DNA from: an uncultured Rhodospirillales bacterium
Lineage (GTDB): Bacteria; Pseudomonadota; Alphaproteobacteria; ATCC43930; CGMCC-115725
Direction: 5' to 3'
Assembly (NCBI GenBank): GCA_903822185.1
Contig: CAIJOA010000048.1
Coordinates: 62,001-126,000, forward strand
DNA length: 64,000 nucleotides
Shown piece after piece: positions 1 through 64,000 of the stretch; position 1 is the first letter of the stretch, and every line of letters begins with the position of its first letter. Position numbers and translations under genes: made by a program. Under the pieces are notes generated by a model, which saw only the letters and a program-made list of their open reading frames with translations, did no database searches and had not been told where the DNA came from.

Positions 1-622
1 CGCGCAGTACCAGCGTCGGCAGATCGATCGTCTTCAACCGGTCGCCGTAATCGAGATCGCGGATCGCTTCCCACCCCCACGAGAAAACGACGGGATCGTC
101 TTCCAGCAGCCAGTTGCGGCAGGACTGCACTTCGGGGCCGTTCAAGGCAAGATACGGCGCGGGAAACCAACGGCTCATGGTCGAATCGAGCATCGCCGGC
201 ATGCCCTTCAGAGAATCGTCGGCGCGTTGCTGCGTGCCTTTGCGCGATTCCGGCGTCTGGCGATGACCGGTATCGGCGAGGATCAGACCGGCCAAAAGTT
301 CAGGCGCTTTCAAAGCGACGCCTTGCGCCACCATGCCGCCCAGCGAGCAGCCAACGACGACAGCGCCTTCGCCGCGTTCCATCCGCAACAACTCGATCAC
401 ATCGTCGGCGAGATCATCGAGACTGAACCGATCGTGCGGCACGTCGGTGTCGCCGTGACCACGTAAATCCACCGTCACGCAGCGATAGCGATCGGCGATG
501 CGCTCGACCACCGGGTCCCAGAAAGCGCCGCGCGTGCCGATCGGATGAAGGAACATCAGCACCCGTCCCGCGCCGCGAACCCGATAAGACAGCGAAAGCC
601 CATTCGACAAACGAAAATGCAT
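1..622 (-). CDS. alpha/beta hydrolase, C-terminus outside window
   Basis: This gene begins at the ATG at 622 and runs off the left edge, so it is missing from the ORF track. It reads MHFRLSNGLSLSYRVRG and then LHPIGTRG, the oxyanion-hole region. The nucleophile elbow GCSLGG follows near residue 95. The catalytic acid and histidine would lie mostly outside the window. It is a soluble hydrolase of the alpha/beta fold; in enol-lactonase-like and deformylase-like members this elbow carries the serine nucleophile. It lies 15 bp downstream of the amidase on the same strand and is probably cotranscribed with it. The long overlapping frame 414-869 is a shadow of this gene. The family is clear; the substrate is unknown. 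Confidence 0.85.
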   Translation of the reverse strand, partial: MHFRLSNGLSLSYRVRGAGRVLMFLHPIGTRGAFWDPVVERIADRYRCVTVDLRGHGDTDVPHDRFSLDDLADDVIELLRMERGEGAVVVGCSLGGMVAQGVALKAPELLAGLILADTGHRQTPESRKGTQQRADDSLKGMPAMLDSTMSRWFPAPYLALNGPEVQSCRNWLLEDDPVVFSWGWEAIRDLDYGDRLKTIDLPTLVLR

Positions 623-637
623 CGCGTCCTCCCTGAC

Positions 638-1978
638 TTAGCGTGAGAGATTTTCTTGCACCCATCGCGCGACGCCGATCAGCGGCGCGTCCTGGTCGAG
701 AAATCCCATCAATTGAAGACCGACGGGCAAATCCTCGACCGTCAGCAGCGGCAAGGAAATCGCCGGCACGCCCAGCAGCGAACCCGGCGCGACGAAAGAA
801 GGATCGCCGGTGCTGGCGATGCCGATCGGCGCGGGCCCGGTTGCCGACAGTGTCACAGTCGCATCGCATTCTGCGGCGAGCGTCGCATAGAGCGCACGGA
901 TCGCGGCACGTTCGGCCAGCGCCTCGCGATACTGCGCGAGGGTCATCGCTTCAGCCTCGGCAAGCTTATCCAGTGTGAACTGCGTCAGCCCCGCCGAATT
1001 GAGCGTGCGGTAGCTGTTGATCGGCCAGCGCGCTTCCCAGCAATTCACTTGCTGCGATACCGGCATCGACCGGTCCAGCGCAGCTTGGGCTTTGGCGATC
1101 GCGGCGCTGCCCTTGGCGCGGCGGATTTCGACGCCCGCGCCTGCCAAACGATCAATGGCCGCGTCGAAGGCATCGCGCGTCGCGCCTTTCGCCTTGTCCC
1201 AGCCGGGCATTTCCAGCACGGCAAGACGGCCTGGCTTTTGCGCGGCCGGTGTTTCGGTAGGACCGATGAGGCCGCCATAGCCGGGGTCGCCGCCGGCGCG
1301 ATCGACGATCTGTCGCAGCATCACCCAGGCGTCTTCGATGCTGGCCGCGAGCGCACCGTGAACGCTTTGGCTCAGACCGTCGTGACTGCCGCCGCGATTG
1401 ACAGCGCCGAGACTTGGTTTGAACCCGACGACGCCGCAAAAGCTGGCCGGGCGCAGGATCGAACCCAACACCTGCGTGCCCAGTCCTGCCGCGATCATGC
1501 CCGCCGCCGTCGCCGCCGCCGAACCGCTGGACGAACCGCCCGGCGTGCGCCGCAGATCCCACGGGTTGCAGGTCGGGCCCGACGGCAGGGTCGCGAATTC
1601 GGTCGTGACGGTTTTGCCGAGAATGACCGCCCCGGCTTCGCGCAACGCCGTCACCGAAGCGGCATCGCGATTGGGCCGCCAGCCTTTGTAATAACCCGCG
1701 CCCATTTCGGTCGGCATGTCGTGGGTTTCAATGATGTCTTTGATGCCGACCGGCATGCCGTCGATCGGTGAAAGCGGCTTGCCCGCGCGCCAATGCGCCG
1801 TCGATTCATCCGCCGCCTTTTGCGCGGAGGCCGCATCGTAGGTTACGAAGGCATGAACCTGCGGCTCGATTTCGCCAAGCGTCGCCAGACAGCGATCAAG
1901 GAAAGCGCGCGGCGTGTCTGTACCCGCGCGAAAGCCATCGGCGGCAGCGACGAAGGAACGGGTTTGCGGATGTGCCAT
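638..1978 (-). CDS. amidase, amidase-signature family
   Basis: This 446-residue protein hydrolyses an amide bond with a Ser-cisSer-Lys triad. Visible parts are the lysine region GIKDII near residue 80, the signature GGSSSGSA near 150 and the nucleophile segment LGSILRPASFCG near 175, all intact. The ORF track extends it to 2791, but that part is out-of-frame sequence of the next gene. The ATG at 1978 shares one base with the TGA of the upstream alpha/beta hydrolase (TGATG), which indicates translational coupling. Length is normal for amidases of this family. No signal peptide is seen, so it is probably cytoplasmic. The substrate cannot be read from sequence; the neighbours suggest an amide intermediate of a catabolic pathway. 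Confidence 0.9.
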   Translation of the reverse strand: MAHPQTRSFVAAADGFRAGTDTPRAFLDRCLATLGEIEPQVHAFVTYDAASAQKAADESTAHWRAGKPLSPIDGMPVGIKDIIETHDMPTEMGAGYYKGWRPNRDAASVTALREAGAVILGKTVTTEFATLPSGPTCNPWDLRRTPGGSSSGSAAATAAGMIAAGLGTQVLGSILRPASFCGVVGFKPSLGAVNRGGSHDGLSQSVHGALAASIEDAWVMLRQIVDRAGGDPGYGGLIGPTETPAAQKPGRLAVLEMPGWDKAKGATRDAFDAAIDRLAGAGVEIRRAKGSAAIAKAQAALDRSMPVSQQVNCWEARWPINSYRTLNSAGLTQFTLDKLAEAEAMTLAQYREALAERAAIRALYATLAAECDATVTLSATGPAPIGIASTGDPSFVAPGSLLGVPAISLPLLTVEDLPVGLQLMGFLDQDAPLIGVARWVQENLSR

Positions 1979-2742
1979 CAGGATTGTCCGATAAAGCGAT
2001 TGATATGCGCCGCCACCTCGGCGGTACGTTCGGTATGAAGCGCGTGGCCGGTTTCCGGCATCGCGATCAGTTCGGCATTCTTGATCGGCTGGCGATAAAG
2101 CTCGGCACAGGCAAAGGGACAAATCTGATCTTCCCGGCCCCAAACGAGCAAGGTTGGCACGTCGATGCGGTGCAGCCAATAAGGCAGTTGCGGATTGCAG
2201 AGTCGCGGATTCCAGCCGAGGCGCGCCGCCGCCGCGCGGTTCTGCAGATAAACATCCTGATCCATTGCCGCGAGTTGTTTGAGACGCGCCTCGACCAAGC
2301 GTTGATCGTGAAACATGCGGCGCGCATGTTCTTCCGGCGGCCACAAGAAGATATCGCCGAACGGAACATCGGGCGAGCGAACGCCTGCCGGCGCCAAGAG
2401 GCTGATCGTCTTGAGCCGCGCGGTATCGCGGATCGCGATTTCCGCCGCCGTCCAACCGCCCAGCGAATGGCCGACCAGATGCACATCGTGCAGATCGAGC
2501 TGTTTCAGCATGTCGAGATAGAAGAACGCGAGATCGCCGACCGTCATCATCCAATCGGGGATGCTGGATCGGCCGAAACTGGGATGTTGCGGTGCGATGA
2601 CGCGATGGGTTTGGGCCAGGGTTTCGAGGAGCGGACTCCAGTTCGAACCGCCCGCACCGTGAAGGAAAAGAACCGTGTCTCCCGCGCCGCCCTCGAACAA
2701 GTGCAGCTTGGTGGCGTTGACCTCGATGGCCGATTCTTTCAT
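1978..2742 (-). CDS. alpha/beta hydrolase
   Basis: This complete 254-residue alpha/beta hydrolase begins MKESAIEVNATKLH. It shows the oxyanion motif FLHGAGGSNW (around residue 30), the nucleophile elbow GHSLGG (around 97), a likely acid in WGREDQICP and the catalytic histidine in ETGHAL. It is the first gene of a minus-strand unit with the amidase and the truncated hydrolase. It is divergent from the isochorismatase-family gene, with about 115 bp between start codons. In nicotinate and picolinate degradation a protein of this fold and size removes formate from N-formylmaleamate. That role is inference from context; other carboxyl-ester or C-C hydrolases look alike. Confidence 0.88.
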   Translation of the reverse strand: MKESAIEVNATKLHLFEGGAGDTVLFLHGAGGSNWSPLLETLAQTHRVIAPQHPSFGRSSIPDWMMTVGDLAFFYLDMLKQLDLHDVHLVGHSLGGWTAAEIAIRDTARLKTISLLAPAGVRSPDVPFGDIFLWPPEEHARRMFHDQRLVEARLKQLAAMDQDVYLQNRAAAARLGWNPRLCNPQLPYWLHRIDVPTLLVWGREDQICPFACAELYRQPIKNAELIAMPETGHALHTERTAEVAAHINRFIGQS

Positions 2743-2799
2743 CGCACTTACTCCCCCAACCGACGATAGGAAGCGGCTGGAAGCGCCGCAAGGCTATCC

Positions 2800-2829
2800 T
2801 TGAAGGTCGAAGCAGGAGAGTCGCATAAT
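2800..2829 (+). promoter_or_regulatory. candidate sigma-70 promoter for the isochorismatase-family gene
   Basis: TTGAAG and CATAAT are separated by 18 bp, with the ATG 27 bp past the -10 box. The site lies in the divergent gap between two opposite-strand catabolic genes. It is a consensus match by eye only. Confidence 0.4.
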
Positions 2830-2856
2830 GGCTGCCCTGCCAGTCCGGAGGATCTC

Positions 2857-3567
2857 ATGCACCAAGTTGCCATTCCGCCCCACGTCACCGAACGCGTGAT
2901 CGCCCGCCGCGGCAAGGAACATGTCTATGAGGATTTCGATCCGGCACGCACCGCGCTGATCGTCGTCGATATGCAGAACGGCTTCATGCTGCCGGGCGTC
3001 GCCTTCGCCGAGATCAAGACCGCGCCGACCATCGTCCCCAACATCAACAAGCTTGCCGCCGCGACACGCGCGGCAGGTGGCACCGTTGTTTGGATCGTGA
3101 CGACCTATACCAAGGCCATCGATACCGAATGGTCCACCTATTACGGCCTATCGACCGCCGAAAGCGGCGCGAAACGCAGCGCGGCGCTGACCAAGGGCGC
3201 GAAAGGTCACGCGATCTGGGACGGGCTCGAGGTGAAAGCCGGCGACCCGGTCGTCGAGAAGAAACGCTTCTCCGCCTTCATTCAGGGATCGAGCGATCTC
3301 GACAGCGTGTTGAAGGCGCGCAACATCGACAACATCCTGATCACGGGCACCGTGACCGGCGTCTGCTGCGAATCCACCGCCCGCGACGGCATGATGCTGA
3401 ACTACAAGGTCACGATGGTGACCGACGGCAACGCCGCCTATAGCGACATGGAACACAACAACGCGCTGACCGGCTTCTACGCCAGCTTCGGCGACATCAT
3501 GCCGACCGACATGCTGGTCGGGCTGATGGAAAAGAACGCGAAGAAGTATCGGCAAGCGGCGGAGTAG
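2857..3567 (+). CDS. isochorismatase-family cysteine hydrolase
   Basis: This 236-residue protein starts at MHQVAIPP, not at the longer ORF start, because a strong GGAGG lies 6 bases upstream of the ATG at 2857. The family's catalytic set is present: Asp in VVDMQNGF, Lys in the VEKKRFSAF segment, and Cys in TGVCCESTARDG. Members hydrolyse amides or ureas (nicotinamidase, N-carbamoylsarcosine amidase, maleamate amidase). It is the only plus-strand gene in the left cluster and faces away from the hydrolase-amidase unit. In pyridine-ring catabolism a family member cleaves maleamate; nothing in the sequence alone confirms that here. Confidence 0.88.
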   Translation: MHQVAIPPHVTERVIARRGKEHVYEDFDPARTALIVVDMQNGFMLPGVAFAEIKTAPTIVPNINKLAAATRAAGGTVVWIVTTYTKAIDTEWSTYYGLSTAESGAKRSAALTKGAKGHAIWDGLEVKAGDPVVEKKRFSAFIQGSSDLDSVLKARNIDNILITGTVTGVCCESTARDGMMLNYKVTMVTDGNAAYSDMEHNNALTGFYASFGDIMPTDMLVGLMEKNAKKYRQAAE

Positions 3568-3581
3568 CGACGCCTCTATGA

Positions 3582-3726
3582 GAACCCTCTCCGCCCGCTT
3601 GCGGGGGGAGAGGGCAGGGTGAGGCGGGTTTTTCGACGAAAGAAGTGGTGCAGGTGATAGACACCTCACCCTCCCGCGCGATGCGCGGGCCCCTCCCTCT
3701 CCCCACTGCGTGCGGAGAGGGATTCT
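3582..3726. repeat. dispersed repeat R3, copy 1
   Basis: This is a noncoding element between convergent genes. Its two imperfect hairpin arms contain CTCTCCGCCCGCTTGCGG and CCCTCCCTCTCCCC, separated by a variable centre. Two related copies lie at about 12757 and 41214. No transposase is present. It may also act as a bidirectional terminator here. Confidence 0.75.
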
Positions 3727-3731
3727 AACAA

Positions 3732-5369
3732 TCAGCCTTCCGGATTATCCGGCCGGAACTTCGTCTCGGGCTTGATGCCTTTCTTGCGGTACTGCGCGCT
3801 GATGCGGCCGTTTTCGAGATAGCGGCCCGTCGCCGCCCGCTCTGCCGCTTGGTCCCATTCGGGCAGCCAGTCGCCGAGCGAATAGCCATACCAGGGAGGC
3901 TGCGGCCGCAGCTTCGGCAGGCCAAGACGATCCCAGATGTCCTTGGCGCGTTCCATATAAGGCTTCGTCGGCAAGGCCAGCGGCGGGAAGTCGCCCTTCA
4001 TCGTCGCATCCATCAGCAGCGTCGAATCTTCGTCATCGTCGGATTCGCGCTTCGGCCCATGACCCTGGCCGCGATGTTTGACGGTTTCGACATCCTTCAC
4101 CGGGTCCATGCGATAGGCCATGGCCCAGAGGATCGCATCGGCATTGTCGGGATCGATGTCCTCGTTCATGGCGATGCAGATCTTGCTCATATCGCCTTTG
4201 AAGAAGGCGGCCCCATGCAGCGCACGCCAAATCTCGGTTCGAGGCATGCCTTTTTCGATCGTGATCATCGTAACGCGCAGCAAGCCGGTCAGCGGCTCGT
4301 GCAGCGAAACTTTCTTCACGCCCTTGATGCTGAGCGTGTCGCGCAGATGGGTGAGGAACAGCGGCTCATACGCCACGCGTTTGATGACACTCGATTCCGA
4401 CGGCGCGACCTGGCTGATGTAGGACGGAATGATCGCGTTGCGGCGATGGGTGATCGCCGTGATCCGCATCGGCATGTTGTATTCTTCGAGCGCGACATGG
4501 CCGTGCGATTCACCGAACGGCGCTTCGGGCTCGAGATATTCCGTGTCGATCAAACCTTCGATCACCACTTCGGCCTCGGCCGGGACCAGCAGATCGACCG
4601 TGCGAGCCCGCACGACATTGATCGGCGCCCCGACGAGGCCGCCGGCGACCTTGAACTCGTCCATGTCGATCGGCAGCTTCTGCGGGCCCATGAAGGCGAC
4701 CGAGGGCGGGCAGCCGAGCACGATGGCGCAGGGCATCGTTTTGTCGCCGCGCTTTTGATGCTTGAGGTAATGCTGAAAACCGCCGGCGCCGCCGACGCGC
4801 GTCGCCATGCGCACGACCAGGCGATCCGGCGCCTTCAGCGCTGCCCGGTAGGTGCCCATGTTCTGGATCAACGTATCGGGATCGCGGGTAATGACATTGG
4901 TCGCCGTGAGAGTCGGCGAGCTGTCGAAGCCCGGCGTCGAGATCGGAATCGTCAGCATGTCGAGGCCATGGCCTTCGCCTTCGAGGTCTTTGCCCTCGAC
5001 GATGACCTCGTGGCACGGCGCGTCATTAACGACGCGCGGGTCGATCGGATGGGCGATGGCGTGATCCCATTTCGCCTGGATGTCTTCGACCGATGCGCCC
5101 ATGCCGACGGAATAGATTTCACGGTTGGCAGCGATCGCACCGACCACGACCGGCATTTCGTATTTCCGGCCCTTGCCATCGACCACATTGGTGAAAAGGA
5201 ACGCCTTGCGTTCGCTTTCCGGCAGGCCGCCGACGAATTGCCAGCGGACCAACGGATGAAGCTCGGCGTCCTTGTCGATCTGCTCGTCAACCGTGACGAG
5301 CAGATTCTTCTTCTTCAGCGTCTCAAGATGGTCGTGGAGGTCCGGATAACCCCGCGACGCAGCCGTCAC
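3732..5369 (-). CDS. UbiD-family decarboxylase
   Basis: This 545-residue protein is a likely prenyl-FMN-dependent (de)carboxylase of aromatic or alpha,beta-unsaturated acids. UbiD-type features include ANREIYSVGMG, the central segment NMGTYRAALK, and the acid-rich active-site stretch EPEAPFGESHGH, which carries the conserved glutamates. The GTG start at 5369 overlaps the TGA of the upstream amidohydrolase as GTGA. The longer ORF start at 5522 would place 51 residues inside that gene's coding sequence. No UbiX flavin prenyltransferase is seen in the window, so the cofactor must come from elsewhere. Coupling to the amidohydrolase suggests both act on the same carboxylated intermediate. Confidence 0.9.
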   Translation of the reverse strand: MTAASRGYPDLHDHLETLKKKNLLVTVDEQIDKDAELHPLVRWQFVGGLPESERKAFLFTNVVDGKGRKYEMPVVVGAIAANREIYSVGMGASVEDIQAKWDHAIAHPIDPRVVNDAPCHEVIVEGKDLEGEGHGLDMLTIPISTPGFDSSPTLTATNVITRDPDTLIQNMGTYRAALKAPDRLVVRMATRVGGAGGFQHYLKHQKRGDKTMPCAIVLGCPPSVAFMGPQKLPIDMDEFKVAGGLVGAPINVVRARTVDLLVPAEAEVVIEGLIDTEYLEPEAPFGESHGHVALEEYNMPMRITAITHRRNAIIPSYISQVAPSESSVIKRVAYEPLFLTHLRDTLSIKGVKKVSLHEPLTGLLRVTMITIEKGMPRTEIWRALHGAAFFKGDMSKICIAMNEDIDPDNADAILWAMAYRMDPVKDVETVKHRGQGHGPKRESDDDEDSTLLMDATMKGDFPPLALPTKPYMERAKDIWDRLGLPKLRPQPPWYGYSLGDWLPEWDQAAERAATGRYLENGRISAQYRKKGIKPETKFRPDNPEG

Positions 5370-6367
5370 AGCGTCGCCCCACAAGAGCAATCGACATTGA
5401 ACAGCTGCGCCGCCGTTTCGCCGAGAATGGCGCGGCGTTCGGCGACGGTCATCGGCGTGTCTTCGATCAGCTTCACCGGGTCCGGATCGCCGATCGGGAA
5501 GGGATAATCCGAGCCCAGGCAAATCTTGTCGGCACCGGCGACGTCGCAGAGATAGCGCAGCGCGCGCGGGTCGAAGAGGACCGAATCGAAATAGAGCTGT
5601 TCGAACTCTTTTTCGGCATCGGCGAATTCGCCTTTGTGGATGGCGTTATTCCGCTTCAAACGGCCCAGCGCGAAGGGCAGCGCCGCGCCGCCATGCGACA
5701 CAAGCAACTTCATGCCCGAGTAGCGCGTCAGGTGACCGGCGAACATCATGCGCGTGATCGCGATCGAGGTGTCGGACACGCGGCCGATCGCGTTCATCAT
5801 GTCGAAATCGTTCACGCGATCATCACCGCAGACGAACATCGGATGGATGAAAATCGCGACCTTGTTATCCGAGCAATATTCCCAGAATGGGTTGAGATCG
5901 GGATCGTCGAGCTTGCCCAGTTCGCCTTTCGGCTGGGTGCCGATCATCGCGCCGTGGAAGCCTTTCTTCATGGCTTCGTCCAGCACCTGGGCGGCATGCT
6001 TGCCGCTTTGCAGCGGGACGCAGGCGAGTGGCGTCAGTTCGGGCGACCCTTTGATGTCGTTGAGGGTGCATTCGTTCATGAAGCGGCACCAGTCGGCGCC
6101 TTCATCGCCCGGCAGTTCGTAGCCGAAAATGTCGAGCCACGACCCGACCAGTTGGTTATCGACCCGCGCCTTGCCGAGCCATTCCTTGCGCTTTTCCAGA
6201 TCGAACAGCAGCGCGCCGACCGGGCGCGTCGGCTTATGATCGCCGAAGATCATCTTCATGCCGGGCTTCTCGTTGAGAATCTTCACCGACGGGAAAAGAC
6301 GGCGTTGCGTCGCCAATGCTTCGAGGAAAGAGGCCGGGACGTAATGGCCATGGGTGTCGATATTCAA
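5366..6367 (-). CDS. amidohydrolase-2 family protein (ACMSD-like)
   Basis: This 333-residue TIM-barrel metal enzyme has an N-terminal HGHYVP motif, FIHPMF near residue 180, VSHGGAALPF near 228 and the C-terminal metal aspartate in LGSDYPFP. That pattern fits the ACMSD/gamma-resorcylate decarboxylase branch, whose members decarboxylate aromatic or muconate acids without oxygen; some members are hydrolases. It lies 9 bp downstream of the Mo-hydroxylase large subunit and overlaps UbiD by 4 bp, so it is inside the operon. It is only distantly related to the four 410-residue amidohydrolases at 16.7-21.7 kb. Its size matches the 3,6-dihydroxypicolinate decarboxylase type. The assignment to any one substrate is inference. 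Confidence 0.88.
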   Translation of the reverse strand: MNIDTHGHYVPASFLEALATQRRLFPSVKILNEKPGMKMIFGDHKPTRPVGALLFDLEKRKEWLGKARVDNQLVGSWLDIFGYELPGDEGADWCRFMNECTLNDIKGSPELTPLACVPLQSGKHAAQVLDEAMKKGFHGAMIGTQPKGELGKLDDPDLNPFWEYCSDNKVAIFIHPMFVCGDDRVNDFDMMNAIGRVSDTSIAITRMMFAGHLTRYSGMKLLVSHGGAALPFALGRLKRNNAIHKGEFADAEKEFEQLYFDSVLFDPRALRYLCDVAGADKICLGSDYPFPIGDPDPVKLIEDTPMTVAERRAILGETAAQLFNVDCSCGATL

Positions 6368-6376
6368 TGGAGCCTC

Positions 6377-8773
6377 CTATGTGCGTTTATTTTCGACGGT
6401 GGCAATCAGATCGCCCAAGACCGAGGGCGTCATCGGCAATTCGGCGATCTTCAGCCCCAAAGGGGAGAGCGCATCATTCACGGCACAAGCAATGGCAGCC
6501 GGGCCGCCAAGATACCCCGCCTCGCCCGATCCCTTCTGACCGAAGGCGGTCAGCGGCGATGGGGTGCAATGATCGATGATTTTTACATCGGGCACTTCGT
6601 GCGACGACGGAATGAGGTAATCCATGAAGGTGCCGCTAAGTAGCTGGCCGGTATCGTCGTAGAGGAACCGTTCGTAGAGCGCCGCGCCGATGCCATGGGC
6701 GATGCCGCCATAGGTCATGCCATGGACGATGTCGGGATTGATCATCACGCCGCAATCATGCCCGACCGTGTAAGGCCCGAGCGTCACCTGACCGGTGACG
6801 CGATCGATCTCGGCATAGACGATATGGCTTTCGAAGGCATAACACGGATACATCTGCACCCGGCCCGTCGCATCGGGCAGCGTGCCGCCGGTCGGAACTT
6901 CGAGCACAAAGCTGGCCTGCAGCCCGGGCTCCATACCTTCGGGCAGCTCGTGGAATTTGCGATGGGCGATCTCGACGATCACTTCCCAAGATACTTTTTT
7001 TGAAGGATCGCTGCGCAGCACGACATTGCCGTCGCGATATTCGACCGCATCGATCGCAACGCCGAGCTTCTTGGCGCCGATCGCGGTGACGCTGGCCTTG
7101 ATCTTCTTCCCGGCACCCGCCGTCGCGCCGCCCAGCATGATCGCCATGCGGCTGCCGACCGGGCTGTTCGACGGCATTGCCGACAGCGAATCTGCATGCA
7201 GCACGCGGATGGTATCGGGATCGCGTTCGAGGATTTCACCCGCCACGGTCGCGGCCAGCGTCTCGTGTCCCTGGCCCGAGGTCGAGGTGTTCATGATCAC
7301 GACGATCGCGCCGAACGGATCGACCTTGATCGTGCTGGCTTCCATCCAGGTCGTGGTTTCGTTCTTGGGGTTGAACAGCGGCTCGAACGCGGAATTGCCG
7401 CCCGACGGTTCGAGACAGGTCGAAAGTCCGATGCCCGCGAGCTTTCCCGCGGCGCGCGCGGCATCGCGGCGCTTGATCAAGTCGTTATAGGTCGCGGCGG
7501 TCAGCGTCTTGTCGAGGACGGTGTGGAAGTCGCCGCTGTCATAGGTGCTGCCCGACGGGATCAGATAGGGGAACTGATCGGCGGTGATGAGGTTGCGGCG
7601 GCGGATTTCGAGCCGATCCATGCCGAGATGCGCGGCGACGCGATCGACCATGGTTTCGAGCGCGAAATTCGTCGGCGCCTGACCGAAGCCGCGCACCGCT
7701 TCTTGCGGCGTCTTGTTGGTCGTGACGCTGATCGCTTCGTATTCGACGCTGTTGACCTTGTAAGGCCCGCAGATCGCGCCGACCGGCTTACCGAGTTGTA
7801 ACGGCGCGCGGCCTGCATGCGCGCCGCAATCGTCGAGCGCGCGAATCTTCAGCGAGCGGATCATGCCGTCGTTATTGAAGGCTGCCTGCATATCGAAAAT
7901 ACGATCTGGCCCTTGCGCATCGCCGCCGCGCATATTCTCGAGCCGGTCTTCCATCAGCTTGACCGGCACACCGAGGCGCTTGGCCAGATAGCCGCCGAGG
8001 ATCGAATGTTTGAGGCCGCGCTTCACGCCATAGGAGCCGCCGACATCGACGTCGTAATGAACGCGAATGGCATTGCCTGGCACACGGAGTGCGCGGCCCA
8101 GCAGATCGTGGAACTTCGGCATCTGGATCGACGCCCAGACATCGAGCAGCTGTTGCGCCTGATTCCACTGCGAGACAACACCGAAGGTTTCGATCGGCAC
8201 GGTCGAGCTGCGATGCCAACGCGCGCGGAACGCAATGCGATGATCGGCCGCCGCGAAATCTTCTTCGACCGTGCCCCACACCCATTTCTTCTGAAAGAGG
8301 ATGTTGGAGCCGTGTTCGGGATGGAGCGGCGGCGACTCCGACGACATCGCCTGTTCCGGATCGGTCACCGGCGTCAGCGGTTCGTACTCGACCTCGACCA
8401 GCTCCGCCGCATCTTCTGCAATGGCGCGCGTATCGGCGACGACCGCCGCGACCCATTCGCCGGCATACCGTGCGATGCCGTCGGCCAGCACATAACGCCG
8501 CAGCTTCGGTGCATCGAGGCCGCTCATCATCGGATCGGTGCCGGCGACGATGTCCTCACCGGTCACGACCAGATGCACACCCGGCAAAGCCAGCGCGGCC
8601 TCCGCATTGATGCTGCGGATGCGGGCGAACGAATAAGGACTGGCGACCAGCCCGACATGCAGCATGCCGGGAATGGCGATATCCGCGACGAAGACGCCCG
8701 ACCCGGCGAGGAAGCGACGATCTTCCTTGGGCCGGCGCTTTTTCGAGATGTAACGGAAGTTCTGCTCAGCCAT
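6377..8773 (-). CDS. molybdenum hydroxylase, large (Mo-cofactor) subunit
   Basis: This 798-residue catalytic subunit belongs to the xanthine dehydrogenase/CO dehydrogenase superfamily. The start MAEQNFRYISKK at 8773 overlaps the small-subunit stop by 8 bp; the ORF-track start adds 15 residues inside that gene. The active-site loop reads AVRGFGQ near residue 390, without the AYRCSFR loop of true CO dehydrogenase. GQGHETLAATVAGEI binds the cofactor region, and the catalytic glutamate sits in GSGEAGYLGG near 750. It therefore probably hydroxylates an organic, often N-heterocyclic, substrate with water as oxygen donor. With the FAD and 2Fe-2S subunits upstream it forms a standard heterotrimer. 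Confidence 0.92.
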   Translation of the reverse strand: MAEQNFRYISKKRRPKEDRRFLAGSGVFVADIAIPGMLHVGLVASPYSFARIRSINAEAALALPGVHLVVTGEDIVAGTDPMMSGLDAPKLRRYVLADGIARYAGEWVAAVVADTRAIAEDAAELVEVEYEPLTPVTDPEQAMSSESPPLHPEHGSNILFQKKWVWGTVEEDFAAADHRIAFRARWHRSSTVPIETFGVVSQWNQAQQLLDVWASIQMPKFHDLLGRALRVPGNAIRVHYDVDVGGSYGVKRGLKHSILGGYLAKRLGVPVKLMEDRLENMRGGDAQGPDRIFDMQAAFNNDGMIRSLKIRALDDCGAHAGRAPLQLGKPVGAICGPYKVNSVEYEAISVTTNKTPQEAVRGFGQAPTNFALETMVDRVAAHLGMDRLEIRRRNLITADQFPYLIPSGSTYDSGDFHTVLDKTLTAATYNDLIKRRDAARAAGKLAGIGLSTCLEPSGGNSAFEPLFNPKNETTTWMEASTIKVDPFGAIVVIMNTSTSGQGHETLAATVAGEILERDPDTIRVLHADSLSAMPSNSPVGSRMAIMLGGATAGAGKKIKASVTAIGAKKLGVAIDAVEYRDGNVVLRSDPSKKVSWEVIVEIAHRKFHELPEGMEPGLQASFVLEVPTGGTLPDATGRVQMYPCYAFESHIVYAEIDRVTGQVTLGPYTVGHDCGVMINPDIVHGMTYGGIAHGIGAALYERFLYDDTGQLLSGTFMDYLIPSSHEVPDVKIIDHCTPSPLTAFGQKGSGEAGYLGGPAAIACAVNDALSPLGLKIAELPMTPSVLGDLIATVENKRT

Positions 8774-9266
8774 CGGACTTAACCGGGGCATTGAGGCCGC
8801 TGAGACGCTGCGCGGCAAGCTTTACCGCATCGACGATCTGCTTGTAGCCGGTGCAGCGGCAGAGATTACCGCTGATCGCTTCGCGAATTTCCTCGTCCGT
8901 CGGCAAGCGGTTCTTATCCAGCAAGGTCTGGGATGCGATCAGCATCCCGGGGGTACAGAAGCCGCATTGCAGCGCGTGGGTTTCCCAGAAGCAGTCTTGC
9001 AGCACGCTCAAGGTGCCGGGTTCCGCGAGGCCCTCGACCGTGGTGATCGATGCACCATCGGCTTGAACCGCGAACATCAGGCAGGAACGGATCGCCTGTC
9101 CTTCAAAGATGATCGAGCAAGCGCCGCAGACGCCGTGTTCGCAACCGGTATGAGTCCCGGTGAGACGCAGTTCGTCGCGCAGAAAATCGACCAGCGTCAT
9201 GCGCGCCGAGGCCTTGCCGCGATAGGTGCGGCCATTGACCTTCAGCGTGATGTCATGTTCGGACAT
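8766..9266 (-). CDS. molybdenum hydroxylase, small 2x[2Fe-2S] subunit
   Basis: This 166-residue iron-sulfur subunit relays electrons between the Mo centre and FAD. The plant-type cluster ligands are CEHGVCGAC with a later cysteine in RSCLMF. The second cluster uses CGFC and CRC in LQCGFCTPG and NLCRCTGY. All eight cysteines are visible. It lies between the FAD subunit (3 bp gap) and the large subunit (8 bp overlap), the usual order for CoxM-S-L type operons. No Tat signal is present, so the complex is cytoplasmic. Confidence 0.95.
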   Translation of the reverse strand: MSEHDITLKVNGRTYRGKASARMTLVDFLRDELRLTGTHTGCEHGVCGACSIIFEGQAIRSCLMFAVQADGASITTVEGLAEPGTLSVLQDCFWETHALQCGFCTPGMLIASQTLLDKNRLPTDEEIREAISGNLCRCTGYKQIVDAVKLAAQRLSGLNAPVKSDG

Positions 9267-9269
9267 CGC

Positions 9270-10154
9270 TCAGTTCCTTGCCGCCAGGGCTTCGTCGCGC
9301 GCGACGGTCATCACACGTAGCGAAAGCTCGCGGGCAACGCGGCGGCGATAATCGGCCGAGGCATGATTGTCGGTGATTGGATCGATCGCATCGCGCAGCA
9401 AATCGGCTGCGGCGGCGAGATCGGTGGCCTCGAGTTTCGTGCCGACCAACCGTTGTTCCATGGCATCGACGCGCAGCGGCGACGGCTCCGCGCCACCGAT
9501 ACCCACCACGGCGCGGCGGCACACGCCGCTCTGATCGAGCGCAACTTGGCATGCCGCCGAAACCAGCGCGAAGTCGCTGCGGCGTATGCTCATTTCATCA
9601 AACGCCGTGCCGATACGGCCGGCGATTTGCCAGATCGGAAAGCGCACTTCGGTCAGGCATTCTTCGCTGGAAAGCGCTGTCGTCATCGCGCCAAGGGCGA
9701 AATTCTTGTCGGCGATAACGCGCGATCCCTGCGAACTGACCGCGGTGATCTCGGCATCGAGCACACGCGCGAGCAGACAAATTTCAGCCGCCGGATCGGA
9801 ATTGGCGAGGCTGCCGCCGACGGTACCGCGATTGCGTGTTTGCGGATGGCCGACCATCGCCAGTCCTTTGGCGAGCAGCGGCAAAGCCTTTGCCAGCGCG
9901 ACATCGTTCAGCGCATCGTACTGACGCGTACAAGCGCGAATGACCACGGCATCCGAATCGATCATGATGCCCTTCAGTGTCTCGATGTGATTGACGTCGA
10001 TGAGCAGACTGGGACGCGTCAGCCGCATCACCATCAGCGGAACGAGCGTCTGGCCGCCGGCGATGATCTTGCCGTCGCCATTGGCGCTATCGAGCAGGCG
10101 GCAAACTTCTTCGACCGAGGCAGCGCGCGCGTAATCGAATTCCGCCGCCTTCAT
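9270..10154 (-). CDS. molybdenum hydroxylase, medium FAD subunit
   Basis: This 294-residue FAD-binding subunit of the hydroxylase starts MKAAEFDYARAASVEE. The FAD-binding motifs are AGGQTLVPLMVMRL near residue 32 and NRGTVGGSLANSDPAAE near 107, followed by the CO-dehydrogenase flavoprotein C-terminal domain. Its start is 4 bp from the Rieske ferredoxin stop, so the two are likely cotranslated. It would pass electrons from the iron-sulfur subunit to an acceptor. Given the ferredoxin gene beside it, a ferredoxin acceptor is plausible but unproven. Confidence 0.93.
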   Translation of the reverse strand: MKAAEFDYARAASVEEVCRLLDSANGDGKIIAGGQTLVPLMVMRLTRPSLLIDVNHIETLKGIMIDSDAVVIRACTRQYDALNDVALAKALPLLAKGLAMVGHPQTRNRGTVGGSLANSDPAAEICLLARVLDAEITAVSSQGSRVIADKNFALGAMTTALSSEECLTEVRFPIWQIAGRIGTAFDEMSIRRSDFALVSAACQVALDQSGVCRRAVVGIGGAEPSPLRVDAMEQRLVGTKLEATDLAAAADLLRDAIDPITDNHASADYRRRVARELSLRVMTVARDEALAARN

Positions 10155-10158
10155 TCGC

Positions 10159-10527
10159 TCAGGCCGGAAGCTGCAGATAGACCTGGCTGTCGCGAACCGT
10201 CACTTCGATCGGCTGGAGCCGCACCGAGGGATCGCCCGGATGGCAACCGGTGTCGAGACTGAATTCATAGCCATGCCACGGGCAGACGATGTTGCGCGTC
10301 TCGGAAAAGCGCAGGCCCTGACTGGTGCCGTCCGCGCCGATCAATTCTTCGGTCTGATTGAAGATATGACCCTGGCAGACCGGACCGCCGTAATGCGGGC
10401 ATTCGTTCTTGTAGGCGACGATCTTTTCGCCCAGCCGAAAAATGCCGATCTCGAGCCCGCCGACAGCGACGACCCGGGGGCTGTCTTGTTCAAATTCGCT
10501 TAACGCACCGACTTCGATTTCAGCCAT
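10159..10527 (-). CDS. Rieske [2Fe-2S] ferredoxin
   Basis: This 122-residue Rieske-fold protein has the ligand pairs CPHYGGPVC (Cys-x-His) and CPWHGYEF (Cys-x-x-His). The start MAEIEVGAL at 10527 is preferred over the track start 15 residues upstream, because the domain begins there and the extension reads back towards the next gene. The insert between the two ligand pairs is long, as it is in the second copy at 22055. It could be the electron carrier of an oxygenase or of the adjacent hydroxylase. It is paired with a small unknown protein that is also paired with the second Rieske gene. Confidence 0.92.
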   Translation of the reverse strand: MAEIEVGALSEFEQDSPRVVAVGGLEIGIFRLGEKIVAYKNECPHYGGPVCQGHIFNQTEELIGADGTSQGLRFSETRNIVCPWHGYEFSLDTGCHPGDPSVRLQPIEVTVRDSQVYLQLPA

Positions 10528-10538
10528 TCCCGCCCCCG

Positions 10539-10898
10539 TCACAGTTCCCCGGCGACCGGCCGGCGGAACCACATTGCCACGTCAAAGAGGTTCAGCCCCG
10601 CCGCGCGGATCATCGCGCAGGCCGCCACAACCGTTTCGGTCGCAGTCACGGTGCCCTCGAGAAACGGCACTAACTCGCGCTCGGCATCCTCGGCCTTGGC
10701 GGCATAAGCTTTCACCGCCGCGGTCAGCACCCGACGCAACTGTTCGTCGGTAATCGTCTGCGCGACACCCTTTTTTATGGCTGTATCGACTGCCTTGCAG
10801 AAAGCAGCGCCTGGATCGACCGCGCGGGTCGGTTTGGGCGCCGGCTTTTTGGCCACCTTTTTGACGGATCGCTTTGGAGGAGAAGGCTTTTTTGTCAC
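10539..10898 (-). CDS. small unknown protein paired with Rieske ferredoxin (copy 1)
   Basis: The GTG start at 10898 gives 119 residues: a lysine/proline-rich, probably disordered N-terminus (TKKPSPPKRSVKK) and a helical domain of about 85 residues. I do not recognise the family. The domain clearly resembles the protein at 21724: both have a YAAKA helix, a TAT(E/D) turn, and an end reading NLFDVAMW here versus PLFDLALW there. Both genes are next to a Rieske ferredoxin gene, which suggests a functional partner, perhaps a small subunit or a docking protein. The longer ORF to 10997 runs into the monooxygenase and is not supported by a ribosome site. Confidence 0.75.
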   Translation of the reverse strand: MTKKPSPPKRSVKKVAKKPAPKPTRAVDPGAAFCKAVDTAIKKGVAQTITDEQLRRVLTAAVKAYAAKAEDAERELVPFLEGTVTATETVVAACAMIRAAGLNLFDVAMWFRRPVAGEL

Positions 10899-10932
10899 GA
10901 TAGGCTCTTTATTGCACGCCGCTTCGGGGGGC

Positions 10933-12162
10933 TCAACCCTTCTCGGGCCAGTGCGGTGCCGTGCGAATATGCTCGGGACGCACCCCCACCCCGACAAGAC
11001 GGGCGGCCAATCCCTGCAAGAACGGGAAAGCCTGAAGCAGCTTGATAATGAAAGGCGGCTTGAGGGTCGGTGCGCCGCCCAGGACCGGCGTCAGGACCCG
11101 GTTCTGAATCATCAGTTGCATCGCCTGAATGACGCGCATCGGGAATTCGCGCCGTTTCTGGACCCGCGCCAGATCGTCCTCGGTCACGGAGCCAGCCAGA
11201 AGCGGTCCGGCGAGGATGTTCGATGCGGCGACGGCATCCTGAACGGCCAGGTTGATACCCACCCCGGCGACGGGCGACATCGCATGGGCAGCATCGCCGA
11301 TGCAGAGAAACCCGGGCCGGTGCCAGGACTTGGCGCGGTTGACCTGCACCGTCAGCAGCTTGATCTTGTCCCAGTCGTCGAGCAGCGCGACGCGATCGGC
11401 CATGTAAGGCGCCATCTGCGTCAGGGTTGCCCTGAAATCATGGAGGCCGCGCGCCTTGATCGCCTCGAATGTCCCTTTCGGAATGACGTCGCCGAACTGC
11501 CAGTAATCCTGGCGATCAATCGCGATCAGCATCCGGCCGGCGTCGATACGGCCCATGGTCTCGTCGGGATCGCTGGGCTTGCGCGGCATGCTGAACCACA
11601 GCACATCCATCGGCGCGCCGAGTTCATCGACCGCAAGGCCCGCCTGCTGGCGCATCAGCGAAGTGCGACCGTCGGCGGCGATGACGAGATCGGCGCGAAT
11701 CTCCAAGGGGCCAATCGGCGTGGTCGCCGTAACGCCGACGATAAGGCCGTTTTCTTCGATAAGCCCCGTCGCCTCGGCGCCCATTTTCAGCGTGAATGTC
11801 GGATAACGCGCGGCGCGCTTCGAGAGAAAAGTCAGGAAGTCCCATTGCGGCATGAACGCGATATAGGGCGTGCGCAGTTTGGTCCGGGTGAAGTCGGCGA
11901 TCGTCCCGAACGTATCGCCGAACTGAAACCGCAGCCGCGCCGTCTTTTGATGCGGCAAGTGCAGCAGATCGTCGAGACTGCCCAGCTCGTACATCAGTTC
12001 GAGGGTCGAGGGATGGATCGTGTCGCCGCGAAAATCGCGGAAGAAGTCGGCGTGCTTTTCCAGCACGACGACATCGACGCCGGCACGCGCGAGCAGCAAA
12101 CCCGCCATGACGCCGGCCGGCCCGCCCCCCGCAATGCAGCATCGTACCGATGTCTTTTCCAT
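10933..12162 (-). CDS. FAD-dependent aromatic monooxygenase
   Basis: This 409-residue flavoprotein hydroxylase is of the PHBH/UbiH type. The Rossmann motif AGGGPAGVMAGLLLARAG lies at residues 10-27, a DG fingerprint in VIAADGRTSLMRQ near 165, and the FAD-ribityl motif GDAAHAMSPVAGVGIN near 285. It would hydroxylate an aromatic or pyridine ring using NAD(P)H and oxygen. It is the first minus-strand gene of the left catabolic cluster, upstream of the small protein, Rieske and Mo-hydroxylase genes. A Mo hydroxylase together with such a monooxygenase is the usual pair for pyridine-carboxylate oxidation. The substrate is not determined by the sequence. Confidence 0.9.
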   Translation of the reverse strand: MEKTSVRCCIAGGGPAGVMAGLLLARAGVDVVVLEKHADFFRDFRGDTIHPSTLELMYELGSLDDLLHLPHQKTARLRFQFGDTFGTIADFTRTKLRTPYIAFMPQWDFLTFLSKRAARYPTFTLKMGAEATGLIEENGLIVGVTATTPIGPLEIRADLVIAADGRTSLMRQQAGLAVDELGAPMDVLWFSMPRKPSDPDETMGRIDAGRMLIAIDRQDYWQFGDVIPKGTFEAIKARGLHDFRATLTQMAPYMADRVALLDDWDKIKLLTVQVNRAKSWHRPGFLCIGDAAHAMSPVAGVGINLAVQDAVAASNILAGPLLAGSVTEDDLARVQKRREFPMRVIQAMQLMIQNRVLTPVLGGAPTLKPPFIIKLLQAFPFLQGLAARLVGVGVRPEHIRTAPHWPEKG

Positions 12163-12294
12163 CCCCGATTGTTGCCTGGGGACTGGGCCGGATCAAGCCG
12201 CCCGCTCTTGCCGAGGCGATCCAAATCCCGCACTCTGTCGCACCATCCAAAAAGGAAGACCGGCGCGCTTCGCGTCGCCAAGGGGAGACAGAAC

Positions 12295-12735
12295 ATGATT
12301 CAATTGACCGATTTGATCCGCGACCTGCTGAACACGGCTTTGTCCGACGGCGCGGTGGCCCTGTTGGGCACGTCCAGCAAAGACGGACACCCGCAAATCA
12401 GCCCCAAGGGCAGCATCGTCGTCTTCAACGACGACACGCTTTGCTATTGGGAGCGCAGCGGCCGCAGCGCGCTGAAGCGCGTCGAAGAGAACCCGCATGT
12501 CATGGTCTATTACCGCAACTCGGCCAAGATGAAGGAAATTCCCTTCCGCGGCGCCGTCATCCGTTTCTATGGCGAAGCACAGATCCTCGAAGCCGGCGCC
12601 GATCGCGACAAGGTCTGGGACCTCATCCCGGAAGCCGAGCGCAAGCCCGATCCGGAAAAGAAGGGCACCGCCGTTCTGATCAAGCTGACGAGCGTCGAAG
12701 AGATGTCCGGCAACGTCGTCATGAAGCGCGATTGA
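12295..12735 (+). CDS. PPOX-fold flavin-binding protein
   Basis: This 146-residue split-barrel protein resembles pyridoxamine 5'-phosphate oxidase. It shows ALLGTSSKDGHPQISPKGS and YWERSGRSALKRVEENPH, the usual FMN-binding strand-turn pattern. The ATG at 12295 has GGGGAG about 9 bases upstream. The 652-residue ORF of the track is mostly antisense to the monooxygenase and ends in this gene. It could be a flavin reductase or a heme/F420-type oxidase; the subfamily cannot be told by eye. It is divergent from the FAD monooxygenase, with about 130 bp between starts. Confidence 0.85.
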   Translation: MIQLTDLIRDLLNTALSDGAVALLGTSSKDGHPQISPKGSIVVFNDDTLCYWERSGRSALKRVEENPHVMVYYRNSAKMKEIPFRGAVIRFYGEAQILEAGADRDKVWDLIPEAERKPDPEKKGTAVLIKLTSVEEMSGNVVMKRD

Positions 12736-12756
12736 GAATGACGCTTATGGGTTTTT

Positions 12757-12902
12757 CCCTCTCCGCACGCAGTGGGGAGAGGGAGGGGCCCGTCGCGAAG
12801 CGATGGGAGGGTGAGGTGTCTATCGACCCCGCCATCGTATTTGCGATCACGACCCACCTCACCCTGCCCTCTCCGCCCGCATGCGGGCGGAGAGGGTTTT
12901 AG
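12757..12902. repeat. dispersed repeat R3, copy 2
   Basis: This copy lies in the opposite orientation to copy 1: CTCTCCGCACGCAGTGGGGA near the start and CCCTCTCCGCCCGCATGCGG near the end, with two hairpins and a variable middle. It fills the gap before the glycosyltransferase gene; that gene's upstream in-frame stop (TAG at 12900) falls at the edge of the element. Confidence 0.75.
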
Positions 12903-12917
12903 TTTCGGCACCCTGCT

Positions 12918-13850
12918 TTGCTCGACGGCGTCAGCTTCATCATCCCGATCTTCAACAAGCGGTCGTTCCTGCCGCAGGTCGTTGCGGGGCTGAAAGCGCA
13001 GCGTGGCGATTTCGCACGCGAGTTCATCTTCATCGATGACGGCTCGACCGACGGCTCGCGCGAGGCGCTGTTGCCGCTGATCGAGGATTTGCTCAACGCG
13101 CGCGTCCTTCATCACGCCAATGCCGGACCGAGCGTCACCACCAATCGCGGCTTGCGCGAAGCACGATACGGCCTGGTCAAGCTGGTCGATGGTGATGACG
13201 TCCTACTGCCCGATGCGACCGAGCGGCTTCGCAACGCACTGACGCAGCACCCCGAAGCCGTCGTGGCTTATGGCGAATCAGGCTATTACGCCTATGCGGG
13301 TGAAGCGCTTGCGCGCCTTGCGGCAACCGACACCACCGCCGATGAAGCGCATCTCGAAGACGCGCTGCCGCTGTTCCTGCGCGAATGTTATCTCGGCCCC
13401 AGCAATTGCCTGATCCGTACCGAAGCTGCCTTGGCGGTCGGCGGTTGCGACGAGCATGTCTTCGTCCAGGACTATTCGCTGCTGATGCGGCTTTCGACCA
13501 AAGGCCCGTTCGTCGCGACCAAGATACCGACGACGCTACATCCTCAGGCAACCGAAGGCCGACTGAATGACGGCGGGCCGCAGCTTCTACACGACACCAA
13601 CCTGACCTTGCTCAACTTCCTGTCCGAACACGATCTGCCCGCCGACGTCTTCGCCAAAACTGCGCGGCGTTCGATCACGCGCGCTTGGCTTTGGGCTAAG
13701 CGCCGCGAAGACGCGTCGGTCTTTTCGATCTGGTATCTGCTGCGGCTCGCGGCGTATCTGCCGTCGCACAAACTACAGCTTGCCTTGCTACGTCGAAGCA
13801 ATGCCGCCTTTACCTTGAGCCGTCCGGTACGTATGAGCCATCCGGTATGA
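12918..13850 (+). CDS. family 2 glycosyltransferase
   Basis: This 310-residue GT-A fold transferase shows SFIIPIFNKRSFLPQVV, FIDDGSTDGS and the DxD-type metal motif VDGDD near residue 93. It transfers a sugar from a nucleotide donor; donor and acceptor are unknown. The only start between the in-frame TAG at 12900 and the first conserved strand is the TTG at 12918, so a rare TTG start is likely. No membrane segment is seen. Its TGA overlaps the next gene's ATG (ATGA), which ties it to the DUF2252 protein. The pair has no visible link to the catabolic genes around it. Confidence 0.85.
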   Translation: MLDGVSFIIPIFNKRSFLPQVVAGLKAQRGDFAREFIFIDDGSTDGSREALLPLIEDLLNARVLHHANAGPSVTTNRGLREARYGLVKLVDGDDVLLPDATERLRNALTQHPEAVVAYGESGYYAYAGEALARLAATDTTADEAHLEDALPLFLRECYLGPSNCLIRTEAALAVGGCDEHVFVQDYSLLMRLSTKGPFVATKIPTTLHPQATEGRLNDGGPQLLHDTNLTLLNFLSEHDLPADVFAKTARRSITRAWLWAKRREDASVFSIWYLLRLAAYLPSHKLQLALLRRSNAAFTLSRPVRMSHPV

Positions 13851-14917
13851 ACATCGTCGAAGCGACCACACAATACGAAGACTGGGCCGAAGCGCGGATC
13901 GGGCTGATCGCCTCCGACGTCGAGGCCAAGCATCGGCGCATGGAATCTGCCCCCTTCCCGTTTCTGCGCGCCACCTTCTATCGCTGGTCCGCGCTTTATC
14001 GCGAAGCCTGCCCCGAATTGGCCGATGCGCCCGAACTGCTTGCGGTCGGCGATCTGCACATCGAGAATTTCGGCACCTGGCGTGATGCCGAGGCGCGGCT
14101 GGTCTGGGGCATCAACGATTTCGACGAGGCGCATCCGCTGCCTTATGCGATCGACCTTGTTCGGCTGGCGACCAGCGCCTTACTCGCCGGACAGGACCGC
14201 GTGTTGCTGATCAGCGGGCGCTATGCGGCGGCGGCGATCCTCAAAGGTTATCGCGATGCGATCACGGCCGGCGAGGGAAAGCCGTTCGTTCTCGAAGAAG
14301 AACACCCGGCCCTGCGCGTTATGGCGATGAGCAAGGAGCGCGACCCGGTTCGTTTCTGGACCAAGCTGTCGAACCAGAAGCCGATCAAGACGCCGAAGGC
14401 GATGCAGTCATTGCTGCTGCGCCAACTGCCGGGCGATGTCGAGAAGCCACGCTTCGTCCATCGCATTGCCGGTGCGGGCAGCTTGGGTCGGCCGCGTTAC
14501 GCCGTCATCGCCCAATCGGCGGGCGGGCTGGTCGCGCGCGAAACCAAGCCGCTGCTGCCGTCGGCTTGGCGGATCGGGCTCAATTCGAAACGCGAGCCTT
14601 TGTATTACGACGCGATCTTGAAGCGCGCGATCCGCGATCCGGACCCGTTCCTCACGATCACGAACGGTTGGGTCTTCCGACGACTCGCCCCGCATTGCAC
14701 CCGGATCGAGATCGGCGAGTTGCCGCGCGAGAAGGACGAGCAGCGTCTCCTCGAAGCGATGGGCCGCGAGACGGCGAACATTCATTTGGGATCACGCGAC
14801 GCGATCACAGCGTTGCGGCGCGATTTGAAACGCCGCGGTAATGGCTGGCTTTATGCCGCCGCCAATCGTATGGCGGCGGCGACCATCAAAGACTGGAAAG
14901 CCTGGAAGGCGCGCTGA
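13847..14917 (+). CDS. DUF2252 family protein
   Basis: This 356-residue protein matches the DUF2252 pattern: a start region with FPFLRATFYRW, then LLAVGDLHIENFGTWRDA and VWGINDFDEAHPLPYAIDL. The GDLHxENF and NDFDE motifs resemble the catalytic loop and metal site of aminoglycoside-phosphotransferase-like kinases, so a kinase-like fold is likely. No function is established for the family as far as I know. It overlaps the glycosyltransferase by 4 bp and converges with the ThDP enzyme, leaving only 3 bp between stops. Confidence 0.85.
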   Translation: MNIVEATTQYEDWAEARIGLIASDVEAKHRRMESAPFPFLRATFYRWSALYREACPELADAPELLAVGDLHIENFGTWRDAEARLVWGINDFDEAHPLPYAIDLVRLATSALLAGQDRVLLISGRYAAAAILKGYRDAITAGEGKPFVLEEEHPALRVMAMSKERDPVRFWTKLSNQKPIKTPKAMQSLLLRQLPGDVEKPRFVHRIAGAGSLGRPRYAVIAQSAGGLVARETKPLLPSAWRIGLNSKREPLYYDAILKRAIRDPDPFLTITNGWVFRRLAPHCTRIEIGELPREKDEQRLLEAMGRETANIHLGSRDAITALRRDLKRRGNGWLYAAANRMAAATIKDWKAWKAR

Positions 14918-14920
14918 GTC

Positions 14921-16561
14921 TCAGCCGACTTCCGACGAGCGCGGGCTGCGGCGTTCGGTGATGAATTCGAGCAGCGCCGGTTGCCCCTCGTTGATTCGCG
15001 CAACAGCGCGCTTGATCGCCGGCACGATCGCGCCGGGTTCGGTGACGCGTTCGCCGTAGCAACCCAGCGACTTCGCAAGATCGGCGTAATTGCCGCTGAT
15101 GTCGGTCGATTTGAACTTCTCGGTCGAGTACTGCATCACGCCCAGTTCGGCGGCCATGACCGAGTTGTTGAAGAGGATCGACAGGATCGGCAATCCCGCG
15201 CGCGCCGAGGTTTCAAGATCGAGACCGGTGAAGCCAAAAGCCGCATCGCCCCAGACATTGATGCAGAGCTTTTCCGGCGCGGCGAGCTTCGCACCGATGG
15301 CGAGGCCGAGGCCGTAACCCAGCTGCGTGCTCTTGCCCCACCCGATGTAGGAGCGCGGCGTCTTGCACTGCCAGAATGGCATGATCTGGTCGCGCGGGCT
15401 GCCCGAATCATGGGTGACGACGGTGTTCGCGACATCGACCGTATGCATCAAATCCCAGATGACGCGATAGGGCGACAGCGGCGCCGAATTCGAGGTGAGG
15501 CGCGGAAGCCACTCGGCCATCCATTCCTCACGATGGGCATTGATCTCGGCGGTCACGGCGGCGAGACGGCCGCGTGGCTTGCCTTTGAGACGATCGCTGA
15601 CCTCGGCAATCAACATGTCGAGCGCCAGCCCGGCATCGCCGACCAGGGCAAGCCCCGACGCGATGTCCTTGTTGATGTCGGCAGGATCGAGGGTCAAATG
15701 GACCATCTTCTTGCCTTTGGGCATCTGCATGTTGAACGGCGTCGAGGTCCAAGAACAGCCGCAACCGAAGATCAGATCGGCCTTGTGCAGCATGCGATAA
15801 AACTGCCGCGAATGCGTCGTGGCGCTCGCGCCGAGGGCGAGCGGATGGGTTTCGTCGAACACACTCTTGCCGGGGTTGCTGGTACCGACCGGCGCTTCGA
15901 GCAGCTCGGCCAGTTTCTGCAATTGCGTCCAGGCTTTCGCGTAATGGATGCCTTGGCCGGCGAAGATCACCGGGCGTTCGGCCGCAACGAGGGCCGCCGC
16001 GACTTCCGAGACATTCTTTGGATCGGGACCCGAGCGATAACGCTGGGTCTTTTCATAGACCAGCGGCTCCGGCACTTCCTCGTTCCACATATCGCTCGGA
16101 ACTTCCACCATGGTCGGACCCGGACGGCCGTTCTTGGCGATGCTGAAGGCGCGGCGCATCATGTCGGGGACGGCGGCCGCGGTCGTCACCTGTTCAACCG
16201 ATTTCGTCACGTTCTTGAAATTGGCCAACGCGCTGAAGTTAGGTTTCACATTGGCTTGCGAACGCGGATGGCCGGCCGGAATGATGACCATTGGCACCGA
16301 TTCGGCGAAAGCCTGCGCCACACCGCCGAAGGCGTTCTCGGTCCCCGGTCCCTGCTGCATCGCAAAGACGCCGATACGGTCGCCACAGCTCATACGGCCC
16401 AAAGCGTCAGCCATATGGACGCCGGTGCGTTCCTGACGGACGAGGATGGGACGAATTCCTGCTTCGGCCGCCGCTTCGATCACGCCGTTACGCGGGTAAC
16501 AGACCAGATCGGTCACGCCTTCGCGGCGCATGATTTCGGCAATGGCGGCACTGACTTTCAT
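14921..16561 (-). CDS. thiamine diphosphate-dependent enzyme (acetolactate synthase-like)
   Basis: This 546-residue protein has the three-domain layout of acetolactate synthase, benzoylformate decarboxylase and related enzymes. The catalytic glutamate is in VRQERTGVHMADALG near residue 44. The central domain spans about 190-320. The ThDP/Mg motif is GDAAFGF, with the following asparagine in LFNNSVMAAELG. No FAD-specific ALS features are evident, so it may be a 2-keto acid decarboxylase, oxalyl/sulfo-acyl type enzyme or carboligase. It is followed on the same strand by an amidohydrolase relic and the four tandem amidohydrolases upstream of it, and may end that transcription unit. Confidence 0.88.
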   Translation of the reverse strand: MKVSAAIAEIMRREGVTDLVCYPRNGVIEAAAEAGIRPILVRQERTGVHMADALGRMSCGDRIGVFAMQQGPGTENAFGGVAQAFAESVPMVIIPAGHPRSQANVKPNFSALANFKNVTKSVEQVTTAAAVPDMMRRAFSIAKNGRPGPTMVEVPSDMWNEEVPEPLVYEKTQRYRSGPDPKNVSEVAAALVAAERPVIFAGQGIHYAKAWTQLQKLAELLEAPVGTSNPGKSVFDETHPLALGASATTHSRQFYRMLHKADLIFGCGCSWTSTPFNMQMPKGKKMVHLTLDPADINKDIASGLALVGDAGLALDMLIAEVSDRLKGKPRGRLAAVTAEINAHREEWMAEWLPRLTSNSAPLSPYRVIWDLMHTVDVANTVVTHDSGSPRDQIMPFWQCKTPRSYIGWGKSTQLGYGLGLAIGAKLAAPEKLCINVWGDAAFGFTGLDLETSARAGLPILSILFNNSVMAAELGVMQYSTEKFKSTDISGNYADLAKSLGCYGERVTEPGAIVPAIKRAVARINEGQPALLEFITERRSPRSSEVG

Positions 16562-16596
16562 GACGTTTCTCTTTCTACGAAAAGGCGCTTGCCGCT

Positions 16597-16686
16597 TTAT
16601 AAGCGGGCAGTGAACAGAGGTAAAAAGGCGATCTGGTTGTCGCAGAGGATGGCGCGTCTCGCCGCTTCGGGGAGGACCGGATTGGT
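16597..16686 (-). pseudogene. C-terminal remnant of an amidohydrolase
   Basis: In the gap between the ThDP enzyme and the first tandem amidohydrolase, one minus-strand frame reads NPVLPEAARRAILCDN then QIAFLPLFTARL and a stop. This resembles the C-terminal helix of amidohydrolase-2 proteins (neighbours read LTETAKRNILGGNAKRFF). It lacks a start and any catalytic part. It is probably the tail of a fifth, deleted family member. Confidence is moderate because the match covers only about 28 codons. Confidence 0.5.
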
Positions 16687-16687
16687 T

Positions 16688-17929
16688 TTAAGCTTTGTTG
16701 CGTTCCGCCAGCCGTTTGATTTTCAGTTCGGACATCACCGGTTCCAGATTGAAGAACCGCTTGGCGTTGCCGCCGAGGATGTTCCGCTTCGCCGTCTCGG
16801 TGAGGAACGGCAGGTCATAAATCGTCGAGGGCAGATCCATGTCCCAATGCGGATAGTCCGATGAGTAGCAAAGCTGCGTCTCGGCATTGATCATCTTGAA
16901 GGTCAGCTCGAGCGCTTCCTTGTTGTTGACCATCTCCATCGGCTGCGACGAGTAATACATCTCGCGCATGTAATCCGACGGCTTACGCTTCAACAGCGGC
17001 ACTTCCGAGCTACGCATCATCCATTCATTGTCGAGACGCTGCATCAGGAACGGCACCCAGGCGAGGCCGCTTTCGACCCACATCGTCTTCAGTTTCGGGA
17101 AACGTTCCGGCAGGCCGTTGCACAGCCAGTTCGTCATATGAAGGATATTGAACCAGGCAAAGCCCAGCGCATGGACCGCGAGGAAGCGGTTGCACAACTC
17201 AAGGCTTTGATCGCCGCCCCAGGCGTAAGCGCCATGGAACACCAGCGGCATGTTCATTTCTTCGAGCAGCGCATAGGTCTTCATAAAGGCGTTGTCATAG
17301 ACCGCCTTGTAGCGCGGCGAGACGATGGTGAAGCCGATGACGCCCTTCTTGCCGCCGAAGTCTTTGACCATCTTGTAACTGCCCTCAGGATCGTTGAGCG
17401 GCAGATAGAGGGTCGAACAGATACGCGGTTCCTGTGCCAAAACCTCTTCGCAAAGCCACGCGTTGTAGGCGCGCGCCAGCGCGTTCTCGACATCGGGACG
17501 CGGCGTCAGACCCAGCGTCAACATCGGCGTCGGGAACAAGCAAACGATGTCGATACCGAGCGCATCCATCCAGCGCTTGGTCAGGGTCACGTCGCGATGC
17601 GGCGTCGGCGGGGTGATCTCGCGCGGGTTACCGCCGCTGTGGCGGGTGACGCGACCGAGAATATTTTGATAGCCGCCGGCGCCCAGCGACGAGGCGAGAC
17701 CACCCGCGCCGTAGCCTTGGTACTTGGCCTGATCGCGCATGACCGGGTCTTCGATATATTCGCAAATCTGTTTGAAAGAATGCGTCTCGAAGTGATGGCC
17801 ATCGACATCGACGATCAGGAAATCTTCATATCGCCGCTGGACCGATTGCTGATCCGCATGCGCCAGAAGAGTCTTGGTATCGACCTCGGCGAGCGATAAA
17901 TCCCGGAAATTGGCTGTATCCATCGGCAT
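16688..17929 (-). CDS. amidohydrolase-2 family protein, tandem copy 1
   Basis: This 413-residue metal-dependent TIM-barrel hydrolase or decarboxylase has a metal site with VDGHHFETHS near residue 44, VFHGAYAWGGD near 230, a histidine in FNILHMTNW, and the aspartate in SSDYPHWDMD near 360. It is the last of four adjacent paralogs that read MDT(A/V)NFRDL at the start. It differs from the others mainly in loops between residues 80 and 110 (SSLGAGGYQNILG). A start 6 bp downstream (MDTANF) is also possible and matches copies 3 and 4. The gap to copy 2 is 27 bp. The active-site core is conserved across the four, so specificity probably differs in loops. Confidence 0.9.
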   Translation of the reverse strand: MPMDTANFRDLSLAEVDTKTLLAHADQQSVQRRYEDFLIVDVDGHHFETHSFKQICEYIEDPVMRDQAKYQGYGAGGLASSLGAGGYQNILGRVTRHSGGNPREITPPTPHRDVTLTKRWMDALGIDIVCLFPTPMLTLGLTPRPDVENALARAYNAWLCEEVLAQEPRICSTLYLPLNDPEGSYKMVKDFGGKKGVIGFTIVSPRYKAVYDNAFMKTYALLEEMNMPLVFHGAYAWGGDQSLELCNRFLAVHALGFAWFNILHMTNWLCNGLPERFPKLKTMWVESGLAWVPFLMQRLDNEWMMRSSEVPLLKRKPSDYMREMYYSSQPMEMVNNKEALELTFKMINAETQLCYSSDYPHWDMDLPSTIYDLPFLTETAKRNILGGNAKRFFNLEPVMSELKIKRLAERNKA

Positions 17930-17956
17930 CGCGCTTTCTCCCTATCGTCTTTTATA

Positions 17957-19198
17957 TCAGCCGCGCTGCGTGCGTTCGGCCAGGCGTTTCGTTTTCAATT
18001 CAGATACCACTGGTTCCAGATTGAAGAACCGTTTGGCGTTGCCGCCGAGAATGTTCCGCTTCGCCTGATCGCCGAGGAACGGCAGATCGTAAATTGTCGA
18101 AGGCAGATCCATGTCCCAATGCGGATAATCCGACGAGTACATCAACTGCGTTTCCGCGTTGATCATCTTGAAGGTCAGTTCCAGCGCTTCGCGGTTGTTC
18201 ACCATTTCCATCGGCTGCGAGGAATAGAACATGTCGCGCATATAATCCGAGGGCCGCTTCTTCAGCAGCGGCACTTCGGAGCTGCGCATCATCCATTCAT
18301 TGTCGAGACGCTGCATCAAGAAGGGAATCCAGGCGAGACCGCTTTCGACCCAGGCCACTTTCAGCTTGGGGAAACGTTCCGGCATGCCGTTGCAGAGCCA
18401 GTTGGTGCAATGAAGGATGTTGAACCAGGTGAAGCCCAGCGCATGCACCGAGATGAACTTGTTGCAGAGCTGCATGCTCTGATCGCCGCCCCAGGCATAG
18501 GCACCATGGAACACCAGTGGCATGCCGGTTTCCTCGAGCAGGGCGTAGGTCTTGATATATGCGTTGTCATAGACCGCCTTGTAATGCGGCGAGACGATCG
18601 TGAAGCCGATGACGCCCTTCTTGCCGGCAAATTCCTTGACCATCTGATAGCTGGCCTCGGGATCGTTCAGCGGCAGATACATCGTCGAGCGGATGCGCGG
18701 CTCGTGCGCCAGCACGTTCTCGGCCAGCCAGCGGTTATACGCACGCGCCAGCGCGACCTCGACCTCGGGCCGCGGCGTTAGGCCCAGCGTCAGCATCGGC
18801 GTCGGGAAAAGACAGGCCACATCGATGCCGAGCGCATCCATCCAACGCTTGGTCAGGGTGATGTCGCGATGCGGCACCGGCGGCGTTTGTTCTTTTGGAT
18901 TGCCGGTCGAGCGGGTGACACGGCCCATCATGTTCTGGTAGCCGCCGCCCGAAACCGCCGTCGATATACCGCCGCTGCCATAGCCCTGATAGCGGGCCTG
19001 TTCGCGCATCACCGGATCTTCGATGTACTCGATGATCTGCGCCCAGGAGGAAAGTTCGAAATGATGCCCATCGACGTCGGCGATGAAGAAATCTTCATAG
19101 CGGCGCTGGATCGATTGCTGGTCGGCATGCGCCAGCAGCTTCGCCGTATCCGTCTCGACGACGGGAACATCCCGGAAGTTGATGGTGTCCATGGGCAT
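17957..19198 (-). CDS. amidohydrolase-2 family protein, tandem copy 2
   Basis: This 413-residue paralog is closest to copy 1. It shares the MPMDT start and the PTPMLTLGLTPRPEVE and KKGVIGFTIVSPHYKAVYD segments. Metal ligands are intact in VDGHHFELSS, VFHGAYAWGGDQS and SSDYPHWDMD. The variable loop reads STAVSGGGYQNMMGRVTR. It lies 17 bp from copy 3. Full length and ligands argue that it is functional rather than a decaying duplicate. Confidence 0.9.
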   Translation of the reverse strand: MPMDTINFRDVPVVETDTAKLLAHADQQSIQRRYEDFFIADVDGHHFELSSWAQIIEYIEDPVMREQARYQGYGSGGISTAVSGGGYQNMMGRVTRSTGNPKEQTPPVPHRDITLTKRWMDALGIDVACLFPTPMLTLGLTPRPEVEVALARAYNRWLAENVLAHEPRIRSTMYLPLNDPEASYQMVKEFAGKKGVIGFTIVSPHYKAVYDNAYIKTYALLEETGMPLVFHGAYAWGGDQSMQLCNKFISVHALGFTWFNILHCTNWLCNGMPERFPKLKVAWVESGLAWIPFLMQRLDNEWMMRSSEVPLLKKRPSDYMRDMFYSSQPMEMVNNREALELTFKMINAETQLMYSSDYPHWDMDLPSTIYDLPFLGDQAKRNILGGNAKRFFNLEPVVSELKTKRLAERTQRG

Positions 19199-19215
19199 AA
19201 TCTTAATTCCTGACG

Positions 19216-20448
19216 TTAGGCATTGGCGTTGTTGCGTTCGGCGAGCCGACGCGATTTGACCTCGGACACGACGGGCCCAAGATTGAAGGCCCGTTTGGCA
19301 TTGCCGCCGAGAATGTTCCGTTTCGCCTGTTCCGACAGGAACGGCAGATCATAGATCGTGCTGGGCAAATCCATGTCCCAGTGCGGATAATCGGATGAGT
19401 AGAGCAGCTGCGTTTCCGCGTTGATCATCTTGAAGGTGAGTTCCAGCGCCTCGCGGTTGTTCACCATCTCCATCGGCTGGGTCGAGTAATACATCTCGCG
19501 CATATAGTCCGACGGCTTCTTCTTCAGCAGCGGCACTTCCGAGCTGCGCATCATCCATTCATTGTCGAGCCGCTGCATCAGGAAGGGAATCCAGGCGAGC
19601 CCGCTTTCGATCCAGACCGTGCGCAGGTTCGGAAACCGTTCCGGCATCCCGTTGCAGAGCCAGTTGGTCATGTGCAGAATGTTGAACCAGGTGAAGCCCA
19701 GCGCATGCACCGCCATGAAGCGGTTACACAGTTCCGCCTGTTGATCACCGCCCCAGGTATAAGCGCCATGGAAGACGAGCGTCAGATTGCGCTCTTCGAT
19801 CGCGCGCCAGGTCTTGGCATAGACATTGTCATAGACGCCGGTCTTGACCGGCGAGACGACGGTGAAGCCGATCACGCCCTTCTTGTCGCCGAAATCCTGA
19901 ACCATCTTGTAACAGGCTTCCGGGTCACGCATCGGCAGATAGAGCGTCGAATGAAGCCGCGGCTCGTGTGCCAGAACATTCTCGACCAGCCAGCGGTTAT
20001 AGGCGCGCGCCAAAGCCGTCTCGACATCGATGCGCGGACAGGTACCGAGCTGCAGCATCGGCGTCGGGAACATGCAGGCGATGTCGATGCCCATCGCATC
20101 CATCCACCGCTTCGTCAGGGTGATGTCGCGATGCGGCGTCGGCGGGGTTTTTTCTTTCTGAACGCCAGGATAACGCCCAACGCGGCCGGCAAGATTCTGA
20201 TAGCTGCCCGGACCCGAGGCGATGCCGGTGCGGCCGAAGCCCTGATACTGCGCCTGTTCGCGCATGATCGGGTCTTCGATATAACCGATAATCTCGGCGA
20301 ACGAATCCGTCTCGTAGTGATGCGCATCGACATCGACGATGAGGAAATCCTCGTACCGGCGCTGCGCCGCCTGCTGCGCCGCGTGCGACAGCAGCGTCTT
20401 GGTGTCGAAGGATTCGACGGCTAGATCGCGATAATTGACGGTATCCAT
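19216..20448 (-). CDS. amidohydrolase-2 family protein, tandem copy 3
   Basis: The start MDTVNYRDLAVESF at 20448 gives 410 residues, matching the paralogs. The track start at 20619 adds 57 residues inside copy 4. It is the most divergent of the four: VDAHHYETDS replaces VDGHHFE, the barrel loop reads MLQLGTCPRIDVETA, and FTVVSPVKTGVYDNV replaces the VSP(H/R)YKAVYD seen in the others. FHGAYTWGGDQQ and SSDYPHWDMD keep the metal site. A changed loop facing the active site suggests a different substrate. It is 11 bp from copy 4. Confidence 0.9.
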   Translation of the reverse strand: MDTVNYRDLAVESFDTKTLLSHAAQQAAQRRYEDFLIVDVDAHHYETDSFAEIIGYIEDPIMREQAQYQGFGRTGIASGPGSYQNLAGRVGRYPGVQKEKTPPTPHRDITLTKRWMDAMGIDIACMFPTPMLQLGTCPRIDVETALARAYNRWLVENVLAHEPRLHSTLYLPMRDPEACYKMVQDFGDKKGVIGFTVVSPVKTGVYDNVYAKTWRAIEERNLTLVFHGAYTWGGDQQAELCNRFMAVHALGFTWFNILHMTNWLCNGMPERFPNLRTVWIESGLAWIPFLMQRLDNEWMMRSSEVPLLKKKPSDYMREMYYSTQPMEMVNNREALELTFKMINAETQLLYSSDYPHWDMDLPSTIYDLPFLSEQAKRNILGGNAKRAFNLGPVVSEVKSRRLAERNNANA

Positions 20449-20459
20449 CGCGGCGTCCG

Positions 20460-21686
20460 TTATTGCGCGGGACGGCTCGCGAGGCGCTGCGCTTTCACCT
20501 CGGAAATCGTCGGGTCGAGGTTGAAGACCTTCTTGGCGTTGCCGCCGAGAATGTTGCGCTTCGCCTGTTCCGACAGGAACGGCAGATCGTAAATCGTCGA
20601 GGGCAGGTCCATGTCCCAATGCGGATAGTCCGACGCGTACATCAGTTGCGTCTCGGCATTGATCATCTTGAAGGTGAGTTCCAGCGCCTCACGGTTATGC
20701 ACCATCTCCATCGGCTGGGTGGAGTAGTACATTTCGCGCATGTAATCGCTGGGACGGCGCTTGAGCAGCGGCACCTCGGAACTACGCATCATCCATTCGT
20801 TATCGAGGCGCTGCATCAGGAAGGGAATCCAGGCGAGGCCGCTTTCGACCCAGATGGTCTTGAGCTTGGGGAACCGTTCCGGCATGCCGTTGCACAGCCA
20901 GTTCGTGCAGTGAAGAATGTTGAACCAGGAAAAGCCCAGCGCGTGCACGGCGAGGAAGCGGTTGCACAGCGACATGCTTTGATCGCCGCCCCAGGCGAAG
21001 GCGCCGTGAAACACCAGCGGCAGGCCCATTTCCTCGATCAGAGCGTAGCTCTTCATATAGGCGTTGTCATAGACCGCCTTGTAATGCGGCGAGCAGATCG
21101 TGAAGCCGATGACGCCGGGCTTGCCGCCGAAATCCTTGACCATCTGATAGGTCGCTTCGGGATCGTTGATCGGCAGATAGAGCGATGATTTGATGCGCGG
21201 CTCGGCGGGAAGAATCTCTTCGCAGAGCCAGCGGTTATAGGCGCGCGACAGCGCGACTTCGACCTCGGCGCGCGGGGTCAGGCCGAGGCTGAGCATCGGC
21301 GTCGGGAACATGCAGACCTGGTCGATGCCGATCGCATCCATCCAGCGTTTGGTCAGGGTGATATCGCGATGCGGCGTCGGCGGCGTCTTTTCCTTGCGCC
21401 GGCCCGGATAGCGCGTCACGCGCCCGCCCAATTCCTGCGACGCGCCATTGGCGCCGGCAATGCCGCTGCCACCAAACCCCTGATACTTCGCCTGATCCCG
21501 CATCACCGGGTCTTCGATATAGTCGCAGATTTTGGCGAAAGAGGCCGTCTCGTAATGATGGCCGTCGATATCGGCGATAAAGAAATCCTCATACCGGCGC
21601 TGAATCGCCTGCTGCGTCGCGTGTTCCAGCATCGTCGTCGTATCGAATTCTTCGACCGACAAATCGCGGAAATTGACGGTATCCAT
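20460..21686 (-). CDS. amidohydrolase-2 family protein, tandem copy 4
   Basis: The start MDTVNFRDLSVEEFD at 21686 gives 408 residues; the 42-residue extension in the track is unsupported. Ligands are in IDGHHYETAS, VFHGAFAWGGDQS and ASDYPHWDMD. The variable loop reads GSGIAGANGASQELGGR. It is the first amidohydrolase after the Rieske/small-protein module, 37 bp downstream of that module, so the electron-transfer module and the four hydrolases are likely one operon. An amidohydrolase beside Rieske genes also occurs in the left cluster. Confidence 0.9.
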   Translation of the reverse strand: MDTVNFRDLSVEEFDTTTMLEHATQQAIQRRYEDFFIADIDGHHYETASFAKICDYIEDPVMRDQAKYQGFGGSGIAGANGASQELGGRVTRYPGRRKEKTPPTPHRDITLTKRWMDAIGIDQVCMFPTPMLSLGLTPRAEVEVALSRAYNRWLCEEILPAEPRIKSSLYLPINDPEATYQMVKDFGGKPGVIGFTICSPHYKAVYDNAYMKSYALIEEMGLPLVFHGAFAWGGDQSMSLCNRFLAVHALGFSWFNILHCTNWLCNGMPERFPKLKTIWVESGLAWIPFLMQRLDNEWMMRSSEVPLLKRRPSDYMREMYYSTQPMEMVHNREALELTFKMINAETQLMYASDYPHWDMDLPSTIYDLPFLSEQAKRNILGGNAKKVFNLDPTISEVKAQRLASRPAQ

Positions 21687-21723
21687 AGGCAAAGGGACTT
21701 CCTCCGGATGAGTGGTCGGCGGC

Positions 21724-22068
21724 TTAGCTGTCGGCGGTATCAGCGTCTTCGGGTTGGCGTTTGCCGACGGTGGACCAGGATTGCCACAAGGCGAGATCGA
21801 ACAGCGGGACATTCACGCCTTCGAGCATCGCGGTGCAGCCGATCATCACGTCGGTCGCGGTAATGCCGCTATTACGGGCGAAGGGACGCGGCGGATTACC
21901 CACCTGCGCCTTTGCCGCATAGAGACGGACGACGCTGGCAAACAATTGGCCCAGCGAATCGTCCGGCACGTCACCCAATTTGTCTTCTTCGATCACTTCG
22001 GCAAAGACCGCCGCGATGTCACTCGCGAGTTCGGCGATCTTCGCTTTGCGATCGTCAGACGTTGACAT
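21724..22068 (-). CDS. small unknown protein paired with Rieske ferredoxin (copy 2)
   Basis: The start MSTSDDRKAKIAEL at 22068 gives 114 residues; the track ORF to 22281 includes out-of-frame Rieske sequence. The predicted helical domain has VVRLYAAKAQ, SGITATDVMIGCTAML and VPLFDLALWQSW, matching copy 1 at 10539 (YAAKAE, TATETVVAACAMI, LFDVAMW). Unlike copy 1 it has no basic N-terminus, and it ends with an acidic tail (EDADTADS). Its start overlaps the Rieske stop by 14 bp, so the two are likely translated together. No known family is recognised. Confidence 0.78.
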   Translation of the reverse strand: MSTSDDRKAKIAELASDIAAVFAEVIEEDKLGDVPDDSLGQLFASVVRLYAAKAQVGNPPRPFARNSGITATDVMIGCTAMLEGVNVPLFDLALWQSWSTVGKRQPEDADTADS

Positions 22069-22420
22069 ACACGGCCCCGTTTTTCTCGACGACGTTGAAT
22101 TTCTGCAGGCGAATGCGCTTGTCGCAGACATTGACCCCGTCCTCGAGATGGAACTCGTAGGCGTGCCAGGGGCAGACAATATGCATGTCGTTCTTGTCGT
22201 AGTCTTGCTGCAGGAACGTGCGATCCGGCGCAATGATGTCGAGAACCGCGGGCATCCGCACACCCTCGCAGACCGGGCCACCCTGATGCGGGCAATGGTT
22301 GCGATAGGCGTAATATTTGCCGCCGTGGCGGATGACGCCGATTTCGACCTCGCCGGCCGTGATCACGCGCACGCCGCCTTCGACAATCTCGCCGTCCTTG
22401 CACACCAATACTTCAGACAT
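22055..22420 (-). CDS. Rieske [2Fe-2S] ferredoxin, second copy
   Basis: This 121-residue protein starts MSEVLVCKDGEIVEGG. The cluster ligands are CPHQGGPVC and CPWHAYEF. The long insert between ligand pairs (including MPAVLDIIAPDRTF) corresponds to the insert of the first copy. It would carry electrons to an oxygenase; the nearest oxygenase is the TauD-like protein, whose family normally needs 2-oxoglutarate rather than a ferredoxin. It lies 148 bp downstream of the TauD-like gene and could start its own transcript. Confidence 0.92.
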   Translation of the reverse strand: MSEVLVCKDGEIVEGGVRVITAGEVEIGVIRHGGKYYAYRNHCPHQGGPVCEGVRMPAVLDIIAPDRTFLQQDYDKNDMHIVCPWHAYEFHLEDGVNVCDKRIRLQKFNVVEKNGAVYVNV

Positions 22421-22568
22421 AGTGCTTCCGTCCCTTTCGATGTCGCCGTGAATTTTTCTGATAGTAGCGTCCTCCCGCGGCGTTTGCCCATATGTTTCGC
22501 CGGGCTATTTCCTGCCGGGCACAGAACGAATGTGCACAATGCTGCGGTTGCGAAAGCTTTTCAGGACC

Positions 22569-23618
22569 TTAGTCAGTCATGACATAGGTGTTGAAGACAT
22601 GTTTGCCGGTGCGCGACGGGAAGCCGCCCCGCACCGCACCCGCGCGCTGATCCTGATAGATCGTTGCCATCTGGGGGCTGAGCGGACGTGAATTCGGCAT
22701 CGACAGCCACATCCGCAGCAGATGCCGCTTGCGGTCTTCCTCGGGCCAATCCTCGAACGCGGTCCGGGAATGAAAGCAGATGTGATTGTTCACGAGCTGT
22801 AGATCGCCCGGCTGGAACATCATCGAGAAATTGAATTCCTCGCTGTTGGTCAGTTCACTGACCAAAGCCTGGGCTTCGATCTGCGCCGGGGTAAAGCGCG
22901 GCACCTCGGGGAAGGCCTGGGCATTCTTGATCTGCAATTCGACGAAGCGGCAGCAGAAATGGCCGTCGCATTCGCTGAAGACCGGCTGCTGGTAATAAGG
23001 TTTCTGGTCCGGCCCTTCTTGCCGGTTCCAGCTCCAAGTGAAAGGCTGATACAGCACCTCGAGCAGATCGGGCCGTCGCCGGGCGATTTCGTTCCGCACG
23101 GCGACCGAGCTGGCGAGCTTGCTGAGGCCGCCGCTTTTGGCGACATGGAGGACGAACAATCCGGTCACGTCGCAGGTGTCTGTATGGAAGCTAAGCCGTT
23201 GATTTGATTGATAGCCGCGCCCGGCGGCGCTGTCGGTCTGGACGCCGAAATCCTTGACGTCGCCGAGGAGATCACCGACCCGGCTTTGCGAGCGGGCGGT
23301 GCCGATATGCTTGCCCATTCCCCAATAGATCAGCCGCAGATCGTCCTTGCTGTAACGGGCATAGGGAAACCCGCGAAAAAGCTGCAAGCCGCAGCCTTTT
23401 TCGAGCTGGTTGCGCGCCATTTCGAAGCAGCGTGCCACTGTGGGCAGCGGAAAATCGTCGCGTTCCAGCGTTTCGAGCGTCTTGCCGCGCGACCGCGCCG
23501 TGGCAAAGGCCTGTTCGATCTCGGCGATTTCGGCGGGACTCCAATCGTGAATCCATTCGGTGGATTTCACCAGGTCGGGGCCACGCCAATTGCTGGGGCC
23601 CTCAATGATCCGCGCCAT
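22569..23618 (-). CDS. TauD/clavaminate synthase-like dioxygenase
   Basis: This 349-residue protein starts at MARIIEGPSNW (23618), which has GGAGG just upstream; the track start 4 codons earlier lacks one. It belongs to the Fe(II)/2-oxoglutarate TauD group: the His-x-Asp pair is in LSFHTDTCD near residue 150, the distal histidine in NNHICFHSRTAFED near 290, and a conserved arginine in RHLLRMWLS. Members hydroxylate sulfonates, carnitine-like amines, aryloxy acids and other small acids. The substrate is unknown. It is divergent from the 17-gene SBP array, with 144 bp between starts that probably hold both promoters. Confidence 0.85.
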   Translation of the reverse strand: MARIIEGPSNWRGPDLVKSTEWIHDWSPAEIAEIEQAFATARSRGKTLETLERDDFPLPTVARCFEMARNQLEKGCGLQLFRGFPYARYSKDDLRLIYWGMGKHIGTARSQSRVGDLLGDVKDFGVQTDSAAGRGYQSNQRLSFHTDTCDVTGLFVLHVAKSGGLSKLASSVAVRNEIARRRPDLLEVLYQPFTWSWNRQEGPDQKPYYQQPVFSECDGHFCCRFVELQIKNAQAFPEVPRFTPAQIEAQALVSELTNSEEFNFSMMFQPGDLQLVNNHICFHSRTAFEDWPEEDRKRHLLRMWLSMPNSRPLSPQMATIYQDQRAGAVRGGFPSRTGKHVFNTYVMTD

Positions 23619-23762
23619 ATCTTCCTCCAAACCGGCTTGTTGGGCCGGACGTTACGCTGTCGTTTTTCCCGAGTCCATGCGGGCCGAAAATCGGTTAGGC
23701 TTCGCCCTGCCCACCAAGGGCGCGAAAACACGACCCAAGAGTCGGACAACGGGGGAACGGAT

Positions 23763-24725
23763 ATGAAGCATCAACGGACCTGGGGCGCGGCCATCGCCCT
23801 TCTGCTGGCTGTGAGCGCGACCAGCGCGACGGCCGCCGACAAAATCCGCCTCGGCAAAGCCAATTCCAACGGCTGGACCTTCATCCCCGCCGATATCGGC
23901 ATGTCCGAGGGCATCTTCGCCAAATACGGCATCGAGCTGGAAATCGCCGGCCTCGCCGGGGACGCCAAACTGCAGCAGGCGCTGATCGCCAACGCCCTCG
24001 ACATCGCGCTGGGCAGCGGCCCGTCGATGGCCTTCGTCGCCAAGGGCGCGCCGGTCACCACGGTCGCCGCTTATGCCGGCGAGCCGCGCCAGATCGCGAT
24101 CATCGTCCTGCCCGATTCGCCGATCCACAAGATCGCCGACATGAAAGGCAAGACACTGGGCATCTCGACCGTTGGTTCGCTGACCGAATGGCTAGGCGGC
24201 CAGATGGGCGTGCAGGAAGGCTGGGGCAAGGACGGGGTGAAGACGCTGCCGCTGGGCGACAACGACGCCAATCTTGCCGCGCTGCGCACCCATCAGATCG
24301 ACGGCATGCTGGCCGCGACCGAGGTCGGCTATCAGCTCGAGGAAAAGAAGATCGGGCGTAATTTCATGAGCATGGAAAAATACGCGCCGCATTTTCATGC
24401 CCACGTGATCTTCGCCCGTCAGGAATTGGCCGAGCAAAAGCCCGACGTGGTCGAACGTTTCCTCAAAGGTTTTTTCGCCTCGATCGCCTTCATGAAGACG
24501 CACCGCGAAGAGACCTCGAAGCTCGCCGCAAAATTCCTGCATGAAAGCGTCGAGATAGCCGACAAGACCTACGACCATGAAATCTCGATGCTGGAAACCG
24601 ACGGCCATTTCGATCCCAAAGCGATCGAGGTGCTGAAAACATCGTTCGTCGATATGGGCATCCTCAAGGAAAAGCCCCGCGACGATCAGTTGTTCACGAC
24701 CAAGTTCGTGCCGGTAAAGCCGTGA
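23763..24725 (+). CDS. ABC substrate-binding protein, array A gene 1
   Basis: This is a 320-residue periplasmic binding protein of the NMT1/SsuA/TauA type (two-lobe type II fold), the first of 17 in a row. Such proteins capture a small solute and hand it to an ABC permease. The track start at 23208 is antisense to the TauD-like gene; the ATG at 23763 begins MKHQRTWG and a Sec signal ending SATA at residue 24. The first-lobe variable segment is NSNGWTFIPADIG, followed by GLAGDAKLQQAL and GSGPSMAFVAKG. The second lobe has MLAATEVGYQLEEKKIGR and HFHAHVIFAR, and the tail is FTTKFVPVKP. It lies 144 bp from the divergent TauD-like gene, so it likely carries the array's main promoter. Confidence 0.93.
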   Translation: MKHQRTWGAAIALLLAVSATSATAADKIRLGKANSNGWTFIPADIGMSEGIFAKYGIELEIAGLAGDAKLQQALIANALDIALGSGPSMAFVAKGAPVTTVAAYAGEPRQIAIIVLPDSPIHKIADMKGKTLGISTVGSLTEWLGGQMGVQEGWGKDGVKTLPLGDNDANLAALRTHQIDGMLAATEVGYQLEEKKIGRNFMSMEKYAPHFHAHVIFARQELAEQKPDVVERFLKGFFASIAFMKTHREETSKLAAKFLHESVEIADKTYDHEISMLETDGHFDPKAIEVLKTSFVDMGILKEKPRDDQLFTTKFVPVKP

Positions 24726-24743
24726 CAGCTGCTTCCTTATCAT

Positions 24744-24824
24744 CGTCATTCCCGCGAAAGCGGGAATCCATGGCAACCACACGCCGCATTGTTGGATGGA
24801 CCACCGTTTTCGCGGGGGGTGACG
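24744..24824. repeat. palindromic repeat R2, copy 1
   Basis: This element of about 80 bp has an outer arm CATTCCCGCGAAAGCGGGAA and, after a variable spacer, a degenerate second arm ending GGGGGGTGACG. It abuts the ATG of array A gene 2, and its G-run supplies that gene's only plausible ribosome site. Copies also lie at 28828 and 49962. Confidence 0.75.
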
Positions 24825-25766
24825 ATGTTTTTGTTGGGTCTAGTAACGCTCATCTGCATCGCATCACCCGCCCATGCCGCCGACAAGCTGATCGTCGGCA
24901 AGGCGGCGAATGCCTGGACCTTCATTCCGGTGAATGTCGGTGTCGAGGTCAGCACCTTCGCCGCGCAAGGCGTCGAGGTCGAAATCGTCAATCTCGCTAG
25001 CGACGCGAAGTTGCAGCAGGCCCTCGTCGCCGGCAGCGTCGATATCGGCGTCATCGGCGGCCCGACCATGGCGCAATCGGTGCGCGGTTCGCCGGTGCTG
25101 GCGGTCGCCGCCTTCGCGCGCGAGCCGCGCAACATGGCGATCATCACCGTTGCCGATTCGCCGATCCGTCAGGTCGCCGACCTTAAGGGCAAGCTGCTGG
25201 GCGTGCCGGGCACCGCGTCGCTGACCGAATGGATGGCACGGCGGGTCGCGTTGGTCGAAGGCTGGGGCAAGGACGGCGTGCGCACAGTTTCATTGGGCGG
25301 GTTCGACGCCAATCTCGCGGCGCTGAAGACGAAGCAGACGGATGCGATGGTGACTGCCACCGAGATCGGTTACATGCTCGAGGCACGCGGCGAAGGCCGG
25401 ATCGTCACCGTCCTCGGCGCCTATGCACCGCAATTCCACGCCCATGTGATCGTCGCCCGCAATCAGGTCGTGGCCGAACATCCCGACAGCGTCGCGCGTT
25501 TTCTCAAAGGCTATTTCGACGCCATCGCTTTCATGAAAAAGAACAAGGCGAAGACCACGGAAATCGCCATGGGGCTGCTGAAGCTGGACGAAGCGGTGAT
25601 GAACCGCGCCTATGACGAAGAGATCGGCATGCTGCAGGATGACGGGCATTTCGATCGGCAGGCCGTCGATGTCCTCAAGCAATCCTTCGTCGATATGGGA
25701 CTGCTGCCCGACATACCGCGTGACGATCAGATTCTGACGACACGCTACGAACCGATGCGCCCCTAA
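24825..25766 (+). CDS. ABC substrate-binding protein, array A gene 2
   Basis: This SBP has 313 residues from the ATG at 24825. Its signal peptide, MFLLGLVTLICIASPAHA, is short and has no basic residue in the n-region, which is unusual. A start at GTG 24819, or at TTG 24789 inside repeat R2, would add residues including an arginine. The pocket segment is ANAWTFIPVNVG. The usual GSGPSMAF is replaced by GVIGGPTMAQSVRG, and the lobe-2 segment is MVTATEIGYMLEARGEGR. The tail LTTRYEPMRP deviates from PVKP. It is 12 bp from gene 3. Coding sequence is intact; the N-terminus is the uncertain part. Confidence 0.9.
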   Translation: MFLLGLVTLICIASPAHAADKLIVGKAANAWTFIPVNVGVEVSTFAAQGVEVEIVNLASDAKLQQALVAGSVDIGVIGGPTMAQSVRGSPVLAVAAFAREPRNMAIITVADSPIRQVADLKGKLLGVPGTASLTEWMARRVALVEGWGKDGVRTVSLGGFDANLAALKTKQTDAMVTATEIGYMLEARGEGRIVTVLGAYAPQFHAHVIVARNQVVAEHPDSVARFLKGYFDAIAFMKKNKAKTTEIAMGLLKLDEAVMNRAYDEEIGMLQDDGHFDRQAVDVLKQSFVDMGLLPDIPRDDQILTTRYEPMRP

Positions 25767-25778
25767 CGAGGATAACCC

Positions 25779-26735
25779 ATGAATTTTCTGCGCCTGCTTC
25801 CTGTTTTCGGCATCGCCTTGATCGGCGCGGCTCCCGCCTTCGCCGCCGACAAGGTCCATCTCGGCAAAGCCGAGGCCGTGCCGCTGTCGTTCATTCCCGC
25901 CGATATCGGCGTCGAGAAGGGCTTCTTCGCCAAATACGGCCTCGATGTCGAAATCAGCGACATGGGTGGCGACGCGAAGCTGCAGCAAGCGCTCGCCGCC
26001 GGCAGTCTCGATTTTGGCATGGGCAGCGGCCCGTCGATGGCCTTCGCCGTCAAAGGCTCGCCCTCGATCGCGGTCGCCGCCTTTGCCGCCGAGCCGCGTA
26101 ACATGATCGTTCTGGTCAACGCCGATTCACCGCTGAAGACGGTGGATGATTTGAAAGGAAAATTGATCGGCGTCTCCAGCAAAGGATCACTGACCGACTG
26201 GCTGGCCAACCGCATCGCCGTTCGCGAGAATTGGGAACCGGGCAGCATACGGACTTTGGGCCTCGGCACATTCGATGCCAGCTTCGCCGCCGTTCGCACG
26301 CATCAGACCGACGCCATGGTGACCGCCGTCGAGAAAGGCCTCCAGTTCGAGCAGCAGGGGATCGGCCGCATCCTGCTCGGCTTCGAAACCATCGCGCCTC
26401 ATTTTCATACCCATGTCGTGCTCGCGCGCCGCGCGCTGATCACCGAGAATCCCGATCTGGTCACGCGCTTCCTCAAAGGCTTCTTCGCCGCGATTCATTT
26501 CATGAAGACCAACAAGGACGAATCCGTCGCCATCGCCGCGAAGAACCTGCGTCAAGACCCGGCGGTGATGAGCCATTCCTATGATCGCGAGATCGCGATG
26601 CTGGAGAATGACGGCCATTTTGATCCTGAAGCGATCGCGCTGCTGAAAGAATCCTTTGTCGAGATGGGAACTCTGCCGGAAAAACCGAGAGACGATCAGA
26701 TGTTCGTCAGCACGTTCGTCCCGGTGAAGCCGTAA
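25779..26735 (+). CDS. ABC substrate-binding protein, array A gene 3
   Basis: This 318-residue SBP has the signal MNFLRLLPVFGIALIG ending PAFA at residue 22. Its lobe-1 segment EAVPLSFIPADIG lacks the tryptophan found at this place in most array A members. GMGSGPSMAFAVKG is typical. The lobe-2 segment MVTAVEKGLQFEQQ replaces ATE(A/V)GY.LEE, so the pocket likely differs from gene 1. It ends FVSTFVPVKP. A GAGG lies 8-9 bases before the ATG. A 99 bp gap to gene 4 is filled by repeat R1. Confidence 0.92.
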   Translation: MNFLRLLPVFGIALIGAAPAFAADKVHLGKAEAVPLSFIPADIGVEKGFFAKYGLDVEISDMGGDAKLQQALAAGSLDFGMGSGPSMAFAVKGSPSIAVAAFAAEPRNMIVLVNADSPLKTVDDLKGKLIGVSSKGSLTDWLANRIAVRENWEPGSIRTLGLGTFDASFAAVRTHQTDAMVTAVEKGLQFEQQGIGRILLGFETIAPHFHTHVVLARRALITENPDLVTRFLKGFFAAIHFMKTNKDESVAIAAKNLRQDPAVMSHSYDREIAMLENDGHFDPEAIALLKESFVEMGTLPEKPRDDQMFVSTFVPVKP

Positions 26736-26744
26736 AATTTAATC

Positions 26745-26816
26745 CGTCATTGCGAGCATAGCGAAGCAATCCAGTCTGTCCGCGCACTGGATTGCTTCGC
26801 TTCGCTCGCAATGACG
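26745..26816. repeat. palindromic repeat R1, copy 1
   Basis: This element of about 72 bp has long inverted arms: CGTCATTGCGAGCATAGCGA at one end and CGCTCGCAATGACG at the other, with CAATCCAGT/ACTGGATTG inside. The terminal ATGACG falls 19 bp before the start of gene 4. Three other copies lie at 29988, 39164 and 40213. Confidence 0.85.
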
Positions 26817-26834
26817 CCTACTTTGGAGTGCCGA

Positions 26835-27791
26835 ATGAATCTTCGTTTTCGTGCTGCAATCCTCGGCATCGCGCTCATCGTCTCGAGCGCCGCAAATGCC
26901 GCCGACAAGATCCATGTCGGCAAAGCGATCGATGATAATTGGGTTTATGTCCCGGTCGATATTGCCGCCGAGAAAGGCTTCTACGCCAAATACGGCCTCG
27001 ACGTCGAAATCTCCCAGCTGTCGGGCGGCGCCAAACTGCAGCAGGCGCTGCTCGCCGGCAGCATCGATCTCGGTTTCGGCGGCGCGCAGGCGATGGCGCT
27101 TTCGGTCAAAGGTTCGCCGACCATCGCCGTCGCGTCCTTCGCCGGCGAGCCGTACAATTTCTCGATCGTCGTCGCGCAGGATTCGCCGATCAAGACGATC
27201 GCCGACCTTAAAGGCAAAGGGATCGGCTTTGCCACCAACGGCTCACTGCCCGATTGGCTGTCGCAGCGTTTCGCCATCGCCCAGGGTTGGGGCAAGGACG
27301 GTATGAAGCGCGTCACCACCGGCGGCGCGCAAGCGAGCAACGCGGCGGTGCAATCGCATCAGCTCGATTCGATGATGACGACGACCGAGCTGGGCCTGTT
27401 CCTCGAATCGAAAAAGCAGGGCCGCATCATCGTCGGCATGCAGGATTACGCCAAACATCTGGTGACGCAGGCGATCTTCGCACATACGCCCTTCGTCGAA
27501 GCGCATCCCGAATTGGTCGATCGCTATCTCAAGGCTTATTTCGCCACGATCGCCTGGATCAAAAGCCATAAAGACGAGACCAGCGAGATCGCCGCCCGCA
27601 TCCTGCATATGGACAAGGCGGTGATGGAGCGAACCTACGACGAAGAATTATTCATGCTCCCCGATGACGGGAGCTTCGATCCGGCCGGGGTCGAGATGCT
27701 GCGCGATTCCTTCGTCGAACTGGGCATTCTCGATAAGAAGCCGACCGAAGACCAGATTTTGACCAAGCGCTTTCTCCCTGTAAAACCGTAA
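26835..27791 (+). CDS. ABC substrate-binding protein, array A gene 4
   Basis: This 318-residue SBP starts at the ATG at 26835 (MNLRFRAAILG) with GGAG 7-8 bases upstream. The track start at 26811 is the ATG inside repeat R1. The signal ends SAANA at residue 22. Lobe 1 reads IDDNWVYVPVDIA and GFGGAQAMALSVKG, with SQLSGGAKLQQAL. The lobe-2 segment MMTTTELGLFLESKKQGR is followed by AKHLVTQAIFAH, where most paralogs have PHFHAHVIFAR. That combination sets it apart within the array. The tail is LTKRFLPVKP. Confidence 0.92.
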   Translation: MNLRFRAAILGIALIVSSAANAADKIHVGKAIDDNWVYVPVDIAAEKGFYAKYGLDVEISQLSGGAKLQQALLAGSIDLGFGGAQAMALSVKGSPTIAVASFAGEPYNFSIVVAQDSPIKTIADLKGKGIGFATNGSLPDWLSQRFAIAQGWGKDGMKRVTTGGAQASNAAVQSHQLDSMMTTTELGLFLESKKQGRIIVGMQDYAKHLVTQAIFAHTPFVEAHPELVDRYLKAYFATIAWIKSHKDETSEIAARILHMDKAVMERTYDEELFMLPDDGSFDPAGVEMLRDSFVELGILDKKPTEDQILTKRFLPVKP

Positions 27792-27822
27792 CGATTTTGC
27801 ATTTCGGTTTCGGAGTTTTGTG

Positions 27823-28782
27823 ATGCGTGGATTACGGTGCGCGGCGCTCGCTTGCGCCATGGTGATGGGTATTTCGGCCGGCGCACATGCCACCGACACG
27901 GTGAAGGCCGGCAAGTCAGTCGGCTCTCTCTGGGCCTTCCTGCCGGTCGATGTCGGCATGGAAGAAGGCATCTTCGCCAAGTACGGCATCAATGTCGAAA
28001 TCAGCGCCCTCGGCAGCGGCCCGAAACTGCAACAGGCCCTCGCCTCGCAAAGCATTGATTTCGGCCTCAGCGCCGGGTCAGACATGGCCTTCGCCGTCAA
28101 AGGCTCGCCGATCCGCGCCGTCGCCGCCTTCGCCGAGGAACCGCGCAGCGTCGTCATCATGGTCAATGACGATTCGCCGCTGAAGACCGTCGCCGACCTT
28201 AAAGGCAAGCTGATTGGCATCCCCGGCCTTGGCACCGTCAGCGAATGGCTGATCTGGCACATGGCCATCGCCGAAGGTTGGGGCAAAGACGGCGTGAAGA
28301 TCGTGGCGCAGGGCGCGGTCGAATCGAACGTGGCCGCCATGCGCACCCATGCCATCGACGCCATGGCCGGCCCAGTCGAAGTCGGCTTCAATCTCGAAGA
28401 CAAGCATCAAGGCCGTATCCTTGTCCCGCTGGCGCAATATGCGCCGCATTTCCACGCCCATATCATCTTCGCCCAACAGACGCTGATCGCGCAAAAGCCC
28501 GACGTCGTCGATCGTTTCCTCAAAGGTTTTTTCGCCTCGATCGCCTTCATCAAGGCGAATAAGGAAAAGACCAACGAGATCGCGATGAAGACGCTGAACG
28601 AAAGCCATTCGATCGTCGATCGTACCTACGATTACGAAATCTCGATGCTGCTGTCCGACGGCAAGTTCGATCCGCAAGCGATCGATATCATCAAGAAGTC
28701 GTGGGTCGATCTCGGCATGCTGCCGACCCTGCCGAACGACGACCAGTTCATGACGACTCAGTTTTTGCCGGTGAAGCCGTAA
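27823..28782 (+). CDS. ABC substrate-binding protein, array A gene 5
   Basis: The ATG at 27823, with GGAG 7 bases upstream, gives 319 residues; a GTG directly before it is the track start. The signal ends SAGAHA at residue 23. Pocket segments are VGSLWAFLPVDVG, GLSAGSDMAFAVKG and, in lobe 2, MAGPVEVGFNLEDKHQGR. It shares SEWLIWHMAIAEGWGKDG with gene 6 (EWLVWQMAIQEGWG), a pairing not seen elsewhere, so genes 5 and 6 look like sisters. It shares a 38-base identical stretch with gene 1 around the RFLKGFFAS region. A gap of 230 bp follows, the longest in the array, and holds repeats. Confidence 0.93.
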   Translation: MRGLRCAALACAMVMGISAGAHATDTVKAGKSVGSLWAFLPVDVGMEEGIFAKYGINVEISALGSGPKLQQALASQSIDFGLSAGSDMAFAVKGSPIRAVAAFAEEPRSVVIMVNDDSPLKTVADLKGKLIGIPGLGTVSEWLIWHMAIAEGWGKDGVKIVAQGAVESNVAAMRTHAIDAMAGPVEVGFNLEDKHQGRILVPLAQYAPHFHAHIIFAQQTLIAQKPDVVDRFLKGFFASIAFIKANKEKTNEIAMKTLNESHSIVDRTYDYEISMLLSDGKFDPQAIDIIKKSWVDLGMLPTLPNDDQFMTTQFLPVKP

Positions 28783-28827
28783 GGAAAGTCCTGCTCGCCC
28801 GCGCCGATCACCGACAGCTTCCCTTCT

Positions 28828-28906
28828 CGTCACCCCCGCGAAAGCGGGGGTCCATGCCAACAACGAACTCGCTGCCTGATGGATTCCCGCTTTCGCGGGA
28901 ATGACG
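28828..28906. repeat. palindromic repeat R2, copy 2
   Basis: The same element as at 24744, in reverse orientation: CACCCCCGCGAAAGCGGGGG at the left and GGATTCCCGCTTTCGCGGGA at the right. A fragment resembling repeat R3 (CACCTCGCCATGCGCGGAG) follows directly, so two repeat types are stacked in this gap. Confidence 0.75.
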
Positions 28907-29012
28907 AATGGAGCGCGACCCTTCCCTCACCTCGCCATGCGCGGAGAGGGTATCAAGTTTGATCGACAGCCACGGCTCCCTTTCGTATGTTGCCCACTTA
29001 GGGAGGAACAAC

Positions 29013-29972
29013 ATGCGCATCATCCGAAATCTCGGTTTCGCCGTCATCGCTTTGGCGCTCGCCAGCGCACCGCAGGCACGCGCCTTGGACAAGGTTCACG
29101 CCGGCACCGCCGTCCCGCTTTGGGCGTTCCTGCCGCTGCAGATCGGGCAGCAGCAAGGTATCTGGGAAAAATACGGCATCGATCTCGACATCACCAACAG
29201 CGGCAGCGACGCGAAGCTGCAGCAGGCGATGACCGCGGGCAGCCTCGATTTCGGCCTCGGTAGCGGCGCGGCGATGGCCTTTGCCGCGAAGGGCGCACCG
29301 GTTCGCGCCGTTGCCGCTTTCGCCGGCGAGCCTAAGACCGTCGTCATCATCGTCGCCGCCGATTCACCGGTGAAGGAACCCAAGGATCTCAAAGGCAAGC
29401 TGGTCGTGATGCCGGGCGTCGGATCGGTCAGCGAATGGCTGGTCTGGCAGATGGCGATTCAGGAAGGCTGGGGCAAAGACGGCATCAATACGCTGGGCCA
29501 GGGCGGTATCCCCGCCAATGTCGCGTCGATCAAAACGCATCAAGCCGACGCCATGACCGGCCCGCCGGAAGTCGGCTATCTGCTGGATGCGAACCATGAA
29601 GGCCATGTCGCCTTCGACATGGCGAAATACGCGCCGCATTTCCACGCGCATATCATCTTCGCGCGCAAGGAATTGATCGACAGCAATCCCGATCTGGTCA
29701 CACGTTTCCTCAAAGGCTTCTTCGCCGGCGTCGCCTATCTGAAGACGCACAAGAAAGAGACGACCGAGCTTGCGGTGAAGGAATTGAACAACACGCCCGA
29801 GATCATGAATCGCGTCTATGATAACCTGTCCGGCTGGCTGGAAAGCGATGGCCATTTCGACCCGCAGGCGATCGAGGTATTGAAGACGTCGTTCGTCGAT
29901 ATGGGCATCCTCGACACCAAGCCCGCCGACGACAGCTTCATGACCACGAAGTTCGTACCAGTGAAGCCGTAA
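29013..29972 (+). CDS. ABC substrate-binding protein, array A gene 6
   Basis: The ATG at 29013 has GGGAGGAACAAC before it and gives 319 residues; the track's extra 35 residues are read from the gap repeats. The signal MRIIRNLGFAVIALALAS ends PQARA at residue 24. Lobe 1 reads AVPLWAFLPLQIGQQQG, where the usual LDVG is LQIG. GLGSGAAMAFAAKG and the lobe-2 MTGPPEVGYLLDANHEGH follow; the last residues replace EE...GR. TYDYEISML is replaced by VYDNLSGWLESDG. The tail FMTTKFVPVKP is standard. It is flanked by repeats on both sides. Confidence 0.93.
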   Translation: MRIIRNLGFAVIALALASAPQARALDKVHAGTAVPLWAFLPLQIGQQQGIWEKYGIDLDITNSGSDAKLQQAMTAGSLDFGLGSGAAMAFAAKGAPVRAVAAFAGEPKTVVIIVAADSPVKEPKDLKGKLVVMPGVGSVSEWLVWQMAIQEGWGKDGINTLGQGGIPANVASIKTHQADAMTGPPEVGYLLDANHEGHVAFDMAKYAPHFHAHIIFARKELIDSNPDLVTRFLKGFFAGVAYLKTHKKETTELAVKELNNTPEIMNRVYDNLSGWLESDGHFDPQAIEVLKTSFVDMGILDTKPADDSFMTTKFVPVKP

Positions 29973-29987
29973 AGTCTATTTTTCTAT

Positions 29988-30065
29988 CGTCATTGCGAGC
30001 GTAGCGAAGCAATCCAGTCCGTCCGCGCACTGGATTGCTTCGTCGCTACGCTCCTCGCAAGGACG
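29988..30065. repeat. palindromic repeat R1, copy 2
   Basis: A 78 bp copy of R1, with CATTGCGAGCGTAGCGAAGC at the left and GCTACGCTCCTCGCAAGGAC at the right. The terminal ATGACG seen in other copies is changed to AGGACG, so this copy cannot supply a start codon. Confidence 0.85.
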
Positions 30066-30140
30066 GGTGTATAAGAAGAACGTCGCATAAGCAGGCCCAT
30101 AAGGGCCGCATCAAAAGCGACTTACAGGGAGGAACCTTCG

Positions 30141-31100
30141 GTGCATCCGTTCAAGCATTGGTTCTGTGCAATTGCCCTCACGGCGCTGACTCTCAGCAGC
30201 GCCCAAGCTGCCGACAAACTACGCGTCGGCAAGTCCGTCGGCACGACCTGGACCTTCATCCAACTGGATGTCGGCATGAAGGAAGGCATCTTCGCCGAAT
30301 ACGGCATCGACCTTGAGATGGCCTCGTTCTCAGGTGACGCCAAATTGCAGCAGGCGTTGGCAGCCGAGGCACTCGATGTCGGATTGGGCAGCGGGCCGTC
30401 GATGGCTTTCTCGGTCAAAGGCTCGCCCGTCATCGCCGTCGCGTCGTTCGCCAACGAGCCGCGTAATATCTCGGTCACCGTGCCGATCAATTCGACGGCG
30501 AAATCCGCCCAAGACCTCAAAGGCAAATTGATCGCCGTCAGCAGCAGCGGTTCGTTGACCGATTGGCTAGCCAAGCGTCTTGCGGTTGAAGAAGGCTGGG
30601 GCGCCGATGGCGTGCGCCGTGTCGCGATCGGCGATGCCGTGCAAATGACCGCCGCGCTGAAGTCACAACAGGTCGATGGTTTGATGGGCGCGACCGAAAA
30701 CGGCTATCAGCTCGAAGAGCGCGGCGAAGGCCGGGTGCTGCTAGGCATGGAAAAATACGTGCCGCATTTCGTCACCCACGTGATTTTCGCCAACAAACAG
30801 TTCGTCGCCGAAAAGCCCGATGTCATCAACCGTTTCCTCAAAGGCTTCTTCGCCTCGATGGCCTTCATCCGCGACAACAAAGAAAAGACCGCCGAGATCG
30901 CAGCGCCGGTGCTGCATGAAAGTCCCGCTGTTCTCAACAAGACCTACGATTACCTGATGCCGATGATGGGTTTCGACGGTCAGTTCGATCCGCAAGGACT
31001 CGATCTCATCAAGACCTCGTTCCTCGACATGGGCATCCTCGATCAGAAACCGAGCGACGATCAGATTCTCACGCGTCAGTTTCTGCCGGTGAAGCCATAA
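30141..31100 (+). CDS. ABC substrate-binding protein, array A gene 7
   Basis: The start is GTG at 30141 with a strong GGGAGG 8-9 bases upstream, giving 319 residues. The signal MHPFKHWFCAIALTALT ends SAQA at residue 23. Lobe 1 reads VGTTWTFIQLDVG (Gln where most have Pro) and EMASFSGDAKLQQAL. GLGSGPSMAFSVKG and LMGATENGYQLEERGEGR are near the array norm. The motion region is VPHFVTHVIFAN. TYDYLMPMMGFDGQ replaces TYDYEISML. The tail is LTRQFLPVKP. Only 15 bp separate it from gene 8. Confidence 0.93.
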   Translation: MHPFKHWFCAIALTALTLSSAQAADKLRVGKSVGTTWTFIQLDVGMKEGIFAEYGIDLEMASFSGDAKLQQALAAEALDVGLGSGPSMAFSVKGSPVIAVASFANEPRNISVTVPINSTAKSAQDLKGKLIAVSSSGSLTDWLAKRLAVEEGWGADGVRRVAIGDAVQMTAALKSQQVDGLMGATENGYQLEERGEGRVLLGMEKYVPHFVTHVIFANKQFVAEKPDVINRFLKGFFASMAFIRDNKEKTAEIAAPVLHESPAVLNKTYDYLMPMMGFDGQFDPQGLDLIKTSFLDMGILDQKPSDDQILTRQFLPVKP

Positions 31101-31115
31101 CTAAAGGAATACCGA

Positions 31116-32183
31116 ATGCGTAATTCACCCCCCACCCTGGCCCTCCCCCTCAAGGGGAGAGGGAATGAAACCCGTCATCGTTCATTTTCTCCCTCCCCCC
31201 TTGAGGGGGAGGGTTGGGGTGGGGGGTACCTCGCGAAGCTGTGCCTCAGTCTTTGTCTCGGCACCGCCCTCCTCGCATCGTCGGCCCATGCCGCCGACAA
31301 AGTCCGCGCCGGCAAGGCTGTTGCGACCTCGCTGCCAATGGCGATGCTCGATCTGGGCGTGAACGAAGGCATCTTCGCCAAATACGGCATCGAGCCGGAG
31401 ATCATCGCCTTCACCGGCGATGCGCGATTGCAGCAGGCCTTTGCCGCCGAGAGCGTCGATATCGGATTGGGCAGCGGCCCTGCCATGGCCTTTCAGGTCA
31501 AAGGCGCGCCGTCCCTTGCCGTCGCGGCCTTTGCCGGCCCACCGCGCACCATTTCCGTCGCGGTCATTCCCGATTCACCGATTAAGAAAGCAAGCGATCT
31601 CAAAGGGAAAACGCTGGCCATCAGCACCACCGGATCGCTGACCGAATGGCTGGCACGGCGGCTGGCGGTCAAGGAAGGCTGGGGACCGGAAGGGGTCAAA
31701 ACAATCGCCTTGGGCGCGGGCGCAGCGATGAACGGGCCGCTTTTCACCAAGCAGGTCGATGCGATGATGACCGGGACTGAAAACGCCCTATTGCTGGTCG
31801 AAAAGAAGCAGGTCCGCATCGTCACCGGCATGGAGGACTATGCGCCGGACTTCATCACCCATGTGGTCTTCGCCAGCAACAGCATGATCGAGAAGAAGCC
31901 CGAGATCATCGGCCGGTTCCTGCAAGGCTTCTTCGCCTCGATGCAGTTCGCCAAGGCGAACAAGGCCAAGACCGTCGCCTTCCTGGCCCCGTTGTTCAAC
32001 GAGCCCGCCGATGTGACCGAGCAAATCTACGATCATGAGATGCCCATGATGATCGAAGATGGGCATTTCGACCCGAAGGCCGTGGCGGTGCTGAAAGACT
32101 CGTTCCTCGACATGGGCATTCTCGACAAGAAGCCCGAGGATGCGCAGCTTTTCGACGCGCGTTTCGTACCCGTAAAACCCTAG
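31116..32183 (+). CDS. ABC substrate-binding protein, array A gene 8, with repeat in signal peptide
   Basis: This 355-residue SBP is about 35 residues longer than its neighbours. The extra length is all at the N-terminus. The ATG at 31116 has AAAGGAATACCG before it. After MRN, codons 4-38 are a GC-rich palindromic repeat (SPPTLALPLKGRG ... PLEGEGWGGG), and a normal hydrophobic core LAKLCLSLCLGTALLA and SSAHA follow. No other start lies between. The pocket is also divergent: VATSLPMAMLDLG lacks the usual Trp and Phe, lobe 2 reads MMTGTENALLLVEKKQVR, and YAPDFITHVVFAS replaces FHAHVIFAR. The tail FDARFVPVKP is standard. Whether the long n-region still allows export is open. Confidence 0.88.
   Translation: MRNSPPTLALPLKGRGNETRHRSFSPSPLEGEGWGGGYLAKLCLSLCLGTALLASSAHAADKVRAGKAVATSLPMAMLDLGVNEGIFAKYGIEPEIIAFTGDARLQQAFAAESVDIGLGSGPAMAFQVKGAPSLAVAAFAGPPRTISVAVIPDSPIKKASDLKGKTLAISTTGSLTEWLARRLAVKEGWGPEGVKTIALGAGAAMNGPLFTKQVDAMMTGTENALLLVEKKQVRIVTGMEDYAPDFITHVVFASNSMIEKKPEIIGRFLQGFFASMQFAKANKAKTVAFLAPLFNEPADVTEQIYDHEMPMMIEDGHFDPKAVAVLKDSFLDMGILDKKPEDAQLFDARFVPVKP
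31126..31228. repeat. in-frame palindromic repeat R4 inside a coding sequence
   Basis: This 103 bp inverted repeat has CACCCCCCACCCTGGCCCTC at the left and GGAGGGTTGGGGTGGGGGGT at the right, with inner arms CCCCCTCAAGGGGAG and CCCCCCTTGAGGGGGAG. It lies wholly inside the signal-peptide part of array A gene 8 and keeps the reading frame. No other copy is seen in the window. Confidence 0.8.
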
Positions 32184-32273
32184 CGCCCGGCCACCGCCGA
32201 CATCGACATAGCCACGCCGTTAGCTTATTTTGACGGCAAGGCGCCTTGAGCGTCGGATGAACGGGAGGACCGC

Positions 32274-33242
32274 ATGACGCTTAGCCGGTTTGCGCTTTCG
32301 ACGGCCTTGGGCGCTTTATGCTTATGGCTCCACGCCGCACCGTCCGAAGCCGCCGATAAGGTTCATGCCGGCAAGGCTGCCGCGCCGGTCTGGACCTTCA
32401 CCCTCCTCGATGTCGGGATCGAAGAAGGCATTTTCGCCAAATACGGACTCGACGTCGATTACACCGCCTTTGCCGGTGACGCGAAAATTCAACAGGCCAT
32501 GGCAGCGGGCGCCATCGATTTCGCCCTCGGCAGCGGCCCCTCGATGGCCTTTGCCGCCAAAGGCATTCCCGCCGTCGCCATCGCCGCTTTCGCCGGCGAG
32601 CCGCGTAATTTGGCGGTTCTGGTCGATAAGGATTCGCCGGCCAAGACGGCCACCGACCTTAAAGACAAGACCGTCGCCGTCACCACCGTCGGGTCGCTGA
32701 CCGAATGGCTGGTCCGGCGCATGGCTGCGCAGGAAGGATGGGGTCACGACGGCGTCCATTTCGTCGAGATCGGTTCTTTCGACAGCAGCCTTGCCGCGAT
32801 GAAGACGCATCAGGTCGATGCCATGGTCGGCTCAGCCGAAGCCGGCTATCTGCTGGAAGAAAAGAATCAGGCCCGCGTTCTTCTGACCTTCGAGAAATAC
32901 GCGCCGAAGTTCCACACCCACGTCATCTTTGCCCGCAAAGACCTGGTCGCGAGCAATCCCGACGTGGTCAATCGTTTCCTCAAAGGCGTTTTCGCCTCGA
33001 TTGCCTTCATGAAGGCGAACAAAGAAAAGACCACCGAGATCGCGACGCGCGTACTGCATCAAAGCCCGACCGTGATGAGCCATGCCTACGACACCGAGAT
33101 TTCGATGTTCGAGGATGACGGCCATTTCGATCCGCAGGCGATGGACGTGCTGAAGCAATCCTTCGTCGATATGGGATTGCTGACCGAGAAGCCTGCCGAC
33201 AATCAGCTTTTGACGACCCAGTTCTTGCCGGTGAAGCCGTAA
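32274..33242 (+). CDS. ABC substrate-binding protein, array A gene 9
   Basis: This 322-residue SBP has CGGGAGGACCGC before its ATG. The signal MTLSRFALSTALGALCLW ends PSEA at residue 26. Lobe 1 reads AAPVWTFTLLDVG and DYTAFAGDAKIQQAM. Lobe 2 reads MVGSAEAGYLLEEKNQAR with KFHTHVIFAR. The tail is LTTQFLPVKP. The 90 bp upstream gap is the largest in the array without an obvious repeat and contains TTGACG, so an internal promoter for genes 9-15 is possible, although no good -10 box is seen. Confidence 0.93.
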   Translation: MTLSRFALSTALGALCLWLHAAPSEAADKVHAGKAAAPVWTFTLLDVGIEEGIFAKYGLDVDYTAFAGDAKIQQAMAAGAIDFALGSGPSMAFAAKGIPAVAIAAFAGEPRNLAVLVDKDSPAKTATDLKDKTVAVTTVGSLTEWLVRRMAAQEGWGHDGVHFVEIGSFDSSLAAMKTHQVDAMVGSAEAGYLLEEKNQARVLLTFEKYAPKFHTHVIFARKDLVASNPDVVNRFLKGVFASIAFMKANKEKTTEIATRVLHQSPTVMSHAYDTEISMFEDDGHFDPQAMDVLKQSFVDMGLLTEKPADNQLLTTQFLPVKP

Positions 33243-33291
33243 GAGCGTTCGAACCGGCGCATCACGACACAAAAAATCGAGGGGAAATGCG

Positions 33292-34263
33292 ATGACGATC
33301 AATCCATGGAAAATCTTCGGCACCGCCGCCGTCATTGGCGCGGCCATGTTGAGCCCAATGGCCGCGCAAGCCAACGATGCCGTGAAGGCGTCGAAATCGG
33401 TCGATGTCGCCTGGGCGTTCATCCCGCTCGATGTCGGCCTGGAACAAGGCCTCTTCGCCAAATACGGCATCGATATCGAGATATCCGCCATGACGGGCGA
33501 CGCCAAGCTGCAACAGGCCCTGACAGCCGGAAGTGTCGATTTCGGCCTTGGCAGCGGGCCCAGCATGGCCTTCGCTGTCAAAGGATCGCCGGTCCATGCC
33601 GTCGCCGCCTTCGCCGCCGAACCGCGCAACATTTCGGTTGTCGTCGCCACGGATTCGCCGATCAAGACCGTGGCCGATCTGAAGGGCAAACTTCTGGCCG
33701 TCACCACCGCCGGATCTTTGACTGACTGGCTAGCGCATCGCATCGCGGTGCAAGAAGGCTGGGGCGTCGATGGTATTCACACCAACGCCTTGGGTTCGTT
33801 CGAATCCTTCGTCGCCGCCATGCGCACCAAGCAGATCGACGGTCTGATGGTCGCGACCGAGGCCGGTTATTTGCTGGAAGAACGCAAGGAAGGCCGCGTT
33901 CTCGTCGGCATGGAAAAATACGCGCCGAAGTTTCACACCCATGTGATCTATGCGCGCAACGACATCATTGCGAACAAGCCCGATCTGGTGACACGCTTCC
34001 TCAAAGGTTTCTTCGCCTCGGTCGCCTTCATGAAAGCCAACAAGGAAAAGACCACCGAGGTCGCCACCCGCGTCCTGCATCAAAGCCCTGCCGTGATGAG
34101 CCGCACCTGGGATTATGAAATCTCGATGCTGGAAAATGACGGCCATTTCGACGAGGCGGCGCTTGACGTGCTGAAAGAATCCTTCGTCGGGATGAATATT
34201 CTGACCGAGAAGCCGAACGACGATCAAATCCTGACGCGGCAATTCCTGCCCGTGAAACCATAA
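33292..34263 (+). CDS. ABC substrate-binding protein, array A gene 10
   Basis: This 323-residue SBP has GAGGGGAAATGCG before the ATG. The signal MTINPWKIFGTAAVIG ends MAAQA at residue 27. The mature start NDAVKASKSVD departs from the ADKVHAGK pattern. Lobe 1 reads VDVAWAFIPLDVGLEQG and ISAMTGDAKLQQAL. Lobe 2 reads LMVATEAGYLLEERKEGR and KFHTHVIYAR. It is the sister of gene 11, sharing AWAFIPLDVGLE and SIxTEAGYLLEER-type segments. TWDYEISML replaces TYDYEISML. The tail is LTRQFLPVKP. Confidence 0.93.
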   Translation: MTINPWKIFGTAAVIGAAMLSPMAAQANDAVKASKSVDVAWAFIPLDVGLEQGLFAKYGIDIEISAMTGDAKLQQALTAGSVDFGLGSGPSMAFAVKGSPVHAVAAFAAEPRNISVVVATDSPIKTVADLKGKLLAVTTAGSLTDWLAHRIAVQEGWGVDGIHTNALGSFESFVAAMRTKQIDGLMVATEAGYLLEERKEGRVLVGMEKYAPKFHTHVIYARNDIIANKPDLVTRFLKGFFASVAFMKANKEKTTEVATRVLHQSPAVMSRTWDYEISMLENDGHFDEAALDVLKESFVGMNILTEKPNDDQILTRQFLPVKP

Positions 34264-34288
34264 CCCACGAAGGTCCAAAAGGACTCCG

Positions 34289-35248
34289 ATGAACGCAATC
34301 TTCAAATCATTCCTGCTCGGCGCAACGATCCTCGGCTTTTGCGCGACAGCGCAAGCTGCCGATAAGGTCCATGCCGGCAAGTCGGTCAACACCGCTTGGG
34401 CCTTCATCCCGCTGGATGTCGGTCTGGAAGCCGGCATCTTCGCGAAGTACGGCATCGATTTGGAGATCAGCGCGCTGACCGGCGACGCGAAGCTGCAACA
34501 GGCGCTGGCATCGGACAGTCTCGAATTCGGTTTGGGCAGCGGCCCGTCGATGGCCTTTGCCGTCAAAGGTGCACCGGTGATCGCCGTCGCCGCCTTTGCC
34601 GCCGAGCCGCGCAATATCTCGGTTGTCGTGCCGGCGGATTCGCCGATCAAGACGGTCGCCGATTTGAAGGGCAAACTATTGTCGGTGACGACCGCCGGAT
34701 CGCTGACCGATTGGTTGGTGCATCGCCTGTCGGTCAAGGAAGGCTGGGGCACGGACGGCGTGCGTATCGCCGCCATTGGCGGTTTCGATTCCGCGGTGCC
34801 GGCGATGAAGACCAAACAGATCGACGGCATGATGGTCGCGACCGAAGCCGGCTATCTGCTCGAAGAACGCGGCGAGGGCCGTATCCTCGTCGGCATGGAA
34901 AAATATGCGCCGAAGTTCCACACCCATGTCGTCTTCAGCCGCAAGGATCTGGTCGCCAGCAACCCGGCGCTGGTCGAGCGGTTCCTCAAGGCCTTCTTCG
35001 CCTCGATCGATTTCATGAAGGCGAACAAAGAAAAGACCACCGAGGTCGCCGCGCGCGTCACCCATCAAACCGTCAGCGCGATGAATAAGACCTATGACTA
35101 TGAAATCTCGATGCTCGAGACCGACGGTCATTTCGATCCCGAAGCGGTCGAGGTGATCAAGGATTCCTTCGTCGGCATGGGTATCCTGACCGAGAAGCCG
35201 GCCAACGATCTTCTCTTCACGACGCGGTTCCTGCCCGTCAAACCCTGA
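34289..35248 (+). CDS. ABC substrate-binding protein, array A gene 11
   Basis: This 319-residue SBP has the signal MNAIFKSFLLGATILG ending ATAQA at residue 23. Lobe 1 reads VNTAWAFIPLDVGLEAG and ISALTGDAKLQQAL. GLGSGPSMAFAVKG and MMVATEAGYLLEERGEGR are close to gene 10. Differences from gene 10 cluster in the signal, in SDSLEFGLGS and in the late helix (VTHQTVSAMNKTYDY). The pattern fits a recent tandem duplicate whose pocket has changed little. The tail is FTTRFLPVKP; 25 bp separate it from gene 10 and 14 bp from gene 12. Confidence 0.93.
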   Translation: MNAIFKSFLLGATILGFCATAQAADKVHAGKSVNTAWAFIPLDVGLEAGIFAKYGIDLEISALTGDAKLQQALASDSLEFGLGSGPSMAFAVKGAPVIAVAAFAAEPRNISVVVPADSPIKTVADLKGKLLSVTTAGSLTDWLVHRLSVKEGWGTDGVRIAAIGGFDSAVPAMKTKQIDGMMVATEAGYLLEERGEGRILVGMEKYAPKFHTHVVFSRKDLVASNPALVERFLKAFFASIDFMKANKEKTTEVAARVTHQTVSAMNKTYDYEISMLETDGHFDPEAVEVIKDSFVGMGILTEKPANDLLFTTRFLPVKP

Positions 35249-35262
35249 AAGCGAGCCTCACC

Positions 35263-36225
35263 ATGACCCGCAAACACATCGTCGCGGCGGGGCTTGCCCT
35301 CGCCGCCCTGTTCGCCGGCACACCGGCGCAGGCCGCCGACAAGATGGCGGTCGGCAAGGCGATCAACGTGCTGTGGGTCTATTCACTGCTCGATATCGGC
35401 GTCGAGGAAGGCATCTTCGCCAAATACGGCCTCGACGTCGAAGTATCCACTTTGCCGGGCGATGCGAAGTTCCAGCAGGCGTTGATTTCGAAGAGCATCG
35501 ATATCGGCCTTTCCGCCGGCACTGCGATGGCGCTCTCGCTTAAAGGTTCGCCGGCGATTGCCGTCGCCGCCTATTCCGGAGCGCCGCGCAATTTCGCGGT
35601 CATCGTTGCCGCCGACTCATCGATCAGGACCGTCGCCGACTTAAAGGGCAAGTTGCTCTCCACCGCGACGGCAGGGTCGCTGCCCGAATGGTTGATTAAA
35701 CGGCTGGCGATCAAGGAAGGCTGGGGCGTCGATGGCATCCGCCGCACGACGACCGGCGGCTTCGAGGCGAGCCTCGCCGCGGCGCTGACCCATTCGACCG
35801 ACGGCTTCATGGGTGCGACCGAGGCCGGGCTTCAACTGGAAGAAGAAAAGCGTGGACGCGTGATCACCGATATGGAGCGTTACGCACCGCGCTTCATCAC
35901 CCAAGTCGTCTCGACGCGCACCGATTTTATCGCGGAGCATCCCGACCGGGTGGATCGCTTCCTCAAAGGCCTGTTCGCGACCGTCGCCTTCGTCAAATCG
36001 AACAAGGCGAAGACCGGCGAGATCACGACCCGCGTGCTGCATCAAAGCCGCACGGTGATGGACCGTACCTATGATTCGGAAGTGTCGATGTTGTCGGACG
36101 ATGGCGCGTTTGATGGGGAAGCAATCGAGATCTTGAAAGAGTCCTATCTCGAGATGGGCATTCTCGATAAGAAACCCAGCAACGACCAACTGTTCACAAC
36201 ACGATTTCTTCCGGTGAAACCCTGA
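35263..36225 (+). CDS. ABC substrate-binding protein, array A gene 12
   Basis: This 320-residue SBP has the signal MTRKHIVAAGLALAALF ending TPAQA at residue 24. Lobe 1 changes to INVLWVYSLLDIG, with STLPGDAKFQQAL. The loop GLSAGTAMALSLKG replaces GSGPSMAF and is followed by AVAAYSGAPRNFAVIV. Lobe 2 is FMGATEAGLQLEEEKRGR, with RFITQVVSTR replacing FHTHVIFAR. From this gene on (genes 12-17) the SGP loop is gone. Its TGA shares one base with the ATG of gene 13, so translation is probably coupled. Confidence 0.93.
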   Translation: MTRKHIVAAGLALAALFAGTPAQAADKMAVGKAINVLWVYSLLDIGVEEGIFAKYGLDVEVSTLPGDAKFQQALISKSIDIGLSAGTAMALSLKGSPAIAVAAYSGAPRNFAVIVAADSSIRTVADLKGKLLSTATAGSLPEWLIKRLAIKEGWGVDGIRRTTTGGFEASLAAALTHSTDGFMGATEAGLQLEEEKRGRVITDMERYAPRFITQVVSTRTDFIAEHPDRVDRFLKGLFATVAFVKSNKAKTGEITTRVLHQSRTVMDRTYDSEVSMLSDDGAFDGEAIEILKESYLEMGILDKKPSNDQLFTTRFLPVKP

Positions 36226-37196
36226 TGAATTGCATCGTCTCTAAACTTCGAAACGCCGCGTTGATCGGCGTCGCCACGATCGCTCTTGCCGTGCCCGCAC
36301 ATGCCGCCGATGTCGTTCGCGCGGCCAAGGCCGTCGGCAGCCAATGGGTCTTCATCCCGTTGGATGTCGGGGTCGAGAAAGGCATCTTCGCCAAATACGG
36401 CATCGACGTCGAAATCAGCACCATGACCGGCGAAGCGCGCCTGCAGCAGGCGCTAACCGCCGGCAGTCTCGATATCGGCATCGCCGGCAGTTCGGGCGCC
36501 GCCTTGTCGGTCAAAGGCGCACCGACCGTCGCCATCGCCGCCTTCCTCAACGAACCGCGTAATTTCTCCGTTGTCGTGCTGGCCGATTCACCAATCAAGA
36601 CCGTTGCCGACCTCAAAGGCAAATCGCTGTCGGGCGCGACCAACGGCGGCTTGCCGGAATGGCTGGTGAAGCATCTGGGCGTGACGCAAGGCTGGGGACC
36701 GGACGCGGTCAAAAGCATCTCGGTCGGTTCGCCCGACGCCAGCCTCTCGGCGATGCGCACGCGCCAGGTCGATGGAATGATGACCGCGACGGCAACAGGG
36801 CTGACGCTGGAAAGCCAAGGCATCGGCCGCATCGTCACCCAAATGGGCTCCTATGCTATGAATTTCCACACCGCGTTGGTCTTCGCGCGTAAAGGTTTCA
36901 TCGAAGAAAAGCCCGACGCGACCAAGCGGTTCCTGCAAGGCCTCTTCGCGACGATCGCTTATATGAAGGCGAACAAAGAAGCGACCAGCGAGATCGCCAC
37001 CAAGGTGCTGCGACTGAGCCCCGAGATCGCCAGCCGCGTCTATGACATCGAGAGCCCAGCCTTATCGAGCGACGGTCATTTCGAGCCCGAAGCGGTCGAA
37101 GCGATGAAACAATCCATGGTCGATATGGCGACGCTGCCCGAAAAGCCGCGCGACGATCAAATCATCACAACCAAATTTGTACCGGTGAAATTCTAA
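36225..37196 (+). CDS. ABC substrate-binding protein, array A gene 13
   Basis: This 323-residue SBP starts in a TGATG overlap with gene 12. The signal MNCIVSKLRNAALIG ends VPAHA at residue 27; the mature protein begins ADVVRAAKAVG. Lobe 1 reads VGSQWVFIPLDVGVEKG and STMTGEARLQQAL. The pocket loop is GIAGSSGAALSVKG and lobe 2 is MMTATATGLTLESQGIGR, where ATATG replaces the ATE motif shared by most others. NGGLPEWLVKHLGVTQGWG is shared in pattern with gene 14, its closest relative. The end VYDIESPALSSDG departs from the array norm. The tail is ITTKFVPVKF. Confidence 0.93.
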   Translation: MNCIVSKLRNAALIGVATIALAVPAHAADVVRAAKAVGSQWVFIPLDVGVEKGIFAKYGIDVEISTMTGEARLQQALTAGSLDIGIAGSSGAALSVKGAPTVAIAAFLNEPRNFSVVVLADSPIKTVADLKGKSLSGATNGGLPEWLVKHLGVTQGWGPDAVKSISVGSPDASLSAMRTRQVDGMMTATATGLTLESQGIGRIVTQMGSYAMNFHTALVFARKGFIEEKPDATKRFLQGLFATIAYMKANKEATSEIATKVLRLSPEIASRVYDIESPALSSDGHFEPEAVEAMKQSMVDMATLPEKPRDDQIITTKFVPVKF

Positions 37197-38159
37197 ATGC
37201 GTAAATCGTTTTTGCCGATCGTCGCTTTGTTAGGCGGCGCTGTTGCTCTTGCCGCTCCCGCTGTCGCCGCAGACAAGGTACGCGTCGGCAAGGCGGTCGG
37301 CTCGATGTGGGTCTTCGTGCCGATGGATATCGGCGTCGAGCAAGGCATCTTCGCCAAATACGGCCTCGACGTCGAAGTCTCGACCATGACCGGCGAAGCC
37401 AAGATGGCGCAGGGTCTGACCGCCAACAGCCTCGATATCGGCTTGGCCGGTCCGCAAGGCGCGGCGCTGAGCGTCAAAGGTGCACCGCTGCTGGGCGTTG
37501 CGGTGCTGACCAACCAGCCGCGCAATTTCGCTGTCGTCGTCGCGGCGGATTCGCCGATCAAGACGGTGGCCGATCTTAAGGGCAAACAGGTTTCCGGCGC
37601 GTCGGCCGGCGGATTGCCGGAATGGCTGGTGCGGCATCTGGCCGTGACGCAAGGCTGGGGCCCCGACGGAATCAAAAGCATCGCGCTAGGCTCGCCGAGC
37701 GCCAGCCTCGCCGCGGTCCAGACGCATCAGGTCGATGCCATGATGACCGCGACCGCGACGGGCATCTCGCTGGAAGAACAGGGCAAGGGCCGCATCGTCA
37801 CGACGATGGGCGATTCCGTACCGAAGTTTCACACCGAGATCATCTTCGCCCGCACCGGCTTCATGCAGGACAATCCCGACGTATTGAAGCGCTTTCTCAA
37901 GGGCGTCTTCGCCTCGATCGACTTTGTGAAGAAGAACAAAGACAAGACCGACGAGACCGCGGCGCGCATCCTCAATCTCTCGCCCGCGATCATGGGCAAG
38001 ATTTACGATTCGGAAATCTCGACCTTCTCCAAAGACGGCTCGTTCGATCCGGAAGCCCTCGCCGTCCTGAAGCAATCCTTCATCGACATGGCGATCCTGC
38101 CGGAAAAGCCGACCGACGATCAGATCATTACGACGAAGTTCGTTCCCATCACGCCATAG
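37197..38159 (+). CDS. ABC substrate-binding protein, array A gene 14
   Basis: This 320-residue SBP begins directly at the base after the stop of gene 13. The signal MRKSFLPIVALLGGAVAL ends PAVA at residue 24. Lobe 1 reads VGSMWVFVPMDIGVEQG and STMTGEAKMAQGL. GLAGPQGAALSVKG and MMTATATGISLEEQGKGR match gene 13, including the unusual ATATG. KFHTEIIFAR replaces KFHTHVIFAR, losing one histidine of the FHxH pair. The tail ITTKFVPITP is the least conserved of the PVKP endings in this half. The track's later frame starting at 37622 is a shadow until gene 15. Confidence 0.93.
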   Translation: MRKSFLPIVALLGGAVALAAPAVAADKVRVGKAVGSMWVFVPMDIGVEQGIFAKYGLDVEVSTMTGEAKMAQGLTANSLDIGLAGPQGAALSVKGAPLLGVAVLTNQPRNFAVVVAADSPIKTVADLKGKQVSGASAGGLPEWLVRHLAVTQGWGPDGIKSIALGSPSASLAAVQTHQVDAMMTATATGISLEEQGKGRIVTTMGDSVPKFHTEIIFARTGFMQDNPDVLKRFLKGVFASIDFVKKNKDKTDETAARILNLSPAIMGKIYDSEISTFSKDGSFDPEALAVLKQSFIDMAILPEKPTDDQIITTKFVPITP

Positions 38160-38167
38160 GTGTTCGC

Positions 38168-39142
38168 ATGACGATCGGCCGTTCCCTCCCGCTGCGCGCG
38201 GCAATCGCCGCCGCGGTTCTTTTGCTGCAGCCGATCGTCCCGACCCATGCCGCCGACAAGATCCGCGCCGGCAAGGCGATCAACGTCATCTGGGCGATGG
38301 TACCCGTCGATATCGCCATACACGAAGGCATCTTCGCCAAATACGGCGTCGAGGTCGAAGTCGCGACGATGAGCGGCGACGCTAAGCTGCAACAGGGCCT
38401 TGCCGCGGGCAGTCTCGATATCGGTCTCGCCGGCGGCACCAGCATGGTCTTCGCGGCGAAAGGCGCCCCCATCCGCGGTATCGCCGCGATCGCCGGTGCG
38501 CCCAGCAATTTCTCGGTCACCGTCGCCGCTGATTCCGACATCAAGACAGTCGCCGACTTGAAAGGCCGCCTGCTGTCCGTCGCGACCAGCGGTTCCTTTC
38601 CCGAATGGCTGATCAAGCGGCTCGCTATCGGCGAAGGCTGGGGTCCGACCGGCATCCGCACCACGGCGGTCGGCGGCTTCGAGGCCAGCGCCGCGGCGAT
38701 GCAGACGCATCAGACCGACGGCTTCATGGGCGCGACCGAAGCCGGCTTGATGCTGGAAGAAAAGCACGTCGGGCGCGTGCTCAACACGATGGAAAAATAC
38801 GTGCCGCGTTTCCACAACCACGTCCTCGTCGCGCGCACCGAAGTTATCAAAGACCAGCCCGACGCAGTCGCCCGCTTCCTCAAAGGCTTCTTTGCCGCCG
38901 TCGCCTTCATGAAAGCCAACCGCGACAAGACCATCGCCATCTCATCCGAGGTAATGCATATGAGCCCCGCCGTCATCAGCAAGACTTATGACGACGAAAT
39001 CGCCATGCTCTCGACCGACGGTGCTTTCGATCCCGAAGCGATCGACGTGCTGAAAGCGTCCTATGTCGAGATGGGCATGCTCGAGCAGAAGCCGACGACC
39101 GAACAAATCCTGACAACGGAATTCACGCCGGTTAAGTTCTAA
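38168..39142 (+). CDS. ABC substrate-binding protein, array A gene 15
   Basis: The ATG at 38168 gives 324 residues; the track start at 37622 lies inside gene 14 in another frame. The signal MTIGRSLPLRAAIAAAVLLL ends VPTHA at residue 28. Lobe 1 reads INVIWAMVPVDIAIHEG and ATMSGDAKLQQGL. The loop GLAGGTSMVFAAKG and the lobe-2 FMGATEAGLMLEEKHVGR place it between genes 12 and 16-17. The motion region is RFHNHVLVAR. It ends LTTEFTPVKF. The start is 8 bp from gene 14; a 93 bp gap with repeat R1 follows. Confidence 0.93.
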   Translation: MTIGRSLPLRAAIAAAVLLLQPIVPTHAADKIRAGKAINVIWAMVPVDIAIHEGIFAKYGVEVEVATMSGDAKLQQGLAAGSLDIGLAGGTSMVFAAKGAPIRGIAAIAGAPSNFSVTVAADSDIKTVADLKGRLLSVATSGSFPEWLIKRLAIGEGWGPTGIRTTAVGGFEASAAAMQTHQTDGFMGATEAGLMLEEKHVGRVLNTMEKYVPRFHNHVLVARTEVIKDQPDAVARFLKGFFAAVAFMKANRDKTIAISSEVMHMSPAVISKTYDDEIAMLSTDGAFDPEAIDVLKASYVEMGMLEQKPTTEQILTTEFTPVKF

Positions 39143-39163
39143 CCTAATGAACTTCTCCTTCGT

Positions 39164-39241
39164 CGTCATTGCGAGCGAAGCGAAGCAATCCAGTCGATCA
39201 GCGCACTGGATTGCTTCGTCGCTACGCTCCTCGCAATGACG
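39164..39241. repeat. palindromic repeat R1, copy 3, carrying the start of gene 16
   Basis: A 78 bp R1 copy with CGTCATTGCGAGCGAAGCGA at the left and GCTACGCTCCTCGCAATGAC at the right. Its terminal ATGACG contains the start codon of array A gene 16 at 39236. It is a direct repeat of the copy at 40213, 1049 bp away. Confidence 0.88.
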
Positions 39242-40207
39242 ACGAAAGGAATATCGTTTCTTCTCTCCACGCTGCTCCTCGCAGCAGCCACGTTCGTTTC
39301 TCCCGCCATCGCCGCCGACAAAATCCACGCCGGCAAGACCATCGGCGTGTTGTGGGTGCTGACTCCGATTGATGTCGGCGTCGCCGAAGGCTTCTTCGCT
39401 AAGCGCGGACTCGACGTAGAAATTACGACGCTCGCGGGCGATTCGCGGCTGATGCAGGGCTTCGTCTCGGGCGATTTCGACATCGGCCTTTCCGGTTCGA
39501 CCGGCATGATCTTCGCCGCCAAGGGTGCGCCCATCCGGGGCATTGCCGCACTGGACGGCGAGCCACGCGATTTTTCCCTGCTGGTTGCGCCCAACTCGTC
39601 CATCACCTCGGTCAAAGACCTCAAAGGCAAATCGCTGGGCACCGCCGTAACGGCCTCGTTCCCCGAATGGCTGGGCAAACGCGTATCGGTCGGCGAAGGC
39701 TGGGGACCGGACGGGATCAAGACCACCGTCACTGGTGGCTTTGAAGCCACCATCGCGGCGATGCGGACGGGTCAGTTGGAAGGCTTCATCGGCGCGACCG
39801 AACTCGGCTATCAACTTGCCGAGAAACAGCAGATCCGGATCATCGTCGGCATGGAGCAATTCGTGCCGCGCTTTCACACTCATGTCGTGCTGGGCCGCGA
39901 AGCTTTCGTGCGCGACCATCCCGATGTCGCGACACGTTTCCTGCAAGGTCTTTTCGAAGCCATCGCCTTCATGAAGGCCAACCGCGACAAGACGATCGAG
40001 CTGACCGCGCCGATCATGCATATGAGCACGGCGGTGATCGCCAAGACCTACGATTACGAGATCGCGATGCTGTCCGACGACGGCGTATTCGATCCGGCTT
40101 CGCTGAAAGTTCTCAAAGATTCTTATGTCGAGATGGGGCTTCTGCCGGAAGCACCGACGGACGATCAGCTTTTGACCCGGCAATTTGTGCCGGTGAAATT
40201 CCGATGA
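39236..40207 (+). CDS. ABC substrate-binding protein, array A gene 16
   Basis: This 323-residue SBP uses an ATG that is the end of repeat R1. No ribosome site precedes it; an AAAGGAATATCG that looks like the array's usual ribosome site lies inside the coding sequence instead. The signal MTTKGISFLLSTLLLAAA ends SPAIA at residue 26. Lobe 1 reads IGVLWVLTPIDVGVAEG, with KRGLDVEITTLAGDSRLMQGF. The pocket loop is GLSGSTGMIFAAKG and lobe 2 is FIGATELGYQLAEKQQIR. Its closest relative is gene 17. The tail LTRQFVPVKFR has an extra arginine. Its TGA overlaps the ATG of gene 17. Confidence 0.9.
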   Translation: MTTKGISFLLSTLLLAAATFVSPAIAADKIHAGKTIGVLWVLTPIDVGVAEGFFAKRGLDVEITTLAGDSRLMQGFVSGDFDIGLSGSTGMIFAAKGAPIRGIAALDGEPRDFSLLVAPNSSITSVKDLKGKSLGTAVTASFPEWLGKRVSVGEGWGPDGIKTTVTGGFEATIAAMRTGQLEGFIGATELGYQLAEKQQIRIIVGMEQFVPRFHTHVVLGREAFVRDHPDVATRFLQGLFEAIAFMKANRDKTIELTAPIMHMSTAVIAKTYDYEIAMLSDDGVFDPASLKVLKDSYVEMGLLPEAPTDDQLLTRQFVPVKFR

Positions 40208-41208
40208 CATTACGTCATTGCGAGCGCAGCGAAGCAATCCAGTGGTCCCGCGCACTGGATTGCTTCGTCGCTACGCTCCTCGCAATGACGGTACTTTTAG
40301 GCACACCCGCGCATGCCCTCGACAAAGTCCGCGCCGGCAAGACCATCGGCGTTCTCTGGGCGCTGACGCCGGTCGATGTCGGCGTCGAGGAAGGCATCTT
40401 CGCTGAATACGGCATCGAAGTCGAAATCACGACCCTCAACGGCGATACCAAGCTGCAACAGGCTTTGATTTCCGACAGCGTCGATGTCGGTTTGGCCGGC
40501 GGCACCGGGATGGTCTTTGCCGTAAAGGGTTCTCCCGTCGTCGGCATCGCCGCGCTCGCCGATGCGCCGCGCAATTTTTCGATCATTGTCGGCCCATCCT
40601 CGACCATCCGTTCAGCCAAGGATATGCACAACAAGTTGCTGGGCGTCTCGACGGTCGGCTCGCTGGTTGAATGGTTCGCGAAACATATCTCGACCCGGGA
40701 GGGCTGGGGCACGGACGGCATTCGAACCGTGGCCACCGGTGGTTTCGAAGGCACCATCGCCGCGCTGAAAACCGGCCAGATCGACGGCTTTACCGGCGCG
40801 ACCGAACTCGGCTATCAGCTCGAAGAAAAGCGCGAAGGCAAGATCATCGCCGGCATGGAGAAATTCGTGCCGCGTTTCCACACGCAAGTAATTCTCGCGC
40901 AGCAAAAGACGGTGCGCGAACAGCCTGCCGTCGTCGAGCGCTTCCTCAAGGGGCTTTTCGCTTCGGTCGCCTTCATGAAGAAGAACCGCGACAAGACGAT
41001 CGAGATCACATCGCGGGTCATCCATATGAGTCCAGCGGTTATTACCAAGACCTATGATTACGAAATCGCGATGTTGTCGGATGATGGTGCGTTCGATGCA
41101 GAAGCGCTGACCGTGTTGAAAGATTCTTATCGCGACATGGGTTTGTTGCCTGATGCGCCAACCGACGCACAGATTTTGACGCGGCAGTTCGTGCCGGTGA
41201 AGTTCTAA
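40204..41208 (+). CDS. ABC substrate-binding protein, array A gene 17, repeat-derived signal peptide
   Basis: The ATG at 40204 overlaps the gene 16 stop (ATGA). Codons 4-29 are an exact in-frame 78 bp copy of repeat R1, reading RHCERSEAIQ then LDCFVATLLAMT. With the native VLLGTPAHA this makes a 38-residue signal whose hydrophobic core is largely repeat-encoded. The only other start, the ATG inside the repeat at 40285, would leave just 11 residues before the cleavage site. The 334-residue protein then continues LDKVRAGKTIGVLWALTPVDVG, GLAGGTGMVFAVKG and FTGATELGYQLEEKREGK, close to gene 16. The tail is LTRQFVPVKF. It is the last gene of array A. Confidence 0.9.
   Translation: MTLRHCERSEAIQWSRALDCFVATLLAMTVLLGTPAHALDKVRAGKTIGVLWALTPVDVGVEEGIFAEYGIEVEITTLNGDTKLQQALISDSVDVGLAGGTGMVFAVKGSPVVGIAALADAPRNFSIIVGPSSTIRSAKDMHNKLLGVSTVGSLVEWFAKHISTREGWGTDGIRTVATGGFEGTIAALKTGQIDGFTGATELGYQLEEKREGKIIAGMEKFVPRFHTQVILAQQKTVREQPAVVERFLKGLFASVAFMKKNRDKTIEITSRVIHMSPAVITKTYDYEIAMLSDDGAFDAEALTVLKDSYRDMGLLPDAPTDAQILTRQFVPVKF
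40213..40290. repeat. palindromic repeat R1, copy 4, in frame inside gene 17
   Basis: A full 78 bp (26-codon) R1 copy with CGTCATTGCGAGCGCAGCGA at the left and GCTACGCTCCTCGCAATGAC at the right. It lies inside the signal-peptide coding region of gene 17 and keeps the frame open. Confidence 0.88.
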
Positions 41209-41213
41209 AAAAT

Positions 41214-41359
41214 AAGAACTCTCTCCGGCCCGCTTGCGGGGGGAGAGGGCAGGGTGAGGTGGGTAGCAGAACAAGCGAGATCGTGCCTTTGAAAAACACC
41301 TCACCCTCCCACGCGGTGCGCGGGCCCCTCCCTCTCCCCGCAAGCGCGGAGAGGGTTAA
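41214..41359. repeat. dispersed repeat R3, copy 3
   Basis: A copy in the same orientation as copy 1: CTCTCCGGCCCGCTTGCGGG at the left and CCCTCCCTCTCCCCGCAAGC at the right. It fills the gap between convergent genes, and its right end overlaps the stop of the MmgE/PrpD gene. A role as bidirectional terminator at the end of array A is possible. Confidence 0.75.
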
Positions 41360-42729
41360 GACACACAGGCCGCAGTTAACCGCCGTACCGCGCCAGGACC
41401 CGATAAACCCTGCACCGCTTCTTCGATTGCCGTCAGCCGCGCGCTTGAGAAAAGCCCCGCGCCGTTATCGCGGAACTTCTTCAGGATATCCGCGTCACTC
41501 AAGGGCCGTTCAGCGCTGCCGTGATTGAACGGCTCGATTTTCTCGAGCCGGCGACCATCAGTAGTTTCGACGATCACCCAGCCTTTGAACTGGCCGGGCT
41601 TCGCGTCCTTGTCGATCTCGCATTCGATCTTCGCCGCCAGCGCGCCGATGTCGCCATGCGTTGCCGCATCGATGCGATAGCTGGAGCCGTCGAGCTTGCC
41701 GGTGATCAGCGCCTCGGCGAGGGAATAATAAAGCGATGCCCGACCCTGCCAGGCATTGACCGGCGCCAGCTTCTTCTCGCGCGGTTCGCACACCACCCCG
41801 ACCATGTAATCGGCGATCGGGCAGACGATGCGTTTCACCTGATCCGCGCGCAGCCCTTCGGCGCGCAGCGCCAGGATGGCGTCGAGGAAGGAATGCGAGA
41901 CATGGGCGCAAGGGTATGGCTTCAGCGAGATGCCGAGGCTTTCCCAGCGTTGCCCCAGCCCTTCGGTAACGGCCGAAAAATCGAAGCGGTAATCCGGGTC
42001 CTGGACATGGGTGCGGAACAGCCCCGCCGTTCCTTCGAAAACATTGATCGGCCCAGTGTGGCCGTGCTGCGCCAGGAGCGCCGCCGAAATCCCGCCCTGC
42101 GCACCCCATCCAGCATGAAGATTCGGTGATTCGACGCCCTCGCGCATCCCTTCGCCGATGCCGGCAGCGAACGAGCCGGTGATGCCCACCGCCTGAGCCG
42201 TCCGTGCCGGATCTAGTCCCAGCAGCTTGGCCGCCGCATAGGTCGCGCCGACCGCGCCGAAGAGCCCGGTCGGGTGCCAGCCGCGTTTGTGGAATTGCAG
42301 CGGCGCGGCGAGGCCGATCCGGCTGGCGATCTCGCTGCCGCCGATGAAGGCGGCGAGGAAATCCTCGCCCGACACATCCCGATCCTCACCCAGCGCCAGG
42401 GTCGCCGCAACGAGGCAGGCGGAAACATGGACGATGGTCGCGTTGTGGGTGTCGTCGAAGGATTGGGCCGAGGCCATCGCGCCGTTGGCGATCGCCGCCA
42501 CCGCCGGCGAGGTTCGGTCGGCAGAGCCGAGAATGTGGGACGCGCCCTGCCCGCCCAGCGCCAGCGACCCGGCCTTTATCCGTTGCCCATAGTCCTGCCC
42601 CGCGACCGCGAAGATGCAGCCCAGCGTATCGAGAACCCGCCAGCGGGCCGACGCGACGACATCGGCCGGGATCGCGGCTAGGGTCAGGCCGCTGCTCCAA
42701 GCGGCGATCGTTTCACTGAGGCTGGGCAT
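41356..42729 (-). CDS. MmgE/PrpD family protein, copy 1
   Basis: This 457-residue protein shows the family pattern: VLDTLGCIFAVAGQ near residue 35, a helical core with SFDDTHNATIVHVSA near 90, and FHKRGWHPTGLFGAVGA near 145. The family includes 2-methylcitrate dehydratase, cis-aconitate decarboxylase and iminodisuccinate epimerase; all act on small polycarboxylates. The substrate is not decided by motifs I can read. It converges with array A across repeat R3 and is divergent from the gentisate-dioxygenase-like gene. A second, rather different copy lies at 46648. Confidence 0.88.
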   Translation of the reverse strand: MPSLSETIAAWSSGLTLAAIPADVVASARWRVLDTLGCIFAVAGQDYGQRIKAGSLALGGQGASHILGSADRTSPAVAAIANGAMASAQSFDDTHNATIVHVSACLVAATLALGEDRDVSGEDFLAAFIGGSEIASRIGLAAPLQFHKRGWHPTGLFGAVGATYAAAKLLGLDPARTAQAVGITGSFAAGIGEGMREGVESPNLHAGWGAQGGISAALLAQHGHTGPINVFEGTAGLFRTHVQDPDYRFDFSAVTEGLGQRWESLGISLKPYPCAHVSHSFLDAILALRAEGLRADQVKRIVCPIADYMVGVVCEPREKKLAPVNAWQGRASLYYSLAEALITGKLDGSSYRIDAATHGDIGALAAKIECEIDKDAKPGQFKGWVIVETTDGRRLEKIEPFNHGSAERPLSDADILKKFRDNGAGLFSSARLTAIEEAVQGLSGPGAVRRLTAACVS

Positions 42730-42778
42730 GGTCGTTTCGTCCCGTCATTGGCTTTGGTTGAAGGCGATCATAACTCAT

Positions 42779-42808
42779 TTGCGCGCCGGGCTTGCCTGCG
42801 TCTATGCT
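42779..42808 (+). promoter_or_regulatory. weak candidate promoter for the bicupin gene
   Basis: TTGCGC and TATGCT lie 18 bp apart in the divergent gap between MmgE/PrpD copy 1 and the bicupin. The match is imperfect; it is listed because the gap must hold promoters for both directions. Confidence 0.25.
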
Positions 42809-42877
42809 TTCCGAAAGGGCAGGCCCTCGGGCCAGGAAGGCTGCAAAAAACGCAGTCTGCATCGGGAGATAGAGACG

Positions 42878-43903
42878 ATGAGCGCAGCCGAAACGCATCC
42901 TTCGACGACACCCGATCATGTCCGCCAGGCATGGAAAGACGCCAACGTCTCGCCGCTGTGGGAACAGCTCAACGCCCATTCCCTCGAGGTGAAGCGCGAC
43001 CGCGGCTATATCTGGAAATGGCAGACGATGCGCCCGCTGATCGACGATGCCTTGGCGCTGCAGGATATGGCCGCGATTCAGCGCCGCGTTCTGACTTTCA
43101 ACAATCCGAATTTGCGCAACCCGTCGATGGGCGCGACACCGACCCTGACCGCCGCGCTGCAGATCCTGAAGCCCGGCGAAGTCGCCCGGCCGCATCGCCA
43201 TTCACCCAGCGCCCTCCGCTTCGTCCTCGAAGGCGAAGGCGCCTATACCATCGTCGATGGCAAGGAATGCCTGATGGAAGAAGGCGACCTGGTCATCACA
43301 CCAGGCTGGACCTGGCACGAGCACGAGCATCGCGGCACGCGTCCGATCATCTGGCTCGATTCCCTCGACGTGCCGCTGCATCGCTATTTCGGCACCGATG
43401 GTTTTCAGCCGGGCCCGCCGCCGAACAAGATGCCGGAAACCCTGCCGGATGCGATGTTCGCCATCGCCAATGTCGTGCCCGAAGGCATCAAGACCAACCC
43501 GAACTTCTCACCGGTCTTCCGTTATCCGTACCAGCAGGTCGTCGCCGCCCTGGCGGCAACGCCGATCGGCCCCGACGGCACGCGGCGTGTGCGCTACGTC
43601 AATCCGATGACCGGCGGTTCTTGCATGTCGTTGATGGATTGCGCCATGTTCGAGATCGAAGGTGATCAAGCCTTGCCGGTCAGCACCAGCGCCAGCACGG
43701 TCTGCGCCATCGTCGAAGGCACCGGCACGACGCATGTCGGCGACGACGTGTTCCATTGGGAACCGAAGGACGTCTTCGCCCTGCCGACGGGCACCGCTGT
43801 TCGCCACCGCGCCAACGGCAAAGCCCGCATCTTCACAGTCAGCGACCGCGAAGTGCTGCGCCGTCTCGACCTGCTCGATGAAACAATCGGCACGCCGGCC
43901 TAA
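42878..43903 (+). CDS. gentisate 1,2-dioxygenase-like bicupin
   Basis: The ATG at 42878, after GGGAGATAGAGACG, gives 341 residues; the track start at 42614 is antisense to the PrpD gene. The first cupin has the iron ligands in PHRHSPSALRFVLEGEG near residue 105 and the third histidine in TPGWTWHEHEH near 147, as in gentisate dioxygenases. The second cupin holds IVEGTGTTHVGDD near 290 and lacks a full metal set. The enzyme would open a ring with adjacent hydroxyl and carboxyl groups, such as gentisate, 1-hydroxy-2-naphthoate or salicylate. No fumarylpyruvate hydrolase or maleylpyruvate isomerase is next to it. The FAD hydroxylase downstream could make its substrate. Confidence 0.88.
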   Translation: MSAAETHPSTTPDHVRQAWKDANVSPLWEQLNAHSLEVKRDRGYIWKWQTMRPLIDDALALQDMAAIQRRVLTFNNPNLRNPSMGATPTLTAALQILKPGEVARPHRHSPSALRFVLEGEGAYTIVDGKECLMEEGDLVITPGWTWHEHEHRGTRPIIWLDSLDVPLHRYFGTDGFQPGPPPNKMPETLPDAMFAIANVVPEGIKTNPNFSPVFRYPYQQVVAALAATPIGPDGTRRVRYVNPMTGGSCMSLMDCAMFEIEGDQALPVSTSASTVCAIVEGTGTTHVGDDVFHWEPKDVFALPTGTAVRHRANGKARIFTVSDREVLRRLDLLDETIGTPA

Positions 43904-43919
43904 CGCCGCTTAATCGTTA

Positions 43920-43990
43920 CGTCATGCTCGGACGTGTTCCGGGCATCTGCGATAGAAGACGCGGATTGCCCGGACGAGCCGGGCAATGGC
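43920..43990. repeat. palindromic repeat R5
   Basis: This single-copy inverted element between two plus-strand genes has CGTCATGCTCGGACGTGTTC at the left and CCCGGACGAGCCGGGCAATG at the right. It resembles REP-type elements common in alphaproteobacteria. It sits just before the ribosome site of the FAD monooxygenase. Confidence 0.6.
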
Positions 43991-44013
43991 GCTAGGAGAG
44001 TGAATAAGCCAAG

Positions 44014-45630
44014 ATGACCACCACCATTGAAACACCGATCCTTATCGTCGGCGCCGGCCCGATCGGCCTGGCCTTGGCCGCTGAACTGGGTCGCCGCGAT
44101 GTTCCTTGTTTGGTGATCGAGCAGAGCGATGGCGTGATCTATCACCCGCGCGCGACCGCGCTCAACGCGCGAACGATGGAGTTCCTGCGCCGCCTTGGCG
44201 TTAGCGAGCGCGTCAAACAAGACGGCACGCCGCCGGACTTTCCGCACAACGTTCTTTACGTCACGACCCTCAAAGGCAACGAGATCGCCCGCATCGAACG
44301 GCCAAGCCACGGCGCGCGTACGCCTTCGCCGATCAGCCCTGAACGCCCGCAACGTTGCAATCAGTTGTGGCTCGATCCGATACTGGTCGAACTCGATAAG
44401 AGCTTTCCCTCGGTCACGCTGCGTTATCGCTGCCGTTATGACTCGCTGAAAGAAGAAAATGACAAGGTCATCGTCACGGCAATGGACCTTACCACCGAAA
44501 CGCCGGTGACGATTGCCGCACGCTATGTCATCGACTGCAGCGGCAGCCATACCTCGGTCCGGCGGCAACTCGGCATTGCCATGACCGGCGCGGCAGACGC
44601 CGAACATCACCTCAGCGTCTTCGTCCGCGCGCCCGAATTGTGGAAGCAGCACGAAAAGGGCAAGGCGGCGCTGACCTTCTTCATCGACGAGAAGGGCAAT
44701 TGGCGAAACCTTGTCGCCATCGACGGTCGCGAGCTTTATCGTTTCGGCATTTCCGGCAAAGAGTTTTACGACAATCCTGACGCGGTCGATGTCGAAAAAT
44801 ATTTCACCGAGGCGATGGGCGGCGACGTGCCGCATGAAATCCTGTCGGTCATCCGCTGGGCAGCGCGCGATATCGTCGCCGAGAAATATCGCGTCGGCCG
44901 CGTGTTCTTCGCCGGCGATGCCGCGCATCAGAATCATCCGTCCGGTGGCTTCGGCCTGAACACCGGTATGGGCGACATGGACAATCTGGGTTGGAAGCTG
45001 GCCGCGACGGTGCAAGGCTGGGGCGGTGCCGCCTTGCTCGATTCCTACGAGGTCGAGCGCCGTCCGGTAGGCTTGCGCAATATCAGCCAGGCCTTCAACA
45101 ACCATATCGACAATCGCGACCGCGTCTCGCATCCCGATATCGCCAAGGATACGCCCGACGGCGCGGCGGCCCGCACACGCATGAGGGAACAGATTCTATC
45201 GTCACAGCCCGCGATGGTGCTGACCGATGGCGTGGCGCTGGGCTATCGCTATGAAGGCTCGCCGATCGTCTGTGCCGACGGCACGCCGGCGACCGCCGAC
45301 ACGATCAGCCTCTACGAACCGACGACGCGACCGGGATCGCGCGCACCGCATGCCTGGATCAAGGAAGGCCAATCGACGGTCGATCTATTTGGCAAGGGCT
45401 TCGTCCTGTTGCGTCTCGGCGACGATGCGCCGGATGCCGCCGCGATCGAACAAGCCTTCCGCCAGCGGCAGGTGCCGATCGAGACCGTGACGCTGACCAA
45501 TCCCGATATCGTCAAACTCTATGAGAAGAAGCTTGTCCTGGTCCGGCCCGACGGCCATGTGGCCTGGCGATCGGATACATTGCATCAAGACCCGCTGGCG
45601 CTCGCCGATCACGTTCGCGGCGGCGTTTAA
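44014..45630 (+). CDS. PheA/TfdB-type FAD monooxygenase
   Basis: This 538-residue flavoprotein hydroxylase has the Rossmann motif LIVGAGPIGLALAAELGRR at residues 10-28, the RATALNARTMEFLRRLG segment, a second fingerprint YVIDCSGSHTSVRRQLG near 170, and the FAD motif FAGDAAHQNHPSGGFGLNTG near 305. A thioredoxin-like C-terminal domain (about 440-535) is typical of phenol hydroxylase and MhpA-type enzymes. It would hydroxylate an aromatic ring and so could feed the bicupin dioxygenase upstream. It lies 17 bp before the dehydrogenase gene, likely in one operon. Confidence 0.92.
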   Translation: MTTTIETPILIVGAGPIGLALAAELGRRDVPCLVIEQSDGVIYHPRATALNARTMEFLRRLGVSERVKQDGTPPDFPHNVLYVTTLKGNEIARIERPSHGARTPSPISPERPQRCNQLWLDPILVELDKSFPSVTLRYRCRYDSLKEENDKVIVTAMDLTTETPVTIAARYVIDCSGSHTSVRRQLGIAMTGAADAEHHLSVFVRAPELWKQHEKGKAALTFFIDEKGNWRNLVAIDGRELYRFGISGKEFYDNPDAVDVEKYFTEAMGGDVPHEILSVIRWAARDIVAEKYRVGRVFFAGDAAHQNHPSGGFGLNTGMGDMDNLGWKLAATVQGWGGAALLDSYEVERRPVGLRNISQAFNNHIDNRDRVSHPDIAKDTPDGAAARTRMREQILSSQPAMVLTDGVALGYRYEGSPIVCADGTPATADTISLYEPTTRPGSRAPHAWIKEGQSTVDLFGKGFVLLRLGDDAPDAAAIEQAFRQRQVPIETVTLTNPDIVKLYEKKLVLVRPDGHVAWRSDTLHQDPLALADHVRGGV

Positions 45631-45647
45631 ACCCAAGGAATCATCCG

Positions 45648-46658
45648 ATGAAATGCGTTGAGATTGCCACGACCACCGGCCCCGACGGCCTGCGCCTTGC
45701 CGAACGGCCGATGCCGACGGTCGGACCGCGTCAGGTGCTGGTCCGGGTCCATGCCGCGTCGATCAATTATCGCGATGCCATGATCCTGTCGGGCGGGCAC
45801 GCCCGCGGTGTCGATCTGCCGCGCATTCCGTTGTCGGACGGGGCGGGCGAGATCATCGAGGTCGGCAGCGAGGTGACGCGCGTCAAGAAAGGCGACCGCG
45901 TTTGCGGCAGCTTCTTCCAACGCTGGATCGATGGTCCCGTCTTTCCCGAGATGCAAAATCATGCGCTGGGCGGGACCGCCGAAGGCATGCTGACCGAATA
46001 TGCGCTGCTGGAAGGCGATGGCGTCGTCACGTTTCCCGATCACCTGTCTTATGCCGAAGCGGCGACCTTACCTTGCGCCGGTCTGACGGCGTGGCACGGA
46101 CTGATCGAAGCCGGCGGTTTGCGCGCGGGCGAGACGGCGCTGCTGCTCGGTACCGGCGGTGTTTCCGTGTTCGGTTTGCAATTCGCGCGCGCGGCGGGCG
46201 CGAACGCCATTATCACCTCGTCCAGCGACGCCAAGCTGGAACGCGCCAAGGCGTTAGGCGCGACCGGCACGGTGAATTACGCCACGAACCCGAAATGGGC
46301 CGAAACGGTTGTTTCTCTGACGGGTGGACGCGGCGTCGATGCGATCCTCGATGTTGCCGGCGGCGATAGCACCAGGGGCGCGCTGACGGCGGTGCGGCAT
46401 GGCGGCTTCATCGGCATCATCGGCGGCCGATCGGGCCCGGGCGGCGAACTGGATCGCAGCTTCATCCTGCGCAAGGGCATCAATGTACGCGGCATCAATG
46501 TCGGCAGCCGCGCGATGTTCGAAGCGATGAATCGCGCCATCGCCACCGCCAAGCTGAAGCCGCAGATCTACAAGACCTTCGCGATGGCCGACAGCGTTGC
46601 GGCTTATAAAGACTTCTTGACCGGCAAGCAGTTCGGCAAGGTCGTGATTACGATCTGA
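45648..46658 (+). CDS. quinone-oxidoreductase-like MDR dehydrogenase
   Basis: This 336-residue medium-chain dehydrogenase/reductase begins with the GroES-like domain (VRVHAASINYRDAMILSGG). It has the nucleotide-binding loop LGTGGVSVFGLQFARAAG near residue 165. The catalytic zinc ligands are not apparent, so it probably belongs to the zinc-independent quinone or enoyl reductase group and uses NAD(P)H. It follows the FAD monooxygenase by 17 bp. It converges with MmgE/PrpD copy 2, overlapping it by 11 bp at the 3' ends. Confidence 0.88.
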   Translation: MKCVEIATTTGPDGLRLAERPMPTVGPRQVLVRVHAASINYRDAMILSGGHARGVDLPRIPLSDGAGEIIEVGSEVTRVKKGDRVCGSFFQRWIDGPVFPEMQNHALGGTAEGMLTEYALLEGDGVVTFPDHLSYAEAATLPCAGLTAWHGLIEAGGLRAGETALLLGTGGVSVFGLQFARAAGANAIITSSSDAKLERAKALGATGTVNYATNPKWAETVVSLTGGRGVDAILDVAGGDSTRGALTAVRHGGFIGIIGGRSGPGGELDRSFILRKGINVRGINVGSRAMFEAMNRAIATAKLKPQIYKTFAMADSVAAYKDFLTGKQFGKVVITI

Positions 46659-47997
46659 CGTCGAGCGACGGCACCGTCGCGATCGCCGCAATCAGGTCTT
46701 TCAGCGACGCATCGTTGGTCGTTGCACCGAGCGCCGCTTTTTCCATGCGGGCCGCGATGTCCTTGCCCGCGACCGGCGTGGCGAGGCGATGGAATTTCGC
46801 GATCACGTCTTTCGCATCAAGGGGACGCGCCGGATCGCCGGTCGCGTCGGTGACGAGTTGCGTGATCTTTTCCCCGTTATGGAGCGTCGCCTCGACCCGC
46901 GCCGGATAGGTCTTGGGGAAATAGGCCGCGAGGTCCGGATCGGCGGCAACCTCGACCTTGGCCATGAAAGCGGCGATCGGCGCTTCCTGCGACAGGTTCG
47001 GGCGCACGACATCTTCGACCATGTCGGGATGATAAGCGCACAGCGCGAACTGATAAGCCGTGCTGGAGACGCGTTCGATCCGGCCTTTGGCCGCGTGCTT
47101 ATGACCGATCATGCCGGCATAGGACGGCGGCACTTTTACCTTTACCGAGGCGATGTCTTCGGCCTTCACCTTGGCAAGGATTTGCCGGAAACCGTCGATG
47201 GCCGCGGTGTTCTGTTTCGCGGCGCAGAACGGCTTGTAGCTGATCGCATCGATCGCACCGTCGCCGGCCTTCACCGCGAGCAGTGGTGTTGTATCGAGCG
47301 CAATGCCGTGCGTCTTTTGCAGCCATTCGCCGTCGAGCAAGGTGCGATCCGCCTGGTAGCCCTTGGCCGCGGCGAGCGCGGCGAAGACGCCGGCGCGGGC
47401 CGCCTGGCCGAGAACGAGGAAACGCGGTGAAGCTTCGCTGGGTCCGCCCAACGCGCCGCAGGTTGAGGCTAAGGCAATGGCCAGCGCATTCGCGGTCTGC
47501 GCCGGGTTGAGTCCCAGCAGCGGGGCTGCCGTCGCCGCCGCGCCGATCGGCCCCGAGAAATAGGTCGGCCAGATGCCGCGATAGAGGATCGTCGCGCCGG
47601 ACACGGCGAGGCCCAAGCGCACCATCACCTCGTAACCGGCGGCGACGCTCTGCGCGAAGGTCTTGGCGCTGGCGGTGCCGAGCACGCCGGCCAATGTCAG
47701 CGCCACCGGGACGATCACCGATCCGACCGTGGTGCAGGATTCCATATGGATATCGTCGATCTCGGTCGCGCGCACGGTTGCAACGCGCTGCGCCAGGCGG
47801 TCGAGCGGCGTATCCGGCGTGATCGCTGCGAAGCCGGGGCTCGCCGCGGTCATCGCCTTCAGCAGACCCATTTCCTCGACCCGCGTGCCGGCATGCCAAG
47901 CGCCCAGCGTATCGAGCACATGCAGCGCGAGCTTGCCGGACGCGTCACCGACCGGCGCCAGAATGGTTTCAGCGAGTTTTTCGAGATTGGTCGTCAT
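46648..47997 (-). CDS. MmgE/PrpD family protein, copy 2
   Basis: This 449-residue protein shares the family helical domain: HVLDTLGAWHAGTR near residue 28, EIDDIHMESCTTVGSVIVP near 80 and a glycine-rich core with GIWPTYFSGPIGAAATAA near 150. It differs from copy 1 at the substrate-facing loops (ESCTTVGS versus THNATIVHVS), so it probably acts on a different acid. It is the last gene of the long minus-strand run and lies 15 bp after an SBP gene. That suggests cotranscription with the transporter and that its substrate may enter through it. Confidence 0.88.
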   Translation of the reverse strand: MTTNLEKLAETILAPVGDASGKLALHVLDTLGAWHAGTRVEEMGLLKAMTAASPGFAAITPDTPLDRLAQRVATVRATEIDDIHMESCTTVGSVIVPVALTLAGVLGTASAKTFAQSVAAGYEVMVRLGLAVSGATILYRGIWPTYFSGPIGAAATAAPLLGLNPAQTANALAIALASTCGALGGPSEASPRFLVLGQAARAGVFAALAAAKGYQADRTLLDGEWLQKTHGIALDTTPLLAVKAGDGAIDAISYKPFCAAKQNTAAIDGFRQILAKVKAEDIASVKVKVPPSYAGMIGHKHAAKGRIERVSSTAYQFALCAYHPDMVEDVVRPNLSQEAPIAAFMAKVEVAADPDLAAYFPKTYPARVEATLHNGEKITQLVTDATGDPARPLDAKDVIAKFHRLATPVAGKDIAARMEKAALGATTNDASLKDLIAAIATVPSLDVRS

Positions 47998-48012
47998 GCT
48001 TGTCTTGATCCA

Positions 48013-48954
48013 CTAATTCTTCGGCAGATACGCCTCGGTATAAAGCTTCGTCATATCGGGCGGCTGTTCGAAGGTGCCCATCTCGACGAAGGTTTCCTGA
48101 AGCGTTTGAAGCGCGGCCGGATGGAAATGTCCATCGGCGGAGAAGACCGGCATCACCAGATCATATTCGCGGCTTTCGACCTCGGGCGTGTAGCGGGTGT
48201 ATTTGCGTGCGGCCTCGATAGTTTCCGGTTTGTGCGCGTGCATCCAGGCGATAGTTTCGAACCAGCCTTGGATGAAGTTACGCACCGTGTCGGGGTGGTC
48301 GTGCATGATCGCGTTCGAGGCATAGATGCTCTCGCCCAGGAAATCGCGGCCGATATCGAAGGAAGACAGCAACAACCGGCCACGCTTGGTCAATTCGAGC
48401 TGCACGCCCAGCGCAGGCGGCGCGACGACGGCGTCGATCTGCCCCGTGGTCAGCAGCGCGACATTGCCTGACAACTCGCTGCCGATTGCGATCAGCGTGA
48501 CGTCGTCCTTGGACCAGCCTTGTTTCTTTATCAGTTGCAACATCAACCATTCGGTCAGCGAGCCTTTGGTCGTCACCCCGACCCGCTTGCCTTTGAGATC
48601 GTCCACGGTGCGTATCGGTGAATCATAGGGCACGGTCATGCCCAACGGCGGACGGTTGCCGACTGCCGCGACCGCCAAGGCCGGTGCACCCTTGGCGATG
48701 AAGCTCAGATCCGTACCGGCGGAGACCGCCATATCGACGCTGCCCGCGACCATCGCCTGTTGCAACTTCGCACCGCCGCCGAAATCGGTGACTTCGACCT
48801 CGAGCCCGTGCTTGGTGAAGATGCCTTGGTCGGTACCGACACGTACCGGGATGAAGGTGAAGTTGCCGCCGGCAGGCGTGCCGACATGAAGCGGCTCCGC
48901 CCGCGCCGGCATCACCGCCAGTGCCCCGAGAATCACGATTACCGCAAACCGCAT
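48013..48954 (-). CDS. ABC substrate-binding protein, array B1 gene 1
   Basis: This 313-residue SBP has the signal MRFAVIVILGALAVM ending PARA at residue 19. It is the most divergent member of this subgroup: lobe 1 reads PAGGNFTFIPVRVG, TDFGGGAKLQQAM, and AVSAGTDLSFIAKG. Lobe 2 reads VVAPPALGVQLELTKRGR and keeps the subgroup's LG.QLE.TK.GR pattern. IGRDFLGESIYASN replaces IVHDFIQHVIFAS. The tail KLYTEAYLPKN marks subgroup B1. It is 14 bp from B1 gene 2. Upstream is GGAG 9 bases from the ATG. Confidence 0.92.
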   Translation of the reverse strand: MRFAVIVILGALAVMPARAEPLHVGTPAGGNFTFIPVRVGTDQGIFTKHGLEVEVTDFGGGAKLQQAMVAGSVDMAVSAGTDLSFIAKGAPALAVAAVGNRPPLGMTVPYDSPIRTVDDLKGKRVGVTTKGSLTEWLMLQLIKKQGWSKDDVTLIAIGSELSGNVALLTTGQIDAVVAPPALGVQLELTKRGRLLLSSFDIGRDFLGESIYASNAIMHDHPDTVRNFIQGWFETIAWMHAHKPETIEAARKYTRYTPEVESREYDLVMPVFSADGHFHPAALQTLQETFVEMGTFEQPPDMTKLYTEAYLPKN

Positions 48955-48968
48955 AGATCGTTCTCCGC

Positions 48969-49928
48969 TTACTTCTTCGGCAGATAGGCTTCGGTATAGA
49001 GCTTCGATATATCCGGCTTGGTGTCGAGCAGGCCCATCTCGATGAAGGATTCCTGGATCGTCTTGAGGCCTGCGGCCTGGAAGTGACCGTCATCGAGCAT
49101 CATCGGCATGACCAAGTCATATTCCTTGGCTTCGACCTCGGGCGAGAATTTCGTCACCGAGCGGGCGATCTCGACCGTCTCGGCCTTGTTGGCGCGCATC
49201 CAGGCGATGGTTTCGAACCAGGCCTTCAGGAAACGCCGCAGCGCATCCGGGTTTTCGGCGACGAGCTTGTTCGACGAAAAGATCGCGTGCTGAATGAAGT
49301 CATGCACGATCTCGCCGGTCGTCATCAGCAGCCGGCCCTGCTTGGTCGTCTCGAGCTGGAAGCCCAAGGCCGCGGCAGATTCGACGGCGTCGATCTGCTT
49401 GGTCACCAGCGGTGCGATTTCCGACGGCCAATCGCCGCCCACCGATACCTGGATCAGATCGTTCGGGCCCCAGCCCTTGTTCTGCATCAGCCGCTTGGTC
49501 AGCCATTGCAGCAGCGCGCCGTTCGGCACACCGATCTTCTTGCCCTTCAAATCGTCCGAGGTTTTGATCGGCGAGTCATAGCCGACGATAATGCCGAGAA
49601 AGAGCGGCGGCCCGGCGATGGCGGCGACGCCGATTTCCGGCGCACCCTTCGCGACGAACGCAAGATCGGGCCCGGCCGCGATGGCGATCTCGAGGCCGCC
49701 GGCGATCATCGCCTGATGCAACTGCGCCCCGCCCGAAAGATCGACCCGTTCGGCATCGATGCCGTTCTGGGTCATGAAACCTTTGCGTAGCGCGATCTCG
49801 AACGGGATGAAGGGAAAAGCCTGCGCCGAGGGATTACCGACGCGGAGCTTATCAGCAGCGTGAGATGGCGTTGCCGTCATCGCCATCATGACGGCTGCGA
49901 TCGCACAGAACGTGATCTTCGTCTTCAT
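48969..49928 (-). CDS. ABC substrate-binding protein, array B1 gene 2
   Basis: This 319-residue SBP has the signal MKTKITFCAIAAVMMAMT ending TPSHA at residue 24. Lobe 1 reads PSAQAFPFIPFEIALRKG and DLSGGAQLHQAM; the LHQ replaces LQQ as in B1 gene 4. AIAAGPDLAFVAKG and VESAAALGFQLETTKQGR follow, then GEIVHDFIQHAIFSSN. The usual DVG is EIA. The tail is KLYTEAYLPKK. A 120 bp gap with repeat R2 separates it from gene 3 upstream. Confidence 0.93.
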   Translation of the reverse strand: MKTKITFCAIAAVMMAMTATPSHAADKLRVGNPSAQAFPFIPFEIALRKGFMTQNGIDAERVDLSGGAQLHQAMIAGGLEIAIAAGPDLAFVAKGAPEIGVAAIAGPPLFLGIIVGYDSPIKTSDDLKGKKIGVPNGALLQWLTKRLMQNKGWGPNDLIQVSVGGDWPSEIAPLVTKQIDAVESAAALGFQLETTKQGRLLMTTGEIVHDFIQHAIFSSNKLVAENPDALRRFLKAWFETIAWMRANKAETVEIARSVTKFSPEVEAKEYDLVMPMMLDDGHFQAAGLKTIQESFIEMGLLDTKPDISKLYTEAYLPKK

Positions 49929-49961
49929 TTGTGCTTCCCCCTCGCTTCATTATTATTTGTA

Positions 49962-50040
49962 GTCATTCCCGCGAAAGCGGGAATCCATAGTACCGACGTA
50001 CGGCTTGATGGATGGACCCCCGCTTTCGCGGGGGTGACGA
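49962..50040. repeat. palindromic repeat R2, copy 3
   Basis: The best-preserved R2 copy: GTCATTCCCGCGAAAGCGGG at the left, then a 20-30 bp centre, and CCCCCGCTTTCGCGGGGGTG at the right. It lies between B1 genes 2 and 3, so the repeats are not confined to array A. Confidence 0.78.
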
Positions 50041-50048
50041 TAGATGTT

Positions 50049-51008
50049 TCAACGTTTCGGCAGATAAGCCTCGGTATAAAGTTTCGACATGTCCGGCGGC
50101 GACGGCAGGATTTTTAGATCCATGAAAGATTCCTCGACCGTCTTGAGGCCGGCGGCTTGGAATTTTCCGTCGGCCGAAAACATCGGCATCACCAGATCGA
50201 ATTCCTGCGATTCGACTTCATGATCGAAGCGCGTGGACAGCATGGTGAGCTGGACCGCTTCTTCTTTATTGGCGCGCATCCAGTCGATGGTGTCGAACCA
50301 TCCAGTCAGGAAACGCCGGATTGAATCTGGATTCTTTTCGACGAGTTTGTTCTGGGCGAAGATCACATGCTGGATGAAATCGTGGACGATTTCGGAGGTA
50401 GAGAGCAGCGTGCGGCCCTGCTTGGTTTCAGCAAGCTTGTAGCCGAGCGCCGAGACGGTGACGAAGCCGTCGATCTGGCCGGTCAGCATCGCCGCCGTCT
50501 CACCGGTCCAATCGCCGCCCATCGGCACGGTCTTGATCGTGCCTTTCGGCCAGCCCTGTTTCTGTTCCAGCTTGAGCATGAACCATTCGGTCAGCGAACC
50601 GGCGGTCGAGACGGCGATCTTTTTGCCTTTGAGGTCGTCGGCACTTTTTGCGGATGAATCGTACGGCACGACGACGCCGAGCATCAGCGGCGGTCCCGCC
50701 ATCTGCGCGACGCCGATCGCCGGCACGCCCTTGGCGACATAAGCAAGATCGGTCCCGGCGCCCAAGGCGATGTCGATGCTGTCGGATATCAGCGCCTGTT
50801 CCTGCTTACCCGCGCCGCCCAGGCCAATCTCCTCAATCTGCAATCCCTGCTTTTCGAAAAAGCCTTTTTTGACGCCGATTTGTAACGGGACGAAAGAAAA
50901 AGCCTGTATCTGCGGATTGCCGATACGCAGCGTTTCCGCCTGCGCGGGCACGATGAAGGCGGTAGCAGCGAGCAGCGCAATGACGGCCGGTACGATTTTC
51001 TTCTGCAT
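50049..51008 (-). CDS. ABC substrate-binding protein, array B1 gene 3
   Basis: This 319-residue SBP has the signal MQKKIVPAVIALLAATAF ending VPAQA at residue 24. Lobe 1 reads PQIQAFSFVPLQIGVKKG, IGLGGAGKQEQAL and ALGAGTDLAYVAKG; GKQEQ replaces the K(L)QQ helix start of others. Lobe 2 reads FVTVSALGYKLAETKQGR and TSEIVHDFIQHVIFAQ. The late helix is RFDHEVESQEFDLVMPMFS, shared in pattern with genes 2 and 4. The tail is KLYTEAYLPKR. Spacing to gene 4 is 14 bp. Confidence 0.93.
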   Translation of the reverse strand: MQKKIVPAVIALLAATAFIVPAQAETLRIGNPQIQAFSFVPLQIGVKKGFFEKQGLQIEEIGLGGAGKQEQALISDSIDIALGAGTDLAYVAKGVPAIGVAQMAGPPLMLGVVVPYDSSAKSADDLKGKKIAVSTAGSLTEWFMLKLEQKQGWPKGTIKTVPMGGDWTGETAAMLTGQIDGFVTVSALGYKLAETKQGRTLLSTSEIVHDFIQHVIFAQNKLVEKNPDSIRRFLTGWFDTIDWMRANKEEAVQLTMLSTRFDHEVESQEFDLVMPMFSADGKFQAAGLKTVEESFMDLKILPSPPDMSKLYTEAYLPKR

Positions 51009-51022
51009 GAGTCCTCGATGAA

Positions 51023-51991
51023 TTAACGCGCTGCGCCAGGCAGGAACGCTTCGGTATAGAGTTTCGACATGTCAGGTTCGGTTTGCAGCAGGCCCAGATC
51101 GACAAAGGATTCGCGAATGACTTTCAACCCGGCCGGCAGGAATTTTCCGTCTGCCGAGAACATCGGCATGACGAGATCGAATTCACGGCTTTCGACATTC
51201 TCGTCGAAGCCGGTGGTCAGGCGCGCGATCTCGATCGATTCTTTGCGGTTGGCGCGCATCCAGGCAATCGTGTCGAACCAGCCTTTGAGGAAGCGGCGTA
51301 CCGCTTCGGGATTGTCGTGCATGATCGCGTTCGAGGCGAAAATCACATGCTGAATGAAATCGGGCGCGATCTCGCCGGTGGTCATCAGCAAACGGCCTTG
51401 CTTGGTTTCCTCGAGCTTGAAGCCGAGAGCCGCCGCGGTGACGGCAGCATCGACTTGATGGGTCGTCAGGACCGCGATCTGGGACGCCCAGTCGCCGCCC
51501 GAAGCGACCGGCACGACGCCATCCGGTCCCCAACCCTTTTGCTGTGCCAGCCGCATGATCAGCCAACGCGTGACACCGCCACCGGCCGACACGCTGACCT
51601 TGGCGCCTTTGAGGCCGTCGGCGTTCTTGATCGGTGAATCATAAGGCACGGTGATGCCGAGAAACAGCGGCGGCCCAGCCATTTGCGCAACGCCCAGTTC
51701 AGGCGCGCCCTTGGCGATGTAAGCCATATCGGGGCCGCCGCTGAGCGCGATGTCCATCGCGCCGGCGGCAACAGCCTGATGCAGCTTGGCGCTGCCCGGC
51801 ATGTCGATGCGTTCGATCTCGATGCCGTCTTTTTTAAAGAAGCCTTTGCGGATGCCGACATCGAGCGGGATGAAGGAGAAGGCTTGTGCCGAGGAATTGC
51901 CGACCCGCAGGGCCGGGGTATCAGCTTGTGCCGACGATGCCGCGATCGTTGCCAGGACGACGGCAAAAACCGGCCCGAAAAATCTCGTCAC
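51023..51991 (-). CDS. ABC substrate-binding protein, array B1 gene 4
   Basis: This 322-residue SBP starts at GTG (51991) with GGAGGG 4-5 bases upstream. The signal MTRFFGPVFAVVLATIA ends SSAQA at residue 23. Lobe 1 reads SSAQAFSFIPLDVGIRKG, DMPGSAKLHQAV and ALSGGPDMAYIAKG. Lobe 2 reads AVTAAALGFKLEETKQGR and IAPDFIQHVIFAS. AGGGVTRWLIMRLAQQKGWG shows a threonine-arginine change where others have L(T/P).W. The tail is KLYTEAFLPGAAR. It follows the permease gene by 62 bp and is therefore the SBP nearest the transporter core on that side. Confidence 0.93.
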   Translation of the reverse strand: MTRFFGPVFAVVLATIAASSAQADTPALRVGNSSAQAFSFIPLDVGIRKGFFKKDGIEIERIDMPGSAKLHQAVAAGAMDIALSGGPDMAYIAKGAPELGVAQMAGPPLFLGITVPYDSPIKNADGLKGAKVSVSAGGGVTRWLIMRLAQQKGWGPDGVVPVASGGDWASQIAVLTTHQVDAAVTAAALGFKLEETKQGRLLMTTGEIAPDFIQHVIFASNAIMHDNPEAVRRFLKGWFDTIAWMRANRKESIEIARLTTGFDENVESREFDLVMPMFSADGKFLPAGLKVIRESFVDLGLLQTEPDMSKLYTEAFLPGAAR

Positions 51992-52053
51992 GCGCCCTCC
52001 CGAATGAAGAAGGGGCGCCGCTATTGCGGTCGCCCCTTTTAGTCCGTCGTCGC

Positions 52054-52818
52054 TTAGGCGGTATGCCAGCGACTGAAGCGGCGTTCCGCCGTTCGGCAGC
52101 CTTCGTTGAGGACCACCGCGATCGTCGCCAACACCGAGATCAATGCGAAGAGATCCGGCGGCGAGAAGCTTTCAGCGAAGAGGCGGGTGAAGAAGCCGAT
52201 ACCCGCCGTCGAAACATAGAGTTCGGCCAGCAGCACGCCGAGCAGCACCGCCGTCATGCCGAGACGCATGCCGGTGAAGAAGCTGGGAATCATGTGCGGG
52301 AAGATGATCGTCGTGAAAATCTGCCAGCGGCTCGCGCCCATCGACTTCGCCGCGGTCAGCAGACTTGGCTTCAAGTTCTGCACGCCGGCGACGACGGTGA
52401 CAATCACCGGGAAAATGCCGTGACTGAAGCCGAACGCGATCTTGGCCGCCGGACCGATGCCGAAGGACAGGATGAACAGCGGCAGGATGGTCGCTTGCGG
52501 GGTTGCGTAGAGCAGCAGGATCACCGGCAGGATCGACTGCTTGGTGAAGCCGTTGAGGCCGACCGCAAGACCGATCGCCATGCCGCAGATGACCGCCATG
52601 ACGAACGCGGTCAGCACTTCATAGACCGTGATGCGGATGGCGTTGAGAATTTTCGGGTCCGTCAGAATATGCGGCAGCGCGCGAACCGCCTGCGACGGCG
52701 GACACAGGAACAACGGATCGGCATAAAGCCGAGCGCCGACTTCCCAGAGCGCGAGCAAAGCGATGATCACCAGGAGACGCGCGATCCCCGGCGACATCAA
52801 GGGGCCTTTGCGGTTCAT
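52054..52818 (-). CDS. ABC transporter permease
   Basis: This 254-residue inner-membrane permease of the SsuC/TauC type has several hydrophobic helices (LLVIIALLALWEVG, VTVVAGVQNLK). The EAA coupling loop near residue 160 reads LLTAAKSMGASRWQIFTTI, followed by FFTGMRLGMTAVLLGVLLAE. It would form a heterodimer with the other permease. The ATG overlaps that gene's TAA by one base (TAATG). The two permeases, the ATPase and SBPs on both sides form the only ABC core in the window. Confidence 0.93.
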   Translation of the reverse strand: MNRKGPLMSPGIARLLVIIALLALWEVGARLYADPLFLCPPSQAVRALPHILTDPKILNAIRITVYEVLTAFVMAVICGMAIGLAVGLNGFTKQSILPVILLLYATPQATILPLFILSFGIGPAAKIAFGFSHGIFPVIVTVVAGVQNLKPSLLTAAKSMGASRWQIFTTIIFPHMIPSFFTGMRLGMTAVLLGVLLAELYVSTAGIGFFTRLFAESFSPPDLFALISVLATIAVVLNEGCRTAERRFSRWHTA

Positions 52819-53579
52819 TACTGCATCCCTCGCCGGCCGCGTGCCTCGACATACGAGACGGTGCCGTTGATGATGAACGCCATGAGAATGGCGAACAAGA
52901 TATTGCCGAACATCTGAGCCGATTCCATGTTCTCGGCCAGCGACACGATGCGATGGCCGAGCCCCGCCAGCGACGAGATCGTTTCGCCGCCGAGGATCGC
53001 GAGGAAGGCGATGATGCAGCCCAGCCGCAGACCTGTCAGCACAACCGGAAACGCCGCCGGCATCATGACCGACCAGAAGAGTTGGAAGTCGTTCGCGCCC
53101 ATCGACTGCGCCGCGCGGATATAGGCCTTATCGACGTAGGCCAAGCCGGCGATGGTGTTGAGGACGATCGGGAAGAAAGCGATCGTCGTACCGATCGCGA
53201 TCTTCGAACCCGAACCCAAACCAAAGAACAGCAGATAGAGCGGGAACAGCAGGATCGCCGGGATCGAATAGAGACCGGCGAGCAGCGGATCGAACACCCG
53301 CACGGCATAGCCAGAGCGGCTGATGACATAACCGAGGGTGCAGCCGGTGGTCGATGCCAGCAGGAAGGCGACGATCCATTCATGCACGGTGACCCACAGA
53401 TCGGGCCAGATGCTCGCGGTCGTCAACAGCAGCCAGAAATTCTTGAACACCGGCGCGGGCGGCGGCAACAGCAGCGGATTGATGCGGCCCGGCAGCGTCC
53501 CCCACCACCAGACGAGAAGAATCGCCAGCAGAACGCCCAGTTGGATCAGGCGTTGCGGGATTTTCGATTCTTTTTTCAT
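52818..53579 (-). CDS. ABC transporter permease
   Basis: This 253-residue permease is a distant paralog of the downstream permease. Its helices include LIQLGVLLAILLVWWWG and ILLFPLYLLFFGLG. The EAA loop reads YIRAAQSMGANDFQLFW followed by VVLTGLRLGCIIAFLAILGGE. The N-terminus is lysine-rich (MKKESKIPQR) and faces the cytoplasm in this family. The ATG overlaps the ATPase stop by 4 bp (ATGA), so the three core genes are translationally coupled. Confidence 0.93.
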   Translation of the reverse strand: MKKESKIPQRLIQLGVLLAILLVWWWGTLPGRINPLLLPPPAPVFKNFWLLLTTASIWPDLWVTVHEWIVAFLLASTTGCTLGYVISRSGYAVRVFDPLLAGLYSIPAILLFPLYLLFFGLGSGSKIAIGTTIAFFPIVLNTIAGLAYVDKAYIRAAQSMGANDFQLFWSVMMPAAFPVVLTGLRLGCIIAFLAILGGETISSLAGLGHRIVSLAENMESAQMFGNILFAILMAFIINGTVSYVEARGRRGMQ

Positions 53580-54421
53580 TTGTCCCCGCCGACTTCCGCG
53601 CGGAGGGTCATGGTCTTGCGGATTTCGTCATGCAGCAACTCGTAAAGCTCGTTGCGCATCGCGCCGAGCTTGGCCGAGGTCATGAAGTTGCTTTTGCGCG
53701 GATGCGGCTCTTCGACATTGATGATCTTTTTGATCTTGCCGGGACGCGCGGTCAGCACGGCGACGCGATCCGCGAGGAACACGGCTTCGACCAAGCTGTG
53801 CGTGACGAAGATGATCGTCTTGCCGGTGCGCGCGAGCAGTACCGAGAGATCTTCGCCGAGCACCATGCGCGTCTGTTCGTCGAGCGCCGCGAAGGGCTCG
53901 TCCATCAGCACGATTTCGGTTTGCAGACCGAGAGCACGCGCAAGTTGCACGCGTTGCTTCATGCCACCCGAAAGCTGGCCGGGGAAATGATTGGCGAAAT
54001 CCTGCATGCCGACGGCTTCCAGCGATTCGCGTGCGCGGCCTTCGCGTTCGCTTTTGCTGACGCCTTGGAATGCCATGCCCAGCTTCACGTTGTCGATCAC
54101 CGTCCGCCAGGGGAACAGCGTGTTCTCCTGGAAAACATAGGCGACCTTCTGTGGCGAAGGCCCTTTGACCTCGACACCGTCGATGGTGACGCGCCCGGTC
54201 GTTGGGGTCGCGAGACCACCAATGATGTTCAGCAGCGTGCTTTTGCCACAGCCCGAGGGGCCGATGAGGCTCAAGAGTTCGCCACGCGGGATGTCTAGTG
54301 TCGCGCTTTCCAGTGCGACGACGCGGCGAGGATCGCCCTCCGCGCCGAAGGCTTGGCTTACGCCTTCGACTTTAATGACCGTTGAGGTCCGATTCACGAC
54401 GCGATCCTCCGTGATTGTCAC
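53576..54421 (-). CDS. ABC transporter ATPase
   Basis: This 281-residue ATPase is of the SsuB/TauB type. Walker A is GPSGCGKST near residue 53, the Q-loop is FQENTLFPWR, the signature LSGGMKQR, Walker B IVLMDEP and the H-loop FVTHSL. A C-terminal tail of about 50 residues is present. The GTG at 54421 overlaps the SBP stop as GTGA. A second GTG at 54397, with GGAGG 8 bases upstream, is an equally likely start and would remove 8 residues. It is the only ABC ATPase visible among the 26 SBP genes. Confidence 0.94.
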   Translation of the reverse strand: MTITEDRVVNRTSTVIKVEGVSQAFGAEGDPRRVVALESATLDIPRGELLSLIGPSGCGKSTLLNIIGGLATPTTGRVTIDGVEVKGPSPQKVAYVFQENTLFPWRTVIDNVKLGMAFQGVSKSEREGRARESLEAVGMQDFANHFPGQLSGGMKQRVQLARALGLQTEIVLMDEPFAALDEQTRMVLGEDLSVLLARTGKTIIFVTHSLVEAVFLADRVAVLTARPGKIKKIINVEEPHPRKSNFMTSAKLGAMRNELYELLHDEIRKTMTLRAEVGGDK

Positions 54422-55392
54422 GATGCCCCCGGCAGAAATTGCTCGGTGTAAAGCTTGCTCATATCAGGCTCAGTAGGAAGTAGGTTCATATCCATAAAGG
54501 AGTGACGCAGTACCGCAACCGGTTTTTCTTCGAATTTACCCGTATCCGAAAAAGTCGGCATCACGACATCGTAGGCGCCGCCGACGACATCGGGCGTCTG
54601 GCGCATGATCGGCGCGATAATCTTCACCGTCTCTGCTTTGTTCGCTTTCATCCAGGCTATCGTCTCGAACCAGCCGGCAAGGAAACCCCGTACCTGGTCG
54701 GGATGGTCGGTCGTGACCGCTTTGGTCGCATAGATGATGTGTATGACAAAATCGGGGACGATCTGGCCGTAACGCACCAGAATGCGACCGATCCCTTCGT
54801 CCTCCATCCTCAGCGCCGTGCCGATATCGTTGGACATTCCCTCGATCTGATCGGTGCGCAACGCCGCGATCTGGCCGGCGATATTGCCGAGGAAAACGGG
54901 TTCGATACCGTCAGGCCCCCAGCCCTGCTGTTTCGAGGTCTGGCGCACCATCCATTCGGTCAGCGAGCCGACGCTGGAAACGCTGACTTTCTGGCCCTTC
55001 AGATCGGCGACCGTTTTGATCGGCCCATCTTTCTTGACCACCATCACAAGACCATCGGGCCGGCCGGCAAAAGCGGCGATGCCGAGCTGCGGCGCGCCTT
55101 TGGCGATCGTCGCCATTTCCGGCCCACCGCCGAGCCCCATATCGACGCCGCCCGCCGCCAAAGCTTGTTGCTGCTTGGCCGCGCCGGCGAAATTGACGAT
55201 CTCGACATCGACGCCGTGCTTTTTGAAGAAGCCTTTTTCGACGCCGACATCAATCGGGGTAAAATCGAGCGGTTCGGATTGGGCCTTGCCGACCTTCAGC
55301 GCGTCAGCCGCCGTCGCAGGCTGGCTCACGCCAGCCAACATCATGGTCAGCGCGTACGCAGCAACAACAAGCGTCGTTCGTCTTCCCGTCAT
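54418..55392 (-). CDS. ABC substrate-binding protein, array B2 gene 1
   Basis: This 324-residue SBP starts at the ATG at 55392; the track uses the GTG before it. The signal MTGRRTTLVVAAYALTMM ends QPATA at residue 28. Lobe 1 reads AQSEPLDFTPIDVGVEKG, NFAGAAKQQQAL and GLGGGPEMATIAKG. Lobe 2 reads MSNDIGTALRMEDEGIGR, with IVPDFVIHIIYAT. The B2 subgroup reads DFxxHxIYA here, unlike HVIFAR in array A. The tail KLYTEQFLPGAS is typical. It overlaps the ATPase by 4 bp, so this SBP is directly coupled to the transporter core. Confidence 0.93.
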   Translation of the reverse strand: MTGRRTTLVVAAYALTMMLAGVSQPATAADALKVGKAQSEPLDFTPIDVGVEKGFFKKHGVDVEIVNFAGAAKQQQALAAGGVDMGLGGGPEMATIAKGAPQLGIAAFAGRPDGLVMVVKKDGPIKTVADLKGQKVSVSSVGSLTEWMVRQTSKQQGWGPDGIEPVFLGNIAGQIAALRTDQIEGMSNDIGTALRMEDEGIGRILVRYGQIVPDFVIHIIYATKAVTTDHPDQVRGFLAGWFETIAWMKANKAETVKIIAPIMRQTPDVVGGAYDVVMPTFSDTGKFEEKPVAVLRHSFMDMNLLPTEPDMSKLYTEQFLPGAS

Positions 55393-55425
55393 CACGATTC
55401 CTATCCCTGGGCTTTCTTTAGCCGA

Positions 55426-56403
55426 TCAATGTTTCGTGCTGGGCAAAAACTTTTCGGTATAGAGCTTGCTCATATCGGGCTCACTTGGAAGCTGGTTCGT
55501 TTGAACGAACGAGCGCGCGAGAACGGCGAGGCCTTTCGGATCGAATTTCCCAGTATCGGAGAAGCTGGGCATGATCTCGTCATAGGCGCGGCCGGCGATC
55601 TCTTCCGATTGGTGCATCACCGGCATCGCGATCTTCACCGATTCCGCCTTGTTCTGGCGCATCCAGGCGATGGTCTCGAACCAGCCGGCGAGGAACGCGC
55701 GGATCTGATCAGGATGCTGCTCGATCAGCTTGTTGGTGGCGTAGGTGATGTGATTGATGAAGTCGGGCGCGACCGTCGAGAAATGCAGCAAGATCTTCGC
55801 CGCGCCTTCCTTCTCGAGACGATAGGCACCGGCGACGTCGATCGCCATGCCGTCGATATCTTTTGTCCGTAGCGCCGCAACCTGCGCTTCGTCGCTGCCC
55901 AGCGGAGTCACTTGAATGCCGTCCGCGCCCCAGCCTTGCTGGCGCGAGGCTTCATGCACCGCCCAGTCGGTCAGACCGCCGACGGTCGAGACGGCGATCT
56001 TCTTACCCTTGAGATCGGCGGGCGTGTTGATGCCTGCATCGGGACGGACGATCAGCATCAGCCCCATCGGGCCGGCGAAAGCGGCAACGCCGAGATCGGT
56101 ATTACCCTTGGCAACGAAAAGCAGTTCCGGCCCCGAGCCGAGACCGAGATCGATCGCATCGGCGGCCAGCGCCTGCTGCAGCTTAGCGCTGCCGGCAAAA
56201 CCGATCTCTTCGATTTCAAGCCCGTGATTTTTGAAAAAGCCTTTTTCCATGCCGACATCCAGCGGCACGAAGTCGAAAGGAAGCGCGATTGCCTTGCCGA
56301 CGCGAAGCTTATCCAGCGCCGATGCCTGACCACCGCCGAACGTCACCAACGCGCACGCTGCCACAGCGGCAACGAGAGCTTTCGCCCTCCAAGTCCTCGT
56401 CAT
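55426..56403 (-). CDS. ABC substrate-binding protein, array B2 gene 2
   Basis: This 325-residue SBP has CAGGAGGAAGTACGAC before its ATG. The signal MTRTWRAKALVAAVAACALV ends GQASA at residue 29. Lobe 1 reads AIALPFDFVPLDVGMEKG, GFAGSAKLQQAL and GLGSGPELLFVAKG. The strand GLMLIVRPDAGINTPADLKG differs from the SPIKT(V/I)ADLKG of most others. Lobe 2 reads MAIDVAGAYRLEKEGAAK and TVAPDFINHITYAT. The tail is KLYTEKFLPSTKH. Confidence 0.93.
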   Translation of the reverse strand: MTRTWRAKALVAAVAACALVTFGGGQASALDKLRVGKAIALPFDFVPLDVGMEKGFFKNHGLEIEEIGFAGSAKLQQALAADAIDLGLGSGPELLFVAKGNTDLGVAAFAGPMGLMLIVRPDAGINTPADLKGKKIAVSTVGGLTDWAVHEASRQQGWGADGIQVTPLGSDEAQVAALRTKDIDGMAIDVAGAYRLEKEGAAKILLHFSTVAPDFINHITYATNKLIEQHPDQIRAFLAGWFETIAWMRQNKAESVKIAMPVMHQSEEIAGRAYDEIMPSFSDTGKFDPKGLAVLARSFVQTNQLPSEPDMSKLYTEKFLPSTKH

Positions 56404-56446
56404 GTCGTACTTCCTCCTGGTATTTTCTGCGCTTCAAGCGCTTCCC

Positions 56447-57421
56447 TTAATGGGACGCGCCGGGCAGAAATTTCTCTGTATAGAGTTTGCTCATATCCGG
56501 TTCGGTCGGCAGCGTGCCCAGTTCGACGAAGGAGCGCGCGAGCGCCGCCATCGCCTTAGGCTCGAACTTGCCGTCGGTCGAAAAGGTCGAGATCAGTTCG
56601 TCATAGACTTTGCTTTCGATCTCTTCCGAGACCCGCCCGACTTTCGCGCCGATACGCACGGCTTCGGGCTTGTTCGCTTTCATGAAGGCGATGGTGTCGA
56701 ACCAGCCGGCAAGAAATTCGCGCACCTGTTCCGGATGCTCGGTCATGATTTTGTTCGAGGCATAGATCACGTGGATGTGGAAATCCTTCACGATCGTGCC
56801 GAAGTTCACGACGATATGGCCGTTGCCTTCTTCTTCCATTTTGTAGGCGGTCGCGACATCGAGGACCATGCCGTTGGTCTGATTGACCCGCATCGCCGCG
56901 ACCTGCGCCGTATCGGTGCCGAGTTCGACCATGTTGATGCCTTCGGGGCCCCAGCCTTGCTGACGCGCCAGTTCTTTGACGAGCCAGCCGGTGAGCGAAC
57001 CTTTGGTGCTGACGCTGATCAGCTTGCCCTTCAAGTCGGCGACCTTTTTGATCGCGCTGTCTTTTTGCGTGATCAGCACAAGCAGCGAAGGCTCGTTCGC
57101 CATCGCGGCAACGCCGAGTTCGGGATTGCCCTTGGCGATGAAGGCAAGTTCCGGTCCCGAGCCGACGGCGATATCGATCGCATCGGCGGTGATGCCGCGC
57201 TGCAGATTGGCGCTGCCCGGAAAATTCACCATTTCGATTTCGAGATTATGTTTGGCGAAGATGCCTTCCTCGATGCCGATATCGAGCGGCGCAAAGGTGA
57301 AGGGCTGAGCCTGCGCCTTGCCGACACGAAGCTTGTCGGCAGCCTGCGCCGGCGCGCCCATGGCGATCGACATCGCCAAAGCCATCGCCGTACCTGCAAG
57401 CCAGAAACCACGCATACTCAT
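56447..57421 (-). CDS. ABC substrate-binding protein, array B2 gene 3
   Basis: This SBP has 324 residues from the ATG at 57421 (MSMRGFWLAG), which has GGAG about 10 bases upstream. Starts at 57415 or 57445 cannot be excluded, and the track start at 57466 is unlikely. The signal ends GAPAQA at residue 27. Lobe 1 reads AQAQPFTFAPLDIGIEEG, NFPGSANLQRGI (an unusual Asn-Leu-Gln-Arg where others have K(L)QQ) and AVGSGPELAFIAKG. Lobe 2 reads MVLDVATAYKMEEEGNGH and IVKDFHIHVIYAS. The tail is KLYTEKFLPGASH. Confidence 0.9.
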   Translation of the reverse strand: MSMRGFWLAGTAMALAMSIAMGAPAQAADKLRVGKAQAQPFTFAPLDIGIEEGIFAKHNLEIEMVNFPGSANLQRGITADAIDIAVGSGPELAFIAKGNPELGVAAMANEPSLLVLITQKDSAIKKVADLKGKLISVSTKGSLTGWLVKELARQQGWGPEGINMVELGTDTAQVAAMRVNQTNGMVLDVATAYKMEEEGNGHIVVNFGTIVKDFHIHVIYASNKIMTEHPEQVREFLAGWFDTIAFMKANKPEAVRIGAKVGRVSEEIESKVYDELISTFSTDGKFEPKAMAALARSFVELGTLPTEPDMSKLYTEKFLPGASH

Positions 57422-57478
57422 TCCAACAACGCTCCTAAACACCATACGGATGGGCAACCGGCCCACGAGACCGTTTCG

Positions 57479-58453
57479 TTACCGGGATATTACCGGTAAA
57501 AATTTTTCGGTATAGAGTTTTGACGTATCCGGTTCCGTCGGAAGCATCGCCATTTCGACGAAAGACCGGCTGAGGACCGCCAGACCTTTCGGATCGAATT
57601 TTCCGTCCTCGGAAATCATCCGAAACGTCTCGTCATAAACGCGGCCCACAATGGTATCGGGAATTTTCAGCACACCTGAAACGATCCGAACCGTATCTGT
57701 CTTGTTCTTTTTCATGAAAGCGACGGTTTCGAACCACGCCGTCAGAAATGACCGCAATTTATCGGGGTGATCCGCCATCATGCGGTTGCTCGCATACATG
57801 ACGGTGTTGATGTAATTCGGAATGACATCGCCGAATTTTACGAGGATTCGGCCTTCACGACTGTCTTCAAGCCGGTAGGCCGTGGTGATATCCGCGACGA
57901 AAGCGTCGGTCTGGCGCGTTTTCAACGCAGCCACCTGCGACGGCACGCCGCCCAGCGCCACGAGGTTGATTCCGTCAGGTCCCCAGCCTTGTTGTCGCGA
58001 CAACTCGCGGGTCATCCATTCCGGTTGCGAGCCGACCGTCGAAACGCTGGTGGTTTTACCTTTGAGATCATTGGGCGTTTTGATCGCCGAATCGTAAAGC
58101 ACGGTGAGCGTCGCGCCCAGCGGCGCGCCGGCTTCCTGCGCGACGGCCAGCGCCGGCGTGCCTTTGGCGATGAAGGCGAGCGACGGACCGCCGCCCACGC
58201 CCATATCGATCGAGCCCGAGGCCAATGCCTGCTGCAGCTTCGCATCGCCATCGAACGACGTCACATCGACATCGATGCCGTGGCTTTTAAAGATGCCGCG
58301 ATCGAGGCCGACATCGATCGGCGTGTAGTGGAACAGAGTCGCGAGTGATTTGCCGAAATGAATCGGCTCGTCCGCCGACGCCATCGGCGCGGCGAAAGAC
58401 ACCATCAGAGCGATCGTTGCGATGAAACGCGGCATGGCGCGATAGGGCGTCAT
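57479..58453 (-). CDS. ABC substrate-binding protein, array B2 gene 4
   Basis: This 324-residue SBP has AAGAGGACCAGAC before its ATG. The signal MTPYRAMPRFIATIALMV ends APMASA at residue 27. Lobe 1 reads SLATLFHYTPIDVGLDRG, SFDGDAKLQQAL and GVGGGPSLAFIAKG. AQEAGAPLGATLTVLYDS resembles B2 gene 5 (AQEAGPPLG), its sister. TVGSQPEWMTRELSRQQGWG follows. Lobe 2 reads FVADITTAYRLEDSREGR, with VIPNYINTVMYAS, where the histidine of the H-x-(I/V)-x-YA stretch is replaced by threonine. The tail KLYTEKFLPVISR ends with an altered last segment. Confidence 0.93.
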   Translation of the reverse strand: MTPYRAMPRFIATIALMVSFAAPMASADEPIHFGKSLATLFHYTPIDVGLDRGIFKSHGIDVDVTSFDGDAKLQQALASGSIDMGVGGGPSLAFIAKGTPALAVAQEAGAPLGATLTVLYDSAIKTPNDLKGKTTSVSTVGSQPEWMTRELSRQQGWGPDGINLVALGGVPSQVAALKTRQTDAFVADITTAYRLEDSREGRILVKFGDVIPNYINTVMYASNRMMADHPDKLRSFLTAWFETVAFMKKNKTDTVRIVSGVLKIPDTIVGRVYDETFRMISEDGKFDPKGLAVLSRSFVEMAMLPTEPDTSKLYTEKFLPVISR

Positions 58454-58478
58454 GTCTGGTCCTCTTTAAGGCGACGGC

Positions 58479-59468
58479 TTACTTCGCCGCGCCGGGCAGG
58501 AACTTTTCGGTATAGAGCTTGCTCATGTCGGGTTCCGTCGGCAGCATCTTCGTCTCGACGAAAGAGCGCGACAGGACAGCAAGGCCTTTCTGGTTGAATC
58601 GGCCGTCATCCGTCAGCATCGGGATCGTTTCGTCATAGACCTGCGCGACGACCGGCGCCGGAATCTTGAGCACGGCGCTGGAGATGCGCACGGTCTCGTC
58701 CTTGTTCTTTTTCACGAAGGCGATGGTTTCGAACCAGCCGGCGAGGAATTTGCGCACATCCTCGGGCCGCTTCTCGATCACCGAAGTTTCGGCATAGATG
58801 ACGTGATTGACATAGTCTTTCACGATATCGCCGAACAGCATCAGGATGCGCACGTCGCCTGTGGCCTTCAACTGATAGGCGGTGGTGATATCGAAGGGCG
58901 CGGCGTCGATCTGATTGGTGCGTAGGGCCGAGAGCTGGGCCGTCGCATCGCCGAGCGTCGCCATGCGGATGCCCTCGGGGCCCCAGCCTTGCTGGCGCGA
59001 CAGTTCCCGCACCATCCATTCGGTCTGCGAGCCGACGCTCGAGATGCTGATCAGCTTGCCCTTGAGTTCGGAGATCGACTTGATCGGGCCGCTGGCCAAC
59101 ACCGACAGGCTGATGCCAAGCGGCGGGCCGGCTTCCTGCGCGACGCCGAGAACCGGCGCACCCTTGGCGATGAAGGCAAGGCCGGGGCCGGAGCCGATGC
59201 CCATGTCGATCGCGCCTGCGGTGAAAGCCTGATGCAGTTTCGCATCGCCGGCGAAGGCAGAGATTTCGACATCGACGCCGTGTTTTTTGAAGATGCCTTC
59301 TTGAACACCGACATCGAGCGGGGTGAATTGGAACAGCGAGGGAAAGCCCTTACCGACGCGCAACGGCTCCGCAGCATTGCCGCCTTGCGCGAAGGCCAGG
59401 ACTGTTCCGAAACCAAGTACCGCGGCCACAAGAATCTTGCTGCCGAAACCGCGTTGAACGCGTTGCAT
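58479..59468 (-). CDS. ABC substrate-binding protein, array B2 gene 5
   Basis: This SBP has 329 residues from the second of two adjacent ATGs (59468), which lies 4 bases from GGGGAGG; the first ATG is only 1 base from it. The signal MQRVQRGFGSKILVAAVLG ends GGNA at residue 32. Lobe 1 reads GFPSLFQFTPLDVGVQEG, AFAGDAKLHQAF and GIGSGPGLAFIAKG. The sequence LSVLASGPIKSISELKG departs from the usual (Y)DSPIKT. Lobe 2 reads AAPFDITTAYQLKATGDVR, with DYVNHVIYAE. The tail is KLYTEKFLPGAAK. It is the first SBP after hyuB, 74 bp downstream. Confidence 0.92.
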   Translation of the reverse strand: MQRVQRGFGSKILVAAVLGFGTVLAFAQGGNAAEPLRVGKGFPSLFQFTPLDVGVQEGIFKKHGVDVEISAFAGDAKLHQAFTAGAIDMGIGSGPGLAFIAKGAPVLGVAQEAGPPLGISLSVLASGPIKSISELKGKLISISSVGSQTEWMVRELSRQQGWGPEGIRMATLGDATAQLSALRTNQIDAAPFDITTAYQLKATGDVRILMLFGDIVKDYVNHVIYAETSVIEKRPEDVRKFLAGWFETIAFVKKNKDETVRISSAVLKIPAPVVAQVYDETIPMLTDDGRFNQKGLAVLSRSFVETKMLPTEPDMSKLYTEKFLPGAAK

Positions 59469-59542
59469 CATGCCTCCCCTTCGACCAGCCGCCGCCTCTT
59501 GCGTGCGGCGGCGGTCGATTTTTGTTCAGACGCGCTTGGCCT

Positions 59543-61300
59543 TTAAGCGACGGCCTTCGCGCGCATTTCCGACCGCAGCTTTTCCGTTGCGGCGGCATCG
59601 ATCACATAGTCTTTGGCGCTGAGCACGACACCGTAATCGCTGCGGGCGTGCTCGATCGTCACGTAACCCTCGATCACGTCGTAGCGCACGCGATCGGCTT
59701 CGCGGTCGAGAGGGTTGCCCCAACCGCCGCCGCCGTTGCTGCGCACCATGACCTGAGCGTTGGCCGGGGTCGGGTAACGGTTTTCGTCTTTTTCGTGGAA
59801 GTCGTTATCGCCCGGCAGCTTCAGCAGGTAATTGCTGGTGTTGCCCGGCTTGCCTTCCCAGAGACCCCACGGCGGGCACTCGACGCGCGCCGGGCTGTGC
59901 AGGTTCCAACGGCCTTCGACGAAGTTGGTGACTTGGACATCGAGACCGAGGCCGCCACGGAACCTGCCGGGGCCGCCCGAATCGGTCCGCAGGGCGCGCT
60001 TCTCGACCAGCACCGGCGTCTTCATTTCGATCGCTTCGATGCTGCCGTTGCGCACGTCGCCTTGGCAGACCGAAACCGAACCGGATTCGCCGTCTTCATG
60101 CGGACGACCGCCCCAGCCACCGCCCTCGATGCTTTGGACGACGAAGGCTTTGCCGGTCTTCGGGTTGCGGCCGAAGAACACGACCGCCGCGCCGAGCGTG
60201 CCGAGATGGGCTGCCGGGATACGTTCTTTGGCGGCCGGCGCGAGCGCCTTGATGATGGTATCGACAACCGTTGGCACGATCGTGCTCCAACCCGACATCG
60301 GCATCGGGTAGCGCGCCATCATGATGTTGCCTTCGGGGATGACATGCTTCAGCGCGTTGAACGAGCCTTCGTTCACGGCATCGAGCGGCGCGGTCAGCGA
60401 CTTGTAAGCGACGCGCGCGCCGGCCAGCGTGCGAGAATTGATGCCCGCCTTGCGTTCCGCCGAGCAACCGGACAAATCGATTTCCATCGAGCCGGTTTCT
60501 TGATCGACCGTCACTTTCGCATGGACGCGAACGCGTTCGCCCTTTTTGACGCCGTCGTCATCGAGGAACGCTTCGGCTTCATAGACACCCGACGGGAAGC
60601 CGGAAACGACCTTGCGGCAACGCTTTTCGGTTTCGAGGAAGATGTATTCGATCGCTTCCATCATCGTGGTCTGGCCGAACTTGTCGAACAGTTCGTCGAG
60701 ACGGCGATGCGCCAGCTTGCACGCCGCGATCTGCGAGCGCATGTCGCCCATCGACGAATCCGGGAAGCGGATATTGTCGCGGATGACCTTCAAGAGGATT
60801 TCGACCGGCTTGCCGTTCTCGTAGATCTTGAGCTGATCGAGCTGCAGCCCTTCCATCCAGGGATCGACGACTTCGGCGCCGCCGCCGAAGCCGGTCGAGA
60901 TGCCGCCGACATCGATCCAGTGCGCGCGCACCATCGAGAACATCTTCAGCTCACCCTTATAGAAATAGGGCATGTAGATGACGATGTTGTTGAGATGCTG
61001 ACCGGCCACCGCCTGGTGGTTGGTGATGATGACGTCGTCATGCTTGAAGCCCGCCGCGCCGTAGCGGTTCATACCATCGACGATGATCGCGCCCAGATCG
61101 GCGACGAAGTGCGAAACGCCGCCGACATTTTGGGAGACCAAACGGGAGTCCGGCAGCAACATCGCGGTGCAGAAGTCGCGCACCTCGTAGATCATCATGT
61201 TGTAGGAGGTACGATGCAGGTCCGCCGCCATTTCGGTGGCGATGGCCGGCAGTGCGCTGCGGATGACTTCGAGGGTAACCGGATCGAGTTTCGCCGTCAT
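59543..61300 (-). CDS. hyuB: hydantoinase B/oxoprolinase family protein
   Basis: This 585-residue protein starts MTAKLDPVTLEVIRSALPAI and has VRDFCTAMLLPDSRLVSQ near residue 55, SVGVSHFV-type text (NVGGVSHFVADLG), and the C-terminal glycine-rich segment RSNGGGGWGNPLDREADRV. These are standard HyuB/acetophenone carboxylase beta-type features. With HyuA it would hydrolyse or carboxylate a substrate at the cost of ATP: N-methylhydantoin, 5-oxoproline or a ketone. The ATG overlaps the hyuA stop (ATGA). The large plus-strand ORF opposite (59522-61447) is antisense and rejected. Confidence 0.92.
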   Translation of the reverse strand: MTAKLDPVTLEVIRSALPAIATEMAADLHRTSYNMMIYEVRDFCTAMLLPDSRLVSQNVGGVSHFVADLGAIIVDGMNRYGAAGFKHDDVIITNHQAVAGQHLNNIVIYMPYFYKGELKMFSMVRAHWIDVGGISTGFGGGAEVVDPWMEGLQLDQLKIYENGKPVEILLKVIRDNIRFPDSSMGDMRSQIAACKLAHRRLDELFDKFGQTTMMEAIEYIFLETEKRCRKVVSGFPSGVYEAEAFLDDDGVKKGERVRVHAKVTVDQETGSMEIDLSGCSAERKAGINSRTLAGARVAYKSLTAPLDAVNEGSFNALKHVIPEGNIMMARYPMPMSGWSTIVPTVVDTIIKALAPAAKERIPAAHLGTLGAAVVFFGRNPKTGKAFVVQSIEGGGWGGRPHEDGESGSVSVCQGDVRNGSIEAIEMKTPVLVEKRALRTDSGGPGRFRGGLGLDVQVTNFVEGRWNLHSPARVECPPWGLWEGKPGNTSNYLLKLPGDNDFHEKDENRYPTPANAQVMVRSNGGGGWGNPLDREADRVRYDVIEGYVTIEHARSDYGVVLSAKDYVIDAAATEKLRSEMRAKAVA

Positions 61301-63333
61301 TGTGCGTTCCCCACTGAGATGATGAGTTCGCCGGTATCGGCCACGCTGACCTTGTCGAGTGGGAAGATAACCGTGGTCGAGCCATATTCGCTGACGAGCG
61401 CCGGGCCGTCGAACTTGTCGCCGGGGGTCAGCTTCTCGCGGTCATAGACTGGGCAATCGACAGCCGTCTTGCCTTCGAACAGGACCTGGCGGATTTCGCG
61501 CGGCGCCAGCTTGCCTTCGCGCGGCAGCGCCGGCAAAGCGAGCTTCGAGCGCTGGCCCAAAGCGACCAGACGGATGTTGATCATCTCGACCGGTTCGTCG
61601 GCCGCCTGGTGGGCGTAACGCTGCTCGTGCAGATCGTCGAACGACTTGCGGATCGCTTTGCGGTCGGCGCGCGCCAATTGTTCCGGCGTCACGCTGATCG
61701 GCAGAGTGAATTCCTGACCGACATAGCGCAGATCGAACTGGACCTGGGTGGTGCAGTTGTCCTTGCGGCCCAGCAGCTTGTAGGCCTCGCCGGTCAGTTC
61801 CTCGGTAATGCGGCGGATGAGGTCGAAATCCGCGACATTGAGTTCGGCGAGATAGGTGCGGACCAAGTCGTGCCGTTCATCGGCCATCAGCATGCCGAGC
61901 GCCGAGAAATGCGACGGGAACCGCGGGACGATGACGGTCGGAACGAAGAGCTCGCGGGCGATCGCGACGGCATGGACGGCGCCGCCGCCGCCCGAGGCGA
62001 TGAGCACGAAATCGCGCGGATCGTAACCCTTTTCGACCGACACTTCGCGAACGCAGAGGGCCATTTTGGCGATGGCGATCTGAACCACGGCGCTGGCGGC
62101 TTCTTCGGCGGTCATGTTGAGCGGTTTCGCGATACGCTCCTGCATGCCCTTCAGCGCCGCGTCGCGGTCGAGTTTCATCTCGCCGCCGAGGAAGTCATTG
62201 GCACCGATACGGCCGAGAATAACGTTGGCATCGGTGATCGTCGGCTCGGTGCCGCCGCGGCCATAGCAGATCGGGCCGGGTTCGGCGCCGGAGCTTTGCG
62301 GGCCGACTTTCAGCGCGCCGACATCGTCGATCGAGGCGATCGAGCCGCCGCCGGCGCCGACTTCGACGATATCGACGACCGGGGTCATGACCGGATGGCC
62401 CGAGGCGTAACCGCCGACGTAATAGCCTTCTGCCATCGAGGCTTCGCCGTCACGGACGAGGCTGGCCTTGGCGGTCGTGCCGCCCATGTCGAAGGAAACG
62501 ACGTTGGCATAACCGAGCGCCTGACCGACCTGCGCCGCGGCGATGATGCCGCCGACCGGGCCGGATTCCATCATCGTGACCGGACGGTTGATCGCCGTCG
62601 CCGGGGCCATGACGCCGCCGTTCGACTGCATGATCGCGAGTTCGCCCTTGAAACCGATGGTTTCGAGGCGATTTTGCAGATTACGGACGTAACCGCCGAC
62701 GACCGGGCCGATATAGGCGTTCACCGCCGTGGTCGAGATACGCTCATATTCCCGATATTCGCGCATGATCTCGTGGCTGAGCGAGACATAAGCCTTCGGC
62801 ATCGCCTTCCGGACGATCTCGCCGGCCTGCTGCTCGTGCTCGGGATTGGCGTAGGAGTGGAGGAAGCAGACCGCGACCGCATCGACGCCTTCCTTGACGA
62901 GGATATCGCAGGCCGCCTTGACGCTGGCCGGGTCGAGCGCTTCGCGGACTTCGCCGGAGGCGAGGAGGCGCTCATTGACCTCGATGGTCAGATGGCGCGG
63001 CACCAGCGGCTTCGGCCGATGGAAGAAGAGGTTGTAGGCTTCGGGGCGATTGCCGCGGCCGATGGCGTAAACGTCGCGTGTACCGCGCGTCACGATCAAG
63101 CCAACCTTCGCACCCTTGCGCTCGATCAGCGTGTTGATCGCCGTGGTCGAGCCATGGATCAGGTGATTGATGGTGCCGGGATCGAGTTCGGACTTCTCGA
63201 TGCAATCGATGATGCCATCGACGTGATTCCGGGGCGTGGTCAGGCTTTTCGCCTGAAAAAAGCGCCCGGTCTTGTCGTCGAACGCAATCAGATCCGTAAA
63301 CGTCCCACCGATATCAACCGCTAGAAAAACCAC
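61297..63333 (-). CDS. hyuA: hydantoinase A/oxoprolinase family protein
   Basis: This protein has 678 residues from the GTG at 63333 (VVFLAVDIGGTFTDL); the track's 79-residue extension contains the 21 bp tandem repeat and is noncoding. The ASKHA-type ATPase motifs are DIGGTFTDL at the N-terminus and FDMGGTTAKASLV near residue 280, with NSNGGVM-type text (MQSNGGVMAP). The family includes N-methylhydantoinase, 5-oxoprolinase and acetone or acetophenone carboxylase subunits, which this sequence alone cannot separate. It starts the minus-strand run hyuA-hyuB-SBPs-ABC core-SBPs-PrpD, so its substrate may arrive through that transporter. Confidence 0.92.
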   Translation of the reverse strand: MVFLAVDIGGTFTDLIAFDDKTGRFFQAKSLTTPRNHVDGIIDCIEKSELDPGTINHLIHGSTTAINTLIERKGAKVGLIVTRGTRDVYAIGRGNRPEAYNLFFHRPKPLVPRHLTIEVNERLLASGEVREALDPASVKAACDILVKEGVDAVAVCFLHSYANPEHEQQAGEIVRKAMPKAYVSLSHEIMREYREYERISTTAVNAYIGPVVGGYVRNLQNRLETIGFKGELAIMQSNGGVMAPATAINRPVTMMESGPVGGIIAAAQVGQALGYANVVSFDMGGTTAKASLVRDGEASMAEGYYVGGYASGHPVMTPVVDIVEVGAGGGSIASIDDVGALKVGPQSSGAEPGPICYGRGGTEPTITDANVILGRIGANDFLGGEMKLDRDAALKGMQERIAKPLNMTAEEAASAVVQIAIAKMALCVREVSVEKGYDPRDFVLIASGGGGAVHAVAIARELFVPTVIVPRFPSHFSALGMLMADERHDLVRTYLAELNVADFDLIRRITEELTGEAYKLLGRKDNCTTQVQFDLRYVGQEFTLPISVTPEQLARADRKAIRKSFDDLHEQRYAHQAADEPVEMINIRLVALGQRSKLALPALPREGKLAPREIRQVLFEGKTAVDCPVYDREKLTPGDKFDGPALVSEYGSTTVIFPLDKVSVADTGELIISVGNAQ

Positions 63334-63448
63334 GATATTTTGTCCCTCTGACGTGTTCCTGCACCTGGCGCACAATTTTGTGGGCAAGCCGCCTCGGGGC
63401 GGCACGGTGCCGGGCGCGACTATCGCGGAGCAACGGAAATGACGCAAT

Positions 63449-63490
63449 CCCTTTTCCGTGCCACTCTTTCCCTTTTCCGTGCCACTCTTT
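63449..63490. repeat. perfect 21 bp tandem repeat in divergent promoter region
   Basis: Two identical adjacent copies of a 21 bp unit containing CCCTTTTCCGTGCCACTC lie between the divergent hyuA and PEP-mutase-family starts (218 bp gap). A 21 bp period is two helical turns, so two bound copies of a regulator would face the same side of the DNA. The rest of this gap shows no gene. Confidence 0.7.
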
Positions 63491-63551
63491 TCGGCACGTT
63501 CGGCATGCTTCACTATGTGTTTTCGACAGGAAATTACCCGGAGGAATAGTG

Positions 63552-64000
63552 ATGACGGAAAGCGCGGCACAGAAACTGCGGCGGATGATGGCGGGACCCG
63601 AGATATTGGTCTGTCCGGTGATCGGCGATCCGCTGATGGCGCGGATGTCCGAGGAAGCCGGCTTCCCCCTCGCCATGCTGGGCGGGTTCGGCATCGCCGC
63701 GATGAGCTTCGCCATGCCCGATGCCGGGCTGATCGACTTCACCGAAGTGGTCACCGCCCTCCACAACACCTGCGCCGCTGTGCCCGGTTTCCCGGTCATC
63801 GCCGACGGCGACACCGGCTATGGCAACGCGATGAACGTCCGCCGGACGATCAAGGAATTCGCCCGCGCCGGCGCGGCGGTCACGCTGCTGGAAGACCAGG
63901 TCTGGCCCAAGAAATGCGGCCATTATGGAGGCAAGCGCGAGGTCATTCCCCGCGCCGAGGCCCGGCTGAAAATCCGCGCCGCGGTCGAGGCGCGCAACGA
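63552..64000 (+). CDS. isocitrate lyase/PEP mutase family protein, C-terminus outside window
   Basis: The ATG at 63552 has CCCGGAGGAATAGTG before it; 149 codons are visible. The text matches the isocitrate lyase/PEP mutase superfamily: MLGGFGIAAMSFAMPDAGL near residue 40, the metal-site strand VIADGDTGYGN near 80, and LLEDQVWPKKCGHYGGKREV near 115 with the KKCGH catalytic loop of lyases such as methylisocitrate lyase, oxaloacetate decarboxylase and 2,3-dimethylmalate lyase. It is divergent from hyuA and could be controlled by the same tandem repeat. It is incomplete at the right edge, so the C-terminal motifs cannot be checked. Confidence 0.88.
   Translation, partial: MTESAAQKLRRMMAGPEILVCPVIGDPLMARMSEEAGFPLAMLGGFGIAAMSFAMPDAGLIDFTEVVTALHNTCAAVPGFPVIADGDTGYGNAMNVRRTIKEFARAGAAVTLLEDQVWPKKCGHYGGKREVIPRAEARLKIRAAVEARN

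Follow-up and report, generated by a model that had tools for sequence, protein, structure and literature searches.

The gene 8 locus and its palindromic element

The window, the whole stretch of 64,000 nucleotides that was analysed, contains a tandem array of 16 genes for NMT1-like substrate-binding proteins between 24.8 and 41.2 kb. Gene 8 of this array (31116–32183, forward strand) encodes a periplasmic protein of 355 residues, matches Pfam family PF09084 with an E value of 4.2e-22, and carries a palindromic element in frame near its start. Gene 7, directly upstream on the same strand (30141–31100), also encodes an NMT1-like substrate-binding protein, with a reciprocal best hit (78%) in G001, a genome from the same genus. 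Its TAA stop codon (31098–31100) is located 26 nt ahead of the element.

One long inverted repeat was found in this region by inverted-repeat search. A C-rich unit (left arm, 31127–31164, forward strand) and a G-rich unit (right arm, 31190–31227) flank a loop of 25 nt. The arms are 38 nt each and 89% complementary, and together they form a near-perfect palindrome of 101 nt (31127–31227). We describe it as a REP-like palindromic dimer of type A, in which two inverted units have the outer sequence CCCCCCACC and the inner palindromes CCCTCCCCCTCAAGGGG. The first-pass annotation had placed here an inverted repeat of 103 bp that is unrelated to another repeat of the array, R1; the repeat is present and its sequence is indeed unrelated to R1, but its size is 101 nt. 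As RNA, the element alone is predicted to form a hairpin of −87.5 kcal/mol (z = −9.0), and an equally good fold was obtained in none of 200 shuffles. A scan of the window against Rfam gave no matches.

The start of gene 8 reads ATG CGT AAT TC, with the repeat beginning in codon 4, 11 nt from the first base of the ATG. A Shine-Dalgarno-like AAAGGA (31103–31108, forward strand) is positioned 7 nt before this ATG, with a pairing energy of −5.6 kcal/mol. The reading frame has no stop inside the element and is open from 31116 to 32183. The element encodes a stretch of 34 residues that is rich in Pro, Gly, Arg and Glu, after which the frame continues as LAKLCLSLCLGTALLASSAHA-ADK. The hydrophobic core of the signal peptide, LCLSLCLGTALL, is kept on the 3′ side of the element (31239–31274), followed by the mature protein (ADK...) with the substrate-binding domain (31293–32183). 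These features bear out the earlier description of an element between codon 3 and the core that adds about 35 residues (about 34 by our count) and leaves the frame, ribosome site, ATG and core intact.

For a Sec signal, the predicted n-region is unusual, as it would be about 41 residues long and include three acidic ones. In gene 8, 59 residues precede the AADK-type motif, as compared to 38 in the gene at 40204 and 18–28 in the 14 other array genes that were scored. A tryptic peptide, SFSPSPLEGEGWGGGYLAK, is predicted within residues 2–41.

From the end of the element to the mature domain there is no in-frame ATG, GTG or TTG, and the element is probably translated for this reason. The sole in-frame near-start codon left on the 3′ side is CTG 31239, the first codon of the core.

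The only same-genus genome compared, G001, is that of a sister species, and the orthologous array is present in it. Between the two genomes gene order is conserved, and reciprocal best hits link genes c, d and e as well as genes 7 and 8. The comparison with orthologs proposed in the first-pass annotation can thus be made with a syntenic gene, which is 68% identical to gene 8, lacks the element and begins with an ordinary 22-residue signal peptide (MIRIDALAAFAVALALATPSYA-ADK). By this comparison the element in gene 8 is an insertion, since the syntenic reciprocal-best ortholog has a short signal peptide without it. With respect to a MITE, the inverted ends are seen; the two signal peptides are too diverged for the empty site to be aligned or a target-site duplication to be read, and inspection by eye did not establish one. 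For the mature part, dN is 0.22 and dS 0.96 (dN/dS about 0.23), which indicates purifying selection relative to G001; this ratio does not date the insertion, as it mostly reflects the time before it, and gene 8 could be decaying now. The protein class has undergone a very large expansion, with at least 150 NMT1_2-type matches in the 4.3 Mb genome that contains the window (referred to here as the own genome) and at least 55 relatives of gene 8 in G001. A protein search for gene 8 relatives in the genome_contigs set returned none.

Repeat families and their placement after stop codons

Copies elsewhere show that the element is not a one-off: it consists of a REP-like palindromic unit in dimeric form and belongs to the untagged type A family. 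The unit, (T)ACCCCCCACCC(C/T)AACCCTCCCCCTCAAGGGGGGAGGG, is itself palindromic, and the elements are two inverted copies of it, either converging with a spacer of 15–25 nt or diverging with one of about 70–80 nt. In a census of best matches rather than of all copies, type A accounts for 7 elements in the own genome and the related type B for about 13; G001 has more, and among its top loci about 20 distinct elements are of type A. Matches to the family are found in 30 of the 39 genomes searched from the same taxonomic family. At least 119 stretches, in many Alphaproteobacteria and several Gemmataceae MAGs, contain an exact match to the 35-base arm pattern; the few matches in other phyla could be contamination. 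A literature search by type A repeat strings gave, among the papers listed, only short, unrelated primer matches.

The family fits the general definition of a REP (PMC12306157). The element is palindromic and forms a stem-loop, its units or arms (about 36–38 nt each, 101 nt for the dimer) are within the range of 14–40 nt, and similar copies with a common motif are present several times per genome. The family is also mostly extragenic and near the 3′ ends of genes, the gene 8 copy being an intragenic exception. In the copies inspected, however, the units end with ACCCCCCACC / GGTGGGGGGT and have no terminal GTAG or CGTC tag, which places type A outside the GTAG/CGTC REP superfamilies (PMC3733652). 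A RAYT was considered as the mobiliser (a REPtron) and rejected: Y1_Tnp is absent from the own genome in a search with a positive control, and no type A arm is found in the inspected flanks of the two Y1_Tnp genes of G001.

R1 starts with CGTC and ends with GACG, and fits the CGTC-REP kind (PMC3733652). It occurs at about 40 places in the own genome and has no match in G001, so that the abundances of R1 and type A differ between close relatives. For the placement of both families, gene calls around the repeats were made with a home-made codon-bias caller, in which stops are exact and starts approximate. A facing stop codon is located within 50 nt in 28 of 30 R1 copies (median distance 11.5 nt). 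Sixteen of the 30 are between convergent genes, often with 6–13 nt on each side, and none is in a divergent gap, although roughly half of the intergenic bases free of elements at the same loci are in such gaps. At loci L072–L076, L080, L081, L083–L085, L088, L090, L091 and L093, most R1 copies are flanked by convergent gene pairs, at about 6–13 nt from both stops. The copies between convergent genes look as if they were bidirectional terminators.

Type A elements are positioned in the same manner, 8–26 nt from the preceding stop in 6 of the 7 own-genome copies and within 50 nt of a stop codon in 17 of 20 in G001. Within the substrate-binding-protein array, all six elements measured begin 5–44 nt past a stop. 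A third palindrome family (CGTCA..CCCGCGAAAGCGGG) is also seen in the array, at 24740–24830 and 28827–28907; in one of these places it immediately precedes the start of the first gene.

R1 touches the coding sequence of two other genes of the array. The signal peptide of the paralog at 40204–41208 (forward strand) includes an in-frame R1 copy (40213–40290), a CGTC-tagged REP dimer that begins 9 nt from the first base of the start codon. This copy encodes the greater part of the hydrophobic core (LDCFVATLLAMTV) as well as n-region residues. The first-pass annotation had noted two unrelated palindromic families in frame in signal-peptide regions, at the same place in two paralogs. Two families are indeed present, type A in gene 8 and R1 at 40204, and both copies are in frame near the start; the place is the same only in a loose sense, as R1 supplies most of the core rather than the n-region alone. 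The core residues from R1 are ALDCFVATLLAMTVLLGTPAHA, and without them MTLVLLGTPAHA-LDK would remain, which is probably too short for export. Initiation at an ATG on the 3′ side of R1 would likewise give too short a signal. In the paralog at 39236–40207 (MTTKGISFLLSTLLL...), the only plausible start codon is within the tail of an R1 copy (39164–39246), and no Shine-Dalgarno pairing is found upstream of it. The 40204 and 39236 genes are more striking than gene 8 in this respect.

Copies in frame are also found in other proteins. A type B unit is in frame in the own-genome dihydrolipoamide acyltransferase (L026, C11:11590), in the linker that joins the lipoyl domain to the E3-binding domain, and the flexible linker of the G001 acyltransferase is without this peptide. 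A Gemmataceae ValRS (L125, 3363–3468) has a type A REP-like dimer in frame, which corresponds to an insert of 46 residues when the protein is aligned to 1gax. Further in-frame type A elements are located in GpsA-, Fpg- and CobQ-like proteins. For an aminotransferase-like Gemmataceae protein, the Pfam query is approximate at the N-terminus and serves domain naming only.

Probable arrival, translation and export of the gene 8 insert

The reading that we consider likely is that a REP-like dimer, arriving in its customary place after a stop, came to be inside gene 8, kept the frame, and is translated from ATG 31116, with export by the retained core. A type A dimer would have entered the usual post-stop spot, and the 15-nt gap between genes 7 and 8 would have placed the copy in codon 4. 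It would have survived because its net length preserves the frame and the reading frame through it has no stop. The ribosome would initiate at ATG 31116 and read the hairpin as 34 residues, extending the n-region to about 41 residues with a net charge of +3. The unchanged core would then drive export, with cleavage at AHA|ADK as in the paralogs. From what is known of REPs, including those of E. coli (PMC12306157, PMC5082802 and studies cited in them), the stable hairpin beside the gene 7 stop probably shields the gene 7 mRNA from 3′ exonucleases, and it probably lowers the translation of gene 8.

There is some chance, though a limited one, that gene 8 is under inactivation, with the element obstructing its translation or export and the open frame being merely recent. 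The region around the gene 8 start has a predicted fold of −102 kcal/mol, and an in-frame, open outcome has a probability of about 2/9 by simple counting (1/3 of length classes times 2/3 of phases that are open). Against inactivation, the mature reading frame is intact and its dN/dS relative to the sister species is low, although this value does not date the insertion.

A second alternative concerns the start codon. If gene 8 started at CTG 31239, with the G-rich arm as its ribosome-binding site, the element would effectively be extragenic. The G-run before this CTG pairs with the 16S tail at −10.7 kcal/mol, as compared to −5.6 for the site at ATG 31116. Many N-terminal REPs are, according to a caution in PMC3733652, extragenic, with the true translation start further downstream; gene 8 is unlike many of the cases in that paper in having no ordinary in-frame start codon past the element. 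However, the G-rich arm is locked in the −87.5 kcal/mol hairpin, and the product of a CTG start, MCLSLCLGTALLASSAHA, would have no positive charge in its n-region, unlike nearly all paralogs. CTG start codons are also rare. ATG 31116, in comparison, stands 15 nt past the gene 7 stop, the usual position in an operon. Initiation at CTG 31239 is improbable on these grounds. Initiation at ATG 31116 is the most probable reading, given the AAAGGA upstream and a lone alternative that is inside the hairpin and would produce an uncharged signal peptide.

The suggestion in the first-pass annotation that signal-peptide n-regions are themselves a landing site for palindromic elements is not upheld, and we regard a preference of this kind as improbable. 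In its favor, few copies in the own genome touch coding sequence, and three of these are located in the signal-peptide regions of array members (gene 8, 40204 and 39236). But the remaining copies are mostly found between genes, close to stops, and other in-frame copies of the family are in cytosolic enzymes. Moreover, the two in-frame copies follow the ordinary post-stop rule. The gene 8 element begins 26 nt past the gene 7 TAA and the R1 copy of 40204 begins 5 nt past the upstream stop, both within the general distributions, and signal peptides are not accepted as a landing site per se for this reason. The two copies are intragenic because the intercistronic gaps are only 15 nt ahead of gene 8 and −4 nt ahead of 40204. 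A seeming preference for signal peptides can therefore arise from the placement rule together with short operon gaps. The simpler reading would be that tolerance of the n-region accounts for the survival of these copies and not for their arrival.

Finally, an assembly artefact that joined two loci at the repeat is very unlikely and was rejected on synteny: the assembly is in 50 contigs and the element is repeated, but a 101-nt repeat is short and the flanking genes have reciprocal best hits in G001 with their order unchanged, so that the junction between genes 7 and 8 is very likely real.

Gene 8 allows the translation of N-terminal REPs to be tested more cleanly than most cases do, because no ordinary start codon is present on the 3′ side of the element. 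An exported gene 8 protein would have been made either from a precursor with the REP peptide or from a CTG start. The array as a whole offers paralogs that carry hairpins and others that do not, and is suited to measuring the effects of REPs on neighboring genes. More speculatively, REP dimers may be recurrent raw material for the export signals of the array (the n-region of gene 8, the core of 40204 and the start codon of 39236), with the post-stop hairpins setting relative expression in the operon.

Comparison with known repeat systems

The REPs described by Di Nocera et al. in 2013 (PMC3733652) are, like type A, short palindromic units in head-to-head or tail-to-tail dimers, and they are mostly found, as here, between unidirectional or convergent ORFs near 3′ ends. 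Some of them are inside ORFs, including those of tRNA synthetases, and add 20–30 residues. Type A differs in lacking both of the tags, GTAG and CGTC, that define those superfamilies; R1 does have CGTC.

The palindromic elements of Rickettsia (RPEs; reviewed in PMC10969869) likewise occur as in-frame insertions in genes for unrelated proteins and lengthen the product, a case that predates the 2013 report of intragenic REPs. Proteins with N-terminal RPE-1 inserts that are expressed in vivo are cited in PMC3733652. RPEs are about 150 bp long, and the likeness to type A considered here is one of behavior only. In contrast to RPEs, a small minority of the copies described here are intragenic.

E. 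coli REPs are also stable hairpins just past stop codons; those within 15 nt of the stop stall ribosomes, and they also slow 3′ mRNA decay (PMC12306157 and studies cited in it). The gene 8 element differs in being 26 nt from the stop and in that its hairpin also codes for part of the next gene. Br-REP1/2 of Bradyrhizobium (PMC5082802) are alphaproteobacterial palindromes in 3′-UTRs as well, including those of convergent genes, and their published consensus sequences differ from type A when compared by eye. The gene 8 element is thus a clear case of a known phenomenon, the intragenic REP (PMC3733652), and is ordinary in kind rather than new.
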